From: Candidatus Iainarchaeum sp.
Lineage (GTDB): Archaea > Iainarchaeota > Iainarchaeia > Iainarchaeales > Iainarchaeaceae
Length of the DNA stretch: 47,028 bases
NCBI GenBank assembly: GCA_016202305.1
Contig: JACQPB010000002.1
Location: forward strand, 1 to 47,028
Direction: 5' to 3'
The position numbers were made by a program, and so were the translations under genes. This document shows positions 1-47,028 of this stretch, one piece after another. Position 1 is the stretch's first letter. Each line of letters begins with the position of its first letter. The notes under the pieces are model-generated. The model made no database searches, was not told where the DNA came from, and saw only the letters and a list, made by a program, of their open reading frames with translations.

Positions 1-108
1 AAGTAGAACTCCACATTGTTGGATATAAGAAAATAATCCGCGTATGGTGGAAAAAGAATCTCATAAAACAAGTCGCAATTTAGCCTAGCCAAAAAGTCTC
101 ATTCTAGC

Positions 109-591
109 TTGGCCGTAACACCTAGAGATAAAGAATTTGTCAATATTTCAAAAGAGATTGTGGAAATTAAAAAAGACAGGGGATTATTGAAGACTCTTCG
201 GGGCTATTCTAATTTGCAATTGGGGGTGATGTTTATACTGTGGGGGGCGTTTATTTTTGGTATGTTCTACCTCTCTCTAAAACGCAATCCAAAGATTTCA
301 TTATTCTATTTCTTGGCATTATTTGCGCTTATGATTTCTAGTCTTGGAGTTTTTTATTATGTTGTCCTGTTTTATATTATCAAAATTTTCAAATTTCTAA
401 ATCCGGGAGCCAAAATAAAAGCCATTGAATTTTATGGCTTTGAGCCATTCTCGGAAAAAAGTCTTGTGAATGTTTGGTCTTACAAATCAAGCGCTTATTC
501 ATATTACAAGTTCAGTCGGTTTCTTTTTTACCCGTCAATAATAATTTTCCTGTTGGCTTTAGGCGTTGTGATTTTCAGAATATCTATTTAG
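109..591 (+). CDS. Membrane protein of unknown function
   Basis: I do not recognise this 160-residue protein. It has a short charged N-terminus, a hydrophobic segment near residues 36-55, a long hydrophobic stretch near 63-94 that could span the membrane once or twice, a soluble loop, and a last hydrophobic segment near 138-158. The start is uncertain: the frame is open from a stop at 64, and the first usable codon is a TTG at 109. The gene is clearly AT-richer than the genes to its right, so it may belong to an acquired segment that continues off the left edge. A strong hairpin begins at its stop codon. Confidence 0.5.
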   Translation: MAVTPRDKEFVNISKEIVEIKKDRGLLKTLRGYSNLQLGVMFILWGAFIFGMFYLSLKRNPKISLFYFLALFALMISSLGVFYYVVLFYIIKIFKFLNPGAKIKAIEFYGFEPFSEKSLVNVWSYKSSAYSYYKFSRFLFYPSIIIFLLALGVVIFRISI

Positions 592-679
592 AGCACGTCC
601 CAGTAGGTCAGCGGTTGTGCAAAGACTGGCTGTTAGGGCGGTTTTCATGCCACGCCACAAGTCTACTGGGATAGGCTCT
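590..679 (+). ncRNA. Candidate structured RNA or terminator-like hairpin
   Basis: A long imperfect inverted repeat starts at the stop codon of the preceding gene. AGAGC at 590-594 pairs with GCTCT at 675-679, and TCCCAGTAG at 598-606 pairs perfectly with CTACTGGGA at 663-671, with a 3x3 internal loop between the two helices. The enclosed 56 bases can fold further (GTTGTG with CACAA, GGCG with CGCC). The segment is more GC-rich than the gene before it. It is not a recognisable tRNA or 5S RNA. It could be a guide RNA, the end of a mobile unit, or a 3' UTR hairpin. Seen: the pairing. Unknown: the function. Confidence 0.3.
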
Positions 680-742
680 TAGGGTCCATCTATATAGATT
701 ATGGCTGGCCATGAAACCCGCCTCAATCATTCTCCGGCCTCA

Positions 743-753
743 GTTATAAATTT
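743..753 (+). promoter_or_regulatory. Archaeal TATA box for endonuclease IV gene
   Basis: The AT-rich stretch TTATAAATTT lies about 30 bases before the ATG at 779. That spacing predicts a leaderless or very short leader transcript, as for many genes in this window. Confidence 0.6.
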
Positions 754-778
754 AAACAACGGCTTCCAATAAATAGCA

Positions 779-1618
779 ATGTTCCAACCTTCGAAACTGC
801 TTTTTGCAACCCCCGGAATCCCTCTTTCCACGCAGCCGCGCGACACCGAAAACGGCATAAGGCAGGTGAAAAAGCTCGGCCTCGGCGCGATGGAGCTGGA
901 GTTCGTGCAGAGCGTGTTCATTTCGAAGGAAAAGGCACCCGAAATAAAAAAGGCCGTCGACGAAACCGGAGTGGCTCTCACGTGCCACGCCCCATACTTC
1001 ATAAACCTGAACGCTGTTGAGCCGCAGAAGCGCGGGGCATCCCGCTCCCGCATACTTCAAAGCGCAAAAATCCTGGATGCGTGCGGCGGCTACTCGGTCT
1101 GCTTCCACCCGGGCTACTACCTCGGCATGGAGCCCAAGAAGGTGTTCGAGAGCGTGAAAAGCGAAATGGAGAAAATCATGGGGGAAGTGAAGTCCCTCGG
1201 CCTCAATGTCTGGATAAGGCCGGAAACCACGGGGAAGCCGACGCAGTTCGGGAGCATTGACGAGCTGTGCGACCTCAGCGCAGGGTTAGACCATGTCCTT
1301 CCCGTAGTCGACTTTTCGCACCTGCACGCGCGCACGAACGGCAAGTTCAACACGCGGGAAGAATTTACGCAGGTCATGGAGCTGATTGAGAAGAAGCTCG
1401 GAAAGGTCGCGCTGCACAACATGCACATCCATCTCTCAGGGATAGAGTACGGGCCGAAAGGCGAAAAAAACCACCTTGTCCTTGATGAGAGCGACATGAA
1501 CTGGCGCGAGCTGCTGCAGGTGCTGCACGATTTCAATGCGAAGGGCGTGCTAGTGTGCGAGAGCCCGAACATCGAGGAGGACACGCTGATGTTGCAGCGT
1601 GAATACGGGAAGCTTTGA
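779..1618 (+). CDS. nfo: Endonuclease IV family AP endonuclease
   Basis: This 279-residue TIM-barrel protein belongs to the AP endonuclease 2 / endonuclease IV family, which cuts DNA 5' of abasic sites in base excision repair using a cluster of metal ions. The expected ligand motifs appear in order: His near residue 70 in CHAPYF, His near 110 in CFHPGY, Glu near 149 in RPETTG, Asp and His in VVDFSHLHAR, His in HIHLSG, and Glu in CESPN near the C-terminus. Length is normal for archaeal members. The ATG start fits the upstream TATA box. It converges with the PLP enzyme that follows, their ends being 2 bases apart. Confidence 0.9.
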   Translation: MFQPSKLLFATPGIPLSTQPRDTENGIRQVKKLGLGAMELEFVQSVFISKEKAPEIKKAVDETGVALTCHAPYFINLNAVEPQKRGASRSRILQSAKILDACGGYSVCFHPGYYLGMEPKKVFESVKSEMEKIMGEVKSLGLNVWIRPETTGKPTQFGSIDELCDLSAGLDHVLPVVDFSHLHARTNGKFNTREEFTQVMELIEKKLGKVALHNMHIHLSGIEYGPKGEKNHLVLDESDMNWRELLQVLHDFNAKGVLVCESPNIEEDTLMLQREYGKL

Positions 1619-1620
1619 CT

Positions 1621-2760
1621 CTATTTGCCGGTCACGACTTCCGAGAGCGCCCCTACGAACCTTGCAATGTTTTCATCCGTCATTTCCTTTTTCGGGGTGA
1701 TTACAATCCTTATCCCTAGCACACTGTAGTTTTTCCCGCTTATCCTGATTGGCGACACCCTGAATCCCTTTTCCAGAAGCCCAACCATGAGGTGTTCGAG
1801 CTCCTTTTCCGATTCGCACTTTATCGGGACAACGCCCGATTCTATAGGTGCGAGCATCGAAAACCCGTTCTCTCCGATTTCTTTTCCGGCATTCTTTGCT
1901 CTTTCTGTGCAGAGTGCTGCAAGCGCCCTCAGACCTTCGATTCCAAATTGTTCGATTGTGGCAAGTGCGGTTGCAACCGGAAAAGCGCTCCGTGTAGTGC
2001 CGAGCGCTGACATGTTGCCTGTGAAATAGTCGGCTTCGTGCCCGGCCAATTTTTTGTCTTTCGCTTCCTTGAGCATAAGTATTCCGGCGCCTATCGCCCC
2101 AATGAACTTGGTCGTGTCCACTGCTACCGAGCTCACTACAAGAGAAGCCGATATCCTTATGGCATTAGGGTGTCCGGTAAGGTTGAGTATGGTTCCGCCG
2201 TACGCCGCGTCTACGTGCACCCATATTCCGTGCTTCATGCAAAGCTCCTCTACCTCAGGATTGAAAATGAACCCTTCACTGTTGCCGAAGTAGGTGGTGC
2301 CGTGCGTTGCATTCACCATTGCGATGTTCGGGCCATATGTCTCAAGGATTTTTATCACTTCCTTCTCGTCTGCCTGAAAACCTTTTTCAGGTTTTGCATC
2401 CACTGTGAGTATTTTCATTTCGAGCTTGTCACAGGCGTTCTTTATAGATGAATGCGCGATGTTTGTTGTAAGCACGAATCTCTTGCCTGTCTTCTTCCTG
2501 GCCATGTAGAGCGCTATTTCGTTGGCCTCGGAGCCGGAGTGGAGTACTATCCCTTTGGTTTTTTCGAGGCCGAGTATCCGCTCCGAGAAAAATCTTGTCA
2601 GTTTTGCCCGCGCCCTCTGCGCTTCCTCGTCGCTGGCGTCGGCGAGATTCCTCATGGCAAACCCCGATTCCTCAATGAAGATGCTCTCAGGGCATATTCC
2701 TATCATGCTGTACATGTCGATTGCCTGTCTACGGCCAGTTGATGCATCCCCCTGGTTCAT
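1621..2760 (-). CDS. PLP-dependent decarboxylase-like enzyme (group II fold)
   Basis: A fold-type I pyridoxal phosphate enzyme of 379 residues. Visible hallmarks are HSGSEANE for cofactor phosphate binding, a histidine in AHSSIK likely to stack on the ring, HVDAAYGG with the aspartate that contacts the pyridine nitrogen, and a lysine in VDTTKFIG as probable Schiff-base residue. The pattern resembles archaeal MfnA-type tyrosine/aspartate decarboxylases, which in some archaea supply beta-alanine for coenzyme A; the substrate here is not settled by sequence. I chose the ATG at 2758-2760 (protein begins MNQGD), because the longer frame runs into the divergent gene and lacks family similarity. Confidence 0.7.
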   Translation of the reverse strand: MNQGDASTGRRQAIDMYSMIGICPESIFIEESGFAMRNLADASDEEAQRARAKLTRFFSERILGLEKTKGIVLHSGSEANEIALYMARKKTGKRFVLTTNIAHSSIKNACDKLEMKILTVDAKPEKGFQADEKEVIKILETYGPNIAMVNATHGTTYFGNSEGFIFNPEVEELCMKHGIWVHVDAAYGGTILNLTGHPNAIRISASLVVSSVAVDTTKFIGAIGAGILMLKEAKDKKLAGHEADYFTGNMSALGTTRSAFPVATALATIEQFGIEGLRALAALCTERAKNAGKEIGENGFSMLAPIESGVVPIKCESEKELEHLMVGLLEKGFRVSPIRISGKNYSVLGIRIVITPKKEMTDENIARFVGALSEVVTGK

Positions 2761-2860
2761 TTTTTGCCCGGTAAAAATTGCCTTGTCGGGTGGTAATAAT
2801 GCCGACGTTGATTTTTGTTTCAACCAAAAGGTTAAAAATTCTACAGTAGTTTTATGCATT

Positions 2861-3655
2861 GTGGTAAAAGAATCGGAGATGGCCATTGCCGAGGAGCTCG
2901 TTTCCTCACGGGTGGGACTTAGCGACCTATACTCGCTTCTCAGGAAGAAACGTCTTTTTCATGGCTCTATACAGGCGCTCTTCAAACTGCTCAAGAAAAT
3001 GGTAGGGGAAGGCATCCTTGCAAAGGACCGGAAAAGTTACTCGCTTTCCAAGGCGTGGGTGGTGCGGAACAAGAGGTTTTTCGACCGCCTTTTCGACAGG
3101 AAATCCCGCCTTGAATCTAGTGCGCCTATGCTCAGTCAGGATTATGAGGAATATTCCTTCGATTCGCTTTTTTCGCTTGACAATTTCTGGTACGACGCGA
3201 TTTACAGGATAGCGAAAGGTTCTGCCAAGAAGAAAATATTCATACGAAACAGCTATTACTGGTGGATAATACTGAACCTCAATTACGAGCTTCTCACCCT
3301 AAGCGACCACAAGAGGCGTGGCTTCGATATTCATATACTCCTTACAAAGGACAACAAGCTCAACCGCTGGGCCCTGAAAGTGCTTGAAGAGCACGGTTTC
3401 AGGGCGTCAATCGAGGGCGATGAAGACGATTCGCAAATAGATTGGAATGTGTTCGACGACACGCTGATTCAGGTCAATTATGACCGCAAAACTGCAGCGG
3501 CTATAAAGCGCATTTTTGGGCGCTATAAATTCGTCGAGGAGATTCCTCCAAAGGAGCTTGCAAAGCTCACTGCGGGAAAGGGAAAATTTTTGCTGAGGAT
3601 AATACGGAACAGGCCGCTTGCGGAGCAGATGAAGAAAGGGTTCGAAAAACCTTAA
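2861..3655 (+). CDS. Winged-helix protein with unknown C-terminal domain
   Basis: About 264 residues from a GTG at 2861; an ATG at 2879 is an alternative. The first 75 residues are helical and look like a winged helix-turn-helix (LYSLLRKKRL, then ALFKLLKKMVGEGILAKD), ending in a strand-rich wing. The remainder contains aromatic-rich segments and a charged tail ending in KKGFEKP, and I cannot assign it. The gene diverges from the PLP enzyme across a 100-base gap with a TTAAAAATT box at 2832-2840, so autoregulation or control of that neighbour is possible but only inferred. Confidence 0.6.
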   Translation: MVKESEMAIAEELVSSRVGLSDLYSLLRKKRLFHGSIQALFKLLKKMVGEGILAKDRKSYSLSKAWVVRNKRFFDRLFDRKSRLESSAPMLSQDYEEYSFDSLFSLDNFWYDAIYRIAKGSAKKKIFIRNSYYWWIILNLNYELLTLSDHKRRGFDIHILLTKDNKLNRWALKVLEEHGFRASIEGDEDDSQIDWNVFDDTLIQVNYDRKTAAAIKRIFGRYKFVEEIPPKELAKLTAGKGKFLLRIIRNRPLAEQMKKGFEKP

Positions 3656-3708
3656 GCTGGACGCCGCCTTAGCGCTGGTGACGCTGTTTTCATCTCGCCA
3701 CGAATATT

Positions 3709-3873
3709 TTGCCTTTCAGGGCTTACCTTCTCATTGTCATCCTTGGGGCTGTTTTTCTGGCAGGCCTATTCCCAGACATGGTTTGCGGTCTTGCCATTGA
3801 GATAAAATCACGGGATGCGAGGTTAAGTTTCGTTGGCTTTCTCGCCATTGGCTTCATCATTGTCAGTCACTAA
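3709..3873 (+). CDS. Possible small two-helix membrane protein
   Basis: A 54-codon frame opens with TTG at 3709 and ends with TAA at 3871-3873. It encodes two hydrophobic helices (around AYLLIVILGAVFLAGLF and SFVGFLAIGFIIVSH) separated by a charged loop, IEIKSRDARLS. Composition is what a small membrane protein would show. Against it: the start is weak, no ribosome binding site is obvious, and its end overlaps the 3' end of the ferredoxin gene on the other strand by 11 bases. It fills a gap that otherwise holds nothing. Confidence 0.35.
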   Translation: MPFRAYLLIVILGAVFLAGLFPDMVCGLAIEIKSRDARLSFVGFLAIGFIIVSH

Positions 3874-4114
3874 TTTTCTTCACGAATATGCATGGCACCG
3901 GGCAGGCGTCCGCCGCTTCCTGGTTCTGCTTCATCTTCGCGTCGTCGACTACCTTGAATTCCTGCGTCCCATGCTCGCCCTGCTCCTTGCCAGAATCTAT
4001 GAGGTGGCTCTTGTCGCCTTCCATTATCCAGTCTTCGGGGTTTATTGCCGCGCACGCGCCGCAGCCGATGCAGATTTCCTTGTGGTGCTCGACCTTGAAC
4101 TTTGCCATCGCCAT
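3863..4114 (-). CDS. Single-cluster ferredoxin
   Basis: An 83-residue ferredoxin, a soluble one-electron carrier. CIGCGAC near residues 15-21 gives three cysteines, and the ACPVPC segment near the C-terminus gives the fourth ligand plus one more cysteine. That is the arrangement of archaeal ferredoxins with one [4Fe-4S] cluster, in which the extra cysteine may form a disulfide. The insertion between the two halves is acidic and histidine-rich. The start at 4114 gives MAMAKFK; the second ATG, two codons later, is equally possible. No partner oxidoreductase is adjacent. Confidence 0.85.
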   Translation of the reverse strand: MAMAKFKVEHHKEICIGCGACAAINPEDWIMEGDKSHLIDSGKEQGEHGTQEFKVVDDAKMKQNQEAADACPVPCIFVKKISD

Positions 4115-4195
4115 TGCCTCTTGAACTACCTAATACCGTTGCCGAGTCTTATAAACATTTTGGGTCGTTAAACGGCATTGCCGAAGCAATCTCGG

Positions 4196-4660
4196 TCATA
4201 ATCCGAAGCCCCTGATTATTTCGCCCGCATGGTTCGCCGTGTCCGGCCTCCCAATCACCTTGACGATTATTCCGTTTTCATCAATCAGGAAAGTGGTGCG
4301 CGCTATTCCCATGAATGTCTTCCCATACATGCTCTTTTCCTTCCACACGCCGTACTTTTCAATCACCTTTCCGTCAGGGTCTGAAAGTATCGGGAAATTG
4401 AAGCCGAATTTGCCGGAAAACTTCTTGTGGCTCTCGACGCTGTCCTTGCTCACGCCCAGCACGATGATGCCTTTTTCCTTCAGTGCTGCGAAGCTGTCGC
4501 GGATGCTGCATCCCTGCGCGGTGCAGCCGGGCGTATCATCCTTGGGGTAAAAGTATAGCGCGACCTTCCTGCCCTTGTATTCCCGGAGGCTGTGCTCTTT
4601 GCCATACTGGTCATCGAGCCTGAATTCCGGCGCTTTTTGCCCTTCCTGAATCATTTCCAT
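4196..4660 (-). CDS. bcp: Peroxiredoxin of the Bcp/PrxQ type
   Basis: A thiol peroxidase that reduces hydrogen and organic peroxides. PKDDTPGCTAQGCS carries the peroxidatic cysteine in the typical PxxDTPGCT context, with a second cysteine five residues later as in many PrxQ proteins. Downstream GVSKDSVESHKKF, FPILSDPDG and the conserved arginine in GIARTTF match the family. Three ATG codons lie close together; the one at 4660 has a GAGG at suitable distance, while 4654 gives the most typical N-terminus. It follows the lipoprotein gene by about 10 bases on the same strand, so the two are probably co-transcribed. Confidence 0.88.
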   Translation of the reverse strand: MEMIQEGQKAPEFRLDDQYGKEHSLREYKGRKVALYFYPKDDTPGCTAQGCSIRDSFAALKEKGIIVLGVSKDSVESHKKFSGKFGFNFPILSDPDGKVIEKYGVWKEKSMYGKTFMGIARTTFLIDENGIIVKVIGRPDTANHAGEIIRGFGL

Positions 4661-4669
4661 CCACATTCC

Positions 4670-5245
4670 TCATGCCGTATCGTAAATGCTGCACGGCTTT
4701 CCGGCAGTGCAGTTCTCCGCTGGCAGGTTGAATCCCTGTGGCATCGGGCATTTCTTGGAGTAAATGCACGATTCGCTTGTTATGCTGTCGAGCATTTCTT
4801 TTGTAGGCGTGCCCTCGCCGTAATAAATGAGGATTTTGTCGAGGTCGCGTGGCCTGTAGTCGCCGTATTCCGTCGCCGGGGCGCCATTGACGTACATGGC
4901 CAGTTTTCCGTTTGCTCCGGAGCAGTAATCCGCCTTTCCGTCGGAAAAGCAGTCGCCTGTCAGGCCCATTCCGATGCTCTTGAAGAACTCGCCCAGGGTC
5001 GCGTCGCGGCTGTGGAAGTGTATAACGTTCGGGTTGAAGTCGTGCATGTGCGCATCGTGCGATAGTTCCTTGTACTCATCGCTCATGTATTCCGCCTTGT
5101 TGAGGTCCATTGCCTTGCCTTCGAGGATGACCTTGAAATCCGCGTGCATGTGGTAATCCTCCGGCGCGGTTTCCCACGGGAGCGTACACCCGGACACGGC
5201 AACTGTGATGAAGATGGCCGCCATGGCAATGGCGCTCTTAAGCAT
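4670..5245 (-). CDS. Histidine-rich lipoprotein, possibly metal binding
   Basis: A 191-residue secreted protein with an N-terminal hydrophobic signal and a lipobox-like VSGC at about residues 17-20, so it is probably lipid-anchored outside the membrane. The mature part contains HMHADF near the start, then HDAHMHDF and IHFHSRD, a cluster of histidines suited to metal binding, and four or more cysteines near the C-terminus (SCIYSKKC, NCTAGKPC) that could form disulfides or bind metal. I cannot place it in a named family. It probably forms an operon with the peroxiredoxin gene, which would fit an extracytoplasmic metal or redox role, but that is inference. Confidence 0.65.
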   Translation of the reverse strand: MLKSAIAMAAIFITVAVSGCTLPWETAPEDYHMHADFKVILEGKAMDLNKAEYMSDEYKELSHDAHMHDFNPNVIHFHSRDATLGEFFKSIGMGLTGDCFSDGKADYCSGANGKLAMYVNGAPATEYGDYRPRDLDKILIYYGEGTPTKEMLDSITSESCIYSKKCPMPQGFNLPAENCTAGKPCSIYDTA

Positions 5246-5269
5246 GGATTAGAGCCGCACCGAAACCGA

Positions 5270-5294
5270 TATTATTATATCCGTGTTAATAATA
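5270..5294. promoter_or_regulatory. Divergent promoter with 8-bp inverted repeat
   Basis: TATTATTA at 5270-5277 and TAATAATA at 5287-5294 form a perfect inverted repeat with a 9-base spacer. It lies between the lipoprotein gene (start 5245, minus) and purE (start 5315, plus). Each arm sits 20-45 bases from one start, so the simplest reading is two back-to-back TATA boxes; a shared operator is also possible. Confidence 0.45.
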
Positions 5295-5314
5295 ATTTGA
5301 AGGTCAGGTGGTTT

Positions 5315-5806
5315 ATGATGGTTTCTTCGGTCGCAAAGCCGGTCGTCGGCATTCTTATGGGTTCCAAGTCTGACCTTGATGTCATGAAGGAAGCCTCTGA
5401 GGCGCTGGAAGGCTTCGGCGTGGCCTGCGAGATGCGCGTGATTTCCGCGCACCGCTCGCCCAAGCTACTTGACGAGTATCTTTCTTCCGCGCGTGGGCGC
5501 GGCATCAGCGTCATAATAGCGGGAGCCGGGGGCGCGGCCCATCTTGCCGGTGTGGTGGCCTCACACACGACTCTTCCGGTCATTGGCGTTCCGGTGGAGT
5601 CGAAGTCGCTGAAGGGCCTTGATTCACTTTTATCCACAATCCAGATGCCTCCCGGAGTGCCTGTAGCGACAGTCGGCATCAACGCCGCGAAGAACGCCGG
5701 CATACTTGCCGTCCACATGCTCGCGCTTTCGGACGCTTCCCTTGCAAAGAAGCTCGATGCTTACCGCGCAGACATGGCCGAGAAGATAAGGGCGACGAAA
5801 ATCTGA
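5315..5806 (+). CDS. purE: N5-carboxyaminoimidazole ribonucleotide mutase (PurE)
   Basis: PurE converts N5-CAIR to CAIR in de novo purine synthesis. The 163-residue protein shows the family signatures: GSKSDLDVM near the N-terminus for phosphate binding, ISAHRSP with the catalytic histidine, AGAGGAAHLAG, and a conserved middle segment around GVPVES. Length is normal for class I PurE. The frame extends upstream, but the ATG at 5315 (or 5318) is preceded by AGGTCAGGTGG as a ribosome binding site and matches family N-termini. PurK is not next to it. Confidence 0.92.
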   Translation: MMVSSVAKPVVGILMGSKSDLDVMKEASEALEGFGVACEMRVISAHRSPKLLDEYLSSARGRGISVIIAGAGGAAHLAGVVASHTTLPVIGVPVESKSLKGLDSLLSTIQMPPGVPVATVGINAAKNAGILAVHMLALSDASLAKKLDAYRADMAEKIRATKI

Positions 5807-5895
5807 TTTGTTTTCACGACAACGCAGGCCAAGGGCTTGGAATCATCGTCAGGTGAACATCGACACGCATTATTGGGGTGATAATAAGGCAGCAG

Positions 5896-5927
5896 TATTT
5901 ATATATTTGCATATATGAATATTGTTC
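5896..5927 (+). promoter_or_regulatory. Promoter and probable ArsR operator
   Basis: A TATA box (TTTATATA at 5898-5905) lies about 25 bases before the arsR ATG. It is followed by an imperfect AT-rich palindrome centred on GCATATATG. ArsR proteins repress their own operons by binding such dyads next to the start, so this is the likely autoregulatory site. Confidence 0.5.
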
Positions 5928-6209
5928 ATGGAAAGTAGGGTAAAGCTGCTTAAGGCGCTTTCCGACGAAAGCAGGATGAGAATAGTTCGCCTTCTTATGG
6001 GAGGGGAGCAGTGCGCGTGCTCGATTGTCCCTTATGTCAAAAAGGCGCAGCCGACGGTTTCCCGGCACCTGAAAATCTTGGAGGAAGCCGGAGTTGTGCA
6101 ATCAAGGCGGGACGGCACGAACATCTGGTACCATCTGAAGGGAAAGGATGCCACCAAGGTGCTTGGTGCGCTCGGCATCCGCAAAATCAGGCCCAATGCA
6201 AAGTGTTGA
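5928..6209 (+). CDS. arsR: ArsR-family metalloid-responsive repressor
   Basis: A 93-residue winged-helix repressor. The N-terminus runs through LLKALSDESRMRIVRLL, then EQCACSI, a CxC in the place where classical ArsR proteins bind arsenite, then the recognition helix in QPTVSRHLKILEEAG and a wing in SRRDGTNIWYHL. A further cysteine ends the protein. I chose the ATG at 5928 over the upstream TTG because of spacing from the TATA box. It sits 12 bases before acr3, so the two form an arsenite-inducible operon. Confidence 0.88.
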   Translation: MESRVKLLKALSDESRMRIVRLLMGGEQCACSIVPYVKKAQPTVSRHLKILEEAGVVQSRRDGTNIWYHLKGKDATKVLGALGIRKIRPNAKC

Positions 6210-6221
6210 TGGGGTGGTTTT

Positions 6222-7262
6222 GTGGGGACTGCGGAAAAGCTAACATTACTTGACAGGCATCTGACTCTTTGGATATTTTCGGCAATGGCGCTCGGCATCG
6301 CGCTTGGAGCTTTTGCGCCCGGCTTTACTGAATCCATTTCCGGCCTTCAGGTTGGCACGACATCCATCCCGATAGCCGTGGGGCTTATACTTATGATGTA
6401 CCCTCCGCTTGCAAAAGTCAGGTATGAGAAGCTTGGTGGCGTATTCAAGGACAGGAAAATCGTGGCGCTCTCCCTTGCGCAAAACTGGCTGGTCGGGCCA
6501 TTGCTCATGTTTGCCCTCGCAGTGATATTCTTGAGGGACATGCCAGAATACATGATAGGGCTTATCATGATAGGAATTGCGCGCTGCATCGCCATGGTTT
6601 TGGTGTGGAACGAGCTTGCCAAGGGGCACACAGATTATGCAGCCGGATTGGTTGCATTCAACAGCATTTTCCAAGTGCTTTTCTACGCAGTTTACGCATG
6701 GATATTCGTGACTGTGCTGCCGCCCGTGCTCGGGCTTGCGGGAAGCGTAGTGGATGTGAGCCTGTGGCAGGTGGCTGAAAGCGTTTTCATCTACCTTGGA
6801 ATACCTGCGATTGCCGGCGCTGCCACACACTATTACCTTGTAAGAAAAAGGGGCGAGGATTGGTACCACAAGAAATTCATTCCAAAAATAAGCCCCATGG
6901 CATTGGTTTTCCTGCTCTTCACCATAGTTGTGATGTTCAGCCTCAAAGGAAGCCTCATACTGCAGATTCCGCTTGATGTCATCAGGATAGCAATCCCGCT
7001 CCTGCTTTACTTTGCCCTAATGTTCTTCATCAGCTTTTACATGGGCAAAAAGCTCGGTGCAGACTATCCAAAGACCGCAACGCTTTCATTTACTGCTGCC
7101 AGCAATAATTTTGAACTCGCAATAGCCGTCGCAGTGGCTGTTTTCGGGATTGGCTCTGGTGTGGCGTTTGCCGCGGTCATAGGTCCGCTTGTCGAAGTAC
7201 CAGTAATGATATGGCTTGTGGATGCCTCTCTCTGGCTCAGAAAGAGATACTTCCTAGGATAG
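6222..7262 (+). CDS. acr3: Arsenite efflux permease, Acr3 type
   Basis: A 346-residue integral membrane protein with about ten hydrophobic segments. It matches the Acr3 branch of the bile acid/arsenite permease superfamily. The segment [13 protein letters not shown] carries the conserved cysteine needed for arsenite transport, and [14 protein letters not shown] carries the conserved SNNFE motif of the second half. Start is GTG at 6222, preceded by GGGGTGG. It follows arsR directly. No arsenate reductase gene is adjacent; a gene cut short at its 3' end (DsrE-like) lies immediately downstream on the other strand. Confidence 0.92.
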
Positions 7263-7264
7263 CC

Positions 7265-7507
7265 CTAGCAAAAAACTACCTGGTAAAATTCAAGTATTTG
7301 CCCATTGCTCTGGATGAACGCGGCAACCTGTTCTTTCACGTTATATTTTTTGTTTTGGATATCCTGGGCTTCAATACCCTCGTTTATCAGGAAAACTTTC
7401 ACGTCATGCTTTCCCTTGGGTGCGGTCACGCCGAACCTGAAGGCATTCCATGCCTTTTCAGGCTCCTTTGTCCTAGAGGTCAAGCGGCCCGGGTTCAGTC
7501 TGCCCAT
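7265..7507 (-). pseudogene. DsrE-like protein lacking its C-terminal part
   Basis: The first 70 residues resemble small DsrE/DsrF-type proteins of sulfur transfer: EPEKAWNAFRFG, then HDVKVFLINEGIEAQDI and a NVKEQVAAFIQSNG segment. In the family this is followed by a strand, a cysteine motif (often CGTC) and about 30 more residues. Here the frame instead runs into EFYQVVFC and stops, two bases past the end of acr3. The start looks natural, with GGGAG before the ATG. I read it as a gene truncated by a rearrangement at the acr3 end; a shortened working protein cannot be excluded. Confidence 0.6.
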
Positions 7508-7612
7508 CTGTCATCATCTCCCTGAATGAGGATCCGAATCATCGTCATACTCCACATCCCCGGGCCGATAGATTAATGGGCTTGGTTGCTTTTTATAGGC
7601 TTTCACGCTTGC

Positions 7613-7620
7613 TATAAAAA
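7613..7620 (+). promoter_or_regulatory. TATA box for ilvD
   Basis: TATAAAAA lies 30 bases before the GTG start at 7650, which predicts a transcript with almost no leader. The 140 bases before it contain no gene. Confidence 0.55.
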
Positions 7621-7649
7621 CGTTTTTATGGGGAATATTTGCGGTTATC

Positions 7650-9332
7650 GTGGGAAAGATTGCCCTCAACGAGCGCAGTTCGCGCATCACGCAGGGGGAC
7701 AGGCGCGCCCCGAACCGCGCGATGCTGCGCGCCGTCGGCTTCAAGGATGCGGATTTCGGCAAGCCTATTGTCGGAATTGCCAGCACATGGAGCGACATCA
7801 CGCCGTGCAATGCGCACATTGGCAAGCTTGCTATTGAGGCGAGGAAGGGCGTCGAAAAGGCGGGCGGCAAGGCGCAGACATTCGGGACAATTACCGTGAG
7901 CGACGGCATCTCGATGGGCACAGAGGGCATGAAGTATTCGCTCGTTTCGCGCGAGGTCATCGCTGATTCGATAGAGGTTGTGTCGAATGCGCAGGCTTTC
8001 GACGGCGTCGTCGCGATTGGCGGCTGCGACAAGAACATGCCGGGCTGCCTCATGGCCATGGCGAGGCTCAATGTTCCCGCGGTTTTCGTTTATGGCGGCA
8101 CGATACTGCCGGGCAGCTATAAGGGCAGGGACATTGACATTGTCAGCATTTTCGAGGCCGTGGGCCAGTACAGCGCGGGGAAGATAAGCAAGGGGCAGTT
8201 CCACGGCATAGAGTGCCATGCGTGCCCCGGCGCGGGCTCGTGCGGCGGCATGTACACTGCCAACACTATGGCCACTGCGATAGAGGCGCTTGGCATGAGC
8301 CTTCCTGGCTCCGCTTCCAATCCTGCCGAAAGCGAGGACAAGAGGGCTGATGTCAGGGCTGCTGGTGTCGCGGTGCTGAACCTTCTCAGGCAGGGCATAA
8401 GGCCGCGTGACATAATGACGAAGGAGGCTTTCGAGAACGCGATTGCCGCGGTGATGGCTCTCGGCGGCTCCACGAATGCAGTCCTGCACCTCATCGCGAT
8501 TGCGAGGACCGCAGGAGTCGGGCTTTCCCTTGACGATTTTGACAGGGTCGGCAAAAGGGTTCCGCTGCTCGCGGACCTCAAGCCTTCCGGGAAGTATGTG
8601 ATGGCTGACCTCGACAGGGTCGGCGGCTCCGCCGCTGTCCTGCGGCTGCTTTTCGAGGCCGGCTTCCTGCATGGCGAGTGCATGACTGTTACCGGCATGA
8701 CCATGGCCGAGAACCTGAAAGGCGCGCCAAGGCTTGCGGCGCACCAGGATATTATCGCCGATTTGAAGGACCCTTTGAGGAAGTCGGGCCATCTGGTCAT
8801 ACTCCGTGGCAACCTGGCTCCCGAAGGCTCCGTGGCCAAGGTTTCGGGCCTCAAGAGGGCCTCCATTACCGGGCCTGCGAGGGTTTTCGAGTCGGAGGAG
8901 GCGTGCCTCGACGCTATCCTGTCCAAGAGGATAAAAGTGGGGGATGTGCTGGTGATAAGGTATGAAGGGCCGAGGGGCGGCCCCGGAATGCGCGAGATGC
9001 TCGCGCCCACATCGGCCCTCATGGGAGCCGGCTTCCATGATTCTGTCGGCCTCGTCACGGACGGCAGGTTTTCCGGCGGCACCCATGGCCTTGTCGTCGG
9101 CCATGTCTGTCCGGAGGCGCAGGCCGGCGGGCCCATAGCTGTCGTGAGGGACGGGGACATGATAACGATTGACGCGGAAAAGCAGGTCATCCGCCTTGAG
9201 GCAAGCGACGCGGAGATAAGTTCGAGGCTGGAGGCGTGGAAGGCGCCGCCCCTGAAGTACATCGGGGTACTGCGCAAGTACGCGAAGTCGGTTTCCTCCG
9301 CAAGCGAAGGCGCATTGACCGACAGGCCGTGA
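7650..9332 (+). CDS. ilvD: Dihydroxy-acid dehydratase
   Basis: IlvD dehydrates dihydroxy acids in valine, leucine and isoleucine synthesis and uses an Fe-S cluster and a divalent metal. The 560-residue protein has the three cluster cysteines in [19 protein letters not shown] and [11 protein letters not shown], and the C-terminal [11 protein letters not shown] and GGPIA motifs. Length is normal for the family. Start is GTG at 7650, supported by the TATA box. None of its pathway partners (ilvB, ilvC, ilvE) is nearby, so it stands alone in this window. Confidence 0.95.
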
Positions 9333-9382
9333 CTGCTCCGGATGCCACGAAAACCCGTTAAAACCGCTTTTTCGCGCATTTG

Positions 9383-9442
9383 TTTTTAAACCTTTTTTCA
9401 TTGCTTTAATCAGTTTTCCTCGGGGAAACGCCAAAAGGAGGT
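9383..9442 (+). promoter_or_regulatory. Promoter and strong ribosome binding site of histone gene
   Basis: TTTTTAAA at 9383-9390 is the likely TATA box. AAGGAGGT at 9435-9442, eight bases before the ATG, is one of the best Shine-Dalgarno matches in the window and complements the 3' end of the 16S rRNA (ACCTCCTT). This suggests high expression. Confidence 0.6.
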
Positions 9443-9449
9443 TTTTTGA

Positions 9450-9626
9450 ATGGCAGATTCATTGGTCGTAGGTTCAAAGGTTAAGGAAGCAATCAAGGCG
9501 CAGGACTGCAATACTGCGGGAGACGCCGTTGACGCTTTGAGCGAAGTCGTTGCCTGGCACATAAAGAGGGCGGCGGAAAGGGCGAAGGCGAATGGCAGGA
9601 AGACCGTGCGCGGAGTTGACTTCTGA
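9450..9626 (+). CDS. Small archaeal histone-fold protein
   Basis: A 58-residue protein that is easily missed because of its length. It starts MADSLVVGSKVKEAIK and ends AAERAKANGRKTVRGVDF. The AAERAKANGRKTVR segment is the hallmark of the last histone-fold helix and the loop that contacts DNA, and VGSKVKEAI fits the first helix. The overall size and sequence resemble minimal single-domain histones seen in DPANN archaea and some bacteria. It would act in chromosome packing as a dimer. The strong ribosome binding site decides the start. Its codon use resembles neighbouring core genes. Confidence 0.85.
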   Translation: MADSLVVGSKVKEAIKAQDCNTAGDAVDALSEVVAWHIKRAAERAKANGRKTVRGVDF

Positions 9627-9674
9627 ATATTGATTTTTTGAGGTTTGGAGGGCACGTGCCCTTCAAATCCCAAG

Positions 9675-10370
9675 CTATTTTTCCAGTGATTTTTCCCTTA
9701 TCTCAACCAGCTTTTTCGTGCTTTTCGAGAGCAGTTTCCGGCCTTTTGCCGTCACCAGCACGTCGTCCTCTATCCTTATTCCGAGCCTCCGCGGAATGTA
9801 GACGCCGGGCTCTATCGTGACAATGTCGCCTTCGCGCAGGAAATGCCCTTCCTTCCTGCCGAGCCTCGGCCTTGCGTGGATTATCTTCTTCAGGCCGTGC
9901 CCCAGCCCGTGGCCGAAGTATTTCGCGTGCTTCCCGAGTGTTTTCCTCGCGTGCATGTAAACTTCGTGGCCGTCAATGCCGGCCCTTATTTTTCCGGTGC
10001 ACAGGACATTTGCCCTGAGCACCTTTTTGTAGAGCGCTCTCCCGCTTTTTGCGGCCCTGCCGAAGTGAATCGTGCGCGTCATGTCGGAGCAGTAGCTGTT
10101 CACGCGCGCGCCGAAATCGATGACGCAGAAGCCGCCGCCGGCAAGCTTCGCGTTCGTGGGCCTGTGGTGCCAGTCGACGGCGTTCTTCCCTATCGCCACA
10201 ATCGGCGGGAACGCGGGGCCCGCGCCGGCGCGCTTGAATTCCGCTTTGATGAACCGCGCGATGTCGCGCTCGGTAACGAATCCGTGCCTGCGCGCCCTTC
10301 GCACTATTTTGGAGAAAATTTTGTCATTGATGCGGCAGCCACTTGAGATGTTTCGGAGTTTTTTGTCCAT
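9675..10370 (-). CDS. M24-family metallopeptidase without N-terminal domain
   Basis: A 231-residue protein with the pita-bread fold of Xaa-Pro aminopeptidases. The five metal ligands are visible: Asp in VIDFGAR, Asp in SDMTRT, His in GHGLGHG, Glu in TIEPGVY and Glu in RIEDDV. Usual Xaa-Pro dipeptidases are about 350 residues and carry an N-terminal creatinase-like domain, which is absent here. Methionine aminopeptidase is less likely because of the GHGLGHGL context. It is the last gene of a run with endA and an unknown gene, separated by gaps of about 21-24 bases, so an operon is likely. Confidence 0.82.
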   Translation of the reverse strand: MDKKLRNISSGCRINDKIFSKIVRRARRHGFVTERDIARFIKAEFKRAGAGPAFPPIVAIGKNAVDWHHRPTNAKLAGGGFCVIDFGARVNSYCSDMTRTIHFGRAAKSGRALYKKVLRANVLCTGKIRAGIDGHEVYMHARKTLGKHAKYFGHGLGHGLKKIIHARPRLGRKEGHFLREGDIVTIEPGVYIPRRLGIRIEDDVLVTAKGRKLLSKSTKKLVEIREKSLEK

Positions 10371-10394
10371 ACCAACAAATACTGCAGCAATGAT

Positions 10395-10841
10395 TTATTT
10401 ATACGTCTGGGCGAGGGCGTCTATTTCCAAAATTACTCCGTAGCAGCGGTGAAACTCCGAGAGGCCTGGTTCCGCATTTGCCCAGCGCCTCGTGTACGAA
10501 AGCATGGTTATGTAGTCTTCGGAATATACTCCACGAAAATCTGTGATAAGCCTGTTATAGGCCCTGAGCGCCGTTTTCCAGTTTGCTTGTAAGTTTCTTT
10601 TCTGCGCATCTGGGTTCATGGGTCCGGCTTTCAACTTTTCTATATTATTCTTGGCAGCGGTCAATACTGTGAATGCATTGGTTGCCTTGAGTTTTAGGTT
10701 TGCCATAATTTTTTCCATAACTTCCCGGTCTTTTTTCAGGAACTCTGGCCGGAATCTGTTCTTCTCATCATCAAAAGTCAATCCGTGTTTGGATCTAGCC
10801 ATTTTACGGTTTGGTCTTTTTCCAGGGGGCATTGCAAACAC
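10395..10841 (-). CDS. Basic protein of unknown function
   Basis: I do not recognise this 148-residue protein. It has a basic, disordered-looking N-terminus (GKRPNRKMARSK) and then predicted helices with regular hydrophobic spacing, e.g. EVMEKIMANLKLKATNAF. There is no signal peptide or membrane segment. It lies between endA and the M24 peptidase gene on the same strand with short gaps. The start could also be one of two internal ATG codons, at M4 or M14. Confidence 0.5.
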   Translation of the reverse strand: MFAMPPGKRPNRKMARSKHGLTFDDEKNRFRPEFLKKDREVMEKIMANLKLKATNAFTVLTAAKNNIEKLKAGPMNPDAQKRNLQANWKTALRAYNRLITDFRGVYSEDYITMLSYTRRWANAEPGLSEFHRCYGVILEIDALAQTYK

Positions 10842-10862
10842 GGCATTTCAATCATAAATTTT

Positions 10863-11375
10863 TCACGGCGTCACGCGCTCGACTTCATAGTAGTTGATTT
10901 CGTTCTCCGAATCCACCACCGCGTTCAGGAGCTTCGTCTTGAGGTTGCTCGCGAGCCTTACCATGCGCGAGAGTTCTATGAAGTTGTACTTGTCGTCCTG
11001 GGCCGTGACGTTTATGCACCACTGCGAATGCGCCTCGCCGGGCTTCTTTCCACGGGGATACACGCGGAAGTCGAACCCGAACTTGAACCCGGTCTTGACG
11101 ACGAAGCCGCGCTCCCTCATGTCCCTGAAGACCTGGTACTTGAGGTAAAAGTTCTTGATTTTCTTGTCGGCGTGCCTCGTGAGTGCCTCTTCCGTCAGCT
11201 TGGCGCCGTCCTTGGAGCTTTCCATGCCGAACTTTTCCTTCTCAAGCAGGTAAAGCGCCTCGAACAGGTCGAGCACGAGCTCGTGCTGCTTCTGCTCCCC
11301 GAAGCCCTTCTGCCTCAGCGTGTCGCCGAGGCGCTTGTCGCGCAAAAAGACCTTGTCGTCAATAAGGATGGCCAT
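10863..11375 (-). CDS. endA: tRNA-splicing endonuclease
   Basis: EndA cuts archaeal tRNA introns and pre-rRNA at bulge-helix-bulge motifs. The catalytic triad is visible in the C-terminal domain: Tyr in DFRVYPRG, His in GEAHSQW and Lys in NLKTKLL. With about 170 residues it matches the homotetrameric type rather than the doubled or heteromeric forms. I chose the ATG at 11375 (MAILIDD) because a TATA-like CATATAAG lies about 15 bases upstream on this strand and the longer frame adds unrelated residues. It diverges from trpS. A matching substrate motif brackets the 23S gene in this same window. Confidence 0.92.
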   Translation of the reverse strand: MAILIDDKVFLRDKRLGDTLRQKGFGEQKQHELVLDLFEALYLLEKEKFGMESSKDGAKLTEEALTRHADKKIKNFYLKYQVFRDMRERGFVVKTGFKFGFDFRVYPRGKKPGEAHSQWCINVTAQDDKYNFIELSRMVRLASNLKTKLLNAVVDSENEINYYEVERVTP

Positions 11376-11398
11376 GTAATGCTTATATGCTTGAAAGG

Positions 11399-11432
11399 TT
11401 ATAAAATCATGCATCCGGAATCATTCAGGTGG
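11399..11432 (+). promoter_or_regulatory. Promoter and ribosome binding site of trpS
   Basis: TTATAAAA at 11399-11406 is the TATA box. AGGTGG at 11427-11432 sits just before the ATG at 11437 and fixes that start. Confidence 0.55.
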
Positions 11433-11436
11433 CTCA

Positions 11437-12522
11437 ATGCACGCAATCGACCCATGGGGCTCTTTCGCTGTCAAGGACTATGGCCACGTATTCAAGGAGT
11501 TCGGCCTGCAGGAGTTCCCGGAGCAGTATTCTCGCAGGCTCGGCCACTACCTCTTCGACCGGGGCATCATCATAGCGCACCGCGACTTTGACAGGGTGCT
11601 GAAGCGCATCGAGGCCAGGAAGCCTTTCGTGAACATCACCGGAATAGCTGCCTCTGGGCCGTTCCATCTCGGCCACAAGGTGGATATTGACTTGTTCAGG
11701 TTCTTCAGGGAAAGCGGCGGGAGGAATTATTTCGCTGTCTGCGACCTCGACGCTTTCCTCAGCAGGCCGGATGACAAGATACCTGACCTGAAAACTGCAA
11801 AAAAATGGGCCGTGCAGAACGCCGCCGACGCCCTGGCACTCGGCCTCGAGGAAGACGACATTTACGTGCAGTCGCGCAAGGAAACGAGGTATTACGAGTT
11901 CGCTTTCGAGCTGAGCAAGAAAATAACCAAGAACACGTTCGAGGCGGTTTATGGCCATGTGGATTTGGGGAAGGTTGCCGCGAACTTTTTGCAGTACGCC
12001 GACATAATGCACCCGCAGCTCGCGGAATTCGAGGGCTCCATGCCTTCAATCACCGGGATTGGCCTCGACCAGGACCCGCACGCGCGCCTCACGCGCGACA
12101 TCGCGAAGAGGCTCCCTTACGGCCTCGAAGTGCCGGGGTTCATCTACTTCAGGCACCAAAGCGGCCTGCAGCCGGGGCAGAAGATGTCGTCCTCGGTCCA
12201 TGAAAGCGCGATTTTCCTGAATGACGACCTCAAGACTGCCGAGAAGAAAATAAAGAGGGCGTTCTCCGGGGGCCAGCCGACCGTCGAAGAGCACAGGGCC
12301 AAGGGAGGGAACCTCGAAATAGACCTGGTTTTCGAGATGCTGAAGTTCCATTACCCGGATTCGAAGGAGCTGGGGAAAATCGGGAAAGAATTCGCTTCCG
12401 GGGAGATGCTCGCGGCCGGGCTCAAGCAGTTCGCTGTGGATTTCTTCGTGCCGATGCTGAAGGAGCACCAGGCCCGCGTGAAGGAAAACATGAAAAAGGC
12501 GGAGAAGATTGTGAATGGCTAA
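11437..12522 (+). CDS. trpS: Tryptophanyl-tRNA synthetase
   Basis: A class I aminoacyl-tRNA synthetase that charges tRNA-Trp. The Rossmann fold signature PFHLGHK (HIGH motif) is near residue 78 and GQKMSSS (KMSKS motif) near residue 251. The N-terminal extension DPWGSFAVKDYGHVFKEFG is typical of archaeal and eukaryotic TrpRS. At 361 residues the length is normal for archaea. The start is set by the AGGTGG site. It is probably transcribed alone, divergent from endA. Confidence 0.95.
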   Translation: MHAIDPWGSFAVKDYGHVFKEFGLQEFPEQYSRRLGHYLFDRGIIIAHRDFDRVLKRIEARKPFVNITGIAASGPFHLGHKVDIDLFRFFRESGGRNYFAVCDLDAFLSRPDDKIPDLKTAKKWAVQNAADALALGLEEDDIYVQSRKETRYYEFAFELSKKITKNTFEAVYGHVDLGKVAANFLQYADIMHPQLAEFEGSMPSITGIGLDQDPHARLTRDIAKRLPYGLEVPGFIYFRHQSGLQPGQKMSSSVHESAIFLNDDLKTAEKKIKRAFSGGQPTVEEHRAKGGNLEIDLVFEMLKFHYPDSKELGKIGKEFASGEMLAAGLKQFAVDFFVPMLKEHQARVKENMKKAEKIVNG

Positions 12523-12528
12523 TTGTTT

Positions 12529-12942
12529 CTACTGATTTATATTCTCAGTTCTGTAAAATACGTCATTCCCGTGTACAAATTGGTAATTCTCGGCTTCAGT
12601 ACGCCATGAGAAGGCGACATTCTCGATTTTGTGGATGAGGTCACGGCTTACTGTGTTTTCAATTGTCCGGCTTTTTGGGTCATTCGCGAAGAACTGGGGA
12701 AGAACATTGGATAATATTGTGGCTCTGTCTGCAAGGGCTCGATAATCCGAAACTATTGCCGCTATTCTTTCTTCCGGTATGGGGTCTCTCCCAAGTGTCG
12801 TGGAATAACGTATTTCAGAAATCAGTCTTCGAAATCCGGCATGAATATCATTGTATTCTTGCACAAGCGGGTTCATGTTTCGCATTTGCGTTTTTCTTGC
12901 CCTGTAAGCCCTTCTCCTGTTTGCCCTTGGCATCCGTGTCAC
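12529..12942 (-). CDS. Protein of unknown function
   Basis: A 137-residue protein I cannot name. The N-terminus is very basic (RANRRRAYRARK); the rest is probably helical with a few aromatic residues. It is the last of three minus-strand genes (14154, 13335, 12942) with gaps of about 24 to 39 bases and converges with trpS. It resembles the 10395-10841 protein in size and in its basic N-terminus, but I see no convincing alignment. Confidence 0.45.
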   Translation of the reverse strand: MTRMPRANRRRAYRARKTQMRNMNPLVQEYNDIHAGFRRLISEIRYSTTLGRDPIPEERIAAIVSDYRALADRATILSNVLPQFFANDPKSRTIENTVSRDLIHKIENVAFSWRTEAENYQFVHGNDVFYRTENINQ

Positions 12943-12966
12943 ACTCGCCTCTGCGCTATCAGTCCT

Positions 12967-13335
12967 TCATACCACTTCCACATCAATCTTCTCTTCCTTC
13001 AGGCCCTTCACCAGCTTCCTGAAGTACTGGTTGTCCTGCTTCTTGAGGTACACCCTGCCGACTTTCCTGAGCATGGCAATGTTGACTATCTTGCTCTGGG
13101 TGTCGCCCCATTCGAGGATGTCTTCGCAGGTTTTCTTCTTTTTTCCCACGGTTTTCTTGACCTCCTCCATCACGGAGCGCGCCTTTGAGATGAATGCCGT
13201 GGTGAAGCCGAATTTTTCCTTCGGGCTAGCGTCCACGACTACCAGGACGAGCACTTCGCTCGCGCCCTTCACCGCCGTGTCTATGAATGCGTCGTCGTTC
13301 TCCGTTTCGGAGAGCACCGGTATGAGGACTTTCAT
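12967..13335 (-). CDS. Universal stress protein-like small protein
   Basis: A 122-residue protein that starts MKVLIPVL and alternates strands and helices (SEVLVLVVVDAS, then a helix, then a C-terminal strand) in the manner of UspA-like or other Rossmann-type folds. A lysine run, VGKKKKTC, sits in the middle. The ATP-binding G-x2-G-x9-G motif of classical UspA proteins is missing, so the assignment is to a fold at best. It probably shares an operon with the genes on either side. Confidence 0.5.
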   Translation of the reverse strand: MKVLIPVLSETENDDAFIDTAVKGASEVLVLVVVDASPKEKFGFTTAFISKARSVMEEVKKTVGKKKKTCEDILEWGDTQSKIVNIAMLRKVGRVYLKKQDNQYFRKLVKGLKEEKIDVEVV

Positions 13336-13374
13336 CGTGTCGCTTCCATTCCAATTCCGGCAGCGCTGTCCGGC

Positions 13375-14154
13375 TCATGATATGTACTGGTATGATTCCT
13401 TTTTCTTCTCTATCATGGCGCCATCTTCCTTCGTGAACTCGGCCGCAATCCTTATCAGCGTGGGGGTGAGCCCGGTTTTCTCCGCGAGCTGCCCCAGGGT
13501 GGCGTTCCTGAGCTGCTTCATTTCGTTGAGCAGCTTCTGGCTCGTCGACTCCAGCAGGGCCGACTGTATTATGAAGAATTCGCCGGAGAACGCCCGCGTT
13601 CCCCTTATCTCGCCGGCCTTTATCCTTTCCCTGAGCTCTTCGCTGAGCGCCTTCGCGCGCGTCTCGTTCCTAACGACTAGGAAGCCGTCCTTTTCCAGGG
13701 AGAATTCCTCTATGGGCTTCTCCGCGTTGTCGAACTTTTTTTCCGGCCGAGTAGCCATGGCGTTTTTCGGGATTGTGTAAAGGGCCTTCCTGAACACTTC
13801 GCTCGACTTGTACTTCACCACCTTTCCGGCCGCGAGCATTTCAGCGAACTTCACGCGCTCCGCGGCCAGGAGTTTTTTCTCGAACCTGCCTTCCATGCGC
13901 TCCTGCGGCGGCAATTTCCGGAGCATGCCTGTTATTTTCTGCTCGATGCTGTCAGTTGACTGTGCTGCTGCCCTCTCCACGTAAGCCGTTTGTGCCGCTT
14001 TTTCATGCGTGGCCGGGCGCTCTACAAGCACCCATACGCCGTCGCACGCCCTGCAAAGCTCGTATTCGGGCCCTGCGCGCAGGCCTGTGCCATCGGTTTC
14101 CTTTTCCCCGAAGGAAAGGAACCTCTTTTCCCCTTTGCGCGAAACTTCGGCCAT
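13375..14154 (-). CDS. Unknown protein with C-terminal winged helix
   Basis: A 259-residue protein. An N-terminal segment has CRACDG, a possible half zinc site, followed by a low-complexity alanine-rich linker. The middle is rich in lysine and glutamate, and the last 70 residues look like a winged helix (LRNATLGQLAEKTGLTPTLI, then FTKEDGAMIEKK). No family is clear; a DNA-binding or nucleic-acid-related role is inferred from the last domain. A TATA box on this strand near 14180-14190 (CTTTATAAC) fits the ATG at 14154 as a leaderless start. Confidence 0.5.
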   Translation of the reverse strand: MAEVSRKGEKRFLSFGEKETDGTGLRAGPEYELCRACDGVWVLVERPATHEKAAQTAYVERAAAQSTDSIEQKITGMLRKLPPQERMEGRFEKKLLAAERVKFAEMLAAGKVVKYKSSEVFRKALYTIPKNAMATRPEKKFDNAEKPIEEFSLEKDGFLVVRNETRAKALSEELRERIKAGEIRGTRAFSGEFFIIQSALLESTSQKLLNEMKQLRNATLGQLAEKTGLTPTLIRIAAEFTKEDGAMIEKKKESYQYIS

Positions 14155-14420
14155 GGCGACCCATTATCATTGTCCGGAAAGGGGTTATAAAGATAAGGAA
14201 AGCCACATTGCGCGCGGAGCGGTGTCCTGATTTTTCCGGAAAAATGGTATTTTGCCGATGTTTGTCCGGCGGCGGTTTTTTTTGCGCAATCCCTGCCATG
14301 TGCCGTGGCTTGTTCCGGGCCGAAGGGTACGGTTGCGGCTTCCGGGCGGCGAAAGGGCTTTTCGTGCCCGCATTACAGTTAAAAACCCGTTTTTCCTATA
14401 GGTTCATTCGGGGGTTTCTC

Positions 14421-15446
14421 TTGGGCACGGCCATAGGCGACATAGTGCCTCGTCAGGGCATTTCTCTTGATTCGCTTAACGGCAGGACTCTCGGCTTCGA
14501 TTCGCACAACATCATTTACCAGTTCCTTTCGAGCATCAGGGGCGAGGACGGCACGCCGCTCAAGGACTCGCACGGCAGCGTGACTTCGCATCTTGCCGGC
14601 CTTTTTTACCGAACCATCAACCTGGCCGAGAAGGGCGTGAGGCCGGTGTTCGTCTTCGACGGCGCGCCTTCGGCGCTCAAGGGCGAAACTCTGCGCAGGC
14701 GACGCGAGACGAGGACGGAGGCGACGCACAGGCACGAGGAGGCCGTGAAGGCGGGTGACCTGGAGGAGGCCCGCAAGTGGGGTTCGCGCGCCCTGAGGCT
14801 CGACGAGAAAATGGTAAGCGACGCGAAGCAGCTGCTCGTGCTCATGGGCTTCCCTGTGGTGCAGGCTCCGGGCGAGGGCGAGGCGCAGGTCGTGGCGATG
14901 GCTATGGCCGGCCGCATAGACGGGTGCGTGAGCCAGGATTATGACTCGCTCCTGTTCGGCGCTCCGGTGCTCTACAGGAACGTGGGCGTGAGCGGGAAGA
15001 GGAAGGTCCCGGGCAGGAACATTTATGCGGACGTGGAGCCGGAGAAAATAATCCTCGAGAAGGTCCTGTCGGAGAACGGCATCACGCGCCGGAAGCTCAT
15101 CTGGCTGGCGATGCTCGTCGGCACGGATTTCAACGAGAAGTTTCCGGGAATAGGCGTCAAGTCAGCGCTCAAGCTAGTGAAACAGAACGATTCGTTCGAT
15201 GCCATTGTCGCGGGCGCAAAGTCCGCGCCGGATTTCGACTGGCGCGAGGTGGAGTCGCTTTTCATGGAGCCGATTGTTTCGCAGGAGTATTCGATTGGGT
15301 TTTCCGCTCCGCAGCACGACAGGCTGGTTGATTTTTTGTGCGGGAAGCATGATTTCAGCAATGAGCGCGTAAGCAGGTCGCTTGAGCGCCTTTCCGCGGT
15401 TTTCGCCGAGAAGTCGAAGCAGTCTACCTTGGGGGCGTGGGCATGA
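14421..15446 (+). CDS. fen1: Flap endonuclease 1
   Basis: FEN1 removes 5' flaps in Okazaki fragment maturation and repair. The 341-residue protein shows the XPG N-domain (TLGFDSHNIIYQFLSSI, then VFVFDGAPS with catalytic Asp) and I-domain (APGEGEAQ with catalytic Glu, CVSQDYDSLLFG, and LVGTDFN), followed by a helix-hairpin-helix (FPGIGVKSALKLV). The C-terminus QSTLGAWA is a PCNA-interacting motif. The open frame extends far upstream, but family N-termini match a TTG start at 14421. It overlaps the next gene by ATGA. Confidence 0.93.
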   Translation: MGTAIGDIVPRQGISLDSLNGRTLGFDSHNIIYQFLSSIRGEDGTPLKDSHGSVTSHLAGLFYRTINLAEKGVRPVFVFDGAPSALKGETLRRRRETRTEATHRHEEAVKAGDLEEARKWGSRALRLDEKMVSDAKQLLVLMGFPVVQAPGEGEAQVVAMAMAGRIDGCVSQDYDSLLFGAPVLYRNVGVSGKRKVPGRNIYADVEPEKIILEKVLSENGITRRKLIWLAMLVGTDFNEKFPGIGVKSALKLVKQNDSFDAIVAGAKSAPDFDWREVESLFMEPIVSQEYSIGFSAPQHDRLVDFLCGKHDFSNERVSRSLERLSAVFAEKSKQSTLGAWA

Positions 15447-16549
15447 AAAAGTATTTTCTGCCGGTGAAAATAATATTCGGCGAGAAGTCCTACCAGAAGC
15501 TTTTCTCCGAGCTCGAGGGCGCGGGAGTGAAAAAGCCGCTCCTGATATGCGGCAGCCATTTCGTTTCCTCTTTCAAGTACAAGGATTTCGAGGAAAAGGT
15601 GCCTGTATTCGAGGTTTTCACCGGTGTGGAGCCGAATCCATCCACGTCCACGGTAGACCGAGCCGCTAGCCTCCTCAACTCCTCGCAATGCGACGCGGTC
15701 GTGGGCATCGGCGGCGGCAGTGTCCTTGACGCGGCGAAGGTCGTTGCGTGCATGCATGGCTTCAAAAAAAGCTGCGAGTCGTTTTACAGGAAACCGCCAC
15801 ATAGGAAAAATCGCGTGCCTTTCTTCGCAGTTCCCACGACATCTGGCTCGGGCAGCGAGGCCACGCGCTACTCGGTGCTGACGCGCTCCGACGGCTCGAA
15901 GAAGACGCTGCGCCATGATCTGTTCTATGCGCGTGTTGCCATAGTCGACCCGGAACTCACTTACTCCATGCCACCGGAAGTGACGGCGGCCACGGGGATT
16001 GACGCTTTCTGCCAGTCAGTAGAGGCATACTGGGCAAAAACAGCCACTCCGCAGACTGATGCGTTCGCCGCGGAGGCAATCGGGCTGGCTTACCACTCCA
16101 TTTTCAAGGCCGTGAACGACCCTGACAAGCAGGCCAGGCAGAACATGTCGCTTGCCTCTTTGTGCGCGGCACAGGCTTTCAGCAACACCGGCACCACTGC
16201 GTGCCACCAGGTTTCTTATCCTCTTACCCGGCACTTCGGCCTCGTTCACGGGTTCGCGGTGGCCATCACGCTCCAGTGGTTCCTCGGGTTCTATTCGGAG
16301 AAGGGCGGGAAGGCCGGCGAGAAGTGCCTGGAAATATGCAGGCTCATCGGCGCAAAAACGATTGCCGAAGGCAGGGAGAAGCTCATCGGGCTGCTTTCCT
16401 CAATCGGCGCCCCCACGAAACTGCGGGAAATAGGGTGCAGGCCAGAGGACTTCCAGAAAATAGTGGCTGTATGCCTTGAGGAGAGGCCTCAGAACCCGCG
16501 AAAGCACACAAAAGAAGACATTGAGAGGATGCTGGCGGAGATTTGCTGA
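15443..16549 (+). CDS. Iron-type alcohol dehydrogenase
   Basis: A group III (iron-containing) alcohol dehydrogenase of about 368 residues, an NAD(P)-dependent dehydroquinate-synthase-like fold. GIGGGSVLDAAK binds the dinucleotide phosphates and VPTTSGSGSEAT is the family signature. Metal ligands are Asp in GIDAFCQ and histidines in TACHQVSY and GLVHGFA. The substrate is not predictable from sequence. The ATG at 15443 overlaps the stop of fen1 (ATGA), so the two are translationally coupled although their functions look unrelated. Confidence 0.87.
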   Translation: MKKYFLPVKIIFGEKSYQKLFSELEGAGVKKPLLICGSHFVSSFKYKDFEEKVPVFEVFTGVEPNPSTSTVDRAASLLNSSQCDAVVGIGGGSVLDAAKVVACMHGFKKSCESFYRKPPHRKNRVPFFAVPTTSGSGSEATRYSVLTRSDGSKKTLRHDLFYARVAIVDPELTYSMPPEVTAATGIDAFCQSVEAYWAKTATPQTDAFAAEAIGLAYHSIFKAVNDPDKQARQNMSLASLCAAQAFSNTGTTACHQVSYPLTRHFGLVHGFAVAITLQWFLGFYSEKGGKAGEKCLEICRLIGAKTIAEGREKLIGLLSSIGAPTKLREIGCRPEDFQKIVAVCLEERPQNPRKHTKEDIERMLAEIC

Positions 16550-16585
16550 ACTTGTTCATTCGAAAACCATGGCGGGGCTTTCAGT

Positions 16586-17851
16586 TCATCTGCCAAGTTC
16601 CATGTACGCTTCCGCGAGCAGGTAAATCGAGCCTGTCACGAGAACCATGTCCTCCTTTCCTGCCGCATTGACCGCCTCGCGGATAGCGGCCCTTGCCGGC
16701 ACAATGACTATGCCATTTCCCGCCTTTCGCATGATGTTTTCCGGCTCTTCCGCCCTTCCTGTCCCGGCTTTCGTGAGAATCAGCTCGTCTGCCAAGGTGA
16801 GCAGCTCCTTCGCCCCTTTAACGTCCTTGTCCTTCATGGCGCCGAACACCACCGTGAGTTTTTTATAACGGAAAAGCCCGAGCGCCTTGCGCAGCTTTTC
16901 CCAGCCATCGGGGTTGTGCGCCGCATCAAGCACGACCAATGGCCTTTTGCGGAGGATTTGCAGCCTCCCTTTCCACTTCGCTTTCCTGAGCCCTTCCCTT
17001 ATGCTCCTTCGGGTTATTTTCACTCCTTTTTCAGCGAGCGCGAGCGCCGCTGCCGCGGCAAGAGCAGCATTCTCACATTGGTGGTTTCCCGCGAGCGAAG
17101 TTTCGAGGCCAGCGATTTTTTCCGGCGCAGTCAAGTCCAGTTTTTCGCCGTGCACGCTGTCCTTGCGGCCATTCCATTCAACGCATGAAACAGCCGAGCG
17201 CATTTTCGCGGCTTTCCGCATTATGGTTTTTATCCCGCTGTTGTTCCGTGCTACCACGACGGGCGTTCCGCGCTTTATGATGCCTGCCTTCTCCGCCGCG
17301 ATTTTTCCTATCGTGCGGCCAAGGTACTGCGTGTGCTCGAGGGAAATGGACGTTATCACGGACACCAGCGGCTCCACGATGTTGGTTGCATCGAGCCTTC
17401 CGCCCATGCCTGTCTCAATCACGGCAAAATCCGCATTCTCTTCCAGGAAATGCCTGAATGCCATTGCAGTGATTGCCTCGAAATAACTTGCGTCGATGGA
17501 ATGCGCTTCAATTATTTCCCTGAAATGGCTGGCCAGGAGGGAAAATTTCTCCCGCGGGATGTCGTGCCCGTTTATTTTTATCCTTTCAGCGGGCTCGAGG
17601 ATATGTGGGGATGTGTACAGGCCCGTCCTGAACCCTGATTCCTGCAGTATCCCTGCGATGAACGCGCACGTGCTGCCTTTCCCGTTGGTTCCGGCAACGT
17701 GCACGCACTTCAGCTTTCCCATGCCGAGGCGCGAGAGCCGCACGAGCCTCGTGATGTTGCCGAGGTCGAAGCCCGTCATGCGCTGGCCAAGGGAATCGAG
17801 CCATGCCTTGCTTTGCCCATAGTTCATTCTGCGTTTTCCGTGTGTTTTCAT
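16586..17851 (-). CDS. folC: Folylpolyglutamate/dihydrofolate synthase-like ligase
   Basis: A 421-residue member of the Mur ligase superfamily closest to FolC, which adds glutamate to (dihydro)pteroate or folates. VHVAGTNGKGSTCAF is the P-loop, VIETGMGGRLDATN and SISLEHTQYLG are FolC motifs, and VLDAAHNPDG is the C-terminal signature. The frame extends upstream, but the ATG at 17851 overlaps the stop of the EamA gene as ATGA, which sets the start and shows coupling. In an archaeon the natural substrate could be a modified folate or another pterin; that is open. Confidence 0.88.
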   Translation of the reverse strand: MKTHGKRRMNYGQSKAWLDSLGQRMTGFDLGNITRLVRLSRLGMGKLKCVHVAGTNGKGSTCAFIAGILQESGFRTGLYTSPHILEPAERIKINGHDIPREKFSLLASHFREIIEAHSIDASYFEAITAMAFRHFLEENADFAVIETGMGGRLDATNIVEPLVSVITSISLEHTQYLGRTIGKIAAEKAGIIKRGTPVVVARNNSGIKTIMRKAAKMRSAVSCVEWNGRKDSVHGEKLDLTAPEKIAGLETSLAGNHQCENAALAAAAALALAEKGVKITRRSIREGLRKAKWKGRLQILRKRPLVVLDAAHNPDGWEKLRKALGLFRYKKLTVVFGAMKDKDVKGAKELLTLADELILTKAGTGRAEEPENIMRKAGNGIVIVPARAAIREAVNAAGKEDMVLVTGSIYLLAEAYMELGR

Positions 17852-18717
17852 ATTATCAATGCGAGCGCGATGCTTGATGCGATGGCCAGTGCGGCGCCGA
17901 AGTACTGGTGCAGCATCACGCTCTCCTTGTTCAGCCACACGCCGAGCGCTATCGCGATTGCGGGGTAGCTTTCCGTAACCCCTATGATGAGGGATATCTG
18001 GCTTCCTGAAACCGCTATCGCGAAGAGCAGCCATGCCGCTGTATCGAATGCCCCGGTCGCGGCCAACAGTGCCGGGTATTTTGACGCGTTCGAGAGCAGT
18101 TCGCGGAGGGCGCCTTTTTTCCAGAGGTATGCGAGGCAGAGTGCCGTGAATCCTATCCACGGCACCCATATGACCATTATTGGTGAAATTCCCTTGGCTC
18201 CGACCCCTGTGAGGAAATTCACCAGCCCCATGCCTATTGCTGACGCTCCTGCTATCATGGCGCCCCTTTCGAGGTTCCGCGCGAAATGCCCTATTGACAG
18301 GTGCCGCGTAGCCATGAGCATTATGCCGATGAACACCGTCGAAATGACGGCGAGCTGCGCCAATGTGAGGCTTTCCCTGAGGAAAATGAATCCAAGAATG
18401 ACTGTTACGGGAAGTTCCAGCTCGAGTATCACCTCCACCACAGAAAGCTTTCCCTGCTTCAGGGCCTCAAAGTTGAGTACCGCGACTATGAATGTCACTA
18501 TGCCTATTCCGGCGAGGAAAAGGACGTTGCCCTGGGAGAGCTTATGGAAATCCTGTGCAATGAACGGGAGCAGGCCCACTGCGCCCACTATCCCTATGAA
18601 TGCGAGGGTTTCAATGTCGCCTATCTTCCGCACGCTCTTTTGTATCAGGAAGTCGCCTATTCCCCAGCAAAGCATGGCCCCGAAGGCCGCGAGAACCAGG
18701 TTTTCCGCAAGTGCCAT
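17848..18717 (-). CDS. EamA/DMT-type transporter
   Basis: A 289-residue protein with ten hydrophobic helices in two repeats, the pattern of the drug/metabolite transporter superfamily. The end of the first half holds the usual FLRESLTLAQL turn, and the second half has WLNKESVMLHQYFGAAL, the EamA duplicate. The substrate is unknown. It lies first in an operon with folC (ATGA overlap), so import or export of a folate-related compound is conceivable but unproven. It diverges from the thiamine operon. Confidence 0.85.
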   Translation of the reverse strand: MALAENLVLAAFGAMLCWGIGDFLIQKSVRKIGDIETLAFIGIVGAVGLLPFIAQDFHKLSQGNVLFLAGIGIVTFIVAVLNFEALKQGKLSVVEVILELELPVTVILGFIFLRESLTLAQLAVISTVFIGIMLMATRHLSIGHFARNLERGAMIAGASAIGMGLVNFLTGVGAKGISPIMVIWVPWIGFTALCLAYLWKKGALRELLSNASKYPALLAATGAFDTAAWLLFAIAVSGSQISLIIGVTESYPAIAIALGVWLNKESVMLHQYFGAALAIASSIALALII

Positions 18718-18769
18718 CTATTATGTTTTTGGGAAACCTTAATTAATTCCTTTCGCCATGTGTTTCCTC

Positions 18770-19402
18770 ATGAAAAGGGCAGTCCTTGTCTGCAATGGTT
18801 CAGTTTCGACGAAACAGCTGTATTCCACTATTTCCAGGGAGGATTTCCTGATTGCCGTTGACGGCGGCGCTAACAAGCTGGTGAAGACCAGGTTCGTGCC
18901 CGACCTGGTTATAGGGGACATGGATTCCATCAACAAGGCCGCGCTCAGGCGTTTCAGGCAATGCTCCTTCCTCAGGTTTCCACGCGAAAAGCCGGAGCTT
19001 GACCTGGAGCTCGCGCTCTCCTACTGCGCTGGCAACAGGTTCCACGAAGTGCTCGTCCTCGGCGCCATAGGGACGCGCGCCGACATGTCTCTCACCAACA
19101 TTTTCCTGCTTTCCGGTGTTCCTGAGGGCATCGACGCGAAGATTGTGCATGATGGCCAGGAGATTTTCCTGATGAGGAAAGGCCGCGTCCTTCACGGTGT
19201 TCCAGGAGAACGGATTTCCATTTTTCCGATAGGCGGCGACGCCCGCTGTGTGACCCTCACGGGGTTCAGGTATGCGCTGAGCTCGCGTGACGTGCCATTC
19301 GGCCTCGGCCTCGGCCTGAGCAACGAGTTTATAAGCAAAAAAGCGAAAGTTTCGTTCAAAAGCGGAATGTTGCTCTGTGTGCACTTTCACGATTGGTTCT
19401 GA
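18770..19402 (+). CDS. thiN: Thiamine pyrophosphokinase
   Basis: TPK transfers pyrophosphate from ATP to thiamine to make the active cofactor. The roughly 210-residue protein shows AVDGGANKLV near the N-terminus, VIGDMDSI, PREKPELDLELAL in place of the usual DTTDLEKAL, and GAIGTRADMSLTN in place of GGRLDHTLAN. The C-terminal strand region ending in SGMLLCVHF fits the second domain. The changes in two catalytic-site motifs are notable. An ATG at 18758 is the alternative start. It is the first gene of an operon with a thiamine importer, which supports the call. I see no TPP riboswitch before it. Confidence 0.85.
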   Translation: MKRAVLVCNGSVSTKQLYSTISREDFLIAVDGGANKLVKTRFVPDLVIGDMDSINKAALRRFRQCSFLRFPREKPELDLELALSYCAGNRFHEVLVLGAIGTRADMSLTNIFLLSGVPEGIDAKIVHDGQEIFLMRKGRVLHGVPGERISIFPIGGDARCVTLTGFRYALSSRDVPFGLGLGLSNEFISKKAKVSFKSGMLLCVHFHDWF

Positions 19403-19432
19403 TTTTTAAGGCTTCCAGTGCACTCTGGTTCT

Positions 19433-20515
19433 GTGGCGCACATGTTTCCAGGTAAGCGGTTTTTGCTCGTGCTTGCGGTTTTTGCCCTGCTCTTTGCGGG
19501 GTGCGTGCAGCAGGGCGGCGTCAGGCAGGACATGAACGCTTCCGGCCCTGATGGGGCTGGCAAGGCGGCGGAGCCGCGGGAGCTTGTGGTTTATACTTAC
19601 GATTCCATGGCTTCCGAGTACGGCATCGGGCCGCAAATCGTGCCAAAGTTCGAGGCGAAGTGCGGCTGCAAGGTGAAGATGATTGCCAAGGGGGATGCCG
19701 GCCAGGTTCTCGCCTCGCTCGTGCTTGAAAAGGGGAATCCGAGGGCGGACGTCATCGTAGGCATTGACAACAGCCTGCTTTCAAGGGCCGTGAAGTCAGG
19801 GGTCGTGGAGAAGTTCACTCCTCGGAACATGTCAATAGTTCCTGAGAGGCTGCGCTTTGACAAGGAAGGCCACTTCACTCCTTACGATTTCGGGTATTTC
19901 GCTTTCGTGTACGATTCCAACAAGGTCAGGGACCTGAATTCCTTCGATTCCCTGCTCCGCGCCCAGCTCGAGAGGAAAATAGCTGTGCAGAATCCGCGCA
20001 CTTCCTCGCCGGGCCTCGGGCTGCTGCTTTGGACAGTCGCGGTTTACGGTGACCCCGGGTACAAGGGTTTCTGGCAGAAGTTCAGGAAGAGCGTACTCTC
20101 AGTGACCGCGGGCTGGGACGAATCCGCCGGAATGTTCAGTGCGGGAGAAGTGCCTGTTTACCTGAGTTATTCCACTTCCCCGCCTTACTACGCGGAGTTC
20201 GAGGGCAGGCCTGAGTTCGTCGCGGGCGAGTTCATGGAAGGGCATTATGTCCAGGTGGAAGGCATGGGAATAGTCAAGGGCGCGAAGAACCGCGGACTCG
20301 CGGAGCAGTTCATAGAGTTTTCCCTCACGCCGGATTTCCAGGGCGAGGTCCCGCTGAACCAGTTCATGTTCCCTGTGAATGAATCAGTGGAATTGCCGGA
20401 GTCCTTCAAGTACGCCTTCAAGCCTGCAAGGCAGCTGGAACTTGACCCCGCGCTTGTCGAGGAAAAGCAAGAGGAATGGATTTCCGAATGGGAAAAGATA
20501 ATGAAATCTGGTTAG
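19433..20515 (+). CDS. thiB: Thiamine-type ABC transporter substrate-binding lipoprotein
   Basis: A solute-binding protein of the thiamine/iron (ThiB/AfuA) type. A signal peptide ends in a lipobox, LLFAGC, so the mature protein is anchored by a cysteine. The mature part begins with VVYTYDSMASEYGIGPQI, which resembles ThiB, followed by GDAGQVLASL and DVIVGIDNSLLSRA. Starts are possible at GTG 19433 and ATG 19442; a TTTTTAA box at 19402-19408 fits the former. It lies between thiN and the permease gene, and the gene order thiN-B-P-Q defines a salvage route. Confidence 0.85.
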   Translation: MAHMFPGKRFLLVLAVFALLFAGCVQQGGVRQDMNASGPDGAGKAAEPRELVVYTYDSMASEYGIGPQIVPKFEAKCGCKVKMIAKGDAGQVLASLVLEKGNPRADVIVGIDNSLLSRAVKSGVVEKFTPRNMSIVPERLRFDKEGHFTPYDFGYFAFVYDSNKVRDLNSFDSLLRAQLERKIAVQNPRTSSPGLGLLLWTVAVYGDPGYKGFWQKFRKSVLSVTAGWDESAGMFSAGEVPVYLSYSTSPPYYAEFEGRPEFVAGEFMEGHYVQVEGMGIVKGAKNRGLAEQFIEFSLTPDFQGEVPLNQFMFPVNESVELPESFKYAFKPARQLELDPALVEEKQEEWISEWEKIMKSG

Positions 20516-22098
20516 CCGGGAAAGCGGTTTTCCTGCTTTTTTTCCTCGCTTTTTTCGCCGCGCCGCTGCTGCTCATGCTTTCAGGGGCCATTTCTCCGGG
20601 CGCGCTTGAAAGGCTGGCAGTGCTGATTTCCGTCAACCTCGGCGTGATGTACAACTCTTTCTTCCAGGCGGTTGTTTCCGTTTTTTTCGCGCTCCTGTTC
20701 GGCCTTCCAGCGGCATACGTTCTCGCCAAGAAGGATTTCCCTTTCCGCGGCCTTGTAAAGTCGCTTTCCATGCTCCCTTTCGTCTTTCCTTCTATACTTG
20801 TTGTCCTGTCTTTCGTGATAGTGCTTGGAAACAACGGTTGGGTAAATTCTTTCCTGCGGTGGGCTTTCGGGCTTCCGGAGCCGGTAAATTTCCTCTATGG
20901 GTTCTCCGGGGTTGTCATTGCCCACGTTTTCTACAATTTTCCCGTGGTGGCGGGCCTCGTCTCTTCGGCCTGGGAAAGCCTCGACTCCGGCGCGGAGGAT
21001 GCCGCAAGAAGCCTCGGGGCGGGGAAGGCGGCCCGCTTCCTCCGCATAACGCTGCCCCAACTCCTTCCTTCCATTGCGGCTTCCGCAATGCTCGTGTTCA
21101 TGTACTGCTTCATGAGCTTCACCATCGTGCTGTCTTTCGGCGGCCTGCGGTTCTCCACGCTTGAAGTCGAGGTTTACACGCAGGCAATGCGGAACCTGGA
21201 TTTTGCGTCAGCTTCGCTGCTCGCGCTCGTCCAGTTCATGCTGCTCCTGGCTTTTGCAGGGGTTTACTGGGCGATTTCGAGGAAGCGCCGCGCCACCTCG
21301 CAGGCCGCCCCTCCGGCCAAAAGCCCACTGGCGCTTTTTTCTTTTGCCGGCATTCTCGAGGGTTCGTTCATCCTGCTCCTTTCGCTCTCCGTGTTGGTGC
21401 CGGTGCTTTCGCTCGTGCTCTTCTCCTTCACCGACCCCGCAACCGGCGGTTTCACGATAGCTGCTTTTGAAAAGGTCTTTTCCTCCGCTCCCAGCCCGCT
21501 TGGCACGACACCAGTTTCAGCGATATTCTACAGTTTCGCGATAGCTTCCGGCGCATCGCTGGTAGCTACGCTGATGGCCCTGCTAGCATCGCTCAGGGAG
21601 ACGCGCGTGAAAGCCGCTGCAGTATTGCTATCCTCCTCCATCGCGGTCTCGGCAATCACTCTCGGGCTCGGATATTACATGGCTTTCGGCTCCGGGAGCA
21701 TGCTGGTGATTGCCTTGGCGCATTCGGTGCTCGCTTTCCCTTTTGCGTTTTTTTCAATCAGGAATGCAGTTTCACGTCTTGGGCCGGAGCAGGCCGACTC
21801 CGCGAGGACACTTGGGGCAGGTGCCATTGGGGTGCTGCGGCGCATCACTGTTCCGCGGATAAGCGGCGGGATGGCATCCGCCTTCTCGTTTTCGTTCGCG
21901 GTTTCCCTCGGCGAGCTCGGCATCGTGCTCATGCTGTATGATGGCGTGTATGCCACAATGCCCGTCTACATTTACCGCCTCCTCGGCACGTTCAGCGTGC
22001 ATTCAGCAGCCGCGATGGGGCTCATATTGATATTTTCAAGCATGGCTTGTTTTTATGCGGTGCATTTGTTTTCTAAGGGGCAATGGAGGCTGGCTTGA
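20476..22098 (+). CDS. thiP: Thiamine-type ABC permease with two fused permease domains
   Basis: A 540-residue membrane protein with two copies of the binding-protein-dependent permease domain, as in ThiP/AfuB. The EAA loops are visible twice: ARSLGAGKAARFLRITLPQLLP in the first half and ARTLGAGAIGVLRRITVPRI in the second. About twelve hydrophobic segments are present. The start overlaps the end of the substrate-binding gene; ATG codons at 20476 and 20488 are both possible. It forms the channel for the importer encoded by its neighbours. Confidence 0.9.
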   Translation: MDFRMGKDNEIWLAGKAVFLLFFLAFFAAPLLLMLSGAISPGALERLAVLISVNLGVMYNSFFQAVVSVFFALLFGLPAAYVLAKKDFPFRGLVKSLSMLPFVFPSILVVLSFVIVLGNNGWVNSFLRWAFGLPEPVNFLYGFSGVVIAHVFYNFPVVAGLVSSAWESLDSGAEDAARSLGAGKAARFLRITLPQLLPSIAASAMLVFMYCFMSFTIVLSFGGLRFSTLEVEVYTQAMRNLDFASASLLALVQFMLLLAFAGVYWAISRKRRATSQAAPPAKSPLALFSFAGILEGSFILLLSLSVLVPVLSLVLFSFTDPATGGFTIAAFEKVFSSAPSPLGTTPVSAIFYSFAIASGASLVATLMALLASLRETRVKAAAVLLSSSIAVSAITLGLGYYMAFGSGSMLVIALAHSVLAFPFAFFSIRNAVSRLGPEQADSARTLGAGAIGVLRRITVPRISGGMASAFSFSFAVSLGELGIVLMLYDGVYATMPVYIYRLLGTFSVHSAAAMGLILIFSSMACFYAVHLFSKGQWRLA

Positions 22099-22932
22099 AT
22101 GGACATAAAGCTTGAAGGCGTTTCGGTTTCCTTTCCGGGCTTCGGCATCGCTGGCCTTTCCCTCAGTGCCGGCGACGGCTCCTTCACATCCATTGTCGGG
22201 CCGAGCGGATGCGGCAAGACAACTGTACTAAGGGTAATCGCCGGGCTGCAGCCCACTTCCTCCGGCAGGGTGCTCTTCTCCGGCAGGGACGTGACTTTTT
22301 CGGAGCCGGAGGAGCGCAATGCGGGGTTCGTTTTCCAGCAGGACTCGCTTTTCACGCACATGAGCGTGGCGGAGAACGTGGCTTTCGGGCCGAGGATGAG
22401 GAAGCTTCCTGGAATTGAAAAAATCGTGGAGGCCGCCTTGGCGACGGTGCACCTTTCAGGCTTCGGCTCACGCTCAGTGGATTCGCTCAGCGGGGGCGAG
22501 AGGAAGCGCGTGGCTATTGCGCGAGCGATTGCGTCAAAACCGGCAGTTCTCCTGCTCGACGAGCCCATGAACGGGCTAGACGCGAAGCTGCGCGAGCGCA
22601 TGAAGGCGCTTCTCCGCGAGCTGCGCGAATCGACCGGCATTACAGTTATACTTGTCACGCACGACATTGACGAGGCGTTTTCCATCAGCGACAAAATCGT
22701 CGTGATGAACAACGGCTCCGTGGAGCAGGCGGGAACGCCGCTGGAGATATTCACGGAGCCGGCCACCGTGTTCGTGAGGGACTTCGTGTCGGATTACGTG
22801 ATTGCCGAGGGCACGGCAAGCTCCACTGGCGGGAAGGCCTTCATAGAGGGCAGTTTCAGGATTCCTTCCGGCGGCAGGAAGCCGGGAAAAAAGGCCTATG
22901 TGAACATCAAGAAGGGGAGCTGGCGCTGGTAA
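22099..22932 (+). CDS. thiQ: ABC transporter ATPase, thiamine-type
   Basis: The 277-residue ATPase has Walker A GPSGCGKTT near residue 35, a Q-loop in FVFQQDSLF, the signature DSLSGGERKR, Walker B VLLLDEPMNGLD and a switch histidine in VTHDIDEA. It is spaced directly behind the permease gene and completes the importer. A C-terminal extension of about 50 residues after the core domain (FRIPSGGRKPGKKAYVN) is reminiscent of the regulatory domain of the MalK/PotA class but is short. Confidence 0.88.
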   Translation: MDIKLEGVSVSFPGFGIAGLSLSAGDGSFTSIVGPSGCGKTTVLRVIAGLQPTSSGRVLFSGRDVTFSEPEERNAGFVFQQDSLFTHMSVAENVAFGPRMRKLPGIEKIVEAALATVHLSGFGSRSVDSLSGGERKRVAIARAIASKPAVLLLDEPMNGLDAKLRERMKALLRELRESTGITVILVTHDIDEAFSISDKIVVMNNGSVEQAGTPLEIFTEPATVFVRDFVSDYVIAEGTASSTGGKAFIEGSFRIPSGGRKPGKKAYVNIKKGSWRW

Positions 22933-22942
22933 CAGGTTTCCC

Positions 22943-23593
22943 TCATTTGAACCCGTGCTTCCCTTTCATGGGCACGAACATGAAAATCTCTGTTTCGAGC
23001 GTCTTCTTGAGCGGCCTTCCGCCATTCTTGGCCAGCACTTCCATCATCTGGCTCGCCTCGTCGCCTACAGGGGCCACTATCCTGCCGCCTTCCGCGAGCT
23101 GGCTGAACAGTTCCTTCGGGATGAAGGGGCAGGCGCAGCTGAGCAGTATCCTGTCGAAGGGCGCGTTTTCCTTCCATCCTTCCGCGCCGTCGCAGAGCCT
23201 CACTTCGGCGTTTCCGATGCCGGCCCTCGCGAGGCTCTCCGCGGATTTTTCCGCAAGCTCCCCGATTATTTCAGTGCCGAATGCCCTTCCTTCAGGCCCG
23301 ACTATTTTAGCGAGGAGCGCCAGCACATAGCCGCAGCCGCTCCCTACCTCGAGGGCCTTCATGCCTTCCCTTGCCTCAAGCAGCTCGAGCATTATTGCAA
23401 TGGTGCTCGGCTGGGATATTGTCTGGCCTTTCCATATCGGCACGGCGTTGTCATCGTACGCGTATTGCCTCGCTTCGCGCGGCACGAATTCCTCCCGGGC
23501 CACGGAGAGGAACGCCTCCTTCACTTCGCGGCTCTTTATTGCGGTTGCGCAGAGGTATTCGACGAGCCTTGCGCGCTTTTGGGCATAGTTCAT
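22943..23593 (-). CDS. pcm: Protein-L-isoaspartate O-methyltransferase
   Basis: PCMT methylates isoaspartyl residues to start protein repair. The 216-residue protein has the family pattern VPREARQYAYDDNAVPI near the N-terminus, QTISQPSTIA for substrate binding, and the SAM-binding motif ALEVGSGCGYVLALLA. GWKENAPFDRILLSCACP corresponds to motif II and III. Its ATG overlaps the stop of the upstream gene (ATGA). It is the last gene of a four-gene minus-strand operon. Confidence 0.92.
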   Translation of the reverse strand: MNYAQKRARLVEYLCATAIKSREVKEAFLSVAREEFVPREARQYAYDDNAVPIWKGQTISQPSTIAIMLELLEAREGMKALEVGSGCGYVLALLAKIVGPEGRAFGTEIIGELAEKSAESLARAGIGNAEVRLCDGAEGWKENAPFDRILLSCACPFIPKELFSQLAEGGRIVAPVGDEASQMMEVLAKNGGRPLKKTLETEIFMFVPMKGKHGFK

Positions 23594-24492
23594 GCTCTCG
23601 GCCTTCTAATGTCTGGTTTTTCTTTTGGAAAAAACGGCCTGTGCACTTTGACCCTCTTTTCCCTAAGTGGCCTTTCTGCCAACCGCAATTCATAGAATCC
23701 GCCTCCTGTTTCTGAAGGCGGCCTGAAACCCAGCTTTTCAAAATTCGGGTCGTACAAATTCGGCTCCATTTTTCCGGTTTCAGGGTTCCTTTTTCCGGTT
23801 TTGAATTCACGCTTCCAGAACAATGGGTGCTCCTTCATAGGAATTCCGCGCATAATGCCTATTCCGAGCGATGCGCATATGCGCTGGCCAAGTTGGTTCA
23901 GGAATATAGGGTAAGGCTGCTTCGCGGCTTTCTCGAAATCTTTCCTCACTCTTTCTTTTGTCGGAAGGCCTCCCTGCACAGTGGCTATCGAGGCGACCAA
24001 CGCATTTCTACCCCCGATATTTTCCGCATGGAAATTCAGGCCTACGGTTCCGACTTTTGCGATTCCCAATCCTGACTTTATTTCAAGTTCCGGGTCATAA
24101 ATGCTTATTTGGCACATGGATTCCGGGTATGTTCCAAAATTGTTATGGACTCTTAAAATATATTTTCCGAAAAGTGGCTGCTCTTTGTCCGTCAGCGATT
24201 CTATTTTGAGGCCAATCAGGTGGCTTATGAGCACGTTCTTCACTCTTTGCTCCGGGCTCATTCTTTCATTGGACAGGAATACGGCTTTTTCTGCTGACTG
24301 GACAAGCTTTCTCTCAAACTTCGGGTTTCCTGCGATGCCTTTGAGGAGTTCAATTCTCTCGCGGTCCTCGGGAGTCACTGTTCCGGTGACTCTTCTTTTG
24401 AAAAACCCCTGATAATAGCCAAATATATTGCCGAGTTTACTTCCGCGGTTGGGGAATTCCCTTGCAATCAAATCCTTTACTGTTTCGGCCAT
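23590..24492 (-). CDS. Conserved protein of unknown function
   Basis: A 300-residue soluble protein that I cannot name with confidence. It has no signal peptide. A central region with NALVASIATVQGG followed by a lysine-rich segment slightly recalls DUF535 (VirK-like) proteins, but this is weak. The C-terminal third is rich in proline, lysine and arginine (KRNPETGKMEPNLYDPN, then RPPSETGG). It is tightly coupled to pcm by an ATGA overlap and starts seven bases after the COG1395-like gene, so it is expressed with both. Confidence 0.5.
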   Translation of the reverse strand: MAETVKDLIAREFPNRGSKLGNIFGYYQGFFKRRVTGTVTPEDRERIELLKGIAGNPKFERKLVQSAEKAVFLSNERMSPEQRVKNVLISHLIGLKIESLTDKEQPLFGKYILRVHNNFGTYPESMCQISIYDPELEIKSGLGIAKVGTVGLNFHAENIGGRNALVASIATVQGGLPTKERVRKDFEKAAKQPYPIFLNQLGQRICASLGIGIMRGIPMKEHPLFWKREFKTGKRNPETGKMEPNLYDPNFEKLGFRPPSETGGGFYELRLAERPLREKRVKVHRPFFPKEKPDIRRPRA

Positions 24493-24498
24493 CGCGCC

Positions 24499-25413
24499 TC
24501 ACTTCCCCTCTTTTTCCCTGATGAGCTTCTTGAGTTCCTTTATCCTGCCGATGGTGTCGAGGTCCGCTTCCTCTATCACGGGAATGCCTTCTACGCTCTT
24601 GAGCTTGTATTCCTTCGTGACTATTATCGAATCGGATTTCACTGCGGTTGTGGCCTTCCTCAGCTCGAGGGCCTTTTTCGGGATGTCGAACTTCCCTTTT
24701 CCCGTGCTTATCAGCATCCCCCTGTCCACTTCGCCGTAGGCGTCGAACGGCGCGTGCTCGAAGAGCGCCATCTTCATGCCGAGGCCGTGCAGCTTCTCCA
24801 GGAGCTTTTCCTCCGGGACATCGTCAAACCTTTCAGGCTTCAGCCTCGGCCCCATGATGTCTAATCCCCTGATGAATTCTCCGTCGAGCTCCTTCTCAAG
24901 CTTTTTTGCAGTTTCCATGGACGTCGAAGCTCCCTTCTCGAATCTGTACAGGGTTTCGCTCGCTACTCCTATCCTCTCCGCGAGCTCATGCAGCGAGAGC
25001 GCGAGCTCCATCCTTTTCCTGCGCAGCGCCTCGAAGTCCATCTCCACGGTGCTCCTTCCCTTGAAGTAGCTGACTTCGGGGTTCCGGTTTTCCAGGAGGG
25101 CCCTGAACGTGCCGATTGTCATCGCCGGCACTCCGTACCTGTAGTAAACAGTGCTGTCCTCCATCCTGAACACCTTGGTCTTCGCGCCTATTATCGCGGC
25201 CCTCGCGCCGAGCGTGCAGGCCATTTTCACGAGCTCCTCGCCCTGCTCCTTCCTTATGGAGTCGATGTTGTCGTACACTTTTATCAGGAGCGTCGAATCC
25301 GTCTTCCTCGCTATGATGTCGAAGCACGTGTTCGTGTCGAGGAACGTGGTCGCTGCGAAGCCATTCGTGTGCAGCGCGGAAAGGCACGCCTCTATGAGCT
25401 GCTCCCTCGTCAT
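24499..25413 (-). CDS. Archaeal HTH regulator with N-terminal nuclease-like domain
   Basis: A 304-residue protein resembling the archaeal COG1395 group. The N-terminal part (FDIIARKTDSTLLIKVYDN) has the look of a restriction-endonuclease-like fold. The middle has a Cro/XRE-type helix-turn-helix: RRKRMELALSLHELAERIG, then VASETLYRFEKGAS. The last part is specific to the archaeal family (TVEMDFEALR precedes the HTH; EVDRGMLISTGKG follows). Its target is unknown. The gene overlaps the stop of the UbiA gene (ATGA), so it is coupled to lipid synthesis. Confidence 0.8.
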   Translation of the reverse strand: MTREQLIEACLSALHTNGFAATTFLDTNTCFDIIARKTDSTLLIKVYDNIDSIRKEQGEELVKMACTLGARAAIIGAKTKVFRMEDSTVYYRYGVPAMTIGTFRALLENRNPEVSYFKGRSTVEMDFEALRRKRMELALSLHELAERIGVASETLYRFEKGASTSMETAKKLEKELDGEFIRGLDIMGPRLKPERFDDVPEEKLLEKLHGLGMKMALFEHAPFDAYGEVDRGMLISTGKGKFDIPKKALELRKATTAVKSDSIIVTKEYKLKSVEGIPVIEEADLDTIGRIKELKKLIREKEGK

Positions 25414-26213
25414 AGCGAGCCCCCGACGAAAGCGGCCAGCGCGGCCAGCATGCCGTACTTGCTGAAGCGCTGCGCCTCTTCGAAATCCCGCCTGCCTGTG
25501 AGGCCGTATGATTTCGCCAGCATGACGCAGGACAGCGCGAAGAACGGAACGTAAAGCGCTCCGCTTATGGCTCCCGCGAAGTATACAGCTGCCCCGACGG
25601 ATACGGCGTCGAAGTAGAGCGCGAAAACAATGGCCCTTGCAGTGCCGTGCTTTACAAGCATCGGCAGTGTCGTTTTCACTCCCCTGTCTCCATCCATGTC
25701 CTCCATGTCCTTTATTATCTCGCGGCCCGCATTCGCGAAGAATGCTGCTGCTGCAACCGCTAGTGCGGCCGCATAATCGCCGGATATTGCCGCGCCGAAA
25801 ACCAGTGTGAGCGCGGTTCCAAGGGCGACCACGAGATTTCCTATGTACTTGAGCCCGTGCATGAGCGAGGCGTACGCCATGAGGAGGAGCGTGGCGAGCG
25901 CGGCTATTGCGAATGCCGTGACGTTCGTGAAGTATGCTGCCGTGAGGCCGGTAGCGAAAAGCGCGAGCGAGAAAGCGAGGGTGTTTTTGCCTGCACCTTT
26001 CGCCTTGCCGAGGCGCGCGTCGACTTCCGCGTCGAAGAAATCGTTCATGGCGTTTCCCGCGCCAGTTATGAGGAAGGCCGCGGCCATTCCCGTGGCGAGC
26101 GGCGCAGTGAAGGCGAGGGCCTTTGCCGCTATTACCGAGCCTGCGAGGACGCCTGCCGCGGAAATAATGCAGTTGCCGGGCCGCATGGCGCGGAGATAGG
26201 CTGCTGCTTCCAT
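25410..26213 (-). CDS. UbiA-type prenyltransferase, probable DGGGP synthase
   Basis: A 267-residue integral membrane enzyme of the UbiA superfamily. The two magnesium-binding motifs are clear: GNAMNDFFDAEVDA near residue 58 and DMEDMDGDRG near residue 170. In archaea the commonest member, (S)-2,3-di-O-geranylgeranylglyceryl phosphate synthase, adds the second geranylgeranyl chain in ether-lipid synthesis, and the size and motif spacing fit that. Other UbiA roles are possible. I chose the ATG at 26213 over the upstream TTG at 26222. It is the first gene of a four-gene operon ending with pcm. Confidence 0.8.
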   Translation of the reverse strand: MEAAAYLRAMRPGNCIISAAGVLAGSVIAAKALAFTAPLATGMAAAFLITGAGNAMNDFFDAEVDARLGKAKGAGKNTLAFSLALFATGLTAAYFTNVTAFAIAALATLLLMAYASLMHGLKYIGNLVVALGTALTLVFGAAISGDYAAALAVAAAAFFANAGREIIKDMEDMDGDRGVKTTLPMLVKHGTARAIVFALYFDAVSVGAAVYFAGAISGALYVPFFALSCVMLAKSYGLTGRRDFEEAQRFSKYGMLAALAAFVGGSL

Positions 26214-26335
26214 GTACACCAATCAGCTTGAAGATTAGTTAAATGTTGCGCGAAGACGCGCAGGATTGGCGGGAAAAATGGCAGGCGCATGGCAAGGCGG
26301 CTTAATGAGTGTTTCAGGTGAAGCCAGCTTGCTGG

Positions 26336-26503
26336 TCACGCGCTCTTCTTCTTGCCCTTCTTCTTCTGGCGCAGCTTGTGCGAATTGCATTTCCTGCACT
26401 TTCCGGGCTTTTTTCCGCGGCTTGACCTGTTCTTGGCGTTGCACCGCATGCACACCCACACGTCCTGGAAAATCCTTTTCGCTGCTACGGGTGAAAGAGG
26501 CAT
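26336..26503 (-). CDS. rpl40e: Ribosomal protein eL40
   Basis: A 55-residue zinc-binding protein of the large ribosomal subunit. It begins MPLSPVAAKRIFQ, has WVCMRCNAKNR and GKCRKCNSHKLR as the two CxxC knuckles, and ends in a lysine-rich tail (KKKGKKKSA). The eL40 family is found in archaea and eukaryotes only. The frame extends upstream by a few codons, but the ATG at 26503 matches family N-termini. A TATA-like box near 26741 leaves a leader of about 200 bases, which contains a strong hairpin. Confidence 0.9.
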   Translation of the reverse strand: MPLSPVAAKRIFQDVWVCMRCNAKNRSSRGKKPGKCRKCNSHKLRQKKKGKKKSA

Positions 26504-26902
26504 GAAACGCACCGATTGCAATATTCGTCTGTTTTCCTACAATTCCATCCACTGAAACACTTGTGAACCATCTGCCACTAAAGCTGTAGGCGTCCTTTGG
26601 CCTTGTTGCTTTGCGCTGCAAATTTCTTGTGACCGTTAAGTGCATCGTTTTGCCAACCGGAAGGCACGATGCTGGCTCTGCTTTACACAAACGTTCATTC
26701 CGAACGCAACCAGTTAACTACTATAGAATTGGTTTCACTTTATAAAACTTCTGAGGGTTCATTGCCGGTGCCCACACATGATTTTACTTGACATTCATCC
26801 AGCCATTAAAATAGGGTGCATTTATGCCAGTAACGATTATTAAATGTGATTGTAGGCTTTTCATTACTGCCTTGAAGTCAGGCTTTACTGTGCAATTAGT
26901 GG
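26504..26902. other. Gene-free interval between eL40 and tRNA-Glu
   Basis: About 400 bases without a credible gene. They hold a TATA-like CTTTATAAAA at 26739-26748 that could serve either strand, and a hairpin with GCATCGT at 26642-26648 pairing with ACGATGC at 26666-26672 around an inner GCC/GGC stem. The hairpin would lie in the 5' leader of the eL40 mRNA. I see no further repeat or RNA gene. Confidence 0.4.
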
Positions 26903-26956
26903 CTTTTTTCTTTTCGCCAACGTTTTCTTTTGGGCCGAAACCAAAAGAAAAGGTTG
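26903..26956 (-). repeat. Three-arm repeat copy A (reverse orientation)
   Basis: Read on the minus strand this copy runs: CAACC, a pyrimidine arm CTTTTCTTTTGG, a purine arm CCAAAAGAAAACG, a short TTGG link, and a second purine arm CGAAAAGAAAAAAG. The first two arms pair as a hairpin. It ends one base before tRNA-Glu. It shares its layout with copies B-E in the rRNA operon but is in reverse orientation to the adjacent RNA gene. Confidence 0.7.
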
Positions 26957-26957
26957 T

Positions 26958-27032
26958 GCCCCAATCGTCTAGCCCGGCCAAGGACACCGGCCTTTCAAGC
27001 CGAGAACCCGAGTTCAAATCTCGGTTGGGGCA
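26958..27032 (+). tRNA. tRNA-Glu (anticodon TTC)
   Basis: A full cloverleaf: acceptor GCCCCAA with TTGGGGC, a D arm with TAGCCCGG, an anticodon loop CTTTCAA giving TTC, and a T arm CCGAG-TTCAAAT-CTCGG. The discriminator base is A. CCA is not encoded. The gene starts one base after repeat copy A, so the repeat must lie in its 5' leader if transcription starts further upstream; I see no TATA box at the usual distance. Confidence 0.95.
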
Positions 27033-27225
27033 ATGCATTTCCCAGCGCCTTGAGTTCGCGCGCCCGTGCAGGCGTTGGCGGTATTCACGGCGAATCTGGC
27101 GGCCGGAGCGCGCGGCGGGTGGGGGTTTCCGGAGCGAGCCTCTTGGGCTAATCCCTCAATATGGAGCCGTGGAAACGTCAGGCCGCGAATTCCCGGAGTG
27201 ACTGTTTAGCGGCCTTGCGGTGCAT
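27033..27225 (+). other. GC-rich gap between tRNA-Glu and peptidase gene
   Basis: About 190 bases that are clearly GC-rich, with no open frame worth calling. Several local stems are possible (GGCCGC at 27181-27186 with GCGGCC at 27209-27214, CCGGA with TCCGG). The downstream gene has no TATA box at its start, so this stretch is probably transcribed. It may hold a non-coding RNA; it is not a recognisable SRP or 5S RNA. Confidence 0.3.
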
Positions 27226-28815
27226 ATGTTTTTATTTTTCTTCGGGCCTCATAAGAGCGTGCGTTACGGGGTTTTCCTTCTTGCGGTGCTTTGCGTTTCC
27301 ATTCTTCCGGCAGCCTTGGCTGTTGGAACCCAGCACGTGAAGGTCGCCATTGATGGGAACATGGTGGCGCATGTAGAGCACGCGTTCCCACTTGACACGG
27401 GTGAATACGCGAGCTTTGTTTTTTCCCCTCCTGCGGGCCTGGGGCACAACAAGGTCGCGGCTACGGTGAAGGGCGCGTACGATTCCGTGGGAGAAATAAA
27501 GTCGGTCGCTGAGAAGGAAGGGAAATACACAATCAGGCCGAATCTTGGCCAGACCGGGGTTCAGGACATAATAGTGAGGTACGATGTCTGGCCGGACATA
27601 AATTCCGGCACTTTGGTGTCATACGCCTTCACGGTTTACCTCGAGCCAATGTTCTTCAAGAGCCCGGAACTGGAAATCAGTTACCCGGATTCGCTGGAGC
27701 TGGTCAGCTCTGACCCGGATTTCGTTTCTGCCGACCCGGTCACGATTCGATATCCAGATACAAACATGCCGAAGCAGATAATCGTCAATTTTGTCCGGAA
27801 AATGCCGGAAGGCGGCGCAAAGAAGGTGGAGGCCGGGATATTCACGATTGCGGCTTCGCAGGAGCACATTGACATGATAAGGCCTGCAGCAGAGGCCCTG
27901 GACTTCCTTCCTGAAATGTTCGAGAAGACAGCTGGAGGTTATGGCCTCGGGAGGATTCTCGTCCTGGTGGCAGACATTTCCAGTGACGAAGGCGCCCATG
28001 CTTCGGTTCCTTCAGTCATCGTCATCAACAGGAAGTACCTGGAGGAAAATCACCAGCCCGCGGTGGTGCAGGACATTCTCGTGCATGAGACCGCGCACCT
28101 CGTCATGAACCGGCTGGTTTTCAGGACTCTTGACAATTCCGCGCCATGGTTCAATGAAGGGACGGCTGTTTTCTTCGCGAACCATGCCCTCTCGGATTAC
28201 CTGCATGACCCTGGCTACTGGGTGACTTATGACGAGGCGACAGGCATCGCTTACTTGTCGCAGAGCAACTGGGACAAGCCCAGCCCTGAAAAGCTGAAAT
28301 CCTTGTATGCGCGCGGCTTCGCTTTCATCCCCCAAGGCGCGGAAAGCGTCCATGACTTTTATGCCCATGCGGGAGTCGTCTTCTCGAACTTTTACGGCGT
28401 TGCCGGTGATTCAGGGTTCAGGAAGCTCATTTCCGGGCTTTCGGATGTGTATCCTGCAGGCGAATCGTGCAAGGGGTGCGATACCGAGCACATACTTTCA
28501 CTAATGTCGGAAATATCAGGGCTGGACACTAATGAGCTGCTGTATCCATTCAGGGAATCGCCGGACTTCGAGGCTGAAGTGTCAAGGCTGAATGGGGTGA
28601 GCAGGGCTTATTCCCAGGAAGAGGTGGACCAGATAACGAGGGCGTGGCTTTTGAAGAACGGCAAGATTGACGTGACACATCGTGACGGCTCTGCGCAAAA
28701 AGCCCTGTCAGAAATAATGGACCTCGCGGCCGTTATCGTGATGGCTTTGGGCGTTCTTTGTTTATTGGCTGTCGCGGCAAGGGCGCTTTCGCTCAAAAAG
28801 AAGAGTGCAGGATGA
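27226..28815 (+). CDS. Membrane-anchored zinc metallopeptidase
   Basis: A secreted 529-residue protein. The N-terminus is a signal peptide (FFLLAVLCVS-type hydrophobic core ending near PAALA), residues 40-230 are a beta-rich domain, and the catalytic part carries LVHETAHLVMN with the HExxH zinc motif and APWFNEGTAVFFANH with the third ligand, the gluzincin arrangement. A C-terminal hydrophobic helix (AAVIVMALGVLCLLAVAA) followed by KKKSAG anchors it with the catalytic domain outside the cell. A pair of cysteines lies in SCKGCDTEH. The substrate is unknown. Start: the ATG at 27226. Confidence 0.8.
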   Translation: MFLFFFGPHKSVRYGVFLLAVLCVSILPAALAVGTQHVKVAIDGNMVAHVEHAFPLDTGEYASFVFSPPAGLGHNKVAATVKGAYDSVGEIKSVAEKEGKYTIRPNLGQTGVQDIIVRYDVWPDINSGTLVSYAFTVYLEPMFFKSPELEISYPDSLELVSSDPDFVSADPVTIRYPDTNMPKQIIVNFVRKMPEGGAKKVEAGIFTIAASQEHIDMIRPAAEALDFLPEMFEKTAGGYGLGRILVLVADISSDEGAHASVPSVIVINRKYLEENHQPAVVQDILVHETAHLVMNRLVFRTLDNSAPWFNEGTAVFFANHALSDYLHDPGYWVTYDEATGIAYLSQSNWDKPSPEKLKSLYARGFAFIPQGAESVHDFYAHAGVVFSNFYGVAGDSGFRKLISGLSDVYPAGESCKGCDTEHILSLMSEISGLDTNELLYPFRESPDFEAEVSRLNGVSRAYSQEEVDQITRAWLLKNGKIDVTHRDGSAQKALSEIMDLAAVIVMALGVLCLLAVAARALSLKKKSAG

Positions 28816-28906
28816 ATCGTGCTGGCAGCCGTTCCTGCTGCTTTTTCATGAAGGCACTGCGTCGCATGCTACATTTTAAATTGCTTTTGCTTTTCCAGTT
28901 TATGTA

Positions 28907-29575
28907 ATGCTTGAGAAGTTCAGGTCCCTTGAGTTCAGGACACAATTCCTCGTCTGCGTTTTCGTGGCCTCTGTAATAACCTCCAACATCATCGGCGGAA
29001 AGGTCTCGGAAATAGGCCTCTTCGGGCTGCCGGTGATTTTCTCGGTGGGCATAATCCCGTTCTTCATGACTTTCTTCATCCTTGACACAATAAATGAGGT
29101 GCACGGGCAGCAGAAGGCGAGGGAAACGGTGTGGCTCGCCATGTTCACGCAGGCCTTCATTTTCCTCGTAATCCTTGCCGCGCTAGCCCTCCCGTATGCC
29201 GAGAGGAGTTGGGTGAAGGCCCCGGAGTTCACGGCCGTTTTCGGGATGAGCATCCGCATAATCATAGCCAGCCTCGCGGCCTTTTTCCTCGCGGACATGA
29301 GCGACACGTACATTTTCGCGCGGCTCAGGGAGCGCACCAAAGGAAAGATGCTCTGGCTGAGGAGCAACATCAGCAATTTCATAGGCGAGACGATTGACAC
29401 TTTCGTGTTCATGTTCCTCGCTTTTTTCGACCCTGCAACCGGCCGGGGCGTTTCTTTCGTCATTGCGCTGACATTGCCCTACCTTGCGTTGAAGTTCGCC
29501 CTTTCAGTGATAAACACGCCGTTCGTGTATGCCGGGGTGGCGTGGCTGCGCGGGGGCGGGCAGGCTTCCAAATGA
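28907..29575 (+). CDS. YhhQ/Vut_1-type queuosine-precursor transporter
   Basis: A 222-residue membrane protein with about six helices of the Vut_1 (PF02592) family. FFILDTINEVHGQQKAR carries the conserved D-x2-NE-x2-G-x3-AR pattern. Bacterial members import queuosine precursors such as preQ0; in archaea the same precursor feeds archaeosine in tRNA, so that is the likely role, not proven by sequence. A TTTTAAAT box at 28873-28880 lies about 27 bases before the ATG and predicts a leaderless transcript. Confidence 0.82.
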   Translation: MLEKFRSLEFRTQFLVCVFVASVITSNIIGGKVSEIGLFGLPVIFSVGIIPFFMTFFILDTINEVHGQQKARETVWLAMFTQAFIFLVILAALALPYAERSWVKAPEFTAVFGMSIRIIIASLAAFFLADMSDTYIFARLRERTKGKMLWLRSNISNFIGETIDTFVFMFLAFFDPATGRGVSFVIALTLPYLALKFALSVINTPFVYAGVAWLRGGGQASK

Positions 29576-29640
29576 GGCCGGAGTTCACTTTTTAAACATG
29601 TTCGAATCAATTAATGAGAATAAGCATTCCGGTGGTTTTG

Positions 29641-29769
29641 GTGAGCAAGAGGAGCAAGGACACTTCGCGTTTCAAGAAGACCCGCTCGAGGCAGAGGTGG
29701 AAGTGGGTAAAGAAGAAGATGCGCAGGAAGAAGCGCAAGAAGCGGTACATGAGGGAAAGGGCCAAGTGA
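29641..29769 (+). CDS. eL41-like small basic ribosomal peptide
   Basis: A 42-residue frame starting with GTG at 29641, eight bases after a GGTGG ribosome binding site, and ending TGA at 29767. More than half of the residues are lysine or arginine. The C-terminal half (RWKWVKKKMRRKKRKKRYMR) resembles the eL41 ribosomal peptide, which is a short single helix of alternating basic residues. A TTTTTAAA box lies at 29588-29595. It lies just after the YhhQ-type gene. Another arginine-rich short protein is the alternative reading. Confidence 0.5.
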   Translation: MSKRSKDTSRFKKTRSRQRWKWVKKKMRRKKRKKRYMRERAK

Positions 29770-29774
29770 AGCCC

Positions 29775-29936
29775 TCACAGCTTTTCTTCACGCTGGCATC
29801 CTGGCCTTCTTGGGCCGCATGCCAGTTCCCCGATTTTCCTGTCCGGATTGTCAATCTGCGGTATGCGATGCTTTGTCCATTCGTGGCCGTGCCATGTGCC
29901 GGCGGCATCATTTTTCGTGCTGTTCTGCTCGCACAA
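29775..29936 (-). CDS. Possible small protein downstream of galE
   Basis: A 53-codon frame from a TTG at 29936 to TGA at 29775-29777, in the same frame as galE after its stop. It encodes a hydrophilic sequence with GTWHGHEWTKHRIP, and two cysteines in ACGPRRPGC, which look more protein-like than a random shadow frame. There is no strong ribosome binding site and no family match that I know. It fills an otherwise empty 180-base gap. Confidence 0.25.
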   Translation of the reverse strand: MCEQNSTKNDAAGTWHGHEWTKHRIPQIDNPDRKIGELACGPRRPGCQREEKL

Positions 29937-29954
29937 GCCTTTTGCCAGCAGTAT

Positions 29955-30920
29955 TCAGAATTTTTTGTGCCTTTCCCATTCCAGCGCGCTTGAAACCATT
30001 TCCTCGAGGTTCAGTCCGGGTTTCCAGCCGAGTTTTTCGAGCGCCTTGTTGTTCGATGCTACTAGTTCAGCCGGGTCACCAGGCCTTCGCGGGCGGTTTT
30101 CGGTCTTTATTTTTTTCCCGGACGCTTTTTCAGCCACCCCTATCACCTCCATCACCGAATGTCCGCTTCCCGAAGCGATGTTGAAGCAGTCTGACGGCTT
30201 TTTCAGCGCGTAATCCAGCGCTTTCATGTGGGCTTTTGCAATGTCGAGAACGTGCACATAGTCCCTTATGCATGTCCCGTCTTTTGTCGGGTAGTCGGTG
30301 CCGAACACTTCCAGTTTTTTCCCGTGCAGTGCGGCGTTGAGGCACATTGGTATTATGTGTGTTTCGGGCTTGTGGCTTTCCCCCATGATGCCGAATGCGG
30401 AGCCGGCTGCGTTGAAGTACCTAAGTATTGCGTACTTCGTGCCATTGGTGCCCGCAAATTCGCGTATCATGCTTTCTGCCGCGAGTTTCGAGCTGCCGTA
30501 CGGGTTCACGGGTTTCGGGACTTCATCCTCGGTTATCGGCATGGTTTTCGGCGTGCCGTAGACTGCCGCGGTGCTTGAGAACACGATGGCCGAGCAGCCG
30601 TTTTCCGCCATCGCTTCGAGCACGTTTGCCGTTCCAAGGACATTGTTCCTGTAGTATTTGAGCGGCTCGCGCATCGACTCGCCTACCTGCATGCTCGCAG
30701 CGAAGTGCATCACCGCGTCCGGCCTTTCCCTTGCCATGGCCCTGGAAAGATTTTTCTTTTCGAGAATGTCCGTCCTGTAGAACCTGGCGCCTTTCGGCAC
30801 GGCTTCCCTGTGGCCTCCCGCGAGGTTGTCGACTATAGCCACTTCCGTGGTTTCTTCAAGAAGCGCGCGCGAAACGACGCTGCCTATGTAACCCGCCCCT
30901 CCCGTGACAAGAACTTTCAT
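29955..30920 (-). CDS. galE: UDP-glucose 4-epimerase
   Basis: GalE interconverts UDP-glucose and UDP-galactose. The 321-residue protein has the NAD motif TGGAGYIGS at the N-terminus, the catalytic Ser-Thr and Tyr-x3-Lys in SSTAAVYG and NPYGSSKLA, and GTCIRDYVHV near residue 215, which is typical of GalE rather than of other extended short-chain dehydrogenases. Length is normal. It diverges from the glycosyltransferase cluster at 31050-33840 and probably supplies its sugar nucleotides. Confidence 0.92.
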   Translation of the reverse strand: MKVLVTGGAGYIGSVVSRALLEETTEVAIVDNLAGGHREAVPKGARFYRTDILEKKNLSRAMARERPDAVMHFAASMQVGESMREPLKYYRNNVLGTANVLEAMAENGCSAIVFSSTAAVYGTPKTMPITEDEVPKPVNPYGSSKLAAESMIREFAGTNGTKYAILRYFNAAGSAFGIMGESHKPETHIIPMCLNAALHGKKLEVFGTDYPTKDGTCIRDYVHVLDIAKAHMKALDYALKKPSDCFNIASGSGHSVMEVIGVAEKASGKKIKTENRPRRPGDPAELVASNNKALEKLGWKPGLNLEEMVSSALEWERHKKF

Positions 30921-31049
30921 GCGGCCGCCCTCTTATACTGTTGTCCTTCTATAAGATAAATCGTCCGCCGCGCGTTTTCGCCCCGGTTTTGCACCGCGTC
31001 AGAGTGGCCTGCCACTGGTTTTAAACGGTTTGGGGCTGTGGATTCTGCA

Positions 31050-31904
31050 ATGAAGAACCTCATCATAACCTGCTCCGACGCGAAGTTCGGCGACTTCACC
31101 ATAATGCACTGGCTCCAGTCCCTCAAGGCCAATGCCGACCTTTCGCGCACTGAAATCGTGATACTCGACTACGGGCTTTCCGCTGCGCAACTGGAGCGTC
31201 TTTCCCGGGAGCCTGTAAGGGTAGTGCCGTGCGTCCGCGACGGGCATGTAATTTCCATAAGGCTGCGCGACATGGCCGCGTTCCTGCGCAAGAACAGGTA
31301 TGGGCAGGTGCTCGCGGTTGACGGCGGGGACATAATTTTCCAGGCTGGCATTGACGAGCTTTTTTCCATCAACCCTGGCGAGTTTCGCGTGGTATGCGAG
31401 GATTTCAACGTCCCTTTCGAGAAATTCTTCACCAGGAATTTTTTCAGGCCGGAGGACGTCAGGAAGATAAGGTCCGAGCTGAAAGGCAGGCCCATGGTAA
31501 ATGCAGGGGTTATAGCCGGCCCATACAAAAAATTTCTGGCCCTTTGCACGGAATGCGATGCCCTATTGGTTGACAAGAGCTCTTTCGGGCCAGACCAGGT
31601 TGCGGTGAATTACGTGCTTTACAGGGCAGGTTTCGTGGACGTAGGTGCGCGTTTCAATTTCGTGTGCACTACATGCGAGACGCCTTTCATGATAAAGGGC
31701 GGGGTGTTCTGCCTTTCAGACGGCAGGCCTATATCCATTGTCCATAATGCGGGCTACAGCGTCTGGTTCAGGCCCGTGGATAATTTCGGTTTCGGCCCGG
31801 GGCACAACCGAATCAAGCCGCTCACTTACCTTGCCGTGAGGCTGGCCACGAAGGCCATGCACGTGGCTTTCAGGGTATTTTCGCCTGCCGGGGCGCGGCA
31901 TTGA
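31050..31904 (+). CDS. Glycosyltransferase, GT-A-like fold
   Basis: About 284 residues. It starts NLIITCSDAKFGDFT and contains AVDGGDIIFQ, where DGGD takes the place of the DxD metal motif, and later NAGVIAGPYKKFLAL, SSFGPDQVAVNYVLYRAG and IVHNAGY, the order seen in GT8-like and related glycosyltransferases. The acceptor and sugar are unknown. I chose the ATG at 31050 because a TTTTAAA box at 31019-31025 lies about 27 bases before it. It heads a three-gene glycan cluster. Confidence 0.7.
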   Translation: MKNLIITCSDAKFGDFTIMHWLQSLKANADLSRTEIVILDYGLSAAQLERLSREPVRVVPCVRDGHVISIRLRDMAAFLRKNRYGQVLAVDGGDIIFQAGIDELFSINPGEFRVVCEDFNVPFEKFFTRNFFRPEDVRKIRSELKGRPMVNAGVIAGPYKKFLALCTECDALLVDKSSFGPDQVAVNYVLYRAGFVDVGARFNFVCTTCETPFMIKGGVFCLSDGRPISIVHNAGYSVWFRPVDNFGFGPGHNRIKPLTYLAVRLATKAMHVAFRVFSPAGARH

Positions 31905-31940
31905 GGTATTTTTTTATTCCTTTCACACCAAATGGTTGCT

Positions 31941-32645
31941 ATGCTTATTTCGATTGTCATCCCCGCGCTCAATGAGGAGAATTACATAGAGCGCACCCTG
32001 AAGAGCGCCAGGGCGCAGAGAACGAGCCATGAAATCGAGCTTATCGTCGGCGACGGGTTCAGCACCGACAGGACCGTGGAAATAGCCAAGAAGTATGCGG
32101 ACATGATTGTGCTAGAGAAGAACCGCTCCGCCGCATGGCAGCGCCAGGCCGGCGCCAGGGTAGCAAACGGGGAAATAATAGCCTTCACGGATGCCGATGC
32201 CGAGCTTCCGCCGGACTGGGTGGAAAAAATCGTCGCGGAGTTCTCCAGGGACGAATCGCTTGCAATGGTTTATTCCCCGGTGGGCTTTTTCGACATGTCC
32301 GGTTTCGAAGATTCCGTGTCACGGTTTTCCTTCGAATTCTACGCCTCTGCTTTCGCGTTTGCAGGGCTTCACAGCCCTTCTGGGGCCAACATGGCCGTGA
32401 GGAAGGGCCTGTTCGAAATCGCCGGCGGATTCGACACTTCCCTGTCCACCTGCGAGGACATTGACCTTGCGCGGCGCCTCGGCAGTTTCGGCAGCCTGAA
32501 ATTCTTCAGGCGCAACATTGTGAGGGTTTCGCCGCGCAGGGTGAAGGCAGTAGGTTACCTGAACTATGCCATTTACCATATTGACAACCTCATAAGATTC
32601 AGCCTTACCGGGAAGTCGAAAAATGTCTATGTGCCGGTGAGGTGA
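31941..32645 (+). CDS. Family 2 glycosyltransferase
   Basis: A 234-residue GT2 enzyme. It begins ISIVIPALNEENYIERTLKS, which is the family N-terminus, followed by VGDGFSTDRTVEIAK, then the DxD metal site in FTDADAELPPDWV, and GANMAVRK, with CEDIDLARRLG as the catalytic acidic loop (ED). It has no transmembrane helices, so it is probably cytoplasmic or peripheral. The ATG at 31941 fits the conserved N-terminus better than the one at 31932. It lies between two other glycosyltransferase genes. Confidence 0.88.
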   Translation: MLISIVIPALNEENYIERTLKSARAQRTSHEIELIVGDGFSTDRTVEIAKKYADMIVLEKNRSAAWQRQAGARVANGEIIAFTDADAELPPDWVEKIVAEFSRDESLAMVYSPVGFFDMSGFEDSVSRFSFEFYASAFAFAGLHSPSGANMAVRKGLFEIAGGFDTSLSTCEDIDLARRLGSFGSLKFFRRNIVRVSPRRVKAVGYLNYAIYHIDNLIRFSLTGKSKNVYVPVR

Positions 32646-32649
32646 GCTA

Positions 32650-33840
32650 TTGCGCCTCGCGATTTTCACCGACAGCTATAAGCCGCAGATAAACGGCGTG
32701 GTGACGCAGATAGCCAACATTTCCTCGGAGTTCGTGCGGCGTGGCCATCAGGTAATTGTCATAGCCCCTTCCGGCGACGGCAGGCATTCTGAATCCATGG
32801 ACGGCGGCGTGAAGGTGGTTTTCCTTCCTTCGGTGGCGCTGCCTTCCTACAAGGATTACAAGATAACATTGCCGCATTCTCCGCGCGTGTTCAGGGAGAT
32901 GGATTCTTTCAGGCCGGACATCATTCATGTGCACACGCCTTTTGGCGTGGGCTGGCTCGGGCTCAGGTGCGCAAAGAGGCTCCACGTCCCCGTAGTGGGC
33001 ACGTATCATACGCTTCTCCCGGAGTTCCTGATGTACCTTCCCGTGTCCGCGCTTGCCCGGGCCAACTGGGCGAAGCAAACCACATGGAAGTACACAAACT
33101 TTTTCTACGGCAAGTGCGACATTGTCACCACGCCCACCGAAAGGATGAAAGACGAGCTTTCGCTCAACGGCCTCAGTGGGGCCGTGGTGCTTCCCAATGC
33201 GATTGATTTCAGGATGTTCAATAAACGCAGGAGGCGAAACCATTCCGCAAAACGCGTGAAGATTATTTACTTCGGGCGCGTGAGCTATGAGAAGAACATC
33301 GAGGTGCTGCTTCTCGCATTGAAGCATCTCCTGTGGAAGCGGAAAGATGCATCCCTTTCCATCACCGGCTCAGGGCCCGCAATGCGGCGCATGGGGAAAA
33401 TCGCGCGCGAGCAGGACATTTCGGCCCACGTGCATTTCAGCGGCGCGCTTTCCAGCCCGGAACTCGCGGAGCACGTGGCCATGCACGACATTTTCGCCAC
33501 GGCCTCGACAATCGAGACGCAGGGCCTCACTATACTCGAGGCGATGGCGGCAGGCCTTCCTTGCGTCGGGCCGGACTTCCTCGCCGTCCCTGACTCGATA
33601 CGCGACGGAAAGAACGGATTTTTGTTCAAGCCGTACGATTTCGTGGAAGCGGCCGCGAAAATAGAGAAGCTCGCTTCCTCGCCATCTCTGCGGAAAAGGA
33701 TGGGCGGCAATGCGATTGAAACCGCAAGGAAATTTTCGGTTAACGTGGTTGCGGACCAAACCGAAAAACTGTACACGGGACTAATCAGGCTTTCATCGAA
33801 CGGCGCCCAGGTGACAAGGGCCGGGAAACATGGCAAATGA
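32650..33840 (+). CDS. Family 4 glycosyltransferase
   Basis: A 396-residue retaining glycosyltransferase of the GT4 family (GT-B fold). The N-terminus RLAIFTDSYKPQINGVVTQI and HVHTPFGVGWLGLR are shared with alpha-mannosyl- or glucosyltransferases of lipid glycosylation. The C-terminal half has YFGRVSYEKNIEVLL, GSGPAMRRM and STIETQGLTILEAMAAGLP with the E-x7-E motif. It starts with TTG at 32650 after AGGTGAG, five bases behind the previous gene. Target lipids or surface glycans are likely but not determined. Confidence 0.9.
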   Translation: MRLAIFTDSYKPQINGVVTQIANISSEFVRRGHQVIVIAPSGDGRHSESMDGGVKVVFLPSVALPSYKDYKITLPHSPRVFREMDSFRPDIIHVHTPFGVGWLGLRCAKRLHVPVVGTYHTLLPEFLMYLPVSALARANWAKQTTWKYTNFFYGKCDIVTTPTERMKDELSLNGLSGAVVLPNAIDFRMFNKRRRRNHSAKRVKIIYFGRVSYEKNIEVLLLALKHLLWKRKDASLSITGSGPAMRRMGKIAREQDISAHVHFSGALSSPELAEHVAMHDIFATASTIETQGLTILEAMAAGLPCVGPDFLAVPDSIRDGKNGFLFKPYDFVEAAAKIEKLASSPSLRKRMGGNAIETARKFSVNVVADQTEKLYTGLIRLSSNGAQVTRAGKHGK

Positions 33841-34010
33841 TAAACCTAGGGGTTTCCCGCGGCCTTGCTTCAAGTGTTTTCGTGATTGGCGCCGGTGGGG
33901 GCCATGCCGCTGTTTTCGGTGAAAGGCTCGTGCTTTGCTGGAAACGCCAGTGCAGCCAAATGGCCGGGAATCACTTATTTCGCCTTTTTCCTTCACTTTC
34001 CGCAGTTAGG

Positions 34011-34018
34011 TTTATAAA
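34011..34018 (+). promoter_or_regulatory. Probable TATA box of the rRNA operon
   Basis: GTTTATAAATG with TTTATAAA at 34011-34018. It is the only good TATA box between the last glycosyltransferase and the 16S gene. A start about 25 bases downstream gives a leader of roughly 340 bases. Confidence 0.55.
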
Positions 34019-34039
34019 TGAAGTATGCCACTATATAGT

Positions 34040-34376
34040 AAGATTAAGGCCAATCAGGCAGGTGGGCATTTCCATACCTAAACGCCCCAATGAGTAACTT
34101 TTTAGGGCGTTTTCACATAGCAAATGCGGCGCGCTTCGCGCGTGCATTTCGTGTGTCCTGGTGGCTTTCATGAGTACCCAAGCTTTTTTGGGTATGATGT
34201 GGTTATTGCCAGAGGTTTTCCGCAACGGAAAACCAAAAAATCCAAGAGCTGGTTCCGCTTCGGCGGTTCCGGCAATTGGTCCAATTCCAATAAGTCGAAA
34301 GCTCAAAAGCCAATAGGCTTAGCTGAAAAAGGTTGTGCGGTTATGGCCGCGAGGCCATGAATAATGCAATCTTTTC
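34040..34376 (+). other. Leader of the 16S precursor with four hairpins
   Basis: No gene lies here. In order there are hairpins AACGCCC/GGGCGTT (34081-34111), AAATGC/GCATTT with a GCGC-TTCG-CGCG core (34122-34149), TACCCAA/TTGGGTA (34175-34194) and GGTTTTCCG/CGGAAAACC (34214-34234). The interval 33841-34010 upstream is also empty. The 5' arm of the 16S processing stem lies within this leader. Confidence 0.55.
34135..34165 (+). other. 5' arm of 16S processing stem
   Basis: Pairs with 36120-36150. Helix 1 uses TTCGCGTGCA-type bases at 34135-34146 with TGCACGTGGGAA at 36139-36150, eleven pairs with one mismatch. Helix 2 uses TCCTGGTGGC at 34156-34165 with GCGGCCAGGA at 36120-36129. Nine unpaired bases per strand lie between them. 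Such stems bring both ends of the 16S precursor together. Confidence 0.5.
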
Positions 34377-34377
34377 A

Positions 34378-35866
34378 ATTCCAGCTGATCCTGCTGGCGG
34401 ATACTGCTATCGAAGTTCGATTCAGCCATGCAAGTCTAAGAGGCCAAGTCATGGTGGCCTCTGGCGTACGGCTCAGTAACACGTAGTTAACCTACCCTTA
34501 AGAGGGGCTAATCCCGGGAAACTGGGGCTAATCCCCCATAGGAAAAGGCAACTGGAATGTGCCTTTTCCAAAAAGGAGCACACCATGCAAGTGTTTCCGC
34601 TTTAGGATGGGACTGCGGTGGATTAGGTAGTTGGCGGGGTAAATGCCCACCAAGCCGAAGATCCATACGGGCCTTGAGAGAGGTAGCCCGGAGAAGGGTA
34701 CTGAGATAAGGACCCTAGCCCTACGGGGTGCAGCAGGCGCGAAAATTCTGCAATACACGAAAGTGTGACAGAGGAACTTCGAGTGTCCCCTTTGGGGACT
34801 TTTGCCAACTTTAGAAAGGTTGGCGAATAAGGGCTGGGTAAGATACGTGCCAGCCGCCGCGGTAATACGTACAGCCCGAGTGGTATCCCCTAATATTGGG
34901 CCTAAAGAGTTCGTAGCCGGCTATGTAAGTCCTTGGTGAAATCGGCTTTCTCAAAGAGTCGAATGGCCAGGGATACTGCATGGCTCGAGACCGGGAGACG
35001 TGAAGGGAATTTCCGGAGTAACGGTGAAATGTTGTGATCCCGGAAAGACCACCAGTAGCGAAGGCGCTTCACGAGAACGGCTCTGACGGTGAGGAACGAA
35101 AGCTGGGGGAGCGACCCGGATTAGATACCCGGTTAGTCCCAGCCGTAAACGATGCGGACTAGGTGTTCTAGCGCTCACGTAGCGCGGGAGTGCCGAAGCG
35201 AAGGTCTTAAGTCCGCCGCCTGGGAAGTATACTCGCAAGGGTGAAACTTAATGGAATTGGCGGGGACGCACTACAAGGGGTGGATGCTGCGGTTTAATTG
35301 GACACAACGCCAGAAAACTTACCAGGGGCGACAGCAGTATGATGGTCAGTCTGAAGGGCTTACCTGACACGATGAGAGGTGTTGTATGGTCATCGTCAGC
35401 TCGTACTATGAAGCGTCCTGTCAACTCAGGCAACGGGCGAGACCCACGTCCATAGTTGCTATTTCCCGATTCCGGGGGAGCACTCTATGGAGACTGCGGT
35501 GGTAACACTGAGGAAGGAGTGGGCCACGGTAGATCTGTATGGCCCGAATCTCCTGGGCTACACGCGGCATACAATGGACAAGACAATGAGTCTCGAGCCC
35601 GAAAGGGTAAGGTAATCCCAGAAACTTGTCCTCAGTTCGGATTGAGGGTTGTAACCCACCCTCATGAAGTTGGAATCCCCAGTAATCGGAAGTAACCATC
35701 TTCCGGTGAATTAGTCCCTGCGTCTTGCACACACCGCCCATCAAGCCAGCTGAGTGGGGTTTTGATGAGGCCATTCTCTCAGAGGGTGGTCGATTCAGAA
35801 TTCCGCGAGGGGGGCTAAGTTGTAACAAGGTGTCCGTAGGGGAACCTGCGGACGGATCACCTCCTT
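34378..35866 (+). rRNA. rrs: 16S ribosomal RNA
   Basis: A full-length archaeal small-subunit rRNA of about 1.49 kb. It starts near ATTCCAGCTGATCCTGCTGG, has GTGCCAGCCGCCGCGGTAA (519 region) and ends in GGATCACCTCC, which contains the anti-Shine-Dalgarno sequence. The 915 region is unusual: AAACTTAATGGAATTGGC and GGGGACGCAC differ from the common AAACTTAAAGGAATTGGC, so universal archaeal primers may mismatch. Ends are estimated by comparison with archaeal 16S and may shift by a few bases. A TGCCCGGCA/TGCCGGGCA hairpin follows directly. Confidence 0.96.
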
Positions 35867-35920
35867 TTAATGCCCGGCAAATGCCGGGCACAAGTTTTCC
35901 GTTGCGGAACTTTGATGCGG

Positions 35921-35974
35921 CCTTTTTTCTTTTCTTGGAAAGAAAAGAAAAAACGTCGACGAAAAAAGAAAAGA
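35921..35974 (+). repeat. Three-arm repeat copy B
   Basis: Pyrimidine arm TTTTTTCTTTTCTT, loop GGA, purine arm AAGAAAAGAAAAAA, a perfect palindromic link CGTCGACG, and a second purine arm AAAAAAGAAAAG that is the mirror image of the first. Just after it TTTTTTTCG can pair with CGAAAAAA of the last arm. It lies between 16S and tRNA-Ala. Confidence 0.75.
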
Positions 35975-35997
35975 ATTTTTTTCGTGCAATAGCCACA

Positions 35998-36050
35998 CAA
36001 CCTTTTTCTTTTCGTTGACACGAAAAGAAAAACGTTGACGAAAAAAAAGT
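35998..36050 (+). repeat. Three-arm repeat copy C
   Basis: CAACC, pyrimidine arm TTTTTCTTTTCG, loop TTGACA, purine arm CGAAAAGAAAAA, link CGTTGACG, and a third arm AAAAAAAAGTG, which is less well conserved than in the other copies. It follows copy B by about 23 bases. Confidence 0.7.
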
Positions 36051-36119
36051 GTCAAGACATTTCGAGGCATTTTGGAATGTCAAAGGACAACTCTCACATG
36101 CAGCTGTGCTCGCATTTTT

Positions 36120-36150
36120 GCGGCCAGGAGAGCTAAGTTGCACGTGGGAA
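36120..36150 (+). other. 3' arm of 16S processing stem
   Basis: Complement of 34135-34165 (two helices around a 9x9 internal loop). It lies just before tRNA-Ala, so repeats B and C fall inside the 16S precursor loop. The internal loop does not fold into a textbook bulge-helix-bulge, unlike the 23S stem. Confidence 0.5.
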
Positions 36151-36156
36151 ATTCAC

Positions 36157-36231
36157 GGGCCCTTAGCTCAGCGGCAGAGCGCTCCGTTTGCATCGGAGAG
36201 GCCACGGGTTCAAATCCCGTAGGGTCCACCA
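36157..36231 (+). tRNA. tRNA-Ala (anticodon TGC)
   Basis: Acceptor GGGCCCT pairs with AGGGTCC and holds the G3-U70 pair that identifies alanine tRNA. The anticodon loop TTTGCAT gives TGC; the T arm is ACGGG-TTCAAAT-CCCGT. CCA is encoded at 36229-36231. It sits between 16S and 23S, the usual archaeal position, and repeat copy D starts at the next base. Confidence 0.97.
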
Positions 36232-36288
36232 CAACCTTTTTTCTTTTCTCAGAGAGAAAAGAAAAAACGTTGACGAAAAAAGAAAAGA
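36232..36288 (+). repeat. Three-arm repeat copy D
   Basis: CAACC, pyrimidine arm TTTTTTCTTTTCTC, loop AGA, purine arm GAGAAAAGAAAAAA, link CGTTGACG, second purine arm AAAAAAGAAAAGAG. The second purine arm is the exact mirror of the first. It lies between tRNA-Ala and 23S. Confidence 0.75.
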
Positions 36289-36447
36289 GCAGTGAAAAAG
36301 TTTTACCTGAAGAAAAACCAAAACTACATCTGCATTTTTTGCGGAGTTTACGCTTACATGTTTTCACAGTTGTAAGGAATCGTCCTGAGTTATTTCAGGA
36401 CGAAGGGCTGAGCTGATTCCATTCCCAATGGTTTTGGCATTGAAGTC

Positions 36448-36481
36448 GTGCATTGGCAGACCCATCGGTTTAAGGAGTTCT
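36448..36481 (+). other. 5' arm of 23S processing stem with bulge-helix-bulge
   Basis: GTGCATTGGCA at 36448-36458 pairs with TGCCAATGCAC at 39472-39482. Next come a G-A mismatch, the four-base central helix ACCC (36460-36463) with GGGT (39464-39467), a three-base bulge ATC at 36464-36466, and GGTTTAAGG with CCTTAAACC. Two three-base bulges flank a four-pair helix on opposite strands, the form cut by archaeal EndA. Confidence 0.8.
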
Positions 36482-39463
36482 GTAAGCCGTCTAGTGGATG
36501 ACTAGGCTTGGAAGCTGTTGAAGGGCGTGGCAAGCTGCGATAAGCCAAGGCGAGCCGCATGCAGGTTTTGAACCTTGGATACCTGAACAGCTCCGTAAGG
36601 AGTGGGAACGCCGGGAATCGAAGCATCCTAGTACCGGCAGGAAAAGAAAGCAATAGCGATTCCGTCATTAGGGTCGACCGAACGCGGAAGAGGACAAACC
36701 GAATTCTGCAGCGTGAGTTGCAGAAGATGTGGTGTTAGGGCCTGGTTACAGCCTCCTGTCATGAGTTGAAGTCCCCTGGAACGGGGCGCCATAGAGCGTG
36801 AAAGCCGCGTAAGCGAAATGCCGGGAGCTGATTGCCGGGTACCCAGAGTATGGCGCGTCGGATATCGCGTCAGAACGTGCGGGTCAATTACCCGTAATCC
36901 TAAATACTCTCCAAGTCCGATAGCTCACTAGTACCGTGAGGGAAAGTTGAAAAGCACCCTTAACAGGGGGTGAAAAGCGCCTGAAACTAGACGGCCATAG
37001 GCTGACAGGGCACAGAAGAGGTAAAGTCCTCCGAAGCGAGGCATGGAAACGTGCGGAGCGAGGAAGGATGATTCAGTGTCCTGTTGTTCGTCCTGAAACA
37101 CGAGCGAGGGAGTTTGCGGGTGTGGCGAGGTTAATCCCCTTCGGGGAGAAGCCGCAGCGAAAGCGAGTGCCCGCAACGCGCGAAAGCGCGTGAGGGGCAG
37201 GGTATGAATAGTGCCCAAGTCACACACGCCAGACCTGAAACCGGGTGATCTATTCCTTTGCAGGCTGAAGTCCCCCTTCCGGGGGATGGAGGGCCGATAC
37301 CAGTGTTAGTCCAACTATTTGGGTGACATGGGAATAGGAGTAAAATGCCATTCGAACCCGGTGATAGCAGGTTCCTTCCGAAATAGCTCTTAGGCTAGCC
37401 TTTGCTGAGGCGGGCTGTGGGGTAGAGATACTGATTAGAAAGTACTGGTTGGAAACTTCCAGCTTTCTTGTCAAACTCCCAATCTGCAGCCGCCGTAGAA
37501 GCAAGGAGTAGGGGTGCGTGGGGTAAGCCCCGTATCCTTAAGGGGAACGACCCAACCTTGGGTTAAGGCCCATAAGTGCGGATTAAGTGTAACTTGAAAA
37601 GCGTCCTTTTCCTAAAACAATGTGGAGGTAGGCTTAGAAGCAGCCATCCTTTAAAGAAAGCGTAACAGCTCACACATCTAGGTGAGGGGCCTTGAAAATA
37701 ATCTGGGCTAAAATCCGCCGCCGATACCCAGGAATGTCCACTGTGTGGACAATTTATTAGGAAGGTGCTCGGATGGTGTAGAAGCAGGGCAGCAATGTCC
37801 TGTGGAACCGTTCGAGATATGGATCCTCGTGCTAGTAATAATATAGAGAGGTGAGAATCCTCTCCGTCGAAAGGGCAAGGGTTCCTTAGCGCTAATCATT
37901 AGCTAAGGGTTAGTCGGTCCTAAGGCCAAACGTAGAGCGTATTGGCCGAAAGGGAAACGCGTTCATATTCGCGTACCATTCAGATACGTCTTCGGCAACG
38001 ATAGCCGTGCTCCAGACGCTTTGGGCTAGTGTCCGTCCCGCCGTCGCGGGATTTAAATTGCATAGGTCCGTGGAGAGCCGTAATGGCGAGAAGCGGAGCA
38101 AAGCAATGAACAGGAGAAATCTGGACACGAGGCCTGGAGCCCGTGAAAATGGAGTGCGGAAGGATTCTGAATGCCCGTACCAAGAACTGAGAAAGGTGCC
38201 CCTGGCTGAGAAGGCCAAGACGTCTCAGGGAATAACTCTGTTTAGGGAATTCGGCAACAATAGCCCTGTATCTTCGGTATAAGGGGTGCCTGCAGTGCAG
38301 ACTGCAGGTTGCAATAACAAGGGGGGTCCGACTGTTTATCAAAAACACAGGTGACTGCTAGCCAGCAATGGTGTGCATAGTCGCTGACTCCTGCTCACTG
38401 CCAGTACGTGAAACCCCGTTCCAACGGGACTAAGCGCTGGTGAAGAGCGGGCCTAACTCTGAGGCTCTCATGGTAGCGTAATACCTTGGCGGTTGAATGC
38501 CGTCTTGCACCAACGGAGTAACGAGATCCCCACTGTCCCGAATAGAGGCCTGATGAACTCGCTGCGCGGTGAATATGCCGCGGAATTCCAACGGGAAGAG
38601 AAGACCCCACGGAGGTTTACCACAATCTGATGTTGTGGTATGTTTTCTGATGTCTAGCGTAGATGGGAGCGCCGAAGTAGTTTCGCTAGGAACTATGGAG
38701 CGACAATGTAACACCATCCTTTGGAAAACGTACTGCTAACCCGCAAAGGGGACAGCATTTGACTTGGTGGTTTGGCTGGGGCGGCACGCCCCTGAAAATG
38801 TATCAGGGGCGCCCAAAGGTGTGCTCAGGTGAGTCAGAAATTCACCGTAGAACGCAAAGGCAAAAGCACGCTTGACCATGAACTACACAGCAAGGTTCGT
38901 GGATGCGAAAGCAGGGCTTAGCGAACGTCAGAAGCGCATTAGTGGCCCTCTGGTCTTACAGTGAATTTACCCTGGTGGTAATTGAGTGGTCGCGGGTGAG
39001 AGTTCACATCGACCCCGCGGTTTGCGACCTCGCCGTCGGCTCTTGATATCCTGGCCGTGCATAAGCGGCCAAGGGTGCAGGTGTTAACTGATTAAAATCG
39101 AACGTTAGTTGGGTTAAGAACGGTGCGAGCCAGTTTGGTTACTATCTGTTGGAATTGTTGGGCGTCTGAGGGGAAGGAGCACTGAGTACGAGAGGAACGG
39201 TGCTTCGTGGCCACTGGTACGCCAGTTGTCTGACAAGGCATCGCTGGGTAGCTACGCCATGGCTTATAAGAGCTGAAAGCATCTAAGCTCGAAGAAGCCC
39301 CTGAAAATAGACGCCCATTCCTGAAACTCCGCACGTAAAACTGCGGAGGCTAGGGACGAGGGCTCCGGCAAAAGACCGGATCGATAGGCTCGTGGTGTAA
39401 GCGCCAAGCTAACGCGAGGCGTTAAGCCTACGAGTACTAAAAGCCCGAGAGAACCCTTAAACC
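36467..39463 (+). rRNA. rrl: 23S ribosomal RNA
   Basis: Large-subunit rRNA of about 3.0 kb. The 5' part has GAAGGGCGTGGCAAGCTGCGATAAGCC-type archaeal sequence, and the 3' part contains AGTACGAGAGGAAC of the sarcin-ricin loop (near 39186) and ends after CGAGTACTAAAAGCCCGAGAG. The first helix pairs GGTTTAAGG with CCTTAAACC. I see no inserted intron or intein-like block. Ends are approximate. No 5S gene follows it. Confidence 0.95.
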
Positions 39464-39482
39464 GGGTTTCATGCCAATGCAC
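39450..39482 (+). other. 3' arm of 23S processing stem
   Basis: Contains CCTTAAACC, the central GGGT (39464-39467), the second three-base bulge TTC (39468-39470) and TGCCAATGCAC (39472-39482). It pairs with 36448-36481 as described for the 5' arm. Confidence 0.8.
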
Positions 39483-39483
39483 G

Positions 39484-39540
39484 AACCTTTTTCTTTCTCT
39501 TGAAAAGAGAAAGAAAAACCTTCACGAAAAAGAAAGAGAA
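39484..39540 (+). repeat. Three-arm repeat copy E (covarying)
   Basis: AACC, pyrimidine arm TTTTTCTTTCTCTT, purine arm AAGAGAAAGAAAAA, link CCTTCACG, second purine arm AAAAAGAAAGAGAA. Compared with B-D all three arms have changed together: CTTTTC became CTTTCTC, GAAAAG became GAGAAAG, and the third arm became the mirror of the new second arm. It is the last element before the operon end. Confidence 0.75.
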
Positions 39541-39548
39541 TTAACTGC

Positions 39549-39571
39549 TTTTTTTCGTGGAGCATTTTTTT
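39549..39571 (+). terminator. T-rich terminator of the rRNA operon
   Basis: Two runs of seven T at 39549-39555 and 39565-39571 follow copy E. Archaeal RNA polymerase stops at oligo-T, so this is the probable operon end. TTTTTCGTG here can also pair with CACGAAAAA in copy E. Confidence 0.5.
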
Positions 39572-39669
39572 CACCTTGCCATAAGGCTGGCTGTTGCAAT
39601 TGGCAAGGCGGCCAGCGAACTAAATAATCCTCTCCGCGCCCTTGAGCCCCTGGAGGTATTGCTTCTTTG

Positions 39670-39909
39670 TCACGGGGCTTCCACACCGAATTCCGAGAGC
39701 CTGTCCATCATTTCGCTTATAGTGAGGACTGCCTTTTGCGATGCCCCGCCTATTGATATTTTGCCTTGCCTGTATTGCTCAATCGCCAAGTAAAGCCTCC
39801 CCTTCCCTATAAGGCTCCTTATTATTGTTGTCCTGTCCGCCTTTTCCTCCTCTGCCTCAAGGCAAACAAAGTCCAGGTCTTCCTTGTTTATGCTCATGAC
39901 CTTCTGCAT
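39670..39909 (-). CDS. UPF0175-like protein, possible orphan antitoxin
   Basis: A 79-residue protein. The part ALEQYRQGKISIGGASQKAVLTISEMMDRL-like (ending FGVEAP) has the spacing of UPF0175 proteins, which act as antitoxins beside PIN-domain toxins in some archaea. The N-terminus ADRTTIIRSLIGKG is helical. The usual toxin gene would follow directly, but the next 130 bases hold only short broken frames. A start at the second ATG (39897) is possible. It converges with the rRNA operon. Confidence 0.55.
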   Translation of the reverse strand: MQKVMSINKEDLDFVCLEAEEEKADRTTIIRSLIGKGRLYLAIEQYRQGKISIGGASQKAVLTISEMMDRLSEFGVEAP

Positions 39910-40004
39910 TTTTCACCCCTCCAGCCGTTCATTGAAATCATTTATTATTCCTTTGAATACATTGTCACCGGATTCAAGTTCGAGTTGTTTTCGCGCTTTC
40001 CCAG

Positions 40005-40691
40005 CTATTTTGCCGTCGGTTTGCGCCCCTGCCTTTTCTTTAGTATGAGGAGTGTTGGCAGGTTGCTATACCCATATGCCTGGTTTCCTTGCTGGAGTGG
40101 GTACCGGGAATCCCATCTGACGATTTCGCAGTTCTGCTCCAGCTGTTCCCTGTCGGCGATGATTGGGTCTTCGAGGGGTGTTATTATTACCCTCGCGTTC
40201 GGATTGTCGCTCAGCATCTGCACCTGCCTGATGATTTCCTCTGTTGATTTCCTGACAATTTCTTGGCGTTGCATTCCTTGCCTGTCGTATCCGCCGGATG
40301 TGTAAACCCCCTGTGAGATTATAAGGTCGAATTTTCCTGTTGCGGAGGGAAGGTCCGTGACTCTTCTTTGGATGAACGTGGTTTCTGCGCCCGCTTCCCC
40401 CAGTGCGCTTTCAAAAGGCCCAAAAAGTGGGATGCGGCTTGCCCCTATCTCGGCAACGCGCCTGATTTTTTTTGCACGCAAAGCTATTGCAATTATTTTC
40501 CCGATGGGCCGGTTCAGCATGTTTTTCGTCCAGCCGCGTGTCAGTTCCGCGACAACTGCCGAAGCGTTAGCTATCCTTTGCCTGATAAGAATGGAGTTCG
40601 ACCCGTACTTTGCCATGATGGGCGCGATTACCGGTTTTAGTAGGCGGTCATGCCTTTCTTCAAACTCCATGCGCGCTTTGCCTTTCTTCAT
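40005..40691 (-). CDS. Unknown protein with methyltransferase-like fold
   Basis: A 228-residue soluble protein. Residues 80-180 look like a Rossmann methyltransferase core: RRVAEIGASRIPLFGPFE in place of motif I, ETTFIQRRVTD, then KFDLIISQGVYTSGG as a motif IV-like strand, and a later strand NARVIITPLEDP. The glycine-rich motif is weak, so cofactor binding is unproven. The N-terminus is basic. A TATA-like TTATTATAC lies at 40729-40738 on this strand. Confidence 0.5.
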   Translation of the reverse strand: MKKGKARMEFEERHDRLLKPVIAPIMAKYGSNSILIRQRIANASAVVAELTRGWTKNMLNRPIGKIIAIALRAKKIRRVAEIGASRIPLFGPFESALGEAGAETTFIQRRVTDLPSATGKFDLIISQGVYTSGGYDRQGMQRQEIVRKSTEEIIRQVQMLSDNPNARVIITPLEDPIIADREQLEQNCEIVRWDSRYPLQQGNQAYGYSNLPTLLILKKRQGRKPTAK

Positions 40692-40888
40692 CCGGCAGAA
40701 ACCCTTGTGTATACTTTATGCTTTCAGGGTATAATAATCTGTCCGGGCCAGAACTGCAAAGCCTGCTCTAAATTGTACTGGCCCGCGCCAAGCCGGAAGG
40801 ATTACCACATGAGGCGCGGCAAGCCACGGCGCGGGCACTGCGAAAAAAGTTAGGGCTTGTATCGGTTTCCATTTTTTGAGTGCTTGCG

Positions 40889-41518
40889 CTATTTTCCTGG
40901 CTTGGTCGCGACAAGCAGCTTTCCATTTTTGCTGACTGAAAAGCGGCGCGCTCTGGCCACTTCCATGAACGCTTTTCTCCTCGCTATTTCGGACTTTATT
41001 TCGTGGGCGAGCTTCGGATTCCTCTCTTCAAGTTCCTCTGGAGGGTAAGGCGGGAAAAGTTCTGAAAGGCTTTCGCCCTCCCTGACGCTAATGGCAAGGT
41101 TGACTGTCCCGACCTTATTCCTAGTCGCGTGCCTGAAAACCGCGTCTAGAGTGCGGTGCCTCCAGCCCGTGTACTTCTTTGATACTGCACGGTGAATTCC
41201 GGGGTCGCCTTGCCGGAAATGTGCCTGCATGTACTCAATCGTCCATTCTGCAGGTTCCTCGGAAACGATAATCGTGCCTACAGGTCCACGGTTGAACTCC
41301 GCTACACCGCCGCTCTTCCTGTGCGTGGCAGCGTCCTCGAACAGCCCGAAGTGCTTTTCTTCGGGGTAGTAGAACCAAGACCTTTACCTGCCGATGCTCA
41401 GGTGGCCTATGAAAAAGCCCTCTCTTTTCCCCTTCACCCTCTGCCTGACAAGCACGGACTGGTCCACTGGGATTCTCACCCTCGAATAAATGAGCCTGTG
41501 GAAATTATGGGTAGGCAT
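40889..41518 (-). pseudogene. Unknown gene broken by an in-frame TAA
   Basis: The frame runs from ATG at 41518 to the stop at 40889 with one internal TAA at 41384-41386 (codon 45). Residues on both sides look coding: REGFFIGHLSIGR before the stop, then RSWFYYPEEKHFGLFEDAAT after it, with no usable start codon between the TAA and a much later ATG at 41230. The full protein would be about 209 residues, hydrophilic, with a lysine-rich C-terminus; I do not recognise it. One base change (AAA, CAA or GAA to TAA) explains it, as would a sequencing error. Confidence 0.6.
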
Positions 41519-41573
41519 CCACACCAATAAAAAGCTCGTTTGGAATAAAAGACTATCCAGCCGGCAGATTGCC

Positions 41574-42671
41574 TCATGCTCTGAGCACGCGACTCCCGAT
41601 TTGAGCGAGCAAATCCCGCCTTATGTTCTGCGCAGTGACCTCAGGGCCCGCGCCGGGAGCCTCGACAACGTAAGGGTTGCCTGCGGTGTAGGTTCGCGTG
41701 ACGGCAACAATCTTGTTGCTGGTGCCGTCCAGATGGCCGAGAGGGCTCTTTTCCTGAATCTCTTCCAGTCCCACACGCATGGAAATCCCTCCTTCGGAGT
41801 TTTCAGCGCGGGCGACATAGCGTAACACACTGCCTTTCTGCCTTACGCGGAGCGCGCGCCCTGAAAAGTCTGGGTCAAGTTTTTCCAGCGCCTTGAGAAA
41901 CTCCTCTTTCTGGTCGGCACCGAGCACTTCCTTGGGCACGAATGGCTTGAGTTCTACATCGCCCATCTCCGCCTCGAATCCTGCGGAGCGCACGAGAATC
42001 AGCATCTTTTTTGCCACATCCTCGCCGGAGAGGTCATCAGCAGGGTTTGGCTCGGAGTAGCCGAGGGAAACCGCGCTGCGCACAGACTTTGAAAATCGCT
42101 CCCCACGCTGCAGCTCCGACGTGATGAAATTCAGAGTGCCTGAAAAGCAGCCCGCGAGAGACACCAGCTCGTCGTTCAGGTCCCTCAGGTCAAGCATCAG
42201 GCTCACGGCCTCTGCGCCGGCCATGACCGAGCACCGGAAGCCATAGCGCGGCACCTCACGCACGAGGCGCTGGAACGTGTCATTGTCGGAATAGGCAAGA
42301 GGGTTCTTGTTGGCAGTCACAATGGTAAATCCTGTTTTCCCGATGACTTTCTTGTGAAAGCCGAGCATTTCATCCTTCAGCGCCGTAACATCAACGAAAG
42401 CGAGGTTCTCGTGCCCGCCGCCGAGAGCCAGCGAAAGGATTTCCGGCAAAGGCAGAGGCTTGCCGACAATGGCGCCGGCGGAAAAAGAAAGCGCTTCCTT
42501 CGGGCCAATTCCGCGGGAAGAATAGGCAAGGCTTTTATTCGAGGCAAGCCCGACAATTCTAGTGGGGTTATTGTGCAGCTTCGCATCAGCATCCCTCCTT
42601 TCAATTATCTGCCTGACCAATGTGCTTCCGACATTACCGGTAGCTCCAATGATGAAGACATCCTGAATCAT
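41574..42671 (-). CDS. hom: Homoserine dehydrogenase
   Basis: Reduces aspartate semialdehyde to homoserine on the way to threonine and methionine. The 365-residue protein starts MIQDVFIIGATGNVGS with the NAD(P) glycine motif, and has VTANKNPLA, AGCFSGTLNFI and NPADDLSGEDVAKKML, the catalytic Asp/Lys region. There is no ACT domain. The frame extends over the RNase P RNA gene, but the ATG at 42671 follows a TATA box (TTTAAACATA) by about 25 bases and is certain enough. It diverges from the RNase P gene. Confidence 0.92.
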   Translation of the reverse strand: MIQDVFIIGATGNVGSTLVRQIIERRDADAKLHNNPTRIVGLASNKSLAYSSRGIGPKEALSFSAGAIVGKPLPLPEILSLALGGGHENLAFVDVTALKDEMLGFHKKVIGKTGFTIVTANKNPLAYSDNDTFQRLVREVPRYGFRCSVMAGAEAVSLMLDLRDLNDELVSLAGCFSGTLNFITSELQRGERFSKSVRSAVSLGYSEPNPADDLSGEDVAKKMLILVRSAGFEAEMGDVELKPFVPKEVLGADQKEEFLKALEKLDPDFSGRALRVRQKGSVLRYVARAENSEGGISMRVGLEEIQEKSPLGHLDGTSNKIVAVTRTYTAGNPYVVEAPGAGPEVTAQNIRRDLLAQIGSRVLRA

Positions 42672-42764
42672 GCAAAGATAACGGCGCAATATGTTTAAAT
42701 CAGGCCACGAAAGTTTTTCGGCGCCATGCACGGACTGATAACTCCCGGCAGTTAATGAGGCGCA

Positions 42765-42776
42765 TTCCTTAAAAAG
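42765..42776 (+). promoter_or_regulatory. TATA box of RNase P RNA gene
   Basis: TTCCTTAAAAAG lies about 25 bases before the first paired bases of the RNA. The spacing fits archaeal promoters. Confidence 0.6.
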
Positions 42777-42797
42777 GGCTTCAACCGAATATACTAC

Positions 42798-43124
42798 CGG
42801 GTAGCAGGCGACCGGATGTCGGTATCCCATATCAGGGACGCTGAGGAAAGTCCGCCCACACGCAGAACACACGCATCGAGAGATGGCCAGGGGCAACAGA
42901 AACGAGACCATTGTTTGCGAACGGAGTGAACCAAGTGCATTCGAAGAATGCGCTGTCGGCATCGCCGGTCGAAAACGGCGGATGAAACGGGCCCCTGAGT
43001 GTGCAACTCCCACGCGGAGGCTAAGTCGAATTCCGGTGAGGCCATGTCCTGAAAAGGGCAGAAACCCTTGCATTAATGGGTTTTCAAGGCCGGAACAGAA
43101 GGCGGCTTACGTCCTGCTGCCCGA
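42798..43124 (+). ncRNA. rnpB: RNase P RNA, archaeal type
   Basis: The catalytic RNA that matures tRNA 5' ends. The conserved region GAGGAAAGTCCGCCC is at about 42843-42857 and ACAGAAGGCGGCTTA near 43095-43109. The outer P1 helix forms from CGGGTAGCAGG at the start and CCTGCTGCCCG at 43113-43123. The length of about 327 bases is normal for archaea. The termini are estimated from P1. It is followed at once by the minus-strand coiled-coil gene. Confidence 0.93.
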
Positions 43125-43430
43125 CTATTTCATTTTCATTACAAGCGTGCTTTTTGCAACGATCAAACGGTTTTGCTTAAGTCGTGCCTGATTCAAAGCT
43201 TTATCGGCTTTTATTAGGCTCTCCTTGGCCATTTTCCTTTCATTAGTTCCCATTTTTTGCAAATCATATGCCGTCTTTTTTCGTTGATAGTCTTGTTTAA
43301 GTGATTCGATTGCTCTATCAGCTTCTTCAATTTTTCTGTCGAGTTGTGCAACTTTGGCTTTTCGGGTACCGAACGCTTTTATTAGCGGCTCTCTTGATTT
43401 TTTCCACAGGCCGGTTAGGAGTTTTTTCAT
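43125..43430 (-). CDS. Coiled-coil protein of unknown function
   Basis: A 101-residue, lysine-rich protein. From residue 25 on it is a continuous heptad-like helix (KVAQLDRKIEEADRAIESLK and following), with no signal or membrane segment. I know no family. It is AT-rich like the restriction island but lies outside the repeat that seems to bound that island. Its stop codon touches the 3' end of the RNase P RNA gene on the opposite strand. Confidence 0.45.
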   Translation of the reverse strand: MKKLLTGLWKKSREPLIKAFGTRKAKVAQLDRKIEEADRAIESLKQDYQRKKTAYDLQKMGTNERKMAKESLIKADKALNQARLKQNRLIVAKSTLVMKMK

Positions 43431-43528
43431 ATCATGTAAATGATTATATCTGGAATATAAATGCTTTCTTTGGTGTCAGTACTTCCTCGTTTTCCGAAAT
43501 AAGCCAAATTTGATGTGAAAGACAGTTT

Positions 43529-43576
43529 TTTATTGGAATCTCAATACCACGCCGTCTCTGCGGCAGGGTAATTCAC
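43529..43576 (-). repeat. Island-boundary repeat, copy 1
   Basis: Forty-eight bases: TTTATTGGAATCTC, AATACCACG, CCGTCTCTGCGG, CAGGGTAATTCAC on the plus strand. The stem formed by the inner CCG..CGG is imperfect here. It lies between the coiled-coil gene and the first endonuclease gene, and matches copies 2 and 3. Confidence 0.6.
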
Positions 43577-43649
43577 TATGCTCCAAATTTTTCTTTTTGA
43601 CTTTTCACTTTCGTAATAACTCATAAATGCCACCTCGTTTCTGGGTATT

Positions 43650-44363
43650 TCATAAAATTTGCTCTCGCTGCTTGAAGCATAGGTCCAGCTTGCCTGGCAT
43701 TACTCGGAAGCCTGTCCCGTGGTCATGCGGTCTGCCATCAGAATATTGTCCAATGCGGATGTCAACTGCTATTAATCCTTGCTTCACCAGTTCAATAAAT
43801 CTTTCGAAGTTGAATTCTTGCAGCAGGTAAGCTTCGTTGAACCAAAACTCTTCATTCCCGCCCCTGCCTTTGGACTCTGCTTTAACATATACTAACGCCG
43901 GGTATTTTCTCTCAAACGAATTTTTCAGTGTTGATTTGTCCCAGTATCCTAGTTCTTGGTTTTTTGCCGATACCAAAATCAGCTTGTTTTTTCTTGCGCT
44001 TATCTTGAATCCTTTTTTGCCTTTAAGGGTGTTATAGCCAGTGGCTTTTGCAGTAGTATGAAGCTCTTTTCTCCCTTTCCATTTTGCTGAGGGGTAACCA
44101 TACTTCTTCAGTAGACCCGCATTTGCTTTTGGCGGCAGAGGCGATTTGGTGAAAAGGGTTAGCATGCTTTTCGAGTTTTTTCTGGCAGATTTTAGCTCAA
44201 AATTATGCAAGTCGGGGCCAGCTATATTGTTTTCTTTGATGTTCACCAAGTCTTCAAAAGTCTTTCCAATGCCTGTGTTTCCGGTGCGATGAGTTTTTAT
44301 CCAGCCGACTTTTTTGATTTCCTTCAGTTTGGCAATAAACTCTTCATAAGTCAGCATTTCCAA
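43650..44363 (-). CDS. Type II restriction endonuclease of the MvaI/BcnI family
   Basis: A 237-residue endonuclease. GNTGIGKTFEDLVNIKENN, then LHNFELKSAR, then MLTLFTKSP follow the order of BcnI and MvaI, where the ELK motif and the acidic residues before it form the PD-(D/E)xK active site. EFWFNEAYLLQEFNFERFIELVK and the GRPHDHGTGFR end also match. MvaI cuts CCWGG and BcnI cuts CCSGG as monomers; the exact site here needs testing. The gene is on the same strand as the methyltransferase, 58 bases downstream of it, and is AT-rich compared with the chromosome core. Confidence 0.88.
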   Translation of the reverse strand: MEMLTYEEFIAKLKEIKKVGWIKTHRTGNTGIGKTFEDLVNIKENNIAGPDLHNFELKSARKNSKSMLTLFTKSPLPPKANAGLLKKYGYPSAKWKGRKELHTTAKATGYNTLKGKKGFKISARKNKLILVSAKNQELGYWDKSTLKNSFERKYPALVYVKAESKGRGGNEEFWFNEAYLLQEFNFERFIELVKQGLIAVDIRIGQYSDGRPHDHGTGFRVMPGKLDLCFKQREQIL

Positions 44364-44421
44364 ATTTGGGCGGCAAAACCAATTAAAAGAAGCGCTTTTT
44401 ACTCATAGCCGGAAAATCTTC

Positions 44422-45696
44422 CTACTTTGCACGTTTTTTTAATATGACTATAAATTCGTGGTTCATCGTGCTGCCAACTTCCCCTTTGACGTTTGTCGGG
44501 CTGTTGGATTTTGGGAGCCTTTTTGAGGGTATGTTCCTTATTATCGTTTTCTCATGTTCGTATGTTCCAACAGATTTGAATAATTCGACAATAATTTTGT
44601 CTGTTGGAATTTGCACCTGCTTTACTGTCCTATTTCCTACTACAAAGCAAAGCGTGCCACCTACTTTCATGACTCTATCTATTTCTTTTGCGCAGCTGTA
44701 AAAGTCTTTGTAAAAGCTCAATACTTCTTTTGCCCTTCTTTCATCTATCTTGGCTATTTTATCGACAATTTGAGCTAGGGTTAAGCTCTCAAGCGAGTAG
44801 TCAATTTTTTCTGCAGGTATCCCGCCCAAACTTGTTTGGTCAATTTTTTTGACTTTTTTTTCGTTGTAGTCGAGCCATTGCAATGCAAGCCTTGAAAATT
44901 GGCCGTAAGCTACTGTGGTTTTACTATCGCCATATGGGGGCGACGTTACAACAAGGTCAACGCTTCTGTCCGGAATACTTGTTCTATGTCTTGTATCTTC
45001 GTCTAAGACGAAGACCTTGCATTTATTTTTTTGTTCAATAAACTCTTTCATTCCACAGATATTTTCTCTTGCCTTTTCATAGAATTCTCGCAAAACATCA
45101 GGTTCAAATCTTTCCAGTTGGCTTGGTGCCATTTTGTAAAGTTTATATTCTCCTTTGCGGGTATCGGAAACATTCCTTACAGTTTCTGCAAAAGCTACCT
45201 TGAAAAAGTCTTTTACCGAACGGTCGTCAACGGCATTTATGCTTTTTTTTATTATGGCCAACTCCTTTATCACTCTTGGCTTGAACCAAAATTTTATATT
45301 AGAAAAATCTGGCACTTCTATATTGGCATCGCTTTTTTTGCTTATTTCTTTTTTCAGTTTTGAAAATTCCAGCTCCAAATAGTTGGTGTCAATCGGAGTG
45401 GTTTTTACTTTAGCAATGAGCAAAGCAAGAGGGTTTATGTCTACTCCATGAACTCTTTCAAAACCATCCAATAAGCATGATTCCACCAATACAGTGCCGG
45501 AACCCATGAATGGGTCTAAAACCGTTTTTTTCTCGGCACCAAACTCGTTCATTAATCGTCTGGCCACTTGCGGTATCATCATTGCGGGGTATGTATGAAA
45601 GCCGTGCGTGCAATACTTGCCGCTGTTGCTTTTGAAGTCCCAACTCGTGTCAATAGTTTGGCTAAGAGCAGGAGCCATGATAAGCTTAGATTGCAT
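44422..45696 (-). CDS. DNA methyltransferase, N4-cytosine type
   Basis: A 424-residue MTase of the amino-methylating class. TVLDPFMGSGTVLVES is the SAM-binding motif and VVTSPPYGD is the catalytic motif IV; SPPY with serine in place of Asp is typical of N4-cytosine enzymes, and the order DPFMGSGT before SPPY is the beta-type. It is the only methyltransferase visible among the two endonuclease genes, so it probably protects against both. A TATA box (CTTTATAAAG at 45716-45725) supports the ATG at 45696. Confidence 0.88.
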   Translation of the reverse strand: MQSKLIMAPALSQTIDTSWDFKSNSGKYCTHGFHTYPAMMIPQVARRLMNEFGAEKKTVLDPFMGSGTVLVESCLLDGFERVHGVDINPLALLIAKVKTTPIDTNYLELEFSKLKKEISKKSDANIEVPDFSNIKFWFKPRVIKELAIIKKSINAVDDRSVKDFFKVAFAETVRNVSDTRKGEYKLYKMAPSQLERFEPDVLREFYEKARENICGMKEFIEQKNKCKVFVLDEDTRHRTSIPDRSVDLVVTSPPYGDSKTTVAYGQFSRLALQWLDYNEKKVKKIDQTSLGGIPAEKIDYSLESLTLAQIVDKIAKIDERRAKEVLSFYKDFYSCAKEIDRVMKVGGTLCFVVGNRTVKQVQIPTDKIIVELFKSVGTYEHEKTIIRNIPSKRLPKSNSPTNVKGEVGSTMNHEFIVILKKRAK

Positions 45697-45846
45697 ATGC
45701 TAATTAATTTTGCGCCCTTTATAAAGAACTTTCTAGACCTCATTGCCGGTGCGAAGGGATGTCGAATGGTCATCGTTTGGCTGGCTCTCTGTCCGTCGCT
45801 TCATTTTTCCGCTTCCCAGTGGCCGCCCTTGTCCGGCCCGATGCGC

Positions 45847-45895
45847 TTTATTGTGATTTCATATATCGTCGTCTCTACGGCTGCGGGTAATTCAC
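45847..45895 (-). repeat. Island-boundary repeat, copy 2
   Basis: Forty-nine bases aligned with copy 1 from TTTATTG to GGGTAATTCAC, with a central CGTCGTCTCTACGGC. It lies between the methyltransferase and the XcyI-like endonuclease gene and is the most divergent of the three copies. Confidence 0.5.
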
Positions 45896-45915
45896 CTAAA
45901 AACGGTAAAGAGCTA

Positions 45916-47013
45916 TTAGCAGTTCAATAAATTTTTGAAGATGTACTGCAAAAACTTCTTTTTTTCTTCTTCCTTCGTGAGTATTGAAGTCAAATTATAG
46001 TATTTCCCAATAGTTTTGTCAGTCTCTATCCTTGATTCTACTTCATTAGTTATACAACTGGCCACTATTATGGTAAGCGCTTTGGGGCTATCTTTCAGAG
46101 ATTTTTCGAATGACTTTTTAGCAACTCCATATCTTTCAAGTGCGCCTGCCGGGTCAGTTCCGCCCTTAACCTCAATTACGGCAATCGTTCTTCCGTTAGA
46201 GCCAAGAATTGCAATATCGGGCTCGCTAGAAAAAAGCACAGATCTCTTATTTTTAAGAGTAAAACCTTTATAGTTCGTGATATTATCGATTTGTTTGACA
46301 GAGTTTCTTTTGTTGTATTTTTCCACAGCAGAATGATTGTCTCTTACCAAAAATGAAATTATTTGATTTCGCTCTATTGCTTCTTTGACTAGCATTTTCT
46401 GAACTACTTTTTCAGCCTCTGTACCAATTGCGTTTCTCCAAGAGCCGTCAATTTGTGAGCCAGTAGAAGCAAATAACATTCCAGAAATATGTTTATCGTT
46501 AAAACCTTCAAGTGCATTCTCAATTATCAGAGATATATGCTCATTGAACAATTTAGCCAATTTTAATGACTCTTCTTGAGTTGGATTGGCGCCTTTTTCA
46601 TTTTCAAATTTCTGAGGTGAAATACCGGCCAAATAGCTAACAGATTTTTGGGATAGTGCAGCAATATTTCTATAGTAACTAACTAATGCAGGATGTTCTC
46701 TAAGCAGCCGCGGATGGCAGAAGACTTGGATCAAACTTAGTTTCGTTTTCTTTATTTCATCCAGCGCCTTTTTTGCAATACCCCATTTTCGAGATTCGGC
46801 CCAATCAAAATTACCTTCCAACGGGATTAGCTTTTGTATTGTCTCGGAAAACTCGTAAGTGTGATATTCATTCAGCTTATTGTAGAAAAAGGTTGACCTG
46901 AGACGGTAGTTTATTGGAATCTCGAATACCCCGCCGTCTCTGCGGCGGGGACCGCCTGAATGAAATGTTCTTGTGCTTTTTGCTGGAATAAGTTTGCATG
47001 GTGGAAGCGGCAA
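45916..47013 (-). CDS. Type II restriction endonuclease, XcyI/Cfr9I-like
   Basis: Up to 365 residues. The core fits the XcyI family, which cuts CCCGGG: KLSLIQVFCHPRLLREHPAL, then AALSQKSVSYLAG, and the PD-(D/E)xK site SEPDIAILG followed by AVIEVKGGTDPAGALERYG. The start is uncertain: the only in-frame start codon before the conserved core is a TTG at 47013, and the frame then passes through repeat copy 3, giving RRRDGGVFEIPIN. There is no ATG until residue 180 or so. The true start may be non-standard or outside this window. It is AT-rich, on the same strand as the methyltransferase. Confidence 0.72.
   Translation of the reverse strand: MPLPPCKLIPAKSTRTFHSGGPRRRDGGVFEIPINYRLRSTFFYNKLNEYHTYEFSETIQKLIPLEGNFDWAESRKWGIAKKALDEIKKTKLSLIQVFCHPRLLREHPALVSYYRNIAALSQKSVSYLAGISPQKFENEKGANPTQEESLKLAKLFNEHISLIIENALEGFNDKHISGMLFASTGSQIDGSWRNAIGTEAEKVVQKMLVKEAIERNQIISFLVRDNHSAVEKYNKRNSVKQIDNITNYKGFTLKNKRSVLFSSEPDIAILGSNGRTIAVIEVKGGTDPAGALERYGVAKKSFEKSLKDSPKALTIIVASCITNEVESRIETDKTIGKYYNLTSILTKEEEKKKFLQYIFKNLLNC
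46910..46950 (-). repeat. Island-boundary repeat, copy 3
   Basis: TTTATTGGAATCTCGAATACC followed by a perfect hairpin CCCCGCCG-TCTCTG-CGGCGGGG (46929-46950). The hairpin is best preserved in this copy. It sits at the 5' end of the XcyI-like coding frame. Confidence 0.6.
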
Positions 47014-47028
47014 ATCATTGTGTATATG

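Follow-up and report, generated by a model that had tools for sequence, protein, structure and literature searches.

Repeats with the potential to fold into an intrastrand triplex have been known in bacteria for decades, without a function or clear signs that the triplex is of importance in cells. Those found in E. coli and other species, termed potential intrastrand triplex (PIT), BoxC, or TMECO elements (Hoyne and Maher; Holder et al. 2015, PMC4666352), carry a pyrimidine arm, a purine arm, and a mirror purine arm on one strand (class II), while the complementary strand has the pyrimidine-motif order; the first loop and the spacer are short, and the copies are dispersed and intergenic. The TMECO elements are G/C-rich with arms of 9 nt, show neither strand bias nor a constant spacing to genes, and no role could be assigned to them (PMC4666352). 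Judged from their sequences, the archaeal elements described here follow this plan, with differences in composition, arm length, foot pairing, and strictness of placement. Their arms are A/T-rich, mostly 11 to 15 nt long, and do not match the BoxC/TMECO consensus CCCTCNCCC-GGGNGAGGG-GGGNGAGGG; the foot pairs with the flank of the neighboring gene, polarity and spacing are fixed, and copies are found in tRNA introns and leaders. No description of such elements in archaea was found in the literature that we searched.

The window, by which we mean the whole analyzed stretch of 47,028 nt, comes from a Diapherotrites (Iainarchaeales) MAG of 1.04 Mb that is 80% complete (G000). It contains an rRNA operon in the order 16S, tRNA-Ala, 23S, with the copies B to E located outside of the mature RNAs (Table 1). 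None of the Rfam families matched the elements in the window above the gathering score.

Table 1. Three-arm elements and neighboring RNA genes in the window (Y, pyrimidine arm; R, purine arm)
Feature	Position	Strand	Remarks
Copy E, foot flank GAACC	39483..39487	+	Just outside the 23S precursor stem
Copy E, arm 1 (Y1) TTTTTCTTTCTCTT	39488..39501	+	14 nt; sequence read directly
Copy E, loop GAA	39502..39504	+	Between arms 1 and 2
Copy E, arm 2 (R2) AAGAGAAAGAAAAA	39505..39518	+	Reverse complement of arm 1
Copy E, spacer CCTTCACG	39519..39526	+	Between arms 2 and 3
Copy E, arm 3 (R3) AAAAAGAAAGAGAA	39527..39540	+	Mirror of arm 2
Copy B	35923..35975	+	Downstream of 16S rRNA; three exact arms; orthologue in G002 (L111)
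Copy C	36003..36049	+	Hairpin with degenerate third arm AAAAAAAAG; sequence read directly
Copy D	36237..36289	+	5 nt after tRNA-Ala; three exact arms; G002 (L111) orthologue with the same arms
Further copy, tRNA-Glu 5' leader	26906..26952	-	Opposite orientation; gap of 4 nt; third arm upstream in the tRNA sense
16S rRNA	34378..35865	+	Rfam RF01959
tRNA-Ala(TGC)	36157..36228	+	Context of copies B to E
23S rRNA	36471..39460	+	Rfam RF02540

The initial annotation had singled out copy E, proposing that all of its arms had changed together relative to those of B and D. A three-arm element was indeed located at 39488 to 39540, with exact pairing between arms 1 and 2 and an exact mirror between arms 2 and 3, although the arms were 14 nt long rather than 12 nt. 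Direct reading also showed that the arm sets of B and D differ from that of E under the same three-arm plan, but to call this a change needs care, as B, D, and E are paralogues. The orthologue of copy E in G007, which belongs to another genus, has arms identical to those of E, whereas all three arms are different in the G002 orthologue, so that the change at E may have gone either way. The weaker third arm that had been remarked on in copy C was borne out, with the hairpin kept and the third arm degenerate. In the 16S-23S spacer of G002 (L111), a probable counterpart of copy C was observed, in which a sequence resembling a third arm lay about 58 nt downstream, past inserted hairpins.

A pattern built on the hairpin (arms 1 and 2) was identified 14 times in the 1.04 Mb genome, and the reversed pattern, used as a control, not once, which shows that the elements are not a chance occurrence. 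The three-arm pattern was present in all 8 genomes of the archaeal family and in 55 of 389 relatives, where the reversed control was nearly empty; the named records with the pattern were Diapherotrites (Iainarchaeota) along with some Micrarchaeota and Altiarchaeota. A single match in a contig labelled as a Leptospirales bacterium (L132) may be due to chance or to a binning error. It was also noted that other archaeal families (L078, L079, L145, L200, and order-level relatives) contained a second spacer type of 10 to 13 nt (for example GTGCTTCACCCC and GTGCAGGTTGCCC) with the same three-arm plan.

The element consists of a pyrimidine-purine hairpin of 10 to 16 bp, a foot helix of 3 bp, and a third arm that matches the purine arm base for base, with a loop of mostly 2 to 8 nt and a spacer of 6 to 8 nt. 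By sequence, it is a class II intrastrand triplex element, that is, a Y arm, a complementary R arm and a mirror R arm on one strand with a stem of 6 to 15 nt. The loops of most copies fall within the range of 0 to 10 nt (Hoyne), but a spacer of 8 nt exceeds the ITxF limit of 1 to 6 nt. The foot helix, in which the flank pairs with the spacer, also covaries: flank positions -3 to -5 and spacer positions 3 to 5 formed Watson-Crick pairs in 92%, 94%, and 92% of the copies, as compared to 55%, 42%, and 37% after shuffling. These flank positions are often the last bases of the gene, such as the stop codon or the tRNA discriminator base, so that the folded unit includes the edge of the gene itself. 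Arms 2 and 3 form a homopurine mirror repeat like the mirror-symmetric purine tracts of H-DNA, but the inverted-repeat first arm is an addition that H-DNA does not need, and its presence points to folding of a single strand.

Evidence for a three-strand arrangement came from the comparison of orthologous copies, for which the initial annotation had suggested counting the substitutions that keep both the pairing and the mirror symmetry. Across 17 orthologous pairings, 17 triad positions had switched concertedly in all three arms, from T-A-A to C-G-G or back, while there was no position at which arms 1 and 2 had changed and arm 3 had not followed; 7 further positions had changed otherwise, mostly in a single arm. 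The triad positions are not independent events, since some may be indel pairs and one locus enters more than one comparison. The clearest example is the tRNA-Val leader of G001 and G002, where the first C was shifted by one position in every arm, with the loop GGG and the flank being identical. In the tRNA-Ser(GGA) leader of G000 and G002, the last T of arm 1 was replaced by C, and arms 2 and 3 had changed to match.

Among 110 distinct copies, arm 3 mirrored arm 2 at 98% of the paired positions, as compared to 84% (maximum 87%) when the third arms were shuffled among the copies; this set had been filtered for a decent third arm, and more weight is given to the orthologue counts and to the unfiltered hairpins of G000. 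The search score behind a larger set of 139 copies likewise over-selects good third arms, and the 14 hairpins of G000, chosen on arms 1 and 2 alone, served as the unfiltered check. Here, the mirror arm matched at 10 or more positions (of 11 to 14) in 13 of the 14 hairpins, whereas only 3 to 6 positions matched on the other side of the same hairpins. We consider selection on a three-strand fold, one of two explanations initially offered, to be the best reading of the concerted changes. Two other sources of the symmetry were rejected: Watson-Crick pairing between arms 3 and 1 left mismatches when copy E was checked by eye, and pairing between the left and right elements of one intron does not fit arms that differ from each other, with the difference kept across genera.

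The placement of the copies was strict. Among the 139 distinct copies, 80 touch tRNA genes, with 21 located at the 5' end, 21 at the 3' end, and 38 at intron ends, of which 28 are 5' and 10 are 3' ends. The foot faces the mature tRNA in all 80 copies, and the gap between flanking copies and the tRNA gene is 0 to 9 nt. Of the 59 copies elsewhere, 14 follow a long ORF, starting 2 to 9 nt past its stop codon, and copies were also found after the genes for 23S rRNA, RNase P RNA (G002 and G007), and SRP RNA (G003). A TATA-like motif was located 10 to 83 nt beyond the third arm in 11 of the 21 leader copies, and on the matching side of none of the 21 copies at tRNA 3' ends. The leader copies thus appear to be transcribed. 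The copies B to D lie between the 16S and 23S rRNA genes, where no other promoter was apparent by eye, and they are thus probably read through. The element is not essential at every such site, since only a T-rich stretch is left in its place at the 23S end of G004 and no element was found at the RNase P RNA ends of G000 and G004.

The RNase P RNA gene of the window, at positions 42800 to 43121, is of the archaeal type and lacks a three-arm element at its end, unlike those of G002 and G007. The match in G004 (L236) is 508 nt long, seemingly with inserted palindromic segments. A search of 12 genomes detected RNase P RNA in 9, including G000, G002, G004, and G007, and a missing RNase P was therefore rejected as the reason for the copies in tRNA leaders. 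In Altiarchaeota STB_145 (L145 and L210), three-arm elements were located in the intron and at the 3' end of a gene called by ARAGORN as a putative tRNA-SeC(tca).

Covariation was seen both among the three arms and in the foot helix, and the elements border mature RNAs in a single polarity. We tentatively favor the reading that the fold serves as a boundary element beside mature RNAs within precursor transcripts, at a probability that we place a little short of even. Each copy would then be an intrastrand-triplex element whose foot helix is built from the last bases of the neighboring gene and the spacer, giving a compact clamp beside the sites of cleavage or termination of leaders, trailers, introns, and 3' ends. 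Such a clamp could hold the precursor portion in a fold apart from the mature RNA, or shield the cut ends. The host introns lie near the anticodon as in archaeal tRNA introns of the bulge-helix-bulge type, whose helix might be formed here by the foot flanks; these introns carry the three-arm element as an extra part, and it is also found outside of them.

The predicted RNA structure depends on the sense of transcription. Transcripts in the order Y3-Y1-R2, as expected for tRNA leaders and intron 3' ends, could form a major-groove triple helix of U.A-U and C+.G-C triads. This recalls the U.A-U triple helices (ENE) of PAN and MALAT1, which protect the 3' ends of eukaryotic or viral RNAs. The likeness lies in the Y-Y-R strand order and the triads in the strand leading into the mature RNA, and would hold only for copies transcribed in this sense; in the archaeal elements the purine arm is followed by the start of a gene or an exon, and transcription runs in the other sense for many copies. 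Transcripts in the order Y1-R2-R3, at 3' ends and intron 5' ends, would form a hairpin only, and the third-strand fold would need DNA. The arms are A-rich with isolated Gs, which fits the pyrimidine motif and would suit T.A-T triads and a low number of C+; beyond the first base of arm 1, neighboring Cs were found in 3 of 110 copies.

The third arm is about equally strict in both transcript senses, being exact in 31 of 42 copies where the sense RNA is Y-R-R and in 25 of 29 where it is Y-Y-R. A pyrimidine-motif triplex has been reported in RNA and a purine-motif triplex has been reported not to form there (PMC4666352), so the preservation of the third arm in Y-R-R copies seems to count against a role in RNA and favors one in DNA. 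Thus, the placement argues for RNA and the symmetry across orientations for DNA; the counts of G.U and A.C pairs in the foot helix, meant to separate the two, were too few. A role in DNA, less probable but not far behind, would have a strand exposed during replication or in a transcription bubble fold into the triplex and pause polymerases or insulate highly transcribed genes, the RNA boundaries being where this is tolerated and useful. The fixed polarity and the spacing of 0 to 9 nt to the ends of mature RNAs and introns have no obvious meaning for DNA, and little stability would be expected of A-rich purine-motif triplexes. On the other hand, both strands are foldable, as class II and as pyrimidine-motif class, and bacterial elements of this kind were reported to stop DNA polymerase in vitro (PMC4666352).

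It is improbable that the elements are transcription terminators or 3'-end signals, in which the T-rich first arm would end the transcript and the other arms improve on this. At the 23S end, where the family f1 has the element, a plain T tract is common in the order's other families, the RNase P RNA gene is followed by T7 in G004 and by the element in G002 and G007, and copies start shortly past stop codons. However, the T-rich tracts of archaeal terminators are expected at transcript ends only, and copies inside tRNA introns, in leaders downstream of TATA-like boxes, and between the 16S and 23S rRNA genes occupy sites where termination would be harmful; nor does this model need the mirror arm.

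Non-autonomous mobile elements, MITE-like or IS200/IS605-like, that insert at gene edges with the structure serving as a transposase substrate are a still less probable explanation. The ends of IS200/IS605 elements are folded single strands with foot-like pairing, which the archaeal elements recall, and the family is dispersed, has many arm variants, and varies in presence between relatives at some sites, such as the RNase P RNA end. Tandem degenerate purine blocks, a spacer-like GCTTGGCC, and small hairpins were also noted beyond the third arm of some 3' copies (L109 in G002, L062 in G006, and L085 in G001), and these purine blocks look as if they were decayed older third arms or whole elements. 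Inverted pairs, as in MITEs, occur in some introns (10 right ends and 28 left ends), and copies elsewhere are single. Against this reading, the copies at single gene ends lack a second terminus, many sites are shared between genera, in part with a conserved loop and flank and covarying arms, and the spacer fits each local flank.

That the concerted change in E reflects copying rather than selection is very improbable: identical arm sets do recur at many loci, so that replacement of the whole element by another copy is possible for E itself, but it is unlikely at the tRNA-Val leader of G001 and G002, where loop and flank were unchanged though all three arms had moved their C, and the gene conversion between arms that had initially been suggested is rejected, since a mirror differs from direct and inverted repeats alike and no templated copying yields arm 3 from arm 2.

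Returning to the folded boundary element in precursor transcripts, the base-by-base coevolution of three strands at orthologous sites provides natural evidence for a selected three-strand fold, and its strict placement at the boundaries of RNAs opens its role to tests with simple mutants. It is conceivable, although we hold this with less confidence, that the elements represent a widespread RNA-processing element of DPANN archaea and Altiarchaeota, in which a selected triple helix would mark the boundaries of tRNA leaders, trailers and introns, rRNA, RNase P RNA, SRP RNA, and mRNA 3' ends. If true, prokaryotes would have a triplex element whose role in the cell is evident. The elements are also of interest for the maturation of stable RNAs in DPANN archaea.
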